DNA of 33,900 nucleotides from a virus, in IMG/VR virus record IMGVR_UViG_3300036834_000338, positions 1-33,900 of that record; one strand, written 5' to 3'. A model generated the notes under the pieces. It was not told where the DNA came from and searched no databases. It was given only the letters and a program-made list of their open reading frames with translations. This document shows, one piece after another, positions 1-33,900 of the stretch (position 1 is its first letter; each line of letters starts with the position of its first letter). Position numbers and translations under genes: made by a program.

Positions 1-507
1 TTAAAGCCCACGTACCGCCAGCGCTTCGTCCAGCTCACGGTATGCTTCCACCAGTTCATCCAGCGTCGCGCGATTCAGACCACTGGGATTCGGCAGCACC
101 CACACTTGCGTTCCGCCGATAGTTGCCTGCTGCCTGCCCCACTTCGCGCCACGAACGCTAAAAGCCTGCTCATACGCCTGCTTACCCAGTATCGCCAGCG
201 CCGCTGGCTGGTACTCTTCTATCTTCGCGATGAGCCCCCGGCCACCGCTGCGTAGCTCCTGCAACGCCACTTCGCTCGCCTGCACCGTCGGGCGCTCAAC
301 CAGCATGGTAATACCGCAGCGCGTATCCAGCAGATGCTGCTCTTCTTCAGGCCTGAGTAATCTCTCGGTGAACCCCGCCTGATGGATAACCTTCCAGAAG
401 CGATTCCCCGGATGCGCGAAGTGAAACCCGGTGTGCGCCGATGACTTCCCCGGATTGATACCGCAGAACACCACCCGCAGCCCAGGTGCCAGAATGTCGT
501 GAATCAT
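1..507 (-). CDS. mug: G/U mismatch-specific DNA glycosylase Mug
   Basis: This 168-aa protein matches enterobacterial Mug, which removes uracil and ethenocytosine opposite guanine in double-stranded DNA and so starts base-excision repair. The family signature GINPG lies near residue 17 (it supplies the catalytic Asn and the pyrimidine pocket), and the minor-groove wedge motif LPNPSGL lies near residue 140. The ATG at 507 is chosen over an upstream in-frame TTG at 525. It gives the usual family length with the normal MxxDILAPG start, and GGGGA lies about 6 bases before it. The gene is host chromosome. Mug next to ileX is the gene order known from E. coli and places the prophage insertion. The stop codon falls on the first bases of the window. 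Confidence 0.96.
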
Positions 508-631
508 AACGTCCCCGCTCAGCAAAATGAGATCTCAGTATAAAGGATTGAAAAGACATTGTTTATAAAAGCAGCATGCACGTGCTTTACGCTGGAAAGC
601 CTTCGGGAGTTACTTTATAATCCACCGCCAC

Positions 632-707
632 GGCCCCTTAGCTCAGTGGTTAGAGCAGGCGACTCATAATCGCTTGGTCGCTGGTTCAAGTCCAGCAGGG
701 GCCACCA
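632..707 (+). tRNA. ileX: tRNA-Ile2 (CAU anticodon, ileX)
   Basis: This 76-nt cloverleaf starts GGCCCCT and ends AGGGGCC with a genomically encoded CCA. The T arm contains GGTTCAAGTCC, and the anticodon CAT is at 665-667. In enterobacteria this sequence is the minor isoleucine tRNA whose C34 is modified to lysidine so that it reads AUA; it is not a methionine tRNA. The CAT anticodon alone would permit Met, so the call rests on resemblance to E. coli ileX and on the mug neighbour. From position 662 onward the gene is inside the prophage repeat, so the anticodon and whole 3' half are phage-derived. Confidence 0.93.
662..707 (+). repeat. attL core (46-bp direct repeat with attR)
   Basis: The 46 bases from the ileX anticodon loop through CCA recur exactly at 33122-33167. 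Identity stops at 661/33121 and 708/33168. This is the usual result of integrase recombination into a tRNA 3' end. Crossover could have happened anywhere within the repeat. Confidence 0.95.
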
Positions 708-734
708 AATTTTAGCTTTAAAATCATATAATTA

Positions 735-759
735 AGCCACTCGAAAGAGTGGCTTTTTT
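735..759 (+). terminator. Terminator after ileX (phage-supplied)
   Basis: Arms AGCCACTC and GAGTGGCT form an 8-bp stem closed by a GAAA tetraloop, followed by a run of T. It lies 27 bp past the tRNA, on the phage side of attL, so the phage carries a replacement terminator for the tRNA it interrupts. The original one lies beyond attR. Confidence 0.85.
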
Positions 760-776
760 GTTACCTCATTTTCTAG

Positions 777-797
777 TGGCGATAAAATGGCGGTGGA
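777..797. repeat. Putative integrase arm-type site, left
   Basis: This 21-bp stretch begins TGGCGATAAA and ends TGGCGGTGGA. It recurs in the same orientation at 33008-33028 with one mismatch, and each copy is about 70-115 bp inside an att core. A repeat found only at both prophage ends is what Int arm sites in attP look like after integration. The assignment is inferred. Confidence 0.5.
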
Positions 798-823
798 TTT
801 TTACTGTCACTTTCCTGAGCACA

Positions 824-847
824 TAAAAAAACCCGCACGCGGCGGGC
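824..847 (-). terminator. Terminator of the ogr / late tail operon
   Basis: Read leftward, a GC stem (CCCGC with GCGGG, 5-nt loop) is followed by seven or more T. It lies just past the ogr stop codon and closes the leftward late transcription unit before attL. Confidence 0.8.
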
Positions 848-863
848 ATTTAACGGAAATTTA

Positions 864-1082
864 TCAGAGCCATAATGGTCGCTGACCACCGACAGTCGGA
901 TGTGGTGGAGCCGGGTCGATGGATCCCGGAGTAACAATAAAGCGCTCTATTGTTTCCATTGTCATAAACGTACAACTACAGTTGATGTTCTGGCACTGAT
1001 GGTAGCGCTCTTTCGTATTCTCGGTTAGATAGCGGCTTGTTCGTGCATGCGCGGCATGATGGCACTTTGGACAATGAAACAT
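864..1082 (-). CDS. ogr: Late-gene transcription activator Ogr/B (zinc finger)
   Basis: This 72-aa protein has the length and pattern of P2 Ogr, 186 B and P4 Delta. Four cysteines in CPKC (residues 4-7) and CQNINC (residues 30-35), spaced C-x2-C-x22-C-x4-C, bind zinc. Family members bind a TGT/ACA dyad about 55 bp upstream of late promoters and contact the RNA polymerase alpha subunit. The ATG at 1082 is chosen because AAGGGTGGG precedes it and the family starts MFHCP; a longer in-frame reading to 1124 is not needed. The gene lies downstream of D but has its own promoter with an overlapping putative CI operator (1114-1144), so it should be silent in the lysogen. Confidence 0.95.
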   Translation of the reverse strand: MFHCPKCHHAAHARTSRYLTENTKERYHQCQNINCSCTFMTMETIERFIVTPGSIDPAPPHPTVGGQRPLWL

Positions 1083-1113
1083 AACCCACCCTTCATTCTC
1101 AATTCGTGAATCA

Positions 1114-1142
1114 ATGATAACCATTAATTCACTTTTTGTGAA
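1114..1142 (-). promoter_or_regulatory. Promoter for ogr (pB-like)
   Basis: On the minus strand TTCACA (1137-1142) and TATCAT (1114-1119) are 17 bp apart, each 5 of 6 matches to the sigma-70 consensus, and the ogr start lies about 30 bp on. In 186 the equivalent gene B has its own CI-repressed promoter, pB. The -35 box sits inside the palindrome at 1126-1144. Confidence 0.7.
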
Positions 1143-1144
1143 TA
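1126..1144. promoter_or_regulatory. Putative CI operator at the ogr promoter
   Basis: The inverted repeat AATTCAC-N5-GTGAATA overlaps the -35 element of the ogr promoter. The same palindrome occurs at 30110-30128 beside the lysogeny switch. As recalled, 186 CI recognises ATTCAC-type half-sites and represses pB. CI binding here is inferred from sequence and position. Confidence 0.62.
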
Positions 1145-1148
1145 AACT

Positions 1149-2318
1149 TTATTCATCATCCGATTCCGCGCTGTACTCCACATCAGAGAGCTTAACCTCA
1201 AGCTCCAAGCCCGTCGTGAAGCCATTATTACTCAGATTGTGAGTTACCTTGCTGATTAGCCATGCCTGCTCGTCTATGACGCGCTTAAAGCCTGACACGC
1301 GCACGGGTGTCTCAGGGAATAAATCAGCACGGCCGAGCGCCAGCGTAATTGAAAACTCCGCCACTCCTCGCTGCAGCTTATCCCACTTAGACTGAGCAGC
1401 TCGCATCGCCTGTGCCTTTGAAGCGTAGACCGTCGTCAGCGCCAGCACGTTATCTGCCTCACCGGCCATATACTCACCCTCGCGGGCTTCCTGCTCTTTT
1501 TTGGCCTTTGTCTTTTTGCTGACTGGTTTTGCTTTGGGGTGCTCCAGTGCACGCAGGTGTTTCTCTTTTGGCTGGCGTTTCAGCGTCACTTTTTGCTTTT
1601 GCGGCTTCGGGTCTTTGGTGTGCAACCATTTCGCCGTTACGCCGGTATAAGCCCCACGGTCGGCAATGGCAAATTGATGACGGTCACCATCGCTGCGGGT
1701 CAGCGTCATTTGCGGGACGGGCTTACCGCTGGCCGTCATCGCGCTACCGGCTTTAAGGAGCAGTAGTTTTCCCGCTTTCACTGATACCGTCGCCCCGTTG
1801 CGGTCAGCCAGCCGGGTCAGGAATACCGCGTCGGACTCCTGCGACTGGTCAATATGCGGTACAGGGATTTTTGTCAGCGGTTCCGCGACGCTGGCCGTCA
1901 GTTTATTGCGTTTTGCGATAGTGCTGACCAGCTCGCCGAGGGTGGTGTCGTGCCATGACTCCTCGCGCCGGGAATTGAGCGTTCCGCGAAAGTCTGCGCT
2001 GCGCGCCCGAATGGTCAGGGTGTCAGGCGCGCCCCGGTGTTCGATCTCATCGACCGTAAAATCCCCCTTTTTCAGAAGCGCCGAACCCTGCCAGCCAAGC
2101 CACAGCGTCAGCACCGCCCCGCGCAGGGGTAACTCGACTTTACCGTCGGTGTCGTCGAGCTCGATGTCGAGCTGGTCAGCTTCAAAGCCCCGGTTGTCGG
2201 TCATAGTGAGAGAAAGCAGCCGGTCACTAAAATTGCTGGTAATGTCCTGGCTGTTCATCGTCAGCATGAAAGCCGGAGCAAGGCTTGCACCGGCGTCAAT
2301 GGTCATGCCTGTCATCAT
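1149..2318 (-). CDS. D: Tail protein gpD (late control protein D, tail spike hub)
   Basis: This 389-aa protein belongs to the P2 gpD family (about 387 aa), structurally related to Mu gp44 and T4 gp27. It forms the central hub between the tail tube and the gpV spike. The family stretch DRLLSLTMTDNRGFEADQLD is near residues 32-51, followed by ITIRARSADF-like sequence and SWHDTTLG near 120-130. A Lys-rich linker lies near residues 238-282. The start is the ATG of an ATGA overlap with the U stop, so D is probably translationally coupled to U. It is the last structural gene of the FI-to-D transcription unit. Confidence 0.95.
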   Translation of the reverse strand: MMTGMTIDAGASLAPAFMLTMNSQDITSNFSDRLLSLTMTDNRGFEADQLDIELDDTDGKVELPLRGAVLTLWLGWQGSALLKKGDFTVDEIEHRGAPDTLTIRARSADFRGTLNSRREESWHDTTLGELVSTIAKRNKLTASVAEPLTKIPVPHIDQSQESDAVFLTRLADRNGATVSVKAGKLLLLKAGSAMTASGKPVPQMTLTRSDGDRHQFAIADRGAYTGVTAKWLHTKDPKPQKQKVTLKRQPKEKHLRALEHPKAKPVSKKTKAKKEQEAREGEYMAGEADNVLALTTVYASKAQAMRAAQSKWDKLQRGVAEFSITLALGRADLFPETPVRVSGFKRVIDEQAWLISKVTHNLSNNGFTTGLELEVKLSDVEYSAESDDE

Positions 2319-2803
2319 GCCGTCAGCCCTCCGAGCCCGCTTTGCAGCTTATCGGCCAGATTACCGGCAGAGTCGAGAAGCTCACCGGCCTGTTTATTCA
2401 GGTCGCCAAACATCGCCGACAGCGACTCATCAACCCGTTTTAGCGAAAGGGTGAAATCAATCTTTCTGGCCGCACCGTCGCTGAAAAACTCGGTGTGTGT
2501 GGTCGATACCTTGTCGACGATATACATCCCGTAGATATTGCCTGTTCCCTCAATCAGCGGCCACGCCTTGCCCTCTCTCGCCATCAGTTCAACCGTCATC
2601 AGGGTAATACGACCGCCGGTAATGGCCGGGTAAAGTGTCCCGGCAAGCTGGATAGCGGTTTCCCCCTCACCGAGAAACTGATACGCAGGCGGTTTACCGA
2701 CCCGGTCATTAGACGCCCAGCGGTAATCTTTCGAGTGTTGCATCGACTGATAAGGCAGGGTGCGGCGTTCAAACACAAACATTCCAAGCGCAAGCATCAT
2801 CAT
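2315..2803 (-). CDS. U: Tail completion protein gpU
   Basis: This 162-aa protein is very similar to P2 gpU (159 aa). Shared pieces are MMLALGMFVF at the start, YRWASNDRVGK near residue 28, YQFLGEGE near 41, and RKIDFTLSLKRVDESL near 113-128. U is needed for tail assembly and probably caps the tail end. It sits between T and D in the standard order, with 9 bp to T and a 4-bp overlap with D. Confidence 0.95.
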   Translation of the reverse strand: MMMLALGMFVFERRTLPYQSMQHSKDYRWASNDRVGKPPAYQFLGEGETAIQLAGTLYPAITGGRITLMTVELMAREGKAWPLIEGTGNIYGMYIVDKVSTTHTEFFSDGAARKIDFTLSLKRVDESLSAMFGDLNKQAGELLDSAGNLADKLQSGLGGLTA

Positions 2804-2812
2804 TTATTCCCC

Positions 2813-5254
2813 TCAGTCATGGCTCATGCTGGCACGCTGACGCGCACGCTTTTCGCGCTCAATCTGTCTGAGCGTGTCGCGTAGCTGTCTGTCAAGCTGA
2901 TGCCCCGGCGCAACACCACCCGGCAGAGTGATGTTGTATTCGCTTTTGCTCTGGTCAATGTAAGAGCGTCCCGCCGGTGCGGTAACGGGCTGATAAGCCT
3001 GATAACCGCCATATGTGCTCGTCGCCGGGATGTAGGAATTACCCTGCGTGGCGGCGTTGGTTTTGGCAGCGGTCTCGTCGAGGTTGTCCGACTCTTTGTT
3101 GATGATGCCGAGCTTTTCGAGAAGCCAGTCGACACCGCTGCGCAGCTTGTTAAAAACGTTGAGTGGAGCCATCAAGGCAGAGGCCAGTGCCTGACCAAAT
3201 ATGACGCCAACATTTTTGCAGCTATCGAGCGTCTCCTGCGTGGCCTTGACCGGTGCAATCAGGTCTCTAAACCACTGCCAGACGCCGCGCAGCTTCTCAC
3301 CGAGGCCATCAAATATTGGCGCCAGCGGGGCGAACATTTCCCCGACCGGTGCAAAGGCACTCATAATGCCCTCAATCACCCCCGAGAAAAATGCACTGAT
3401 GGGCTCCCAGTATTTACGGATGAGTAACGCACCGGCCACAATCGCCGCACCCACGGCCACAATCGGCCAGGTAATCGCGCCGAGTGCGGTCACAATGGCA
3501 GTACCGGCGACAGTAAAGACCGTTCCCATCACGCCAGCGGCGGCAATAATGGCGTTAATCCCCATAACCACCGGCCACGCAACGAGACCAATACCGCCGA
3601 TGATGCCAATCAGAGCCAGCGCGCCACCGGCAATGATGCCGATAGTCTGCGCCAGTTCTTTATTATCTTTTATCCAGTTATCGAGTTTTAACACATACCG
3701 CGTGGCCGTCTGGGTGAGCTTACGTAATGATTCCTCTTGCTGGTCAAAAAGGTCGGTACCGACGGCCTCATAAGCAGACTGGAACTCTTTAAAATCGCCG
3801 CCGAGGTTATCCTGCATAACCTTAACCAGTTCCTCGGTTTTACCGTCCGAAGCTTTAAACGCGGCGGTGAGTCGGTCAAGCTTGCCGCTTGAGGCTGCTT
3901 CCATCAGTACCGCCGCCGCCGAGCTGGCCTCTTCGCCGAAAATGGTTTTCATGTACTCGCCGCGCTGGCTTGTCCCAAGGTTGTTTTTCTCAAAGCTGCG
4001 CTGCATTTCTTTCAGGATGGAGAATATCGGGCGCGTGTTCCCCTTGCTGTCGGACGTTTTCACTCCGAGCTCCTTAATGGCCTCAAACGCTTTTCCGGTT
4101 GGAGCCTGCAGGCGGCTGAGAATGGCGCGGCTACCCGTGCCCGCCATTGACCCGGTGATTTTGGCATCGTGCAGCGCACCGACCATTGCGGCAGTTTGCT
4201 CGATGCTCACCCCGGCATTTTTTGCTACCGGCGCGGCATAGGTCAGCGCGTCGCTCAGTCCGTCAAAATCGGCGGCGGTTTTGTTCATCGTCATCGAGAG
4301 AACGTCGCCAATGTGCGCAATCTTGTCGTTTGAAAGCTGAAATGCTGATTTCATCCCGGTCAGCAGCGCAGCGTTTTCCTCCATAGAGCGCCGGTTTGAC
4401 AGTGCCATATTTAGCGTGACCGGCGTCGCCGCCTGAATAGCAGCAGCGTCACCGCCGCTTTTCGCAATGATGATTTGCGCGCTCGCTGCGTCATCTGCAG
4501 AGGCTGCAGTATTGTCGCCAAGCTGGCGAGCCTGTTTGCGTAGCGCCTGCATTTCTGGCGACTGCTTATCGACCCCGAGCACGGCCTGCAGCTCGGAGTT
4601 TTTCTGCGCAAAGTCATAACCGGGTATCAGTAATTTAACCCCGGCCATCGTTCCCGCTGTTGCGATACCGACCCCGGCCGCACCTGCTGCTGCCATATTA
4701 CCGGCAAGTTCCTTGCCTGATTTATATCGCTCTTTCACCCGGCTTAATTTTGCCTGCTGCGCACTGACGCGCGCCAGTGCCTCGCGTTGACGGTTAAGCT
4801 GAGTCGTTGTCTCGCTGATGGAGGTTTTGAGTCGACGCTCATCGGCAGACAGCGTGCGGGTATTAATACCGGCCTGCATCAGTTCGGATCGCTGGCGCTG
4901 TACCGACGTTCTCAGGCTGTTGTATTTCGTCTGCAGCTCAAAGGCGGCACGCTTTGCCGCGTCGAGTGCCTGCGCCTGCGCGCGGGTCGGACTGGTCGTG
5001 TTTTTAAACTGCACGGCCAGCTCACCGGCCTCGCGTTTTGCTTTATCAAGCGCCTGACCCGTTACGGCCAGTTGCGCGCTTGCCTTACGAAAGCCGTCGA
5101 TTTTCGACGCCTGACCGTTCAGGTCACGCAGCCCTTTTTGTGTGTTGCGAATGTCACCCGACAGGGATTTGCTCGCGGTCTGGATGGATTTAAGCGGTCG
5201 GGTCGCCTGGTCGACCGCTTTCAGCAATACCTCAAGCCTCAAGTTATTACTCAT
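2813..5254 (-). CDS. T: Tail tape measure protein gpT
   Basis: This 813-aa protein has almost the length of P2 gpT (815 aa). The tape measure sets tail length and probably takes part in DNA entry through the host membrane. Residues 1-190 are Lys/Arg/Gln-rich and heptad-like, suggesting long coiled coils. Residues about 190-215 are Gly/Ala-rich and hydrophobic (GNMAAAGAAGVGIATAGTMA), and about 540-610 form a long hydrophobic region compatible with several membrane-spanning helices. The ATG overlaps the end of the E+E' frame, the normal P2 arrangement in which E/E+E' products precede the tape measure. Confidence 0.95.
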   Translation of the reverse strand: MSNNLRLEVLLKAVDQATRPLKSIQTASKSLSGDIRNTQKGLRDLNGQASKIDGFRKASAQLAVTGQALDKAKREAGELAVQFKNTTSPTRAQAQALDAAKRAAFELQTKYNSLRTSVQRQRSELMQAGINTRTLSADERRLKTSISETTTQLNRQREALARVSAQQAKLSRVKERYKSGKELAGNMAAAGAAGVGIATAGTMAGVKLLIPGYDFAQKNSELQAVLGVDKQSPEMQALRKQARQLGDNTAASADDAASAQIIIAKSGGDAAAIQAATPVTLNMALSNRRSMEENAALLTGMKSAFQLSNDKIAHIGDVLSMTMNKTAADFDGLSDALTYAAPVAKNAGVSIEQTAAMVGALHDAKITGSMAGTGSRAILSRLQAPTGKAFEAIKELGVKTSDSKGNTRPIFSILKEMQRSFEKNNLGTSQRGEYMKTIFGEEASSAAAVLMEAASSGKLDRLTAAFKASDGKTEELVKVMQDNLGGDFKEFQSAYEAVGTDLFDQQEESLRKLTQTATRYVLKLDNWIKDNKELAQTIGIIAGGALALIGIIGGIGLVAWPVVMGINAIIAAAGVMGTVFTVAGTAIVTALGAITWPIVAVGAAIVAGALLIRKYWEPISAFFSGVIEGIMSAFAPVGEMFAPLAPIFDGLGEKLRGVWQWFRDLIAPVKATQETLDSCKNVGVIFGQALASALMAPLNVFNKLRSGVDWLLEKLGIINKESDNLDETAAKTNAATQGNSYIPATSTYGGYQAYQPVTAPAGRSYIDQSKSEYNITLPGGVAPGHQLDRQLRDTLRQIEREKRARQRASMSHD

Positions 5255-5719
5255 TGTGGTTTCCGCTACGCTGCAGCGCCTTTTCGCGCCATGTGATGAG
5301 CTCGGTCAGGCTCAGGGAATAGAGCTCTGATGGCGGCCAGTGGAATATCACTGCGATATCCGCCATCAGGTCATCGGTCGACAGGTCGGGCGGGAAGTCT
5401 ATTCCGCCGAAGCCGGTGACAAAAAACCGATCACCTTAGCGGCCAGCGACAGCATATCCGGCAGGTTCATCGCGGTAAGCTCCTGAGCAGTGAGTGCGGG
5501 ATAGGTCATGCGGGGCAGGACTTTAATCAGCGCATCGACCTCGGACTGCGCCACCGCCGCCAGACTGACGCCGCGCAGGGTACCGGCGTTCGGCTCAATC
5601 AGGGTGACCATTTCAATTGTCTGACCGGCGCGCTTAATCGGCTTGTCGAGGGTCACGATATTCGGGTTTTCCGGGGCGGTTACCGGGCTTACTGCAGGGG
5701 ATTTTTTCTCTTGAGTCAT
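5247..5719 (-). CDS. Tail assembly chaperone gpE+E' (programmed -1 frameshift product)
   Basis: If the ribosome slips back one base at TTTTTTG (5420-5426), gene E is extended by an open frame. The extension is VTGFGGIDFPPDLSTDD near its start and HWPPSELYSLSLTELITWRE further on, ending with a TAA at 5247-5249. The product is about 157 aa, against 142 in P2. Nearly all long-tailed phages make a G/GT-type chaperone pair just before the tape measure, the longer form bringing the tape measure and tail tube together. The slippery heptamer is the same as in P2 and the downstream frame has no earlier stop. The extension overlaps the first bases of T. Confidence 0.85.
5399..5719 (-). CDS. E: Tail assembly chaperone gpE
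   Basis: This 106-aa protein is the zero-frame product of the P2 E / E+E' chaperone pair (91 aa in P2). It is acidic and helical, with the family sequence ALTAQELTAMNLPDMLSLAAKV at about residues 75-96 and ends FLSPASAE after the slippery codons. In the normal translation mode it stops at 5399. It lies between tube gene FII and tape measure T, as expected for a chaperone. The Pro/Lys-rich first 20 residues are longer than in P2. Confidence 0.92.
   Translation of the reverse strand: MTQEKKSPAVSPVTAPENPNIVTLDKPIKRAGQTIEMVTLIEPNAGTLRGVSLAAVAQSEVDALIKVLPRMTYPALTAQELTAMNLPDMLSLAAKVIGFLSPASAE
5420..5426 (-). other. T6G slippery sequence for -1 frameshift in E
   Basis: In the E frame the codons are GGT TTT TTG. 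Both decoding tRNAs can re-pair one base back on TTTTTT, the canonical X-XXY-YYZ arrangement, and it is located as in P2. The downstream -1 frame stays open for 57 codons. Confidence 0.88.
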
Positions 5720-5782
5720 GGTGTTTTTCTCTGCTCTGAATAGGGATGAGTAACCGGCCAGCGGTGCCGACCGGTCAGGAAA

Positions 5783-6301
5783 TTACAGCCCGATGGCGCG
5801 GCGGTGCTGTTCCAGACGGTCGACGCCGTTCACCTTCTCGACCATGTTGACGGTGTCAATTTCGATGATGTCGCTACCGTCAATCGTCAGGCGGTAATAG
5901 GTGCAGACCGTCGACAGTTTGGTCGAGGTGTTTTCACCCTGCTTATTCTCGCCGCCGTCGATTTCTTTATGACGGCCGCGCATGACCACCTCGACCGCCA
6001 CAATGTCGCCGGTGTCGTCACGCTGGTAAGAGCCAGCAAAGCGCAGCGGCACGGCATCGGCACCCGGCGCGGCGTACTGCGCCCACAGCGCCACGTCAGG
6101 CAGGCCACCGACAGCCCACTCGACGGTGAGCGCGTCGTCATCGAGGCCGAGGTCAATCGCCGCCGCGCCGTTCATCCCGCCGCCGCGATAGTTTTCAAGT
6201 TTGCGGGTCAGCTTCGGCAGCGTCACGGATTCCACGACGCCCATGTAGCTCAGGCCGTCGTTGAACATGTTCAGATATTTGAGTTTGCGGGGTAGTGCCA
6301 T
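5783..6301 (-). CDS. FII: Major tail tube protein gpFII
   Basis: This 172-aa protein has exactly the length of P2 FII and is recognisable along its whole length: MALPRKLKYLNMFNDG at the start, then LPKLTRKLENYRGGGMNG near residue 28 and VEWAVGGLPD near 60. The C-terminus carries an EIDTVNMVEKVNGVDRL motif. Subunits stack as hexamers to make the inner tube of the contractile tail. It lies 15 bp after sheath gene FI in the same transcription unit. Confidence 0.96.
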   Translation of the reverse strand: MALPRKLKYLNMFNDGLSYMGVVESVTLPKLTRKLENYRGGGMNGAAAIDLGLDDDALTVEWAVGGLPDVALWAQYAAPGADAVPLRFAGSYQRDDTGDIVAVEVVMRGRHKEIDGGENKQGENTSTKLSTVCTYYRLTIDGSDIIEIDTVNMVEKVNGVDRLEQHRRAIGL

Positions 6302-6316
6302 GTGGTTTCAGACTCC

Positions 6317-7495
6317 TTAGCTGTTGACCGATTCGGCCAGATTCACCAGATATTTATCGGTGATGCGCTGGCGCAGGGTCAGGCTTTCCAGTGGCGGGAC
6401 GGGGGTATAGTCGTAGTCGATATACAGTTTCCCGGCCTTGAGGGTTTCCTTGTCGTTCGATTCCTCGTCGAACCAGCATTCGCCGTCCACGATGTAGCCG
6501 TTTGATTTCAGCTCGCGGAATTTGGCGTTGATGCCGTCGACAATGTCACGAATGAGCGTGGCGGTGATGGGCTTGTCGACCGCCCACATGTGCGCCTCGG
6601 CCATCGTGTCGGCCAGCACCTGCGCGGTGCGGGTGTAATTCTCAAACAGGAAAAGCGGGTCATCAGAACAGGTGCGGTTACCCCAGAAGCGGAAACCGTC
6701 TTTGCGCACCAGCGTCGTGACCCCGGCCTCGTTGAGCAAGTCAGCGTCGGTGCCGGACGCTTGCAAATCCCAGAATACCGAGGCGCTGATGCCGGTGACG
6801 CCCTGCACGCCGACGTTTGACAGGGTTTTATGCCAGCCGATGGTCTGGTCGATTTTGGCTCGCAGACCGAGCGCGCGAGCGGTGGCGTAGGCCGTCGCGG
6901 TGGCGTTCGCGGTGGTGTCCCATGCGAGGAAGTCAGGCCAGATGACCATCAGCTCACGCTGGCTGAAATTCTCGCGGTATTTGATGGCGTCAGAAATGGT
7001 TTTACAGTCCCACGCGCTGACGTAACCAAACGCACGAAGGCTGATACACACCGACGCAAGCGCCGTGGCGACCTCCTGCGTATCGAGACCCGGCACGCCG
7101 AGAATACGCGGCTTGACGCCGGTTACCGCTTCGGCCGTCAACAGCGCTTTGATACCGGTGTATTTACCGTGCTCATCCGTCCCGCCGATGATGTTTGAAA
7201 TGGTCTGCGCTTCGGCGTCGTCTCCGGTACCTTCGGCGACTCGCACGACGATAGTGACCGGCTTCGACTGGTCGGCGATGGCCTGCAGGGAGGTTGCCAG
7301 CGTGCCTTTTTTACCGGCTTTCGCAATGGCGCTCTGCACGTTGGTAATCAGCACCGGCTCGTTGATGGGGAATAGCTTCGCATCCGCATCGCTGGACGTG
7401 CAGACCATGCCGATGATGGCGGTCGAAACCGTGGAAATGACGCGGGTGCCGTCGTTAATTTCAAGCACCTGCACGCCGTGGTGAAAATCACTCAT
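6317..7495 (-). CDS. FI: Contractile tail sheath protein gpFI
   Basis: This 392-aa protein belongs to the P2-type sheath family (396 aa in P2). The start MSDFHHGVQVLEINDGTR and the internal WGNRTCSDDPLFLFENYTRT (about residues 270-290) are typical. The C-terminal domain carries the DYTPVPPLESL motif seen in sheath C-termini. The sheath contracts to drive the tube through the outer membrane. FI is the first gene of its unit; a putative Ogr element lies about 80 bp upstream (7568-7585). Confidence 0.96.
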   Translation of the reverse strand: MSDFHHGVQVLEINDGTRVISTVSTAIIGMVCTSSDADAKLFPINEPVLITNVQSAIAKAGKKGTLATSLQAIADQSKPVTIVVRVAEGTGDDAEAQTISNIIGGTDEHGKYTGIKALLTAEAVTGVKPRILGVPGLDTQEVATALASVCISLRAFGYVSAWDCKTISDAIKYRENFSQRELMVIWPDFLAWDTTANATATAYATARALGLRAKIDQTIGWHKTLSNVGVQGVTGISASVFWDLQASGTDADLLNEAGVTTLVRKDGFRFWGNRTCSDDPLFLFENYTRTAQVLADTMAEAHMWAVDKPITATLIRDIVDGINAKFRELKSNGYIVDGECWFDEESNDKETLKAGKLYIDYDYTPVPPLESLTLRQRITDKYLVNLAESVNS

Positions 7496-7567
7496 CCGGT
7501 TAACTCCGTGGTTAATGGGCGAGTGTTATTGTCCTGGCTGCTACGGGGGTGAGCTATTTGTCGGCGA

Positions 7568-7585
7568 TGGGTGGCGGATGGTACA
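7568..7585 (-). promoter_or_regulatory. Putative Ogr-dependent late promoter element P_F
   Basis: Read leftward the site is TGT-N12-CCA, close to the P2 Ogr dyad TGT-N12-ACA. Counting 55 bp from its centre puts the start of transcription near 7521, with an AT-rich -10 region (AATAAC) before it and FI starting 26 bases later. The same TGT-N12-CCA form appears before V and O. Confidence 0.5.
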
Positions 7586-7592
7586 TAAATAA

Positions 7593-7620
7593 ATCATAAA
7601 ATAAGCGGGCATCAGCCCGC
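7593..7620 (-). terminator. Terminator after tail fibre assembly gene
   Basis: Leftward, GCGGGC and GCCCGC form a 6-bp GC stem with a 4-nt loop, followed by TTATTTTAT. It lies just past the stop at 7627 and would separate the V-to-G late unit from the FI-to-D unit. Confidence 0.72.
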
Positions 7621-7626
7621 CCTGCA

Positions 7627-8055
7627 TTATTCTGGTTTTATCGGCCACGCAATATCGGGTGCCGGTGCGGTATCCACAGCCGCCAGTGCATCGAGATAAT
7701 CCAGCCACAGATTGTACTGCGCCAGTTCATCACCTTTGAGCCTGCCGAGCGCTGCTTTCCCCGGCCACTGCTTACCGTTCATGTAGTCATTAGCCTGGCT
7801 GATGCGGTTTTGTTTATCTGCGTCTGCGGCGGCGACAAGCTGCTCGTGGGTCGGTGCCGGAATATCTCCCCACTCTGGCAGACCATCGTCACCGGCCACC
7901 CGCGCTTTACCCTCTGGCGGCGGATTAATGAACTCGCGGAAAATATCATCGCTGACCTGACGGCAGTCTCGCGGCCATCCGCTACCGGCCTTGTAGGAAT
8001 CTTTGAGGCTACCATCGTAAAACATATTCTTTGAAGCGCTGTAATGCATGCTCAT
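7627..8055 (-). CDS. G: Tail fibre assembly protein (Caudo_TAP type)
   Basis: This 142-aa protein belongs to the tail fibre assembly chaperone family that helps fold and trimerise the fibre (Mu U, lambda Tfa, P2 G). It starts MSMHYSASKNMFYD. It has the family PTHEQLVAAADADKQNRI helix at about residue 75 and the compact helical C-terminus WLDYLDALAAVDTAPAPDIAWP. The start at 8055 shares a TAATG with the H stop and has GGGGG 5 bases upstream, so it is coupled to H; a longer reading to 8073 is disfavoured. The symbol G is used by position, as this family varies among P2-like phages. Confidence 0.88.
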   Translation of the reverse strand: MSMHYSASKNMFYDGSLKDSYKAGSGWPRDCRQVSDDIFREFINPPPEGKARVAGDDGLPEWGDIPAPTHEQLVAAADADKQNRISQANDYMNGKQWPGKAALGRLKGDELAQYNLWLDYLDALAAVDTAPAPDIAWPIKPE

Positions 8056-9470
8056 TAATACCCCCACGCACACCAGATAAAGGCCACACCCTGAGGAACC
8101 ACCTGCCCGCCGGGGCGGATGAGATAGCCGTTAACGCCAAACCCGCCAGCGTTAATCTCACCGGCAATAATATTTGCGCCCGCCATGTCCGTTGACGCCC
8201 TTGCAGACGTGCCGGTTATTTCCACGCCCACACACCCGCCCGGGAACATCAGCGGGAAAGGAATATTGGCAGAGCCTGCACCGGCGTTACCCTGTCCCCA
8301 CTGAAAAATAAATCCGTTCGGCAGTTTCATATAACCGGAAATCCCACCGGACAACGGAAAGTAGGACATATCCGGCATTTGACCAGGACCATTCCCTACA
8401 ACCTTTTTAGCGGCGGAGCCAAGCCCGAGATACTCATTAATCTGGTCAGCGCTTTTACCCGACAGGTCCGTTAACGTCTTATCTTTAGCCTGTTTTGTTG
8501 CAAGGCCATTGGAAAGCTTCGTTTCAGTGGCGAGTTTTTCATTGAGTGAGTAGATATCACCGTTAGGGGCAATCAGGAATAAGGTCTCCCCGTTAATCTG
8601 GACACCCCAGCCATTAATCCCCGTTGAGGCGTTTCGGATAATGCCCCACATAGCCTGATAGTTATACCAGTTCGCGACAGCGCCAGCCGCGACGGCTCCC
8701 GACGGAATCGGTGCCGGTGCGCTGTACAACGAAGACAGGTTAGCCGCGGCGTTTTCCGTTGCCAGCGTCTCGATGCCGGTCATGCGGAGGTATGCCGGGT
8801 AATTACCACCCCCGGATGAAATAAAATCACCCACATTCGCTCTGGCTGCAGACCCCAGCCCAAGATTTTTGAACACGTCAGCGATGAGACCGGCGTCCGC
8901 CAGCTCTTTGAGCGCGTTCGCGATTAACAGGTATTGCTGATGCGGGTTTTCCGCGCTGATATGCTTTTTCATCACATCATCGGCATATGCTTTGACTTCA
9001 ATGACCGCATCATCGACATACTTGCGCGTTGCCAGTACGACGCTCGGGTCAATTTTCAGCGTAACCGCCGCCGTGCTCGACACAATCAGAATCATGCGAA
9101 TGGTCTGCGTGCGTCCGCTGCCCTCCTGCAGCTGCGGCTTATAAGTCTCAGGGCAGTTAGCGACGGCAATCAGCACGCCGTCATCGTCATAGAGGCCAAT
9201 TTCACGGATCCAGAAACCGCCCTCATTTTCGGGAATAATCTGATCCGCGATAATCTGGCTCGCATTATCCGGGTCAACGGTCAGCAGATTCAGCGGCGCG
9301 ATGCGCTTCTGGCTGATGAGCGCCGTCTGCGCCGGGTCTGGCGTGGGTAATGCACCGTTGGCATCGCCGACCGCCATTTGTGTCAGGTGCAGCTTAGTGC
9401 CGAGCATTGTCGCGTTCGCCAGCTTTGCCGCGCCCTGATTGGTCAGAATGGCAAAATATTTTGCGCTCAT
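8055..9470 (-). CDS. H: Tail fibre protein gpH
   Basis: This 471-aa protein is shorter than P2 H (669 aa). The N-terminal ~160 residues are the conserved baseplate-attachment part, beginning MSAKYFAILTNQGAAKLANA with EIGLYDDDGVLIAVANCPETYKP at about residues 92-114. The middle carries repeated LGLGSAA units (residues ~198 and ~342), typical of trimeric fibre shafts. The C-terminus has a FQWGQG domain and ends FIWCAWGY, as many K1F/Mu-type fibre tips do. The tip contacts the receptor and sets host range, so it is probably the most variable structural part. No invertible segment or second fibre pair is present. Confidence 0.93.
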   Translation of the reverse strand: MSAKYFAILTNQGAAKLANATMLGTKLHLTQMAVGDANGALPTPDPAQTALISQKRIAPLNLLTVDPDNASQIIADQIIPENEGGFWIREIGLYDDDGVLIAVANCPETYKPQLQEGSGRTQTIRMILIVSSTAAVTLKIDPSVVLATRKYVDDAVIEVKAYADDVMKKHISAENPHQQYLLIANALKELADAGLIADVFKNLGLGSAARANVGDFISSGGGNYPAYLRMTGIETLATENAAANLSSLYSAPAPIPSGAVAAGAVANWYNYQAMWGIIRNASTGINGWGVQINGETLFLIAPNGDIYSLNEKLATETKLSNGLATKQAKDKTLTDLSGKSADQINEYLGLGSAAKKVVGNGPGQMPDMSYFPLSGGISGYMKLPNGFIFQWGQGNAGAGSANIPFPLMFPGGCVGVEITGTSARASTDMAGANIIAGEINAGGFGVNGYLIRPGGQVVPQGVAFIWCAWGY

Positions 9471-10075
9471 GCGTTCACTCTCAGGTTATCAATCAAATGG
9501 ATGGCCGAGGCCGGGTAATATTCACCGCCGACGACAATTTTCTCGGGGGTGTAGGGGTAAACGGTCAGTGCGTCACCGTGGTAGCATCCCGCACCGACAA
9601 ACAGGTCGCCGGAGGTGCTCAGACTGATAGCGAGCCCGGTCAGGTGGCGGCTTGCCGGTTTGGCATCATCAATCAGGCGTTCCAGTTCCTGATACATTTC
9701 CTCGGTGATGCCGCTGTCGAGCACGCCGACAACGAGGCGGAATGTGCCAGGCTCCTCGTTGAGCTGCCACCACTCGCGCACCTCAATCAGAAAGCCGAGC
9801 GGCTCAACCACACGACGCAATGCACTGATGGTGCCTTTGTGCTGATGCACGAAAAATGAGGAGGCGCAGACGCTGCGCTTTGTCGCCTCCGGCCACTTCT
9901 CATCCCACCGGTCGACCGACAGCGTCCACGCCAGATACGGCAGCAGGTTTAACGGGCAGGTGCGCCAGTTCCACAGCGTGCGCAGCGGTACCGGCACGCG
10001 CTTAATCTCTGAGAGCGCGGCAGCGGCGGCAACTTCCAGCGGCGACGAGCCGACGGGTAACAGCCTGTCACTCAT
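9467..10075 (-). CDS. I: Baseplate / tail protein gpI
   Basis: This 202-aa member of the P2 gpI family (176 aa in P2) is a baseplate wedge component that precedes the fibre gene. The N-terminus MSDRLLPVGSSPLEVAAAAAL and the LRTLWNWRTCPLNLLPYLAWTLSVDRWDE block (about residues 28-56) are characteristic of the family. A further KGTISALRRVVEPLGF block follows near residue 78. It overlaps J by 8 bp and H by 4 bp. The C-terminal ~25 residues extend beyond the P2 protein. Confidence 0.94.
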   Translation of the reverse strand: MSDRLLPVGSSPLEVAAAAALSEIKRVPVPLRTLWNWRTCPLNLLPYLAWTLSVDRWDEKWPEATKRSVCASSFFVHQHKGTISALRRVVEPLGFLIEVREWWQLNEEPGTFRLVVGVLDSGITEEMYQELERLIDDAKPASRHLTGLAISLSTSGDLFVGAGCYHGDALTVYPYTPEKIVVGGEYYPASAIHLIDNLRVNA

Positions 10076-10976
10076 CCGAGCCCCCGATAGTTATCTGGTA
10101 GTCGATACAGTTCGACGCCTGTGATTTGCTCAGTACGATATCGGCCAGCGGCGCGGCCAGCTCGACGCGCTGCACCCCCTCAACATGCAGCGCGGCGTAA
10201 ATGGCCGACAGGCGAATATCACGCCCGAGGCGGTGCTGCGCGCTGATATAGCTTTGCAGACGCTTCTCCGCCGCTTTTCTGATGGGCTCAGATTCTGGAC
10301 CGGGGTAAACGTAGAGCGTCGCGTCAATCCGGTAGGTCACAATCTCAGCAGACCTGACGGTCACCCGGTCACCCACCGGGCGTACGGTTTCGGCATTAAG
10401 TGCCTTATCAACAATCGCCAGTAGCTCAGCGCCTGCGGTACCGTCACCCTCGCGGGATAGCACGGAAATCGTCACGCAGGCGGGCGAAGGACTTTCTACC
10501 GAGACGTCAGCAACGCGTCCGTCGGCGCTGCGGCCGTGATACTCGTAAGCCCCGACCGGCCCCGCCACGCTCAGCCCCTCAAACGCCTGTTGCGTTCGCA
10601 GCCGCAGGTCGGCATCGGACTCCATAACTGCAGGCGTCGGCGGAATGGTGGCGTTATCCGCCGGGATGATGGTCAGCCGTTCGGTATTGTTATTCGCAGC
10701 CATGACGTCGAGGTCGTCGCCGCTGGAATAGGCCAGCGTCACCGCCTGCGCGGCTTCGTTCACCCGCTGACGCCAGATAATTTCCCGGTAGGCGTTTTCC
10801 TGCAGCAGCTTAACAATCGGCTCTGACTCAAGCGCGAGCGTCCGCGCAATGGCCTCCTGCTGGTCTTCCGGATAGATCGAAATCAGCGTCGCTTTGCGTT
10901 CCGCAAGAATGGTTTCGTAGTCCAGTTCCTCGACCACGTCGGGAACGGGTAACTGACTCAGGTCGACGGTTGCCAT
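10068..10976 (-). CDS. J: Baseplate assembly protein gpJ
   Basis: This 302-aa protein has the same length as P2 gpJ and belongs to the Mu gp47 / T4 gp6-like wedge family. Features include the N-terminal VDLSQLPVPDVVEELDYE, an IAVGxxxx-free ATLAL-type helix around residue 45 (EAIARTLALESEP), and the FEGLSVAGPVGAYEYHGRSADG loop at about residues 133-154. It is part of the baseplate wedge around the tail tip. It follows W by 6 bp. Confidence 0.95.
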   Translation of the reverse strand: MATVDLSQLPVPDVVEELDYETILAERKATLISIYPEDQQEAIARTLALESEPIVKLLQENAYREIIWRQRVNEAAQAVTLAYSSGDDLDVMAANNNTERLTIIPADNATIPPTPAVMESDADLRLRTQQAFEGLSVAGPVGAYEYHGRSADGRVADVSVESPSPACVTISVLSREGDGTAGAELLAIVDKALNAETVRPVGDRVTVRSAEIVTYRIDATLYVYPGPESEPIRKAAEKRLQSYISAQHRLGRDIRLSAIYAALHVEGVQRVELAAPLADIVLSKSQASNCIDYQITIGGSDE

Positions 10977-10982
10977 AGTGAT

Positions 10983-11330
10983 TTAACTCAGAGGTACGGT
11001 GGTTGAAACTGGCGTGCCGGTATCGGCAAGCGCCCCGGTAATGTCGACATACATCGCACCGGCGTCGCCGGTCTCAAAGCTGATAGCGGTCAGCCTGATG
11101 CGCGGCTCCCATCTCTGGATAGCGGAATAGCACGCCACCATGATTTGCAGCCTGAGCGCCGGGTTTTGCGGCATATCAATCAGCGCTGACAGAAGCGAGC
11201 CATATTCTCGACGCATCACCCGCGAGCCGACCGGCGTCAGCAGAATATCGCGCACGCTCTGGCTGATGTGCTCAGTGTCGCTGATGCCGAGGCCGGTGCT
11301 GCGGTTCATTCCCATATAGCGCGCCGTCAT
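10983..11330 (-). CDS. W: Baseplate wedge protein gpW
   Basis: This 115-aa protein has the same length as P2 gpW and belongs to the T4 gp25-like lysozyme-fold baseplate family (without lysozyme activity). The family motif REYGSLLSALID is at about residues 41-52, and the N-terminus has YMGMNRSTG. It overlaps V by 4 bp in an ATGA, so V-W-J-I-H-G are probably translated as a coupled series. Confidence 0.95.
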   Translation of the reverse strand: MTARYMGMNRSTGLGISDTEHISQSVRDILLTPVGSRVMRREYGSLLSALIDMPQNPALRLQIMVACYSAIQRWEPRIRLTAISFETGDAGAMYVDITGALADTGTPVSTTVPLS

Positions 11331-11968
11331 TTGGTGCCCTCCGTCCAGCTTCCGCCATTTTCAACGCCGCCGTGACCGTGGTTATCCACCTGTACACCGT
11401 TTGATTTAAACGCGCCGCCGGTGTGTTCGATATTGCCGCGCATGGTGCCGCCTTCCTGCACCTCAAGCGTTGCGGTCGTCAGCTTGTTGGTGCAGACCAC
11501 TTCCGGGGTGTCGAGGGTGATGCGGGTCTCGGCTTTTACCAGCACAACCGGCACGGTAGCCGTGATGGACTCCGATGCCGTCACGTCAGCGGTTTTGATA
11601 CCACTGACCGTCAGCGCGCTGGCCTCCGGCTCGTACTCAATGACCGCGCCATCAGGGAAAGCCACATGCCACGCATCCGCCGAGGCTGACGGGGCAGGGT
11701 TGTCGTCGGAGAAAATACCCGGCAGCACGAAAGCGGTATCGAGCTCGCCACCAATCGCCAGCAGCAGTACCTGCTCGCCCACCGAGGGAGCCCACCACGT
11801 ACGTGAGCGTCCAGCTCGATGGGTTAACCACTGGAGCCAGTCTGTGTAAATGCCGCCGGTCTGTACGCGACAGCGCCCGGTATCAAGGTCTGTTTCGACA
11901 ATGAGACCAATGCGAATCATGTTGCGTAGCGCGCGGGAGAGTTCCTGAATATGTGCAATTGTGTTCAT
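11327..11968 (-). CDS. V: Baseplate spike protein gpV
   Basis: This 213-aa protein (211 aa in P2) forms the trimeric membrane-piercing tip. It has an OB-fold N-terminal half and a beta-helix end, with NHGHGG near residue 197 resembling the HxH iron-binding tip of P2 gpV. The N-terminal MNTIAHIQELSRALRNMIR fits the family, so the ATG at 11968 seems right. Only CATCCTTCCAGT precedes it, with no Shine-Dalgarno match. A 9-bp hairpin sits 11 bases upstream. V is the first gene of its late unit and is separated from S by the foreign gene at 12039-13388, an unusual feature. Confidence 0.94.
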   Translation of the reverse strand: MNTIAHIQELSRALRNMIRIGLIVETDLDTGRCRVQTGGIYTDWLQWLTHRAGRSRTWWAPSVGEQVLLLAIGGELDTAFVLPGIFSDDNPAPSASADAWHVAFPDGAVIEYEPEASALTVSGIKTADVTASESITATVPVVLVKAETRITLDTPEVVCTNKLTTATLEVQEGGTMRGNIEHTGGAFKSNGVQVDNHGHGGVENGGSWTEGTK

Positions 11969-11978
11969 ACTGGAAGGA

Positions 11979-12002
11979 TGCCGTTGGGTGATACCAACGG
12001 CA
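11979..12002. other. Hairpin between the DUF4062 gene and V
   Basis: TGCCGTTGG and CCAACGGCA form a perfect 9-bp stem with a 6-nt loop. Leftward it is not followed by a T run, so a simple terminator is doubtful. It would fall in the V mRNA leader if the P_V element starts transcription near 11996, and could affect V translation, or it may mark the edge of the inserted segment. Confidence 0.45.
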
Positions 12003-12038
12003 ATTCGGTATGGCTTTATGATCTACTACACAACTGGA

Positions 12039-13388
12039 TTAATGGGGCAAAACTGATACAGCGTGGCTGAAAATCACAGGTTCCTTCAATTCCTCACAAA
12101 CTATTTTGATTTTGACAAATCCTTCACCTTCGGCAATTGGGATTAATGTTATTTCATCGAATGTTAATGACCGTGTTTGTAGCAGTTTTTTTGCTCGAAG
12201 AGTTATTCTCCCTCGTTCATAACTAATCCAATCCGAGGGGTTAACCTGCTGAATATGGTTAAACATATTTGATAATCTCAACTCTTGAGATTTTGTTGAA
12301 GGCAACTCGCTTCCAAAATAATCACCCGTTACTAAAGCTTTCCTAAGATCACTTAGCACCCTGTTTGCCTGCAACTTCCTTCGTTCCATTTCCACTGGAT
12401 GCGTCGGAATTTCAATAATTGGCAACTCTGTAAAAATACCTTTATTACTATGATTGAGTGCCACTAAAAAATCAGGTAACTCGACATCAACATAAATATC
12501 CGTAGCAACTTTACGCCCTAAATTTTCCAGTACTGGGGTGATTTTATAAGCACTATCTTCATAACACTTAAACAAGAACAGCTTTCTATTGTATGAATCT
12601 ATTTTTTCATTTGATGGTATTTTTTCATTATACTCTGCCAGCTGCCTATCAGTAATTAGTTCGCCATACTCTTCTGGCAAATCGCTCCGCCGTAGCTGAG
12701 GTATATACTCCTGTCCCGATTGGACTTCAGCGAGTGATAAAATCAGTTTTTCGTCTATCATTGATAATTTAAGAATAGGGGTTTCAGAAAATAATTGGCT
12801 TTCATACTCCCTCAATCTCTCTCGGAGTTTTCTGTTCTCTGTAGATAATTCGGCTAACTCATTAGATACTTCTTTCGGTGTGGCTTGATCTCCTCTGACC
12901 CACCCCACCTGCGGTGTTCGTCGCATTATTTTCGGTAGAGCTATTGCAACCTTCGTTGCCAAATCATCCATAGAAACCCAAAAATCACACATTTTATTAG
13001 CTTTGGCTTTCTCAATAAACCGCTCTAAGCTTTCGCTTTTTTTCGAATCACTTTCGCGCTCATTAGGTAAAGTCCCAACATTCCTATCCCTTATAAATGC
13101 GAGCACAGGAATACCAAGAGACTTAGCGTAATCATACTCCATCTCTGTATAACTCAATCCTGATGAAGCAACGGATCCGTATTTATGACCAATTATTATT
13201 ACGTAATAGTCACTACCTTCAATTGTCTCTCTTATAATATCCCACTGTTCAGAATCATCAGCACTAAACATCTCCATTCCGACAGGGAAATGATATAAAC
13301 TCAAAACAGTCTCAATGATTTTTTTTCGTGCCTGAAATAGGTCTTCGTATGTAGAGCTAACAAAAATCTGGTACTTTTTTTCGTCCAT
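12039..13388 (-). CDS. DUF4062 (TIR-related) domain protein, prophage accessory gene
   Basis: This 449-aa protein is not a P2 structural gene. Residues 6-100 form a DUF4062 domain: YQIFVSSTYEDL at 6-17, then a hydrophobic strand YYVIIIGHKYGS (61-72), LSYTEMEYDYA (78-88) and IPVLAFIRD (93-101). DUF4062 is considered a TIR/SIR-like Rossmann domain and is often fused to signalling or NTPase modules. Residues ~175-198 are heptad-like (coiled coil). Residues 200-449 match no family I recognise. The ATG at 13388 is chosen because GAGGTGG precedes it; a longer reading to 13439 lacks this. The gene is visibly AT-rich beside GC-rich phage genes and has its own promoter candidate. An anti-phage or lysogenic role is inferred only. 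Confidence 0.78.
   Translation of the reverse strand: MDEKKYQIFVSSTYEDLFQARKKIIETVLSLYHFPVGMEMFSADDSEQWDIIRETIEGSDYYVIIIGHKYGSVASSGLSYTEMEYDYAKSLGIPVLAFIRDRNVGTLPNERESDSKKSESLERFIEKAKANKMCDFWVSMDDLATKVAIALPKIMRRTPQVGWVRGDQATPKEVSNELAELSTENRKLRERLREYESQLFSETPILKLSMIDEKLILSLAEVQSGQEYIPQLRRSDLPEEYGELITDRQLAEYNEKIPSNEKIDSYNRKLFLFKCYEDSAYKITPVLENLGRKVATDIYVDVELPDFLVALNHSNKGIFTELPIIEIPTHPVEMERRKLQANRVLSDLRKALVTGDYFGSELPSTKSQELRLSNMFNHIQQVNPSDWISYERGRITLRAKKLLQTRSLTFDEITLIPIAEGEGFVKIKIVCEELKEPVIFSHAVSVLPH
12043..12060 (-). promoter_or_regulatory. Putative Ogr-dependent late promoter element P_V
   Basis: Leftward the site reads TGT-N12-CCA, as in the elements before FI and O. The predicted transcription start is near 11996, 28 bases before V, almost the same spacing as for FI. 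The element lies within the last codons of the DUF4062 gene (stop 12039-12041), so that gene's 3' end doubles as promoter. Confidence 0.48.
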
Positions 13389-13410
13389 ATCCACCTCTCT
13401 TTTTAGTAGC

Positions 13411-13439
13411 AAAATACCAAAAAAAGAAAGCCATTCCAA
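13411..13439 (-). promoter_or_regulatory. Promoter candidate for the DUF4062 gene
   Basis: Leftward, TTGGAA (13434-13439) and TATTTT (13411-13416) are 17 bp apart, and TGG before the -10 makes an extended -10. Each hexamer matches consensus at 4 of 6. The location in the S to DUF4062 gap suggests expression in the lysogen, independent of late transcription. Confidence 0.42.
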
Positions 13440-13441
13440 AA

Positions 13442-13900
13442 CTAATTCAACATTTTGCCTAACTCATCATAGATCATGTCTTCAAGTAGTCTCTGGTCGT
13501 CGCTTGAAAAACCGAGCAGCTTACGAACAGGATATTCCACGGCGGCACTGTTGCGTCCGGGCTTATCCTTAAGCCCTAACTGATGAACCCGTGCGATACG
13601 CTTCACCTTGCCGGTAAACTCCACCACCGCCGCACTGTCACTACCTTTGGCTTTCATAAAGCGGTTAGTACGCAGTTTGGCGAACATCTCGCGCTTAATG
13701 CGGCCTTTCTTGCTCCGCACCGGCTGGCGTTTTCTGGCGGCATACGGGGTGCCGTCGGGTGCCTGCTGCTGCTTAATGCGCTGTTGCTGGCTGGCGCGCA
13801 GCTTTTTGGCAATATCAGACGCCATTTTCCGGCGCCTCGCCGGTGACAGGCTGGCAATCAGACCGGCGAGGCGCTCCTGCAGCGCGGTTAACTCATTCAT
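13442..13900 (-). CDS. S: Tail completion protein gpS
   Basis: This 152-aa protein (150 in P2) is needed with R to finish the tail-to-head joining end. It is strongly basic, with RRRKMASDIAKKLRASQQQRIKQQ at about residues 21-44. The family phrase QQAPDGTPYAARK is near residues 45-57 and FTGKVKRIARVHQLGLKDKP near 94-113. It overlaps R by 8 bp. In other P2-like phages V normally follows S; here a foreign gene intervenes 54 bp after the stop. Confidence 0.95.
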   Translation of the reverse strand: MNELTALQERLAGLIASLSPARRRKMASDIAKKLRASQQQRIKQQQAPDGTPYAARKRQPVRSKKGRIKREMFAKLRTNRFMKAKGSDSAAVVEFTGKVKRIARVHQLGLKDKPGRNSAAVEYPVRKLLGFSSDDQRLLEDMIYDELGKMLN

Positions 13901-14360
13901 CCCACTGACTCACCAGCTCGCCGTTAACGTACAGCTCCACCGGGCGCGTCACCGGCTCAGGCAACGGCGGCTCAGGTGCATAGCTGACGTGCAGAGCGCC
14001 GTCGACCTCTTTGACGAGCGTGCGCTCGGTGAGCCTCAGACTGATACTGATATCGAGCGAATCGTCGTCATTGATATCAATAATCCAGGTGAATCCTTTT
14101 TCCCGCCCGTCGTCGGTGGTCATAATGTCCGGCTGATGTTCGCGCAGCCACGCCTGCACCGGCACGAAAATCAGATCGAGGTCGCCGGTGAAGTCGGTCA
14201 CTACCACGTTAAGCACGTACACCTTTTCAAACGACAGCGAGCTCGCCAGCCGGGAATCGGTATGCCCGTTGTCGGCGTAAAGGCGCAGCATCTCGGGGTT
14301 GGTTTTGAGCTGCGGCACGGCGTTAATCAGCGCTTTCCGCAGGCTTTTGTGCTTCTGCAT
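13893..14360 (-). CDS. R: Tail completion protein gpR
   Basis: From the ATG at 14360 this is 155 aa, exactly P2 gpR. KSLRKALINAVPQLKTNPEMLRLY lies at the N-terminus, FTGDLDLIFVPVQAWLREHQPDIMT in the middle, and the end is ELYVNGELVSQWDE. Phages lacking R have unstable tails that fail to join heads. Its start lies inside the end of lysC (38-bp overlap). A longer in-frame reading to 14405 is rejected on family length. Confidence 0.95.
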   Translation of the reverse strand: MQKHKSLRKALINAVPQLKTNPEMLRLYADNGHTDSRLASSLSFEKVYVLNVVVTDFTGDLDLIFVPVQAWLREHQPDIMTTDDGREKGFTWIIDINDDDSLDISISLRLTERTLVKEVDGALHVSYAPEPPLPEPVTRPVELYVNGELVSQWDE

Positions 14361-14613
14361 CGAGTTCATCCTGACAGTGTTTGACGGTTTTAACCTGCAG
14401 CGCACAGGCGGTCAGCGCGCCCTCAAGGCGGCGGATATCCGCGCTCAGGTCACCATTGGTTTTCGGGTCACTTTCCGGCATCGGGCAAAGGCTGACTCTC
14501 GGGCATCCGCTCACCACAATCACCGGCGCTGGCGCAGGCGGTGCGGGCGTGCAGCCGACGCACAACGTCAGGCAGAGCAGCGTTATACCAGCGGCGAAAG
14601 GCTTCATTTTCAT
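14323..14613 (-). CDS. lysC: Outer-membrane spanin LysC (Rz1-like lipoprotein)
   Basis: This 96-aa protein has a signal peptide MKMKPFAAGITLLCLTLCVGC with a lipobox LCVGC, so Cys21 is the likely lipidated residue. A Pro-rich stretch (TPAPPAPAPV) follows directly, typical of Rz1 o-spanins. It is translated in another frame within the 3' half of lysB, the nested Rz/Rz1 arrangement. With LysB it would fuse the inner and outer membranes in the last step of lysis. The 3' end overlaps the start of R. Confidence 0.9.
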   Translation of the reverse strand: MKMKPFAAGITLLCLTLCVGCTPAPPAPAPVIVVSGCPRVSLCPMPESDPKTNGDLSADIRRLEGALTACALQVKTVKHCQDELDAEAQKPAESAD

Positions 14614-14881
14614 TAAGTAACCTCGTTATCGTCTGCTCACGGCGGCTGGCTTCTTCTCTGGCCTTTGCGAGCTGGTCACGCAGCGTCACCTGCGCGGATT
14701 CATTACGTCGGGCAAGCTTACCGGCAACGCCGAGCTGATTTTTCAGCATGCCAATCGTCGTTTTCTGCTCGCTCGCGACACGGTTTGCTACCTCAAACGA
14801 GCGGGACAGATTGCCGTTCTCATGACGCAGCCACAGCAGCCCGAGCACGGCCAGCACTAACAGCACGGCTAACACTTTCAT
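14468..14881 (-). CDS. lysB: Inner-membrane spanin LysB (Rz-like)
   Basis: This 137-aa protein has one N-terminal membrane helix (VLAVLLVLAVLGLLWL, residues 3-18). A long charged coiled-coil periplasmic domain follows (about residues 25-105), the layout of Rz i-spanins and P2 LysB. A Cys-rich tail (CASAGDC) lies near residues 117-123. The start shares an ATGA overlap with the endolysin stop. lysC is embedded out of frame in its 3' half. Confidence 0.92.
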   Translation of the reverse strand: MKVLAVLLVLAVLGLLWLRHENGNLSRSFEVANRVASEQKTTIGMLKNQLGVAGKLARRNESAQVTLRDQLAKAREEASRREQTITRLLNENEAFRRWYNAALPDVVRRLHARTACASAGDCGERMPESQPLPDAGK

Positions 14882-15387
14882 TTCACCCCCTGCAGGCAGT
14901 AAGCACGTTCACGCTGACGGCGATTCTCGAGACCGGTGCTGCGCTCCCCGTTGACGAACACCCAGCGGGTAAGCTGGTCACACGCCTGCCACCACTGCTG
15001 GCGTTTGAGGTACGAGACCAGCGTCGAGCGGCATGCTGCGCCGGTACCGACGTTAAAAGAGAAGCTGACCAGTGCGTCATAAACCTGCTGCGGCATCGCA
15101 ACCGGCGCGCAGACCGCGAGACGCTTCTCGGTGTTCAGCACGTCGGCGACCAGATTTGCCGCCGCTTCGCGCTCGGTGATATCGCGTTTTGGTACCACCC
15201 CGGCAGTGTGGCCGATGCCTGACGTCCACACGCCCGCGCTGCACTGGTAAGGTGTCAGACGACACCCTTCGAGGTCGGCAATCAGCGCCAGACCATCCGG
15301 CGAGGTATGTAGCAGACGAAAATCAGGAATCAGTGCTGCCAGCGCCAGCACTGCGGCCACACTGCAACGTTTAACGATTGAGCTCAC
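14878..15387 (-). CDS. K: Endolysin gpK, probable SAR-type lysozyme (GH24)
   Basis: This 169-aa T4-type muramidase cleaves peptidoglycan. The catalytic motif reads E40-x8-C49-x5-T55, within LEGCRLTPYQC and GVWTSGIGHT, so Cys stands where T4 lysozyme has Asp; this variant occurs among phage lysozymes. Residues 6-27 are weakly hydrophobic and lack a cleavage site, fitting a signal-anchor-release sequence that exports the enzyme through Sec and frees it on membrane depolarisation. Cys8 in this segment could take part in disulfide control; this is inferred. It overlaps the holin by 17 bp. Confidence 0.9.
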   Translation of the reverse strand: MSSIVKRCSVAAVLALAALIPDFRLLHTSPDGLALIADLEGCRLTPYQCSAGVWTSGIGHTAGVVPKRDITEREAAANLVADVLNTEKRLAVCAPVAMPQQVYDALVSFSFNVGTGAACRSTLVSYLKRQQWWQACDQLTRWVFVNGERSTGLENRRQRERAYCLQGVK

Positions 15388-15580
15388 GGGTCACCCCTTT
15401 GTCGATTCCCATTTCGGTCAGATAGCGAAAGGTTTTGCGTCGGTACCAGAAATTCACCGCCGCCGTAAAAATGGCGCACAGGCTCCCCACATACAGCGCC
15501 AGCTTTTCAGGTGACATTGCCCCGAAATATGCCAGCGCCACGGCCAGCCAGTAGGCGATAAACGTGGTGATTTTTTCCAT
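15371..15580 (-). CDS. Holin (P2 Y position)
   Basis: This 69-aa protein has two hydrophobic helices (about residues 4-22, FIAYWLAVALAYFGAM; and 27-45, LALYVGSLCAIFTAAVNFWY). A basic C-terminus (YRRKTFRYL) follows, the plan of small two-helix holins and pinholins. It is unlike the three-helix P2 Y holin, so only the position corresponds. A pinholin would suit the SAR-type endolysin next door, since depolarisation alone would then trigger lysis. The ATG at 15580 is preferred; an upstream ATG at 15592 lacks a ribosome site and could make a dual-start inhibitor. Confidence 0.82.
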   Translation of the reverse strand: MEKITTFIAYWLAVALAYFGAMSPEKLALYVGSLCAIFTAAVNFWYRRKTFRYLTEMGIDKGVTRELNR

Positions 15581-15582
15581 AC

Positions 15583-15786
15583 TCAGTCCCATAGGTTCAG
15601 GGTCTCCGCCGTGGGTGATGTTTCAACGTCGGGCAGGTCAATCTCCGTGCCATGCGGCAGAATGACACCCAGCTCAGACAGGCCGGGATTAGCCTGCAGC
15701 ACCGCCTCGACCACGCCCTCAGTGCGCCCGTAGTAACGGACGCAAAGCGCGTCGAGGGTGTCGCCCTGCATCGCAAAGGCTTTCAT
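15583..15786 (-). CDS. X: Tail protein gpX (LysM-like)
   Basis: This 67-aa protein has exactly the P2 X length. It starts MKAFAMQGDTLDALCVRYYGRT, continues with QANPGLSELGVILPHGTEIDLPD, and ends ETLNLWD. The small LysM-like fold is a tail component that joins baseplate parts. The ATG shares a TGATG with the L stop. The 23 additional upstream codons in the open frame lie within L and are not used. Confidence 0.94.
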   Translation of the reverse strand: MKAFAMQGDTLDALCVRYYGRTEGVVEAVLQANPGLSELGVILPHGTEIDLPDVETSPTAETLNLWD

Positions 15787-16292
15787 CAGAGCTGACCCAC
15801 GATGCAGCGCGGTTTGTCCTGGAGTCGCGCAACCGACCAGCGCATATCCCGCCACAGGTCATCAATGGTGGTTTCCACGCTGTCGGCCTTTTTGTCGCCC
15901 TTGCCGGTGGCCTCAACGCCGCGATAACGCTCGTACAGAGTGGCGGTCGCCATCGCCGTCACGGCGCTCAGGTAGTGGAAAACGCGCTGATTCTCGCCGT
16001 CGATTTCTTCGGCGGGCACGTCGGTCAGCTGCGTAAACCCTGCGGCCATCTGGTGCGCCCGGTAGTCGTAAAGCTCGGCGTTGGTTTCCGCCATGCCGGT
16101 CTTGATGGCATTGCGAAGACGGGCGGGGGAGACGGTTTGCTCAAGCCGCATCAGCTCGCGCACGCGCTTTGGATCCACATCCGGGAAAAAGAACGTGTTT
16201 TTAATCACCGCCTCGCCCGTCTCCGGTGCGGGAATGACCACACCCGGCACGTCCTGCTGTAAGTCGGGTTTGTTCAGTATCACTGTCGTCAT
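15786..16292 (-). CDS. L: Head completion protein gpL
   Basis: This 168-aa protein (169 in P2) closes the filled head at the portal. Recognised stretches are FFFPDVDPKRVRELMRLEQTV at about residues 34-54, the YDYRAHQMAAG motif near 75, and VFHYLSAVTAMATATLYERYRGVEATGKG at 104-132. L is followed by X in a TGATG overlap. A 96-bp gap without features separates it from M. Confidence 0.95.
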   Translation of the reverse strand: MTTVILNKPDLQQDVPGVVIPAPETGEAVIKNTFFFPDVDPKRVRELMRLEQTVSPARLRNAIKTGMAETNAELYDYRAHQMAAGFTQLTDVPAEEIDGENQRVFHYLSAVTAMATATLYERYRGVEATGKGDKKADSVETTIDDLWRDMRWSVARLQDKPRCIVGQL

Positions 16293-16388
16293 GACTACCT
16301 CTGAAATAGGTGGGCGGTGGACGCCGGTCGCCGTTCAGGTGAAACACCGACATAGACCAGCGTGCCGCCCGGCGCGGGGCGCGTTCGG

Positions 16389-17153
16389 TTATCCGGTGAC
16401 TTTCTTCGGGCGACCCCGCCCTCGTTTCACCGGTGAATCTGTTTTTTTCGCTGATGCCCTTTTGGGCGTGGCTTTGGGGGCGACGCGTTTTGCTGCGGTG
16501 TCCGGTTTGGGGGTCAGCTCACGCGTGAGGCGCTCAATGTCCTTTCTCACACCGGCGTTGCGGTCGAGCTGGTTTGCGCGTTGCAGGTGAGTCAAAGCTT
16601 CATTGGGCTGACCGCTGTCGCGCAACGTCAGGCCGGTCAGCTTATGCAGTCGTGCGCGAACCTCATCAGGCATGTCAGCGGCACCGGTCATGTCAATGAC
16701 GCCGAGCAGTAGCGAAGCATCGACCGTCTGACCGGCGTCGCGGGCGCGCTGCGCCGTCAGGGCGACCTCTTCGGCCAGCATGTAGGGCGCGGTGCGGGAA
16801 TGTCCACCGGGCATGGACAGGCTGAAACGTAGCGCATAGCGCGCAATTTCAAGTGCGCCCGGAATATCTCCGGCATCGAGACGCCACAGCATGACCGTCA
16901 TCAGAATGTCATCCTGTGCGCCGATGCCATTCTCCAGCACGCCGGTTACCCACGGCAGGTAAAACGGCAGCAGCTGGCGCTTTTTCTCGGCCTTGCGTTC
17001 TTTGGAATGGATTTGTGATAGCGTCCGGCGGTCTGCGGCCAGCTTGACAAGCATCTGCTCGTAAGCTGAGGCATGGCGCAGCGGGACGTTTTCCTGCTGC
17101 GCAGCCCTGATAGCCGAGACCCGCATCGCATGACGCTGTGCGGGGCTCGCCAT
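16389..17153 (-). CDS. M: Terminase small subunit gpM (endonuclease subunit)
   Basis: This 254-aa protein (247 in P2) begins MASPAQRHAMRVSAIRAAQ and has the family LLPFYLPWVTGVLENGIGAQDDILMTVMLWRLDAGD block at about residues 62-97. In P2 the small subunit cuts cos and the large subunit P supplies ATPase activity. Its last 40 residues are Lys/Arg-rich (KRVAPKATPKR, KRGRGRPKKV), similar to AT-hook DNA-binding tails. It lies 3 bp downstream of the capsid gene N. Confidence 0.94.
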   Translation of the reverse strand: MASPAQRHAMRVSAIRAAQQENVPLRHASAYEQMLVKLAADRRTLSQIHSKERKAEKKRQLLPFYLPWVTGVLENGIGAQDDILMTVMLWRLDAGDIPGALEIARYALRFSLSMPGGHSRTAPYMLAEEVALTAQRARDAGQTVDASLLLGVIDMTGAADMPDEVRARLHKLTGLTLRDSGQPNEALTHLQRANQLDRNAGVRKDIERLTRELTPKPDTAAKRVAPKATPKRASAKKTDSPVKRGRGRPKKVTG

Positions 17154-17156
17154 CGG

Positions 17157-18311
17157 TTATGCCTCCCCGCCGTCAGTTGCTGGGGCTTTAGTGCCTGCGG
17201 TGAGTTCCTGCATGGCCTTGACCAGTTCGGCGGCAAACGCTTTGGCGCTGGTTGTTTCCGGGGTGGAGGCTTCTTCCGGCTCCAGAATCTCGATGTTCTC
17301 AATCAGGCAGCCGGCCTCGTAGTCTTCGATAACAAAGTCGACCTTCACCTGCTCGTAGTTTTCCACGCGATCCAGCTTCGGATTTTCCTCAATGTGGCGG
17401 CGGTGACCGTCCTCATACATGTAGATGGAAATGTTATCCAGCGGGGTGATGAAAATACTGTTAGCCGGGAAGAACGGCGCACGCACCGCCTGCAGCTGAC
17501 CGATGGTTTTCTGGCTGATAATCAGCTCACCGGCGAGCTGTTCGCTGTTCGCCTGGAATTTGTTAATCATCGGGAAATATTTGTCGGTCAGAATGCGACG
17601 CCCACAGATAACCACCATCTCGGGATTTTCGCGGTGAATTTCTTCAATCAGCGATTCATGCGCATCCATCACCAGCGCGTCGAGGTTGGCGTAATGCCCG
17701 CCCTTACCGATTTTGATAGTGTCCGAAATCACCGCACCTTTGTCATCAGTCACTTTGTCCATGACGCGCTCAGGGGCATCGTTGCGGTATTTCTGCAACC
17801 AGCCGACGGCCACATCCTGACACAGGGGATTGTTTTTGCGGTCAGAGGTTGCCGCCCGGGTCACACCGTTAAAGCCGATGGTGATGTAGTCCAGCGCCTG
17901 ACGCTTGATGATGGCGTTACGGATACGGATCTGGAAATCCTGAAAGCGCGCCCACAGGTCGAGCTTGCTGTACGGCAGGTGGTAGTCAAAGTTAACCGGC
18001 TTACAGAAGTAGCGGTAAGCGTCCATTTTGGAGAAGTCGGCCGTTTTACGTTCAACGCCGCCGTCGGTGTCGGCGGTGCTGGCAATCGTGCCGGTGGCAT
18101 CCATACCGACTTTCTCCTCGGTCAGCTCGCCCACGACCACCATATTGATGAGTTTCAGGAAAGAAGAGGACTGCTGGATTTTGTCAAACAGGGTCTGAGT
18201 GACGGACGGCTCAACGTTAAATTTATTGCTGAGGTCATTCACTGCGACGCCGTTCAGCTCAGCGATTCGGCTCAGGTACTGATTGAATTTAAAGCGGGTT
18301 TCTTTACGCAT
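17157..18311 (-). CDS. N: Major capsid protein gpN
   Basis: This 384-aa protein (357 in P2) has the HK97 fold. The start MRKETRFKFNQYLSRIAELNGV, then QSSSFLKLINMVVVGELTEEKVG at about residues 47-69 and NPEMVVICGRRILTDKYFPMIN near 230, are characteristic. In P2 the protein is trimmed after about 31 residues by the gpO protease. The C-terminal ~30 residues are Ala/Thr/Glu-rich and longer than in P2. It is transcribed with O, M, L, X and the lysis genes. Confidence 0.96.
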   Translation of the reverse strand: MRKETRFKFNQYLSRIAELNGVAVNDLSNKFNVEPSVTQTLFDKIQQSSSFLKLINMVVVGELTEEKVGMDATGTIASTADTDGGVERKTADFSKMDAYRYFCKPVNFDYHLPYSKLDLWARFQDFQIRIRNAIIKRQALDYITIGFNGVTRAATSDRKNNPLCQDVAVGWLQKYRNDAPERVMDKVTDDKGAVISDTIKIGKGGHYANLDALVMDAHESLIEEIHRENPEMVVICGRRILTDKYFPMINKFQANSEQLAGELIISQKTIGQLQAVRAPFFPANSIFITPLDNISIYMYEDGHRRHIEENPKLDRVENYEQVKVDFVIEDYEAGCLIENIEILEPEEASTPETTSAKAFAAELVKAMQELTAGTKAPATDGGEA

Positions 18312-18343
18312 TATCTGTGCATTCCTGTTTTGAAAAAGGGGGC

Positions 18344-19180
18344 TTAGCAGTCGGTCATCGTCATGTCGGAACCATCACCGCCGGTGCTCAGTTTGCGGCG
18401 CGGTTGTACGGTACTTTCGGTGTTGTCCAGGGTGTTTCTGAACGTGCTGAATTGCTGACTGGTTGCGTCGGCCTGTTCGGTGATGGTCTGTTTCAGCGTC
18501 GCGATTTCATCTTCCAGCTTGCCGAAACGCGTGTCGGCATCTTCTCCGCCGCTCTGGACGCGTTCGGCAATCGCCGTCACAGCTTCACGCACATCAGCAA
18601 AGCGGGTGTCATCGTCCTGCTGTTTACGGCTGAAAATGGCTTTCACGGAGTCGGTGAGCTTGTTGAGCAGGGTTTCGGGCTGGTCTTCAAATTCCAGCAC
18701 GGCGAGGGTTGCCACGGTAAACAGGTCATCAGGCTGTTCTTTTTTACCGGCGGCGCAGAATTTCAGGTATTCGGTGCCGAGGCTCGCCGGGTCATCGGTC
18801 ACCGCAAGGCCGATTAGGTGGCATTTGCCGGTATTGGCAAAGTTCGGACGGATCTCCATCGAGGTGTAAACCTTCTGGCCTTTCGCCAGCATGGCGAGCA
18901 GATTATCGAGCGGGGAGATTTTGCCGTAGAGCGCCAGCTTGCCGTTGAGCGCGGAGTCATCTTTAATCACTTCCGCTTTCAGTTCGATCACATCGCCATA
19001 GCGACAGAACGGCGTGTCTGGAACCACGCTGCGGATATGCTCCAGATTGATGCGACAACCGTAGACGCGCGGGTCAAAGCCGTCGGCCATGTCCTGAATA
19101 TCTTTCGCGCTGATATCGCGACCGTCGCAGGTGTCACCCTCGACGCCGATGCGAAACCATTTGGAGATTTTTTTTGCCAT
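18344..19180 (-). CDS. O: Capsid scaffold and prohead protease gpO
   Basis: This 278-aa protein (284 in P2) combines an N-terminal serine protease with a C-terminal scaffold. The P2 catalytic triad is conserved at the same positions: Asp19, His48 (INLEH) and Ser107 (YTSME). The C-terminal part from about residue 170 is charged and helical, including a coiled-coil stretch DTRFGKLEDEIATLKQTITEQ near 226-246 that guides capsid assembly. It processes N, the portal Q and itself. O is the first gene of the leftward head and lysis operon, diverging from P. Confidence 0.96.
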   Translation of the reverse strand: MAKKISKWFRIGVEGDTCDGRDISAKDIQDMADGFDPRVYGCRINLEHIRSVVPDTPFCRYGDVIELKAEVIKDDSALNGKLALYGKISPLDNLLAMLAKGQKVYTSMEIRPNFANTGKCHLIGLAVTDDPASLGTEYLKFCAAGKKEQPDDLFTVATLAVLEFEDQPETLLNKLTDSVKAIFSRKQQDDDTRFADVREAVTAIAERVQSGGEDADTRFGKLEDEIATLKQTITEQADATSQQFSTFRNTLDNTESTVQPRRKLSTGGDGSDMTMTDC

Positions 19181-19259
19181 GTGTCAGGTGTCCTGATGTT
19201 GGGTGTTTGGGTCGGGGTTAGTTTCCCGACGCCGCCGCACCTTATCCATCAATCCGGGA

Positions 19260-19277
19260 TGGATAACCCCTGACACA
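19260..19277. promoter_or_regulatory. Putative shared Ogr element for divergent P_O and P_P
   Basis: Leftward this reads TGT-N12-CCA and rightward TGG-N12-ACA. Its centre is about 88 bp from the O start and 78 bp from the P start. Start points 55 bp away on each side would fall near 19213 (33 bases before O) and 19323 (24 before P). One near-symmetric element could thus serve both divergent late promoters. The -10 regions are weak, as expected for activator-dependent promoters. Confidence 0.5.
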
Positions 19278-19346
19278 ACAGCGCCTTAGAGATTCAGTAC
19301 CCCCGTTTCTTTAGCCTTGCCCTGTACCCACTACGGCGAGGCATAC

Positions 19347-21116
19347 ATGACCATCACCACCGACACATCACTGTTAAACGACCCGCGACGACAGGCGGCA
19401 CTGCTGTTCTGGCAGGGTTTTTCCGTTCCGCAAATCTCGGACATGCTCCAGACCAAGCGCGCCACGGTTCAGAGCTGGAAGCAGCGCGACCGGTGGGAAG
19501 ACACCGCACCGCTCAACCGGGTGGAATACACGCTTGAAGCGCGGTTGATTCAGCTCTATGCAAAGCCCGACCTGACCGCTCATGACTTTAAGGTCGCTGA
19601 TTTTCTTGCCCGACAAATGGAGCGGTTCGCCCGCATTAGCCGCTATGGCCAGACCGGCAACGAGGCGGATTTAAATCCCAACGTGGCCAACCGCAATAAA
19701 GGGGAGCGTAAGAAGCCGAAAAAGAATTTTTTCAGCGATGAGGCTATCGAGAAACTGGAGGAGATATTTCTCGACCAGTCATTCGACTATCAGCTCGAAT
19801 GGTGGCGGGCGGGGCTGGCGCACCGTATCAGGCACATACTGAAATCCCGCCAGATTGGCGCAACGTTCTACTTTGCGCGTGAGGCATTGCTGCAGGCGCT
19901 GAAAACCGGCCATAACCAGATTTTTCTCTCGGCCAGTAAAACGCAGGCCTATGTGTTCCGGAAATACATTATTGCCTTTGCCCGACTGGTTGAGGTGGAG
20001 CTCAGCGGCGACCCGATTGTGCTCGGCAATAACGGTGCGGAGCTGATGTTTCTCGGCACCAACGCCAACACGGCGCAAAGTCATAACGGCGATTTGTATG
20101 TCGATGAGATTTTCTGGATCCCCAACTTTCAAAAGCTAAAAAGGGTTGCCGGTGGCATGTCGTCACAGGAGCATCTGCGCACGACCTACTTTTCGACCCC
20201 CTCGTCGCTGGCACATGGCGCCTATCCGTTCTGGTCGGGGGAGCAGTTCAACCGGGGGCGCTCTGACGCCAGCGAGCGCGTCGACATCGATATCACGCAT
20301 GCTGCACTGGCGAAGGGCGTCGCATGTCCTGACGGCCAGTGGCGACAGATTGTCACCATTGAGGACGCGCTCGCCAAAGGGTGCACCCTGTTTAACATCG
20401 ACACGCTGAAACGCGAAAACAGCGTCGATGAGTTCCGCAATCTGTTTATGTGTGAATTCGTCGACGATAAAGCGTCGGTATTCCCGTTCGAAGAGCTGCA
20501 GCGCTGCATGGTCGACAGCATGGAAGAGTGGGAGGACGTCGAACCGTTCGCCGACCGTCCGTTCGGTCACCGCGTTGTGTGGATTGGCTACGACCCGTCA
20601 CTGCGCGGCGACAGCGCCGGTTGTGTGGTCATCGCGCCGCCGGTGGTCGCCGGTGGCAAGTTCCGCATTCTTGAGCGCCACCAGTGGAAAGGCATGGACT
20701 TTGCCACACAGGCCGAATCCATCCGCGAGCTTACCCAAAAATACAACGTTGAATACATCGGCATTGATGCGACCGGGCTCGGTCAGGGGGTATTCCAGCT
20801 GGTGCGCTCCTTCTACCCGGCAGCGCGCGAGATTCGCTACACGCCTGAAATGAAAACCGCGATGGTGCTGAAAGCCAAAGACACCATCAAGCGCGGCTGT
20901 CTTGAGTACGACGTCGGCGCGACCGACATCACGCAGTCGTTTATGTCCATTCGCAAAACCATGACCAGCAGCGGGCGCAGCGCCACCTATGAGGCCAGCC
21001 GCACCGAGGAAGCCAGTCACGCCGATCTCGCATGGGCAACCATGCACGTATTAATCAATGAGCCGCTCACCGCCGCCAGCGGGCAGCAGTCATCCAGCAT
21101 TATGGAGTGGAATTAA
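19347..21116 (+). CDS. P: Terminase large subunit gpP (ATPase)
   Basis: This 589-aa protein (590 in P2) packages DNA into proheads. The N-terminal ~50 residues carry a helix-turn-helix (LLFWQGFSVPQISDMLQTKRATVQSW). A Walker A-like RHILKSRQIGATFYFARE is at about residues 156-173, and a Walker B YVDEIFWI near 252-259. The C-terminal nuclease fold has GYDPSLRGDSAG near 411 and GIDATGLG near 471. ATG 19347 follows GGCGAGG and matches the family start; the open frame upstream to 19317 is not needed. It ends in a TAATG overlap with Q. Confidence 0.96.
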   Translation: MTITTDTSLLNDPRRQAALLFWQGFSVPQISDMLQTKRATVQSWKQRDRWEDTAPLNRVEYTLEARLIQLYAKPDLTAHDFKVADFLARQMERFARISRYGQTGNEADLNPNVANRNKGERKKPKKNFFSDEAIEKLEEIFLDQSFDYQLEWWRAGLAHRIRHILKSRQIGATFYFAREALLQALKTGHNQIFLSASKTQAYVFRKYIIAFARLVEVELSGDPIVLGNNGAELMFLGTNANTAQSHNGDLYVDEIFWIPNFQKLKRVAGGMSSQEHLRTTYFSTPSSLAHGAYPFWSGEQFNRGRSDASERVDIDITHAALAKGVACPDGQWRQIVTIEDALAKGCTLFNIDTLKRENSVDEFRNLFMCEFVDDKASVFPFEELQRCMVDSMEEWEDVEPFADRPFGHRVVWIGYDPSLRGDSAGCVVIAPPVVAGGKFRILERHQWKGMDFATQAESIRELTQKYNVEYIGIDATGLGQGVFQLVRSFYPAAREIRYTPEMKTAMVLKAKDTIKRGCLEYDVGATDITQSFMSIRKTMTSSGRSATYEASRTEEASHADLAWATMHVLINEPLTAASGQQSSSIMEWN

Positions 21117-22153
21117 TGAGCAAGAAACGCAACAAGCGCCAGCCACAGCCTGACACCCAAAAACATACCGCCGCACCCGCTCAGAGCATGGAGGCGTTCA
21201 CCTTCGGTGAGCCGACGGCGGTGCTAGACCGCCGTGATATTCTTGATTACGTCGAGTGCATCGATAACGGTCAGTGGTACGAGCCGCCGGTCAGCTTTTC
21301 CGGGCTGGCGAAAAGCCTGCGCGCTGCGGTGCATCACAGCTCACCCATCTACGTTAAGCGTAATATTCTGGCCTCAACCTACATTCCACACCCGCTACTG
21401 TCTCGTCAGGACTTCACTCGATTTGCGCTCGACTATCTGGTGTTTGGCAATGCGTTTATCGAAGAACGTCGCGGACTGACCGGCAAGCCGTTAAAACTGG
21501 AAACCTCACCGGCTAAATATACTCGACGTGGTATTGAAGATGACGTGTACTGGTATATTCAGTCCTACACGCAGCCACACCAGTTCGCACCCGGCTCAGT
21601 ATTCCACCTGCTCGAGCCCGATATTAATCAGGAGCTTTACGGAATGCCAGAATACCTGAGCGCGCTCAATTCAGCCTGGCTTAATGAGTCTGCGACCCTG
21701 TTCCGTCGCAAGTATTACCAGAACGGGGCACACGCGGGCTACATCATGTACGTGACCGACGCCGCGCAGAGTAGCACCGACGTTGAAGCGCTGCGCAAAG
21801 CGATGCGTGACTCGAAAGGGCTCGGCAATTTTAAGAACCTGTTTTTCTACGCGCCGAATGGTAAAGCAGACGGGATTAAGATTGTTCCACTGAGCGAAGT
21901 AGCCACGAAGGATGATTTTTTTAATATCAAGAAAGTCAGCGCCGCTGACCTGCTCGACGCACACCGCATACCGTTCCAGCTTATGGGCGGTAAGCCTGAG
22001 AACGTCGGCTCCGTGGGTGACGTTGAGAAGGTGGCAAAGGTTTTTGTGCGTAACGAACTGTCGCCCCTGCAGGACAGGTTCAGGGAGGTAAATGACTGGC
22101 TCGGCATGGAGGTCATCAGGTTCAAAGAGTACAGTCTCGATAACCCGGACTAA
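21116..22153 (+). CDS. Q: Portal vertex protein gpQ
   Basis: This 345-aa protein (344 in P2) is strongly similar to P2 Q. AVLDRRDILDYVECI lies at about residues 37-51, HHSSPIYVKRNILAST near 74-89, SAWLNESATLFRRKYY near 184-199, and HRIPFQLMGGKPENVG near 284-299. The dodecameric ring is the portal for DNA packaging and the joint with the tail. Translation is coupled to P through TAATG. A strong terminator follows. Confidence 0.96.
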   Translation: MSKKRNKRQPQPDTQKHTAAPAQSMEAFTFGEPTAVLDRRDILDYVECIDNGQWYEPPVSFSGLAKSLRAAVHHSSPIYVKRNILASTYIPHPLLSRQDFTRFALDYLVFGNAFIEERRGLTGKPLKLETSPAKYTRRGIEDDVYWYIQSYTQPHQFAPGSVFHLLEPDINQELYGMPEYLSALNSAWLNESATLFRRKYYQNGAHAGYIMYVTDAAQSSTDVEALRKAMRDSKGLGNFKNLFFYAPNGKADGIKIVPLSEVATKDDFFNIKKVSAADLLDAHRIPFQLMGGKPENVGSVGDVEKVAKVFVRNELSPLQDRFREVNDWLGMEVIRFKEYSLDNPD

Positions 22154-22161
22154 TCCCGTTA

Positions 22162-22183
22162 AGCCGCCATTACGGCGGCTTTG
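22162..22183 (+). terminator. Terminator of the P-Q operon
   Basis: AGCCGCC and GGCGGCT form a 7-bp GC-rich stem with a 5-nt loop, 9 bp after the Q stop. Only a short T tract follows. It lies between the convergent Q and DUF2188 genes and might act in both directions. Confidence 0.65.
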
Positions 22184-22189
22184 ACTGTA

Positions 22190-22414
22190 TTAGCCTTTGG
22201 ACTTTTTAGGATCTGCTTTACGGGGGTAAGTGCGTTCTTCCTGAAACTTCCCATCCTCTGTGTGAATTTTTACTGAGCCAGTTTTATTGGACATGTAATC
22301 CTGAGTTTCTTTGATAATCTCAGCCTTAGTCGTCGCGGTCTTACTAGGACGCTCGTTTCCTTCCTTTTGAAGCTTCCACTTATCACCATCTTTTGTAATG
22401 TGATAGTTATCCAT
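22190..22414 (-). CDS. Small DUF2188-like protein
   Basis: This 74-aa, very hydrophilic protein has the DUF2188 pattern: YHITKDGDKWKLQKEGNERPSK at the N-terminus, ATTKAEIIKETQDYMSNK in the middle, then a VKIHTEDGKFQEERTYP strand pair. The family is small, often phage-borne and of unknown function. The ATG at 22414 has an excellent GGAGG six bases upstream. It lies between Q and cos, so it would be at the extreme left end of the virion DNA, a typical moron position. The AT-rich stretch 22440-22480 could hold its promoter, but I cannot define one. Confidence 0.75.
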   Translation of the reverse strand: MDNYHITKDGDKWKLQKEGNERPSKTATTKAEIIKETQDYMSNKTGSVKIHTEDGKFQEERTYPRKADPKKSKG

Positions 22415-22639
22415 CAAAACCTCCAGCAGTTGACAGGGAACATGACATACCGAATTAAATATTAATCAAAGCAGCTCAGTAGAGTTGTGCGACCGCTCTC
22501 ACCCCTCACATTACTCCACTGATAAACCTTAAGCCCACGTTAGCAGCAGACTACTTGTGAACTAGCCTCGACCTCGACAACTCCCCTACTACGCACTCAG
22601 ACAGTATTTTTTAATAATGGGCACCACCACTGGCGCGCA

Positions 22640-22658
22640 ATGCTTTCCCCGCCACGCC
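22640..22658. other. cos site (cohesive ends of the virion DNA)
   Basis: The plus strand reads ATGCTTTCCCCGCCACGCC. The reverse complement of the P2 19-nt cohesive end, as I recall it (GGCGAGGCGGGGAAAGCAC), differs at only two positions. It lies between portal gene Q and the right-end genes, exactly where P2-family cos is expected. Terminase M/P would make staggered 19-base cuts here. In the prophage this is an internal site. Confidence 0.85.
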
Positions 22659-22709
22659 TGCCCGCTTTATGGGGCGGTTTTAATGCAGTTGCATGACCAC
22701 TCTGGAACC

Positions 22710-22745
22710 GTGCCAGTTCTGGCAAAGTATGCTCAGAACTGGCAC
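22710..22745. repeat. 11-bp inverted repeat beside cos
   Basis: GTGCCAGTTCT and AGAACTGGCAC are perfect inverted arms around a 14-nt loop, about 52 bp from cos. No T run follows on either strand. It may be a terminase- or packaging-related site, or a factor-independent stop for transcription. Its function is not known to me. Confidence 0.55.
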
Positions 22746-22801
22746 GACTGGGACATGCAAAAAAATGCACCTTATGCATGCATCATTTACTTGTGTACTC
22801 T

Positions 22802-23350
22802 TTACTCACTTTTTTCGCTGTTAATTTTCGCAAAAATACCTTCTTGAATGAATCCAATGGATGACATCTTGTCATGCTTACCAACAAGAAAGTCTTCAAA
22901 TTCCTGAAAGTGCCCCAGAATGCACTCTTGAATTTTATCAAATACAGGTGTGAATTCATTTGAGTTACTGAGAGAGGTTATTTTTGTTGTGAAACCTATG
23001 CTATCAACACCAAATGTATATGAGCCATCATCATTTCTTCTGAATTTGAAGTCTATTTGGAAAGGCGACTGCGGGTAAGTATTAGAGTCTTTATAGACGG
23101 TCAATATAAACCCTAAATGCCAGAACCCATCATCCCCCAAATGAGTAGCTCCAGCGGGTGTATATTCCGTATTTGGATTTTCATCTTTATCTAACGGAAT
23201 TATTCTATATGCATCTACATTATCAATCCCAAGATAATCTAAATAATTTTTAATCACGTGACCAGAAAAGTTATACGCAGCAAATCGAGTATCAGAAAAT
23301 TTGTTCCGAAACTCGGTATATGCACTGCACAACTCTGTAAACTTTGACAT
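22802..23350 (-). CDS. Hypothetical protein, cos-side accessory gene
   Basis: I do not recognise this 182-aa protein. It is soluble, with no signal or membrane segment, rich in Phe/Tyr and Asp, and has alternating strands such as WHLGFILTVYKD (about residues 77-88) and IDFKFRRNDDGSYTFGVDSIGF (98-119). A helical C-terminus includes FDKIQECILGHFQEFEDFLVG. AGAGGATGG precedes the ATG. The DNA is clearly AT-richer than the virion genes, and the gene stands alone in the cos-proximal region where P2-like phages carry exchangeable lysogeny genes. A superinfection-exclusion or defence role is possible but not shown. Confidence 0.68.
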   Translation of the reverse strand: MSKFTELCSAYTEFRNKFSDTRFAAYNFSGHVIKNYLDYLGIDNVDAYRIIPLDKDENPNTEYTPAGATHLGDDGFWHLGFILTVYKDSNTYPQSPFQIDFKFRRNDDGSYTFGVDSIGFTTKITSLSNSNEFTPVFDKIQECILGHFQEFEDFLVGKHDKMSSIGFIQEGIFAKINSEKSE

Positions 23351-23384
23351 AATCCATCCTCTTTCGATTGTAAGTATCTAACGC

Positions 23385-23427
23385 CTCGCAGGGCTCGTTG
23401 TTCAACCCCGCCAGCCCTGAAAGCGAG
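23385..23427. other. GC-rich hairpin between two accessory genes
   Basis: CTCGC-AGGGCT (23385-23395) pairs with AGCCCT-GAAA-GCGAG (23413-23427), leaving a 17-nt loop and a 4-nt bulge. It stands out in AT-rich DNA and lies in the leader of the 22802-23350 gene. No T run follows, so it is not a clear terminator. Confidence 0.4.
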
Positions 23428-23460
23428 TTTCAGCTCCGGCGACGTTTGTCACTATATTGT

Positions 23461-24192
23461 TTAATTTTCGAGTATTGAATCAACCTCACCCGTTCGCACA
23501 TTAACGCGTGCCGCTACGGTCTGTTTGACCACGCCACCATAAGCATTAGTGCCGCGGAACGTTGTTTTTACAACGGCATGCGGATCTTTATTCAAAATAA
23601 GATGGTAGACCGTTGAAACATGTTTATAAGAGGAGTCATCATTCATGCTGGCTTTTATCAGCCTCTCTAACGGGCGATAAGAACCATCCCAACCGCTAAA
23701 ATTACCCTGAAATGCGTCAAGGTTAATTTTATTATTTAGTGATTGTGGATCCTTCTCGAAGTCGTTGAAACACCACCCCAACACATCTCCGAGCTTTAAT
23801 GCATCATCTTTAGTAAAAGTTAACTCACTCATACAGGCATAAAAGGCATCAGCAGAGCTGGGCGGTACACTTTTGAAATCAACATAATCTTTAACAATGC
23901 CGTGCCGAGTTTCTTTTGGCTCGTTGCGGTATTCCTTGAGGGTTTTATCCGCGTACTCAAACGTTGGCGTAGCAGGTTCCGCTTTAACCACCGGCGCATC
24001 AGTTTTTGCCACTGACTGACTTTTTTCAGTCGGCCATAAGATTGAACCAATAACCCCCAGCGCCAGACAACCACCGAGATAAACCGCACTTGAGCGCTTA
24101 CGGTTCGGCATCCGAACCAGCGACGGCTTGATAAGACCAATGATAAAAGCGATAAAAAGAGCCAGAGATAAAAAAGCTATTACGGTATCCAT
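23461..24192 (-). CDS. Hypothetical membrane-anchored protein, accessory gene
   Basis: I do not recognise this 243-aa protein. Two hydrophobic segments near the N-terminus (about residues 3-23, VIAFLSLALFIAFIIGLI; and 35-52, AVYLGGCLALGVIGSILW) flank a short basic loop (RMPNRKR). The remaining ~185 residues would then lie on the cytoplasmic side. They start with a Pro/Ala linker and include a domain with TVYHLILNKDPHAVVKTTFRGTNAYGGVVKQTVAARVNV near the end. The ATG at 24192 is chosen for AAGGA upstream; the frame remains open to 24219. It sits in the cos-proximal moron region. Confidence 0.7.
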   Translation of the reverse strand: MDTVIAFLSLALFIAFIIGLIKPSLVRMPNRKRSSAVYLGGCLALGVIGSILWPTEKSQSVAKTDAPVVKAEPATPTFEYADKTLKEYRNEPKETRHGIVKDYVDFKSVPPSSADAFYACMSELTFTKDDALKLGDVLGWCFNDFEKDPQSLNNKINLDAFQGNFSGWDGSYRPLERLIKASMNDDSSYKHVSTVYHLILNKDPHAVVKTTFRGTNAYGGVVKQTVAARVNVRTGEVDSILEN

Positions 24193-24214
24193 GATTTTCC
24201 TTTGTGTAATCCCA

Positions 24215-24248
24215 TACAAAACAACCCCATGCTATCAAACATGGGGTT
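24215..24248 (-). terminator. Terminator after the SOS-controlled gene
   Basis: Leftward, AACCCCATG and CATGGGGTT form a perfect 9-bp stem with an 8-nt loop, followed by GTTTTGT. It lies just past the stop of the DinI-domain gene (24272) and before the membrane protein gene. Confidence 0.7.
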
Positions 24249-24271
24249 ACGGTTTGTACATTTTTCAGGAA

Positions 24272-24712
24272 CTAGCGCCAGCTCTCATCTTCCCAGACTT
24301 CCTGAAGGATGCTATCCAGCGCTTCACGGTCTGAATCTTTATCGAACCCCATCAGCTCGACACCTGTCATGGCTCCCTTTTTAACAGTGACGCACGTTGA
24401 CGGGAAAACAGACCGTATTCGCTTGGTCAATTCGCATTGAAAAGCATCAATTACTGGCTGGCCGATTTTTTGGTCTTTATCCAACGTGATATTTACTTTC
24501 ACTTTGCCATCCTTTGCAAATGCTTCATCAACAGGCGGCGCGGAAAAAACAACAGAAAAATTATTATTTTTCATTAGATTGCCTCTTGCTATCTCCGCAA
24601 TTAAATTCAATGCGATTTCACGGTCTCTTTCCTGACAAGTACCGTCAGCCGTCAGACGCGCAATCATTTCGACCCGCTCAATCATGACGTGCTCATTCAG
24701 TTCTCTATCCAC
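24272..24712 (-). CDS. Tum-like SOS-induced antirepressor with DinI domain
   Basis: Starting at GTG 24712 this is 146 aa, which I recall as the length of coliphage 186 Tum. Residues ~10-45 form a helical N-terminal part (RVEMIARLTADGTCQERDREIALNLIAEIA). Residues ~70-146 resemble DinI: NITLDKDQ, then FQCELTKRIRSVFPS, and ESILQEVWEDESW-like ending. 186 Tum is made under LexA control and inactivates the CI repressor, inducing the prophage. GGAGG lies 4 bases before the GTG; ATG 24685 is an alternative start. A LexA box lies 18 bp upstream and overlaps the predicted -10. Specific Tum function is inferred. Confidence 0.75.
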   Translation of the reverse strand: MDRELNEHVMIERVEMIARLTADGTCQERDREIALNLIAEIARGNLMKNNNFSVVFSAPPVDEAFAKDGKVKVNITLDKDQKIGQPVIDAFQCELTKRIRSVFPSTCVTVKKGAMTGVELMGFDKDSDREALDSILQEVWEDESWR

Positions 24713-24729
24713 ACAACCTCCATACGAGA

Positions 24730-24749
24730 TACTGTATACATATACAGTA
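24730..24749 (-). promoter_or_regulatory. LexA (SOS) box and promoter of the Tum-like gene
   Basis: TACTGTATACATATACAGTA differs from the LexA consensus (CTG, ten AT-rich bases, CAG in TACTGT(AT)4CAGTA form) only in the central bases. Leftward, TATATG (24739-24744) within the box is a likely -10, with TTTTCA 17 bp before it, so LexA would block polymerase directly. The GTG start follows about 20 bases after the predicted start of transcription. Confidence 0.88.
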
Positions 24750-24824
24750 TCTCGCACTGAATGAAAAAAAGGAAGAGAAAATATCAATCAGGTTAACAAC
24801 CTATGCTCATGATATAGAGGCGAA

Positions 24825-27050
24825 TTAGTTACTATGCTGCTTTGCTGCTACTGACAAAACCGAAACACGTTTAAGGATATTTCTTGCTCTTGCCTGATGC
24901 GATGGAGCAGCAGAAAAGATTTCACCTTTGGACGTTCCGCGCAACCATTTGCCATTAAAACAGCTTTTACCACCCGCCATCAGGTGCAGGGCTTCCCCCC
25001 GGCCAATGTTGACGCCGGTTGTCAGATGTATCTCGTCGATAGTTTTCGCTATTGCGGTATTTTGCTCACCCGTTCCGTGTATAAATTTCTGCTTTGTAGG
25101 TGGCTTTGGTTTCCTGAGCCGCTTAGTCAGCTCTCGCCTTTCATGTCGACTCAGTGATTTTGTTAAATCCAGAATCGGTGGATCGCTTTCGCTTCCCGTA
25201 CAGTTATTGACAGAACTCCGAGAGGGCGCAGAAGCGCCCTTAACGTCAACGGCCAAATCAACGGCACGCTTCGGCACAATTTTCCACTGCGTTAGCCGGG
25301 TTAAAATCGGAGTACCTGCACCAACAGCGGAATCGTACACTCCACGAATGCAGACGGTTTCCTCACCATACTGGTTAAACTCGGCGCGCGGTTCATACAG
25401 CGTGCGCACCTGCAAATCATCGCGACGGACAAACGGGCCACCCTGCGCATTAACGTAACCAGCCCAGTCACCAGCGTCAGCGGCATCATGGACGGTGGCG
25501 AACTCAACGCTCAGACCATGTGCGGTCTCGGTGTCAGCGAGACGGCGCAACTCACGGTAGACCGTCACTGGCGCACCGCCGATAAACTGAAACTGACGGA
25601 TGTGCCAGCGTGCCGCCCATGCGGAAACGGCGGGGGCTGCCTCTTTCAGCAGCTCACCGCTTTCGTCATCGGTTTCACCATCAAGAGCATAGCCGTCGAT
25701 GTTTTTGGAAATGTATTTAGCGACATAACCGGTAGCGCTGCCCTTTTCCGGGTCAATGGCTTCGGCATGGAAGCGTGCCTTTTTGGCTTTCTCGCTTCTC
25801 AGTTCGTGGCGTTCTTCCTCCCACGCATAATCACGGACGATGAGGCGCACGCGCTCGACGTCTTCCGGCAACATGAACATAAGCATGTGCCAGTGAGGCG
25901 TTCCGTCGTGATGAGGCTCGGCAACACGTATGCCGAAAATGCGGATTTCTTCCCGGTGCAGCTTGGCGCGTATGCGCGCCCAAAGGCCGGTGAGATAGCT
26001 CTGCGTGTCCGACGGGCTGGCACCGTTCCATTTGCTGTTACGGTAACCAGCTTTGGTGGTGGCGTGATATTTAGATGGTGCAGTCAGGGTGTAAAACTCC
26101 CCGACATAACCGAGCTCATTACAGATATTTTCAAACCCACGAATGCGGGTCATCAGCTCGCAGCGGCGTATCGCAGGATTAGCGACCGAGCCATCGTATT
26201 TTTCAATCAGGCTGATGCGGTTGCCGTCTTCGTCTTCGAGATCCAGCCCCTTGAGAAATTCGCGCGTGCGGCGTTTCTGCTCGCGCCAGTCAGTCACGCA
26301 GTTTTTACTCGCGTAGGCATGCTTTTTCTTGCTGACGTTTCCGACAGCAATTTGCAGATGTTCGCGCCATGCAGCCGCAATGCGACGCAGACGACCACGC
26401 CACCACACATCGTTAAACATGCGGGTGATAGCCGGAGCTATTTCATCCTCGCCGACATATTTCTTTGTCACCCGTTCCCAATGCGGCGGGTTAACGTTGA
26501 ATTGCAGGGAAATAAAACCGGCGCGCATGTACCACGTGTACAGCGTTTTGAGCTCGCTAAATCCGGTGTCATCAATGTCGGCCAGTTCAGCACGAATGAA
26601 ATTAGCGATATCAGCGGCCAACAGGTCAATATCGGCGCGCGACATATCAGGGAGGCGGTTGTATCTGGCGACCATATTAACCATGCGTGATGCCAGATAT
26701 TGCATAAGCTGGGTATCAAAATATCCCCCGAAAACAGCGGCTGATACGTTGCTGTTGATACCCGTGCACTCATATTTTTTTGCAACTAGTTCAAGACGCG
26801 GCAATGCCTTTTTGCAGAAGCTGATTAAAAAGGCATTGGCTCGTTGACTGCCCTGAGTTTGCTCCAGCACCGCAGCGGTGCGATAAACGTCAAAACGCAC
26901 GCACTCAGGCTGGAGAGAAAGCACCTTTCTCGCATGCAGCAAAGCCGCGAACATACGGTCGCGGCGATACTGTTGCTCATAGGTAAGATATGGGCTGGCT
27001 ATTGCCGACCGTGGAGCATTCCACGGATAGGCATAAGAAATGGAGCTCAT
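24825..27050 (-). CDS. A: Rolling-circle replication initiator gpA
   Basis: This 741-aa protein (761 in P2) nicks the phage origin and starts rolling-circle replication. The HUH motif is PHWHMLMF (His386, His388). The paired tyrosines sit in GYVAKYISKNIDGY (Tyr442 and Tyr446, spaced as P2 Tyr450/454). The N-terminal ~200 residues are helical, and the C-terminal tail carries basic helices (RHERRELTKRLRKPKPPTK). The ATG at 27050 shares an ATGA with the upstream reductase-like gene; an upstream open stretch to 27077 is not needed. P2 has its origin inside gene A; I could not locate the nick site by eye. Confidence 0.93.
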   Translation of the reverse strand: MSSISYAYPWNAPRSAIASPYLTYEQQYRRDRMFAALLHARKVLSLQPECVRFDVYRTAAVLEQTQGSQRANAFLISFCKKALPRLELVAKKYECTGINSNVSAAVFGGYFDTQLMQYLASRMVNMVARYNRLPDMSRADIDLLAADIANFIRAELADIDDTGFSELKTLYTWYMRAGFISLQFNVNPPHWERVTKKYVGEDEIAPAITRMFNDVWWRGRLRRIAAAWREHLQIAVGNVSKKKHAYASKNCVTDWREQKRRTREFLKGLDLEDEDGNRISLIEKYDGSVANPAIRRCELMTRIRGFENICNELGYVGEFYTLTAPSKYHATTKAGYRNSKWNGASPSDTQSYLTGLWARIRAKLHREEIRIFGIRVAEPHHDGTPHWHMLMFMLPEDVERVRLIVRDYAWEEERHELRSEKAKKARFHAEAIDPEKGSATGYVAKYISKNIDGYALDGETDDESGELLKEAAPAVSAWAARWHIRQFQFIGGAPVTVYRELRRLADTETAHGLSVEFATVHDAADAGDWAGYVNAQGGPFVRRDDLQVRTLYEPRAEFNQYGEETVCIRGVYDSAVGAGTPILTRLTQWKIVPKRAVDLAVDVKGASAPSRSSVNNCTGSESDPPILDLTKSLSRHERRELTKRLRKPKPPTKQKFIHGTGEQNTAIAKTIDEIHLTTGVNIGRGEALHLMAGGKSCFNGKWLRGTSKGEIFSAAPSHQARARNILKRVSVLSVAAKQHSN

Positions 27051-28291
27051 TCGCACAGGCCGTAGCGCGAGGAGCAAGTAGCCGTATCAAGACTGGCTTT
27101 AACGAGGTCATAGACCTTTCCGCCGCGACCAGTTTTAGCCCATTCAACAACATCGCCAACGCCAGGGGAATTAAGCCCCCCACGCGGGCCATAGAATCCC
27201 GACCAATCGATGTTCTGGACTTCTGGTGCAATCCCTAACATCTGAACATTGCGGCCAAGAGGTAAATCAAACTGCTTCATCCAGCGCTGGCTAACTTCTC
27301 CAACACTCATCCAGTGTACCCAGCGGCTGGTCAGGCGAACTTTAAGTTCCCATTGTTTGTGCTTCTCGATGTGTTCAGGCCAGCGCGCTGCCGTCTCGGC
27401 AATTTCTTCTTTGTTGCTAAGAACACAGTTCATACAGCCAACACGCGAAGCTCCCTGCATGTATAGTGGGTTTGGCTTAATACCAAAATATTTATGCAGA
27501 GCAAAAACATCGGCTGCTGTCCACTGATGGATAGGCAGAAAATTATATAAAAATTCCTGGTCTCGTCGGTCAGGAGCGAAACGCTCATAACCAGCTCGCT
27601 TTGATGACTCATCGGCTCGTACACCTGACCATTGAACAACAACATCACCATCGTCCAGCATTGGCAGCATTGTTTTTTCATAAGCGATTTGAATTTTCAG
27701 TTCATCAGTACAGAAACGGTCGCGCAGCATTGGAAACTTGCCGTGAAGCAATGCACAGTCCAAGAAGCTGTTTCCTGATGGATGTAAAACTGAAAGTGCC
27801 GCGTCGAGGGGGGTTTCAAATTCAATTCCCCACCGTTCAGCGGTACGTAACCACGCTTGACCGAATTTAGTGTCCGAGCGAGCAAGGGACGGCATCACAA
27901 TTCCACGATACACTCCCATACGGATTGCCTGACGTTTTCGCCAGTTTTTCTCCAAATATGCACGGCGTTTAGCAAAGTCAGCCTCTGTGTAAACCCGTTT
28001 AACTACCTGCACTGGGTTGCAGCCAATTTGCTGATGGACGTTGCGAGCAAATTCAACAGTCAACTCATGCTCGTTATCAGTGTCCGCCATTACAGCTTGC
28101 ACACGGTTTCCGAACAGTGCATTCGCGACAGCAAGAGTCGCAGTGCTGTCTTTACCGGCAGAATAATTCACGACTATTTTATGGTCATCTGGGATACGGA
28201 ATAAATTCAAATAGCGGTGGTATGCTATTTCGATTTCCCTGACCTTCTCCGCAATATCAGATACAGAAATTACAGCAGCTGACTGGCTCAT
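27047..28291 (-). CDS. PAPS reductase/ATP-pyrophosphatase family protein (DndC-like fold)
   Basis: This 414-aa protein has an SAGKDST PP-loop at residues 44-50 that binds the phosphates of ATP or PAPS. A VMADTDNEHELT strand follows (about 69-80), then RFCTDELK (~192-199) and GCMNC near residue 286, cysteines that could hold a metal or iron-sulfur cluster. Such proteins include CysH and the DNA-phosphorothioation enzyme DndC. Relatives occur beside gene A in several P2-like prophages, and their role is not established. It overlaps A by 4 bp and the upstream DUF5405 gene by 4 bp (ATGA), so it is translated with the replication operon. DNA or tRNA sulfur chemistry is a guess. Confidence 0.82.
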   Translation of the reverse strand: MSQSAAVISVSDIAEKVREIEIAYHRYLNLFRIPDDHKIVVNYSAGKDSTATLAVANALFGNRVQAVMADTDNEHELTVEFARNVHQQIGCNPVQVVKRVYTEADFAKRRAYLEKNWRKRQAIRMGVYRGIVMPSLARSDTKFGQAWLRTAERWGIEFETPLDAALSVLHPSGNSFLDCALLHGKFPMLRDRFCTDELKIQIAYEKTMLPMLDDGDVVVQWSGVRADESSKRAGYERFAPDRRDQEFLYNFLPIHQWTAADVFALHKYFGIKPNPLYMQGASRVGCMNCVLSNKEEIAETAARWPEHIEKHKQWELKVRLTSRWVHWMSVGEVSQRWMKQFDLPLGRNVQMLGIAPEVQNIDWSGFYGPRGGLNSPGVGDVVEWAKTGRGGKVYDLVKASLDTATCSSRYGLCE

Positions 28292-28560
28292 TTTCCCCCC
28301 TTAAATTCCGCAGAGCAGGTAGCGCTAACTCGCTCAATTTCCGCCGCCATTTCAGAAAGAGAATTAATCGTTGCAGTTTGAATTTGGTGATGAAGAAGAC
28401 CGGAAATAAGTTGGTTAATCTTTGGGTAATAGCCGATAGTATCGATCCATTCCTCGCCAGCTTTATTACCCGACTTAACGACTTTCTTTTCATTCAGGAT
28501 GAATTGATATTGGTCGCTTGTAATAACCCATTTGTCTCCGACTTCTATACGAATACTCAT
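28288..28560 (-). CDS. DUF5405-like phage protein
   Basis: This 90-aa protein looks like the DUF5405 family found in P2-like early operons. A beta-rich N-terminal half (MSIRIEVGDKWVITSDQYQF, ILNEKKVVKSGNKAGEEW) is followed by a helical half (INQLISGLLHHQIQTATINS, SEMAAEIERVSATC). The function is unknown. It lies directly after the zinc-finger gene and overlaps the reductase-like gene by an ATGA. Confidence 0.78.
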   Translation of the reverse strand: MSIRIEVGDKWVITSDQYQFILNEKKVVKSGNKAGEEWIDTIGYYPKINQLISGLLHHQIQTATINSLSEMAAEIERVSATCSAEFKGGK

Positions 28561-28782
28561 TTATACGCCCCTATAATGTTTGGATTTGAGCTCGGCGATT
28601 TGCTGACAAGTCACGCAAAAGGCCACGCCCGGTATCGCAATGCGGCGAACTTCCGGAATTGGTGCGTCACATTCTTCGCAGAGAAAACGGGAAGGTGCAG
28701 CGATACGACTACGCGCGTTGCTGATGTGGCGTTCGCGGTCTTCCTGCTCGCGCTGTTGTGCTAAATCCATTGCGTCGGCCAT
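28561..28782 (-). CDS. TraR/DksA-type zinc-finger protein
   Basis: This 73-aa protein has a helical N-terminus (MADAMDLAQQREQEDRERHI) and a four-cysteine zinc finger, CEEC (residues 35-38) and CVTC (56-59), in the TraR/DksA arrangement. Short TraR proteins bind the secondary channel of RNA polymerase and mimic DksA with ppGpp. P2 and 186 have a similar gene in the early operon. The start shares its A with the DUF2732 stop (TAATG), so they are coupled. Confidence 0.9.
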   Translation of the reverse strand: MADAMDLAQQREQEDRERHISNARSRIAAPSRFLCEECDAPIPEVRRIAIPGVAFCVTCQQIAELKSKHYRGV

Positions 28783-29009
28783 TAGTGCAGCTCCTGTGAT
28801 TCATTCTCAAAGCGGGTTGCTTCACGGCGCAGCATTTCGGCAGCTTCGGTGCCACTCATACCCTCTTTGGTGATATGGATAGCCAGCGCCTCAAGGCGGA
28901 TGGAAACAGCGAGCGCGCGGTCTTTACGCTCTTCTTTTTTTGCATCGGTCAGCAATACGGCCAGCGCATCACTATCAGTGTTAAAACTACGGATTTCGGT
29001 ATTACGCAT
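28782..29009 (-). CDS. DUF2732 family phage protein
   Basis: This 75-aa acidic, mainly helical protein matches the DUF2732 pattern of P2-like early regions: a short N-terminus, LLTDAKKEERKDRALAVSIRLEALA, then a helix containing GMSGTEAAEMLRREATRFENE. GGAGAG precedes the ATG. The function is unknown. It lies in the pR-type early operon and is coupled to the zinc-finger gene. Confidence 0.82.
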   Translation of the reverse strand: MRNTEIRSFNTDSDALAVLLTDAKKEERKDRALAVSIRLEALAIHITKEGMSGTEAAEMLRREATRFENESQELH

Positions 29010-29076
29010 AATTAACTCTCCTGATTTCGGGCAATAAGAAGCCCGGCGGGTTTACGCCATTAAATTTCTGTTTGGA

Positions 29077-29415
29077 TTAATTCGGCATGGTTAGCCGTTT
29101 GGGAAATAAACTCACCACTGCACGAAAATGATTCATCGCTGCAATAAGCGTCTTTTTCTCGTCAGTAGTCAGCTCACTTAATTCGAGCTCATGACGAGCC
29201 GCCGGTATTTTTGCCAGAAAGAAAATAGCGGCCAGCGCCCGATTATTTTCTTCAAATTGTGGGTCACGTTTATCGCGCATATCATCGACAAAGCGCTCAA
29301 CCTCTTTCCAGCTATCGCCCCAATATCTCGCGCGCAATTCAGCCACATGATTGAGACCGGCCAGACGTTCACCCGCTTTTAGCGGAACAGTTGCGGAAAC
29401 AGCTTCGATAGCCAT
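29077..29415 (-). CDS. DUF5347-like phage protein
   Basis: This 112-aa protein has the PLKAGERLAGLNHVAELRARYWGD segment (about residues 11-34) typical of the DUF5347 proteins of P2-like phages. Helices follow, ENNRALAAIFFLAKIPAARHELELSEL among them. The function is unknown. It overlaps fil by 37 bp. A short gap of 67 bp with an imperfect hairpin near 29029-29050 separates it from DUF2732. Confidence 0.8.
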   Translation of the reverse strand: MAIEAVSATVPLKAGERLAGLNHVAELRARYWGDSWKEVERFVDDMRDKRDPQFEENNRALAAIFFLAKIPAARHELELSELTTDEKKTLIAAMNHFRAVVSLFPKRLTMPN

Positions 29416-29579
29416 GATTCCCCCTGCTTTTGAGTTGAGAGGCCAGCTAGTAAATCAGCCTGTGAGCGGCTCGGGTGCCAACGCTTGCCGTCCTTACCTG
29501 CGATCCAGCCGTGGCCGTAGTGCATGCCGGGGCTTTGCTTAACGAGCAGAGACGCGAATGACGGTTCACTTTTCAGCAT
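29379..29579 (-). CDS. fil: Filamentation protein Fil family
   Basis: This 66-aa protein has the Fil signature MLKSEPSFASLLVKQSPGMHYG followed by HGWIAGKDGKRWHP. In 186, fil is an early gene downstream of cII whose expression stops host cell division. Here too it comes right after cII. ATG 29579 has GAGGTG five bases upstream, overlapping the end of cII; the open frame to 29618 is not needed. The last 37 bp overlap the next gene. Confidence 0.85.
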   Translation of the reverse strand: MLKSEPSFASLLVKQSPGMHYGHGWIAGKDGKRWHPSRSQADLLAGLSTQKQGESWLSKLFPQLFR

Positions 29580-29586
29580 ACGCACC

Positions 29587-30096
29587 TCAAATAAGCCCGA
29601 ACGATGCGCCAATACCACTCATGGTATCGACCACGCTCGACATAGCGGGATTAGTCTGCAGACGCGCATGCAGCGCCAGAGCCGATAATGACAACATGCG
29701 AATGCCAGCATTAACGCTTTCAATCATGTTGTGCTTACGGGCAGAGGTCAGACGTTCATCAGATACTGCACCGCTTGCCAGTTCGCCAAGTTCACGCATT
29801 GCACGCATGACATAAGACTGCAATTTGTCTTTAGCCAGCTCATTAACCGGTACGCATGGCAGGCAATGAATCTGCGCCAGAAAACCATCAACGAGGGTTG
29901 AGTCTTCTGTCAGGTCAGTCAGTAGCCACAATTCAGGCGGCGTAAACTGGTGAGGCTGTTCCGGGTTGAGCTTGTTACGTAACGTCTGGACGTTCATACC
30001 CGCACGCTCGGCCAGCTTCGCCATGTTATGACGCTGCGCAAAAGCCCGGCACGCTTCGTCATAATGGGGATGTTTGGAAACCTGAAAATCAAACAT
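29587..30096 (-). CDS. cII: Regulatory protein CII
   Basis: This 169-aa protein has the length and features of 186 CII, which activates the pE promoter to establish lysogeny. An N-terminal lambda-CII-like HTH lies at about residues 20-50 (NMAKLAERAGMNVQTLRNKLNPEQPHQFTPPEL). A helical C-terminal oligomerisation part contains LASGAVSDERLTSARKHNMIESVNAGIRML. AAGGATG lies before the ATG. A perfect palindrome (30110-30128), probably a CI site, is just upstream. Confidence 0.92.
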   Translation of the reverse strand: MFDFQVSKHPHYDEACRAFAQRHNMAKLAERAGMNVQTLRNKLNPEQPHQFTPPELWLLTDLTEDSTLVDGFLAQIHCLPCVPVNELAKDKLQSYVMRAMRELGELASGAVSDERLTSARKHNMIESVNAGIRMLSLSALALHARLQTNPAMSSVVDTMSGIGASFGLI

Positions 30097-30109
30097 GTTG
30101 CATCCTTAC

Positions 30110-30128
30110 AATTCACATAAAGTGAATT
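30110..30128. promoter_or_regulatory. Putative CI flanking operator between apl/cox and cII
   Basis: AATTCAC-N5-GTGAATT is a perfect palindrome with 7-bp arms. It repeats the motif at the ogr promoter (1126-1144) and touches the stop codon of the apl/cox gene. It lies about 320-330 bp from the switch, as the FR flanking CI site does in 186. Confidence 0.62.
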
Positions 30129-30390
30129 AAGCGCCGATGACGAGTTGAAAACGGGAGTGACCCAACGCCTTACGTAACTGCTCTTCTTTCCAGCGTGCGT
30201 AATAAATACGAATCGGGCCACCTGCTTTCTTGCAACCTTTACGGATGGTGCGAGGTTCGATTGGTACACAAGGGTTATCGCCGGTTGTCCAGCGGTAAGC
30301 GGTGCGTTCAGAAACACCCTCTAGCTCTGCGAATTGTTGCAGGGTAACGATAGGTGCTGGCACTTTGATGATTGCGATTTCAGAAGCCAT
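30127..30390 (-). CDS. Apl/Cox-type repressor and excisionase
   Basis: This 87-aa protein is a small basic DNA-binding protein with an HTH of excisionase type at about residues 13-35 (TLQQFAELEGVSERTAYRWTTGD). It ends RKALGHSRFQLVIGA. Apl of 186 and Cox of P2 repress the lysogeny promoter and also direct prophage excision, and this is the first early gene, diverging from cI. The ATG at 30390 gives the family start MASEIAI; its Shine-Dalgarno (GGGA, 10 bases away) is weak, and ATG 30423 is an alternative. The 10-bp repeats at 30404-30473 and 33031-33081 are its likely targets. Confidence 0.85.
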   Translation of the reverse strand: MASEIAIIKVPAPIVTLQQFAELEGVSERTAYRWTTGDNPCVPIEPRTIRKGCKKAGGPIRIYYARWKEEQLRKALGHSRFQLVIGA

Positions 30391-30403
30391 GTTGCATGAT
30401 TCC

Positions 30404-30473
30404 CATTTTGACAATGTTTGCAATCAATGGCCTCTGTTTGCCAACTTCTGCCACTGATTGCCCGAATTAGCAA
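30404..30473 (-). repeat. Seven tandem 10-bp repeats at the lysogeny switch
   Basis: Read leftward, seven consecutive units are TTGCTAATTC, GGGCAATCAG, TGGCAGAAGT, TGGCAAACAG, AGGCCATTGA, TTGCAAACAT and TGTCAAAATG. Their consensus is about TGGCAAACAn with exact one-turn spacing, so a protein would stack on one DNA face. The array fills the cI to apl/cox gap up to 13 bp from the apl/cox start. 186 Apl binds such phased direct repeats at its switch and att site. Confidence 0.68.
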
Positions 30474-30522
30474 CGATACTAATGCTCAATTGAATATTAG
30501 TAAATACCCAAAGGAGTAAATT

Positions 30523-31098
30523 TTGATACTTGATGCTCAGGTGAATAACGACGAGTTACTGGATAGAATTTGTCAAGTATATGGTTTTACTCAAAAAATC
30601 CAGCTAGCCCGGCACTTCAATATTGCCGCCAGTTCCCTACAAAACCGCTACACGCGAGGCACTGTTTCTTATGATTTCGCCGTACAGTGCGCACTAGAAA
30701 CCGGAGCAAGCCTGCTATGGCTTCTTACGGGGCAAGGCTCTCAATATGACGGTAAGCCGTCTCCAACGGATCCAAAAACGATAGACTCATTCACTCTGAG
30801 TGATGGAAAGCTCGAAGAAAATTCACCATTGAGTATTGATGCCGGTTTTTTTAGCAAGCAAATGTCAAAAGGTATTGCTGTTCGCGCTGATGGAAAGCTG
30901 CACTTCATAGAACAAGATGCCTCACTTTCTGATGGCCTTTGGTTGGTTGATATTGAGGGGGCTACCAGCATCAGAGAATTGACGCTCCTACCCGGTAAAA
31001 AGTTACACGTTGCAGGCGGCAAAGTACCGTTTGAGTGCGGGATAGATGAGATAAAAACGATTGGCCGTGTAGTGGGTGTATACAGCGAGGTTAATTGA
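30523..31098 (+). CDS. cI: Lysogeny repressor CI (186 type)
   Basis: This 191-aa protein corresponds to 186 CI (192 aa), not to the 99-aa P2 C protein. Residues ~8-75 form the HTH domain (KIQLARHFNIAASSLQNRYTRGTVSYDFAVQCALETGASLLWLLTG). Residues ~95-191 form the C-terminal domain that makes oligomers in 186. No SOS self-cleavage site is evident, which fits induction by an antirepressor rather than by RecA. The start is TTG 30523, fixed by AAGGAG six bases upstream. It overlaps int by one base (TGATG). Confidence 0.9.
   Translation: MILDAQVNNDELLDRICQVYGFTQKIQLARHFNIAASSLQNRYTRGTVSYDFAVQCALETGASLLWLLTGQGSQYDGKPSPTDPKTIDSFTLSDGKLEENSPLSIDAGFFSKQMSKGIAVRADGKLHFIEQDASLSDGLWLVDIEGATSIRELTLLPGKKLHVAGGKVPFECGIDEIKTIGRVVGVYSEVN
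30789..30805. promoter_or_regulatory. Putative second CI flanking operator inside cI
   Basis: ATTCAC-N5-GTGATG has one perfect and one 4-of-6 half-site. It lies about 350 bp right of the switch centre, mirroring the perfect palindrome on the left at about 320 bp. In 186 the FL flanking site lies within cI. The match is imperfect, so this is tentative. Confidence 0.4.
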
Positions 31099-32108
31099 TG
31101 ACTGTCCGTAAGAATCCGGCTGGCGGTTGGATTTGTGAGCTCTACCCAAACGGTGCAAAAGGCAAACGTATCAGAAAGAAATTCGCTACTAAGGGCGAGG
31201 CTCTGGCGTTTGAGCAGTACACCGTTCAAAACCCGTGGCAGGAAGAAAAGGAAGACAGGCGCACGTTAAAAGAGCTGGTTGATTCATGGTATAGCGCTCA
31301 TGGCATTACACTGAAAGACGGCCTGAAACGCCAGTTAGCTATGCACCATGCTTTTGAGTGTATGGGCGAACCACTCGCACGAGATTTTGATGCGCAGATG
31401 TTTTCCCGCTACCGAGAAAAACGATTAAAAGGTGAGTATGCCCGTTCAAACAGAGTGAAAGAGGTATCGCCTCGCACACTTAATCTTGAGCTGGCCTACT
31501 TCCGGGCAGTGTTCAATGAGCTAAACCGCCTCGGAGAATGGAAGGGTGAAAACCCACTGAAAAATATGCGCCCATTCCGCACAGAAGAAATGGAAATGGC
31601 CTGGCTAACTCACGACCAAATTTCGCAACTGCTCGGAGAGTGTAATCGGCATGACCACCCTGATTTAGAAACCGTGGTAAGAATCTGTCTCGCCACTGGC
31701 GCACGGTGGACTGAGGCCGAGAGCCTGAGAAAAAGCCAGCTCGCGAAATACAAAATCACTTACACCAACACCAAAGGCAGAAAAAATCGCACCGTCCCAA
31801 TCAGCAAAGAGCTCTATGAGTCTCTGCCTGATGATAAAAAAGGCCGGTTGTTTAGTGATTGCTATGGGGCGTTCCGTTCAGCTCTGGAAAGAACAGGCAT
31901 CGAACTACCGGCAGGACAGCTTACCCACGTTTTGCGCCACACCTTCGCCAGCCACTTTATGATGAATGGTGGTAATATTTTGGTCTTGCAGCGCGTGCTG
32001 GGCCATACCGATATCAAAATGACGATGCGATATGCGCACTTTGCCCCTGACCATTTAGAGGACGCCGTAAAACTTAATCCTCTTAATACGCATAAGGAAC
32101 AGCAATGA
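31098..32108 (+). CDS. int: Site-specific tyrosine recombinase (integrase)
   Basis: This 336-aa protein (337 in P2) recombines attP with the ileX site. An N-terminal arm-binding domain (VRKNPAGGWICELYPNGAKGKRIRKKFATKGEA) is followed by a core-binding SAM-like domain. The catalytic domain has ATGARWTEAESL (first Arg), HVLRHTFASHF (His-x-x-Arg), LGHTDIKMTMRYAHF (His and nucleophile Tyr). ATG 31098 is used; an in-frame TTG just before it belongs to the same TGATG overlap with cI. It is expressed with cI, as in 186. Confidence 0.95.
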   Translation: MTVRKNPAGGWICELYPNGAKGKRIRKKFATKGEALAFEQYTVQNPWQEEKEDRRTLKELVDSWYSAHGITLKDGLKRQLAMHHAFECMGEPLARDFDAQMFSRYREKRLKGEYARSNRVKEVSPRTLNLELAYFRAVFNELNRLGEWKGENPLKNMRPFRTEEMEMAWLTHDQISQLLGECNRHDHPDLETVVRICLATGARWTEAESLRKSQLAKYKITYTNTKGRKNRTVPISKELYESLPDDKKGRLFSDCYGAFRSALERTGIELPAGQLTHVLRHTFASHFMMNGGNILVLQRVLGHTDIKMTMRYAHFAPDHLEDAVKLNPLNTHKEQQ

Positions 32109-32998
32109 AAAAGTGCCCTGTCTGTGAACAGCTAAACAGCCTTGATAATCATCTTTATGAATTATCTATAGCCAGTGAATACTTTAAATCTGAGAAATAT
32201 AGTAATTTTTCAAATATCTCTGAATGGCTTAAGCTTTCTGCCTATCTTGATGAAGTTCTAATTACCCCAGAAAAATATGCAGGCTCTGACTTGATATGGT
32301 GTAGACCTGCAGCGGAAGCTTATCAGGCAGAACGGATTCATTACAGCCTCTACTCAACAGCTCTGACCCGCTTTCTATATACCTCTAACGCATTAGAGGA
32401 AACGTACCGTTTCGCAAGTACCTATTACACTCTATCACCGAAAGAGATCAAAGATAATAAAGAATTCAATAACAGTAAGAAGAGTGTTCTCCTATTCGAA
32501 AACACTAACGAAAATAACTTACCCAAAGACTTCTATCACCATTGTGAAAACTTGTTTTTGAAATTCGAAACTTATAAAAAAGAATATAATCCTAAAATTA
32601 GCATCATCAAAAATTACCCTAGTAATCATAAATGTCACGGCTTACACATCGTCCGCAACCTCAGAAATTTTATCGCACATGGTACGATTCCAATAAATCT
32701 TGTGCCTGAATACCATGGAGCCGCTGAGATGTGGCATGTGTTGCATGGTTTGCTAATCTCTGCAACCCGAGTAACAGCTCTATACATACAATCATTCCTT
32801 CTTGAATTTAGCGATAAGTTTGACATGAATACTTACCTCCAAAGGATGGATTACGAATACTATCTTGAACGGCAAGATGACATGTTAGAGGACGACCCGG
32901 AGCATGTGACGCTGATAGCACCTTCAAGCGCTCAACAATTGATAACTAGACTTCACCTTTCAGATGGCTTTGGTTATTTGAAAATCGCGACATATTAA
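32105..32998 (+). CDS. HEPN-motif protein, lysogeny-operon accessory gene
   Basis: I do not recognise this 297-aa protein as a family. It starts with CPVC (Cys4, Cys7). At residues 187-192, VRNLRNFIAHG contains R-N-x3-H, the R-x4-6-H motif of HEPN domains, many of which are RNases in toxin-antitoxin and anti-phage systems. The flanks are helical (IHYSLYSTALTRFLYTSNALEETYRFA; ATRVTALYIQSFLLEF). The gene is clearly AT-richer than int, which it overlaps by ATGA, so it should be made in the lysogen from the cI-int transcript. A role in protecting the lysogen is inferred. The motif also occurs in non-catalytic HEPN proteins. Confidence 0.75.
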   Translation: MKKCPVCEQLNSLDNHLYELSIASEYFKSEKYSNFSNISEWLKLSAYLDEVLITPEKYAGSDLIWCRPAAEAYQAERIHYSLYSTALTRFLYTSNALEETYRFASTYYTLSPKEIKDNKEFNNSKKSVLLFENTNENNLPKDFYHHCENLFLKFETYKKEYNPKISIIKNYPSNHKCHGLHIVRNLRNFIAHGTIPINLVPEYHGAAEMWHVLHGLLISATRVTALYIQSFLLEFSDKFDMNTYLQRMDYEYYLERQDDMLEDDPEHVTLIAPSSAQQLITRLHLSDGFGYLKIATY

Positions 32999-33007
32999 TA
33001 GTAAAGA

Positions 33008-33028
33008 TGGCGATAAAGTGGCGGTGGA
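33008..33028. repeat. Putative integrase arm-type site, right
   Basis: This repeats 777-797 with 20 of 21 bases and the same orientation, about 95 bp inside attR. Here the TGGCG core occurs three times, at 33008, 33019 and 33031, roughly one helical turn apart. It lies between the stop of the HEPN-motif gene and the 10-bp repeats. Confidence 0.5.
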
Positions 33029-33030
33029 AA

Positions 33031-33081
33031 TGGCGAATAATGGGTAATCACTGGCAAACAATGGCAATCTATGTCAATGAT
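33031..33081 (+). repeat. 10-bp phased repeats beside attR (Apl/Cox-type sites)
   Basis: Five units, TGGCGAATAA, TGGGTAATCA, TGGCAAACAA, TGGCAATCTA and TGTCAATGAT, follow each other with a single extra C after the second. They match the switch array (TGGCAAACAn). Presence at both the switch and att is the hallmark of a dual repressor and excisionase. Confidence 0.62.
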
Positions 33082-33121
33082 AAATAACGCAAACTATTGA
33101 TTTTCGGTTGTTCCGGTAGGA

Positions 33122-33167
33122 ACTCATAATCGCTTGGTCGCTGGTTCAAGTCCAGCAGGGGCCACCA
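33122..33167 (+). repeat. attR core (ileX 3' fragment)
   Basis: Exact 46-bp copy of 662-707. It contains the anticodon loop, T arm and CCA of ileX but no 5' half, so it is a tRNA remnant and not a gene. It is the original chromosomal 3' end of ileX. Confidence 0.95.
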
Positions 33168-33543
33168 GATACCGCAAGGGCTGGCGCTAAATGCGCTGGC
33201 CCTTCGTTTTTCCGGGGATATGCCGGGGATATTCCAGAAAAGTAACCATAGTGACTTGTGGTTAATTTATGACCACTCACGCCATCCCACCCCAAATTTT
33301 TATATTTCGCGGGTGCAAAAAAATGACCAAGCGGGCCGTCTGGGGCTGCGGGCTGCAGGTTTTTGCCTACCCCCCTGCCCATATCAGCTTTTTACACCTG
33401 TCGTTAATAAGCTACAACTGCACTCACCCAATATCGCCCTCTTTGTTAAAATAATTCAGACGTTTTCCGCACTTTTTCACGAGAACAAATTTAAGTTCAG
33501 GAGTAAGAAAGGGTTTTAACCTAATAGAAAAGGAGTTTTCAGA
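33168..33543. other. Host intergenic region beyond attR
   Basis: These 376 bp hold the original ileX terminator at the left edge. Several poly-A/C runs and short open frames without ribosome sites follow. I see no convincing gene. AAGGAG near 33530-33536 belongs to the next gene, and I cannot define its promoter. Confidence 0.6.
33176..33211 (+). terminator. Original ileX terminator
   Basis: AAGGGC with GCCCTT and, inside, GCGC with GCGC form a hairpin with a small internal mismatch, followed by CGTTTTT. It lies 9 bp after the tRNA CCA in the pre-integration chromosome. Confidence 0.75.
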
Positions 33544-33900
33544 ATGTGGAGTGGGCACAAAGCAGCAGTCTATGCACGTCACCATGCCCGGTTGCAGAGC
33601 CATGGAGAATGTGCGCACTACGTTAGCAATGCAATCCGTCATGGTAGTATTTCATTCCCGAATACACATTATGCCAGGGATATGGGTAACACGTTACGGC
33701 TGAATGGATTTCATCAAGTTTACGGCAATCCAATCGAGGGTGACGTTGCTGTGATTCAACCTATTCCAGGGCATCCTTACGGCCATGCGTGTATCTATGA
33801 CGGCCACCAGTGGATCAGTGATTTCGTGCAGCGCACAATGTACCCAGGACCAGGTTATCGCAAGATTGCGCCATCTTATGAACTGTACAGGCATAACTGA
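33544..33900 (+). CDS. Small CHAP/NlpC-P60-like putative peptidoglycan amidase
   Basis: This 118-aa protein looks like a compact papain-fold hydrolase. Cys23 lies in GECAHYVSNAI, where the nucleophile starts a helix. The GDVAVIQ strand (66-72) is followed by His81 in HPYGHACIYDG, and Asp93 in WISDFVQ could complete the triad. There is no signal peptide. Compact CHAP-like amidases without one include type VI secretion effectors (Tae) and phage-type enzymes. No immunity gene can be checked because the window ends at its stop codon. AAGGAG lies 8 bases before the ATG. It is host DNA past attR, and not the neighbour expected from E. coli. Confidence 0.65.
   Translation: MWSGHKAAVYARHHARLQSHGECAHYVSNAIRHGSISFPNTHYARDMGNTLRLNGFHQVYGNPIEGDVAVIQPIPGHPYGHACIYDGHQWISDFVQRTMYPGPGYRKIAPSYELYRHN

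What the first reader, a model, noticed from the sequence alone, without database searches (positions are those of the whole stretch)
12039..13388. DUF4062 protein inserted inside the tail operon between S and V
S and V are adjacent in ordinary P2-like phages. Here an AT-rich 449-aa gene sits between them with its own ribosome site and promoter candidate. Residues 6-100 are a DUF4062 domain (FVSSTYEDL, SYTEMEYDYA), which is related to TIR domains; a coiled coil and an unrecognised 250-aa C-terminal part follow. TIR-like domain plus unknown sensor is a common design for antiviral effectors. This position is not one of the cargo sites I know for P2-like phages.
Basis: partly seen in the sequence, partly recalled or inferred. 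Interest (0 to 1): 0.78.

Follow-up and report, generated by a model that had tools for sequence, protein, structure and literature searches.

The report
Swarozyc-like NAD-cutting defence gene in prophage
A P2-like prophage carries, between two of its tail genes, a single gene very likely to be a suicide-type antiviral protein: an NAD-destroying front half clearly related to the newly described Swarozyc defence protein, joined to a different, fast-changing sensor half, at a spot where related phages carry other antiviral systems.

Summary
The gene is real: 12039-13388 (minus strand), 449 aa, 38% GC inside a 60% GC tail operon, between gpS and gpV. Residues 3-198 align with KpSwz (E=2.5e-46), the Klebsiella Swarozyc protein shown in a May 2026 preprint to be a TIR-like NADase that aborts infection. 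KpSwz catalytic residue E97 corresponds to E84 here, invariant in all homologues aligned. The C-terminal 245 residues do not match KpSwz's winged-helix sensor; they are predicted as a beta-sandwich, with dN/dS about ten times that of the enzyme half. Homologues lie in P2-like S-V junctions, an integron array, beside a CBASS operon and beside a PD-lambda-5-like gene. A survey found 40 of 75 junctions empty, 6 with this gene and 29 with other AT-rich cargo, including Pycsar, a Thoeris-type TIR, a UG17 reverse transcriptase, SIR2-like and GmrSD-like genes. Verdict: a Swarozyc-like NADase effector with a different sensor, in a known moron locus that behaves as a third P2 defence hotspot. No activity was tested.

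The parts
12039..13388 (-). DUF4062 gene, 449 aa, Swarozyc-like effector/sensor protein
   Evidence: ORF; Pfam DUF4062; phrog_9489 full length; KpSwz match to residues 3-198
12918..13388 (-). residues 1-157: TIR-like (DUF4062) NADase domain
   Evidence: KpSwz alignment; AlphaFold2 five-stranded alpha/beta fold; Foldseek hits include TIR domains and SPARTA TIR-APAZ
13137..13139 (-). codon of E84, predicted catalytic Glu (equivalent of KpSwz E97)
   Evidence: Alignment register fixed by KpSwz D16, R18, D71 and W176; E84 invariant in alignment A5
12792..12872 (-). residues 173-199: helical stalk, corresponding to the KpSwz stalk
   Evidence: Predicted helix; phmmer alignment extends to residue 198
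12042..12779 (-). residues 204-449: C-terminal beta-sandwich domain with helical insert, proposed sensor; no Pfam or PDB sequence relative
   Evidence: AlphaFold2 pLDDT 81; Foldseek to beta-sandwich domains; no significant Pfam or PDB hit; fast evolution
13391..13396 (-). Shine-Dalgarno AGGTGG
   Evidence: Sequence
13442..13900 (-). gpS, tail completion protein, upstream border of the cargo site
   Evidence: TIGR01635, PF05069
11327..11968 (-). gpV, baseplate spike, downstream border of the cargo site
   Evidence: TIGR01644, PF04717/PF18715
12029..12034 (-). GTTGTG box at the cargo/V boundary; similar in place and sequence to the 5' half of P2's annotated pV activator site; also follows S in empty junctions
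11980..12001 (-). GC-rich hairpin just before V, present in many empty and filled junctions

Best explanation
It is a lysogenic-conversion (moron) defence gene: a single-protein abortive-infection effector of the Swarozyc kind. The N-terminal TIR-like domain and helical stalk (residues 1-200) are held inactive, probably as dimers or higher oligomers. When the C-terminal beta-sandwich domain (204-449) recognises a component of an invading phage, the TIR-like domains rearrange. They then hydrolyse NAD+ through E84, and the infected lysogen dies or stops growing before the competitor is released. Homology to KpSwz, conservation of E84 and the divergent C-terminal domain are shown here. NADase activity, abortive infection and trigger binding are inferred from KpSwz. 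The identity of the trigger is unknown and need not be the portal. The gene sits in the S-V (orf30) cargo locus, after the S stop codon and before the conserved box and hairpin that precede V, so tail gene order and the V upstream region are left intact.
For: Residues 3-198 align to KpSwz 3-198, E=2.5e-46. [quoted passage not shown] The deposited chain has Ala at the position aligned to our E84, as expected for the E97A construct, and KpSwz D16, R18, D71 and W176 fix the same register. E84 is invariant in 14 homologues. TIR part omega 0.02-0.03 against 0.2-0.5 in the C-terminal part, with similar dS in the closest pairs; pairwise identity 82% against 40%. S-V survey: 40 of 75 junctions empty, 35 filled, filled gaps 34-39% GC. 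Other cargo there includes PycC+PycTM, ThsB, RT_UG17, PDC-S21/SIR2 and NsnA/PD-T4-2_A, while 10 core phage proteins give no PADLOC hit. Homologues elsewhere: near a CD-NTase/E1-E2/JAB CBASS operon on a Priestia plasmid and beside a PD-lambda-5_A-like gene in another prophage; as a cassette in an Aliivibrio integron array.
Against: No activity was tested. The C-terminal domain has no sequence match to KpSwz and a different predicted fold from its auxiliary domain, so trigger and activation may differ. No promoter was found upstream. All S-V copies seen read in the same direction as the late genes, so late expression during the phage's own lytic cycle is possible. PADLOC (2023) gives this protein only a weak, partial hit, E=0.008.
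Confidence: 0.78

Rival explanations
1. It is a conserved tail or virion component, or a tail-assembly helper of this group of P2-like phages, placed between S and V because it acts with them.
For: It lies in the tail operon and, in every S-V copy seen, in the same direction as S and V.
Against: 40 of 75 related phages lack anything there and 29 carry unrelated genes. No Pfam, PHROG or Foldseek link to tail proteins. Homologues exist outside P2-like phages, in an integron, on a Priestia plasmid, and in other phages.
Confidence: 0.04
2. It is expressed late in the phage's own lytic cycle and alters host NAD or nucleotide metabolism to help the phage, rather than defending the lysogen.
For: Same direction as the late operon, only about 50 nt after S, no recognisable promoter of its own. 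DUF4062 is also distantly related to nucleoside deoxyribosyltransferases (PMC13174449).
Against: The strong match to a proven antiphage NADase, homologues outside phages and next to defence systems, a fast-evolving C-terminal half, and company of defence genes in the same locus, some on the opposite strand.
Confidence: 0.12
3. It is a defence protein, but the TIR-like domain makes a signal molecule or serves only as an oligomerising domain rather than depleting NAD+.
For: TIR domains are diverse; some make second messengers. The preprint notes that DUF4062 mechanisms may be more varied.
Against: No partner gene lies beside it in the S-V cargo, and the invariant E84 and the KpSwz-like sequence through the stalk favour direct NAD+ hydrolysis.
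Confidence: 0.06

Closest known systems
Swarozyc (KpSwz, Klebsiella pneumoniae DUF4062; PDB 10wc, 11cq, 11cv; PMC13174449)
   Same: TIR-like DUF4062 domain and helical stalk align over residues 3-198; catalytic Glu at the equivalent position; single gene; mobile gene found near defence genes.
   Different: KpSwz chain is 326 aa with a winged-helix auxiliary domain that binds phage portal; this protein is 449 aa with a predicted beta-sandwich C-terminal domain and no detectable sequence relation to that part; it lives in a P2-like prophage.
P2 orf30 locus (S-V junction) of P2-like phages
   Same: Same position, between the S stop codon and the sequence preceding V; AT-rich, nonessential cargo; listed as a variable locus in PMC3091744.
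   Different: P2 orf30 is a 261-aa protein with no Pfam or PADLOC hit, on the opposite strand.
P2-like defence hotspots A-Q (tin-old) and the fun locus, G-FI (PMC9122126, PMC9519451)
   Same: Interchangeable cargo that includes defence systems, between blocks of essential phage genes.
   Different: A different junction; the passages of these papers read here do not name S-V as a defence hotspot.
Thoeris ThsB and other TIR effectors
   Same: TIR-like fold with a catalytic Glu; a ThsB-type gene occupies the same junction in L089.
   Different: The window protein itself has no ThsB profile hit and has no partner gene.

Membership tests
Swarozyc (DUF4062 antiphage NADase) | DUF4062 TIR-like domain homologous to KpSwz | tested here: met
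   Pfam E=1.7e-27; KpSwz E=2.5e-46 over 196 residues
Swarozyc (DUF4062 antiphage NADase) | Catalytic Glu equivalent to KpSwz E97 | tested here: met
   E84, invariant in A5; register
Swarozyc (DUF4062 antiphage NADase) | Helical stalk after the TIR-like domain | tested here: met
   Helix 173-199; alignment runs to residue 198
Swarozyc (DUF4062 antiphage NADase) | Winged-helix/HTH auxiliary domain like that of KpSwz | tested here: not met
   KpSwz match stops at residue 198; C-terminal model is a beta-sandwich with helical insert
Swarozyc (DUF4062 antiphage NADase) | Trigger-dependent NAD+ hydrolysis and abortive infection | not testable with these tools
   Needs expression and phage challenge
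Swarozyc (DUF4062 antiphage NADase) | Activation by phage portal protein | not testable with these tools
   The portal-binding domain of KpSwz is not recognisable here
P2-like phage moron at the S-V (orf30) locus | Variable cargo between S and V, absent from some relatives | tested here: met
   40 of 75 empty, 35 filled; P2 orf30
P2-like phage moron at the S-V (orf30) locus | AT-rich cargo with its own regulatory signals | tested here: inconclusive
   AT-rich yes; no promoter found
Phage tail/virion protein | Conserved among relatives at this position or a tail-protein profile/fold | tested here: not met
Thoeris ThsB | ThsB profile match and ThsA partner | tested here: not met
   PADLOC scan; no partner ORF between S and V

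The most novel reading that the evidence does not exclude
The protein defines a second class of Swarozyc in which the same NADase and stalk are driven by an unrelated, rapidly diversifying beta-sandwich sensor that recognises a trigger other than the portal. P2-like prophages keep it, along with Pycsar, Thoeris-type, reverse-transcriptase and SIR2-like systems, in a third defence hotspot at the S-V junction.
Probability: 0.45. Interest if true: 0.68.

Novelty: new variant of a known kind. Interest (0 to 1): 0.52.

Why it matters
DUF4062 proteins have only just been shown to be antiphage NADases, and a DUF4062 domain also occurs in human TEP1 of the RNA vault. A natural variant that keeps the enzyme and has a different sensor lets one ask directly what part of these proteins decides which virus is recognised, using natural proteins with about 80% identical enzymes and about 40% identical sensors. 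The S-V junction of P2-like phages, known only as a variable spot in the papers read here, would become a place to mine for further defence systems in enterobacteria.

Tried and rejected
Virion-component reading: rejected by the S-V survey and fold searches. Promoter scan: nothing above chance. The full-length AlphaFold2 model has low pTM (0.43) and its top Foldseek hits are chance-like matches spanning both halves, so the C-terminal half was modelled alone. A profile of the C-terminal half against PDB and Pfam gave nothing significant. A weak PD-Lambda-5_A hit to residues 242-310 (E=0.008) is treated as chance. tblastn against named phages found only an Acinetobacter record whose neighbouring genes look like bacterial chromosome. 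Searching kin of the window genome was not possible because the record is viral. A literature search for S-V as a defence hotspot found none, but only the open-access library was searched. The DNA alignment of the pre-V region used one wrong interval (L087) and was not relied on. KpSwz was not available as a searchable fold in the Foldseek results, so the difference from its auxiliary domain rests on sequence, the paper's description and my model.

Full report
Observation. The window is a P2-like prophage or phage record of 33.9 kb. Between gpS (13442-13900) and gpV (11327-11968) lies one ORF, 12039-13388 on the minus strand, 449 aa from ATG, with Shine-Dalgarno AGGTGG. GC falls from about 60% to 37-39% over this gene. 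Pfam finds DUF4062 at residues 7-88 (E=1.7e-27) and nothing else. PHROG phrog_9489, of unknown function, covers the whole protein.

What the N-terminal half is. phmmer against the PDB aligns residues 3-198 with the 326-aa KpSwz chain (10wc, 11cq, 11cv), E=2.5e-46. KpSwz is the founding member of Swarozyc, reported in a May 2026 preprint (PMC13174449). In that work the DUF4062 domain is a TIR-like NADase; KpSwz needs E97 and its auxiliary domain for defence, is activated by the phage portal protein, and depletes NAD+ to abort infection. KpSwz residues named in the paper (D16, R18, D71, W176) fall on chain positions 3, 5, 58 and 163 with one constant offset of 13. That puts E97 at chain position 84, where the chain has Ala (as in the E97A construct) and this protein has E84. 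E84 and E82 are invariant in 14 aligned homologues. AlphaFold2 gives a five-stranded alpha/beta fold followed by a helix at 173-199, and Foldseek hits include plant TIR domains and SPARTA TIR-APAZ, with modest scores.

What the C-terminal half is. The KpSwz match ends at residue 198. Residues 202-449, modelled alone, give pLDDT 81 and pTM 0.68: beta strands with a helical insert and a disordered stretch. The Foldseek matches are mostly beta-sandwich domains of alpha-macroglobulin, complement and integrin type at low TM-scores; I read this only as 'beta-sandwich'. It does not resemble the winged-helix domain described for KpSwz, and no tail-protein fold appears. Neither Pfam nor PDB sequences give a significant match. 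In 13 homologues mean pairwise identity is 82% in residues 1-165 and 40% in 204-449. In close pairs the dN/dS ratio is 0.02-0.03 in the TIR part and 0.2-0.5 in the C-terminal part, with similar dS in both for the closest pairs. This fits a conserved effector joined to a fast-changing sensor, though relaxed constraint on the C-terminal part would look similar.

Where relatives live. Sixteen loci came from IMG/VR in the first scan and three more in the second. Those that hold both flanking genes (L002-L016, L106) all have it between S and V. In E. coli complete genomes 15 of the 20 listed hits share a 72%-identical match over the first 597 bases; the one opened lies between S and V. A Salmonella plasmid record carries it in a P2-like S-V junction too. 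Outside P2-like phages a 46% identical full-length homologue is a cassette in an Aliivibrio integron array with attC-like repeats on both sides. A 39% identical one lies on a Priestia plasmid about 2.3 kb from a CD-NTase/E1-E2/JAB CBASS operon. Others lie in a phage next to what look like head genes (my reading of the ORFs, no profile search) and in another prophage beside PD-lambda-5_A-like and ATPase genes.

The S-V junction. P2 itself has orf30 there, between a putative terminator and the pV activator site. PMC3091744 states that the TO region, the Z region and orf30 are the three loci where foreign genes are commonly found; PMC3573123 speaks of at least two moron positions, A-Q and G-FI. 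In 75 IMG/VR junctions chosen by gpV similarity, 40 are empty (about 60-63 bp), 35 filled (0.8-3 kb, 34-39% GC), and 6 of the filled ones hold this gene. Other cargo includes Pycsar cyclase plus effector, ThsB, RT_UG17, PDC-S21/SIR2 and a GmrSD_N/NsnA-like gene; P2 orf30, GGDEF, pentapeptide, GTPase and unclassified genes are there as well. Ten core proteins of this phage give no PADLOC hit. Two E. coli examples hold a pentapeptide protein and a hypothetical protein. The passages of Rousset 2022 and Vassallo 2022 that I read describe defence hotspots at A-Q and near fun, not at S-V. I therefore call S-V a known variable locus that behaves as a defence hotspot. Enrichment was not tested statistically and the survey is biased to phages close to this one.

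Insertion anatomy. In empty junctions the S stop is followed directly by a GTTGTG-type box and a GC-rich hairpin before V. In filled junctions box and, usually, hairpin stay next to V and the cargo lies between the S stop and the box. The box matches the 5' half of P2's annotated pV activator site. Cargo thus leaves the V upstream region unbroken; whether that box works as an Ogr site here is inferred.

Mechanism and limits. Shown: homology, conserved catalytic position, different C-terminal domain, its faster evolution, mobility, and company of defence genes. Inferred: NADase activity, autoinhibited oligomer, trigger binding by the C-terminal domain, abortive infection. Unknown: the trigger and the time of expression. 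All S-V copies read with the late genes, so read-through from the late operon in the phage's own lytic cycle cannot be excluded; if so, the sensor must ignore the phage's own proteins.

Filing. I do not file it as a Swarozyc proper, because the auxiliary domain was tested and not met. I describe it as Swarozyc-like, a new variant. The interest lies in the sensor difference and in the S-V locus, not in the DUF4062 function, which was published before this analysis.

Noticed in passing
L020, L090 (S-V junction): A complete two-gene Pycsar system (PycC + PycTM) sits between S and V in two other P2-like phages.
   Followed up: partly
L089, L096, L063, L087 (S-V junctions): Thoeris-type TIR (ThsB), UG17 reverse transcriptase, SIR2-like PDC-S21 and GmrSD/NsnA-like genes occupy the same junction in relatives.
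   Followed up: partly
L030, L036, L073, L076, L078, L023, L057, L100 (S-V junctions): AT-rich S-V cargo proteins of roughly 250-500 aa without a PADLOC match (those scanned also lack Pfam matches); candidates for undescribed defence systems.
   Followed up: partly
L103:6001-7338: A full-length homologue is a cassette in an Aliivibrio sifiae integron array with attC-like repeats, many of its neighbours being acetyltransferase-like cassettes.
   Followed up: partly
L111:6001-13081: A full-length DUF4062 homologue on a Priestia megaterium plasmid lies close to a CD-NTase, E1-E2 and JAB operon typical of CBASS.
   Followed up: partly
22802-24219 (-): Two AT-rich ORFs (182 and 252 aa, the second phrog_3403) in the A-Q cargo region of this phage; no Pfam or PADLOC match.
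   Followed up: no
32105-32998 (+): AT-rich 297-aa ORF directly after the integrase gene, no Pfam or PHROG match and only weak partial PADLOC hits.
   Followed up: no
L104:5965-7346: In a deltaproteobacterial MAG a 58% identical TIR-like domain (residues 1-170) has a short, different C-terminal end and overlaps a methyltransferase-like ORF.
   Followed up: no
L112:3892-8915 (NZ_CP051706): An E. coli island next to mutS holds an integrase, a hypothetical gene, another DUF4062 gene and a short reverse-transcriptase gene.
   Followed up: no
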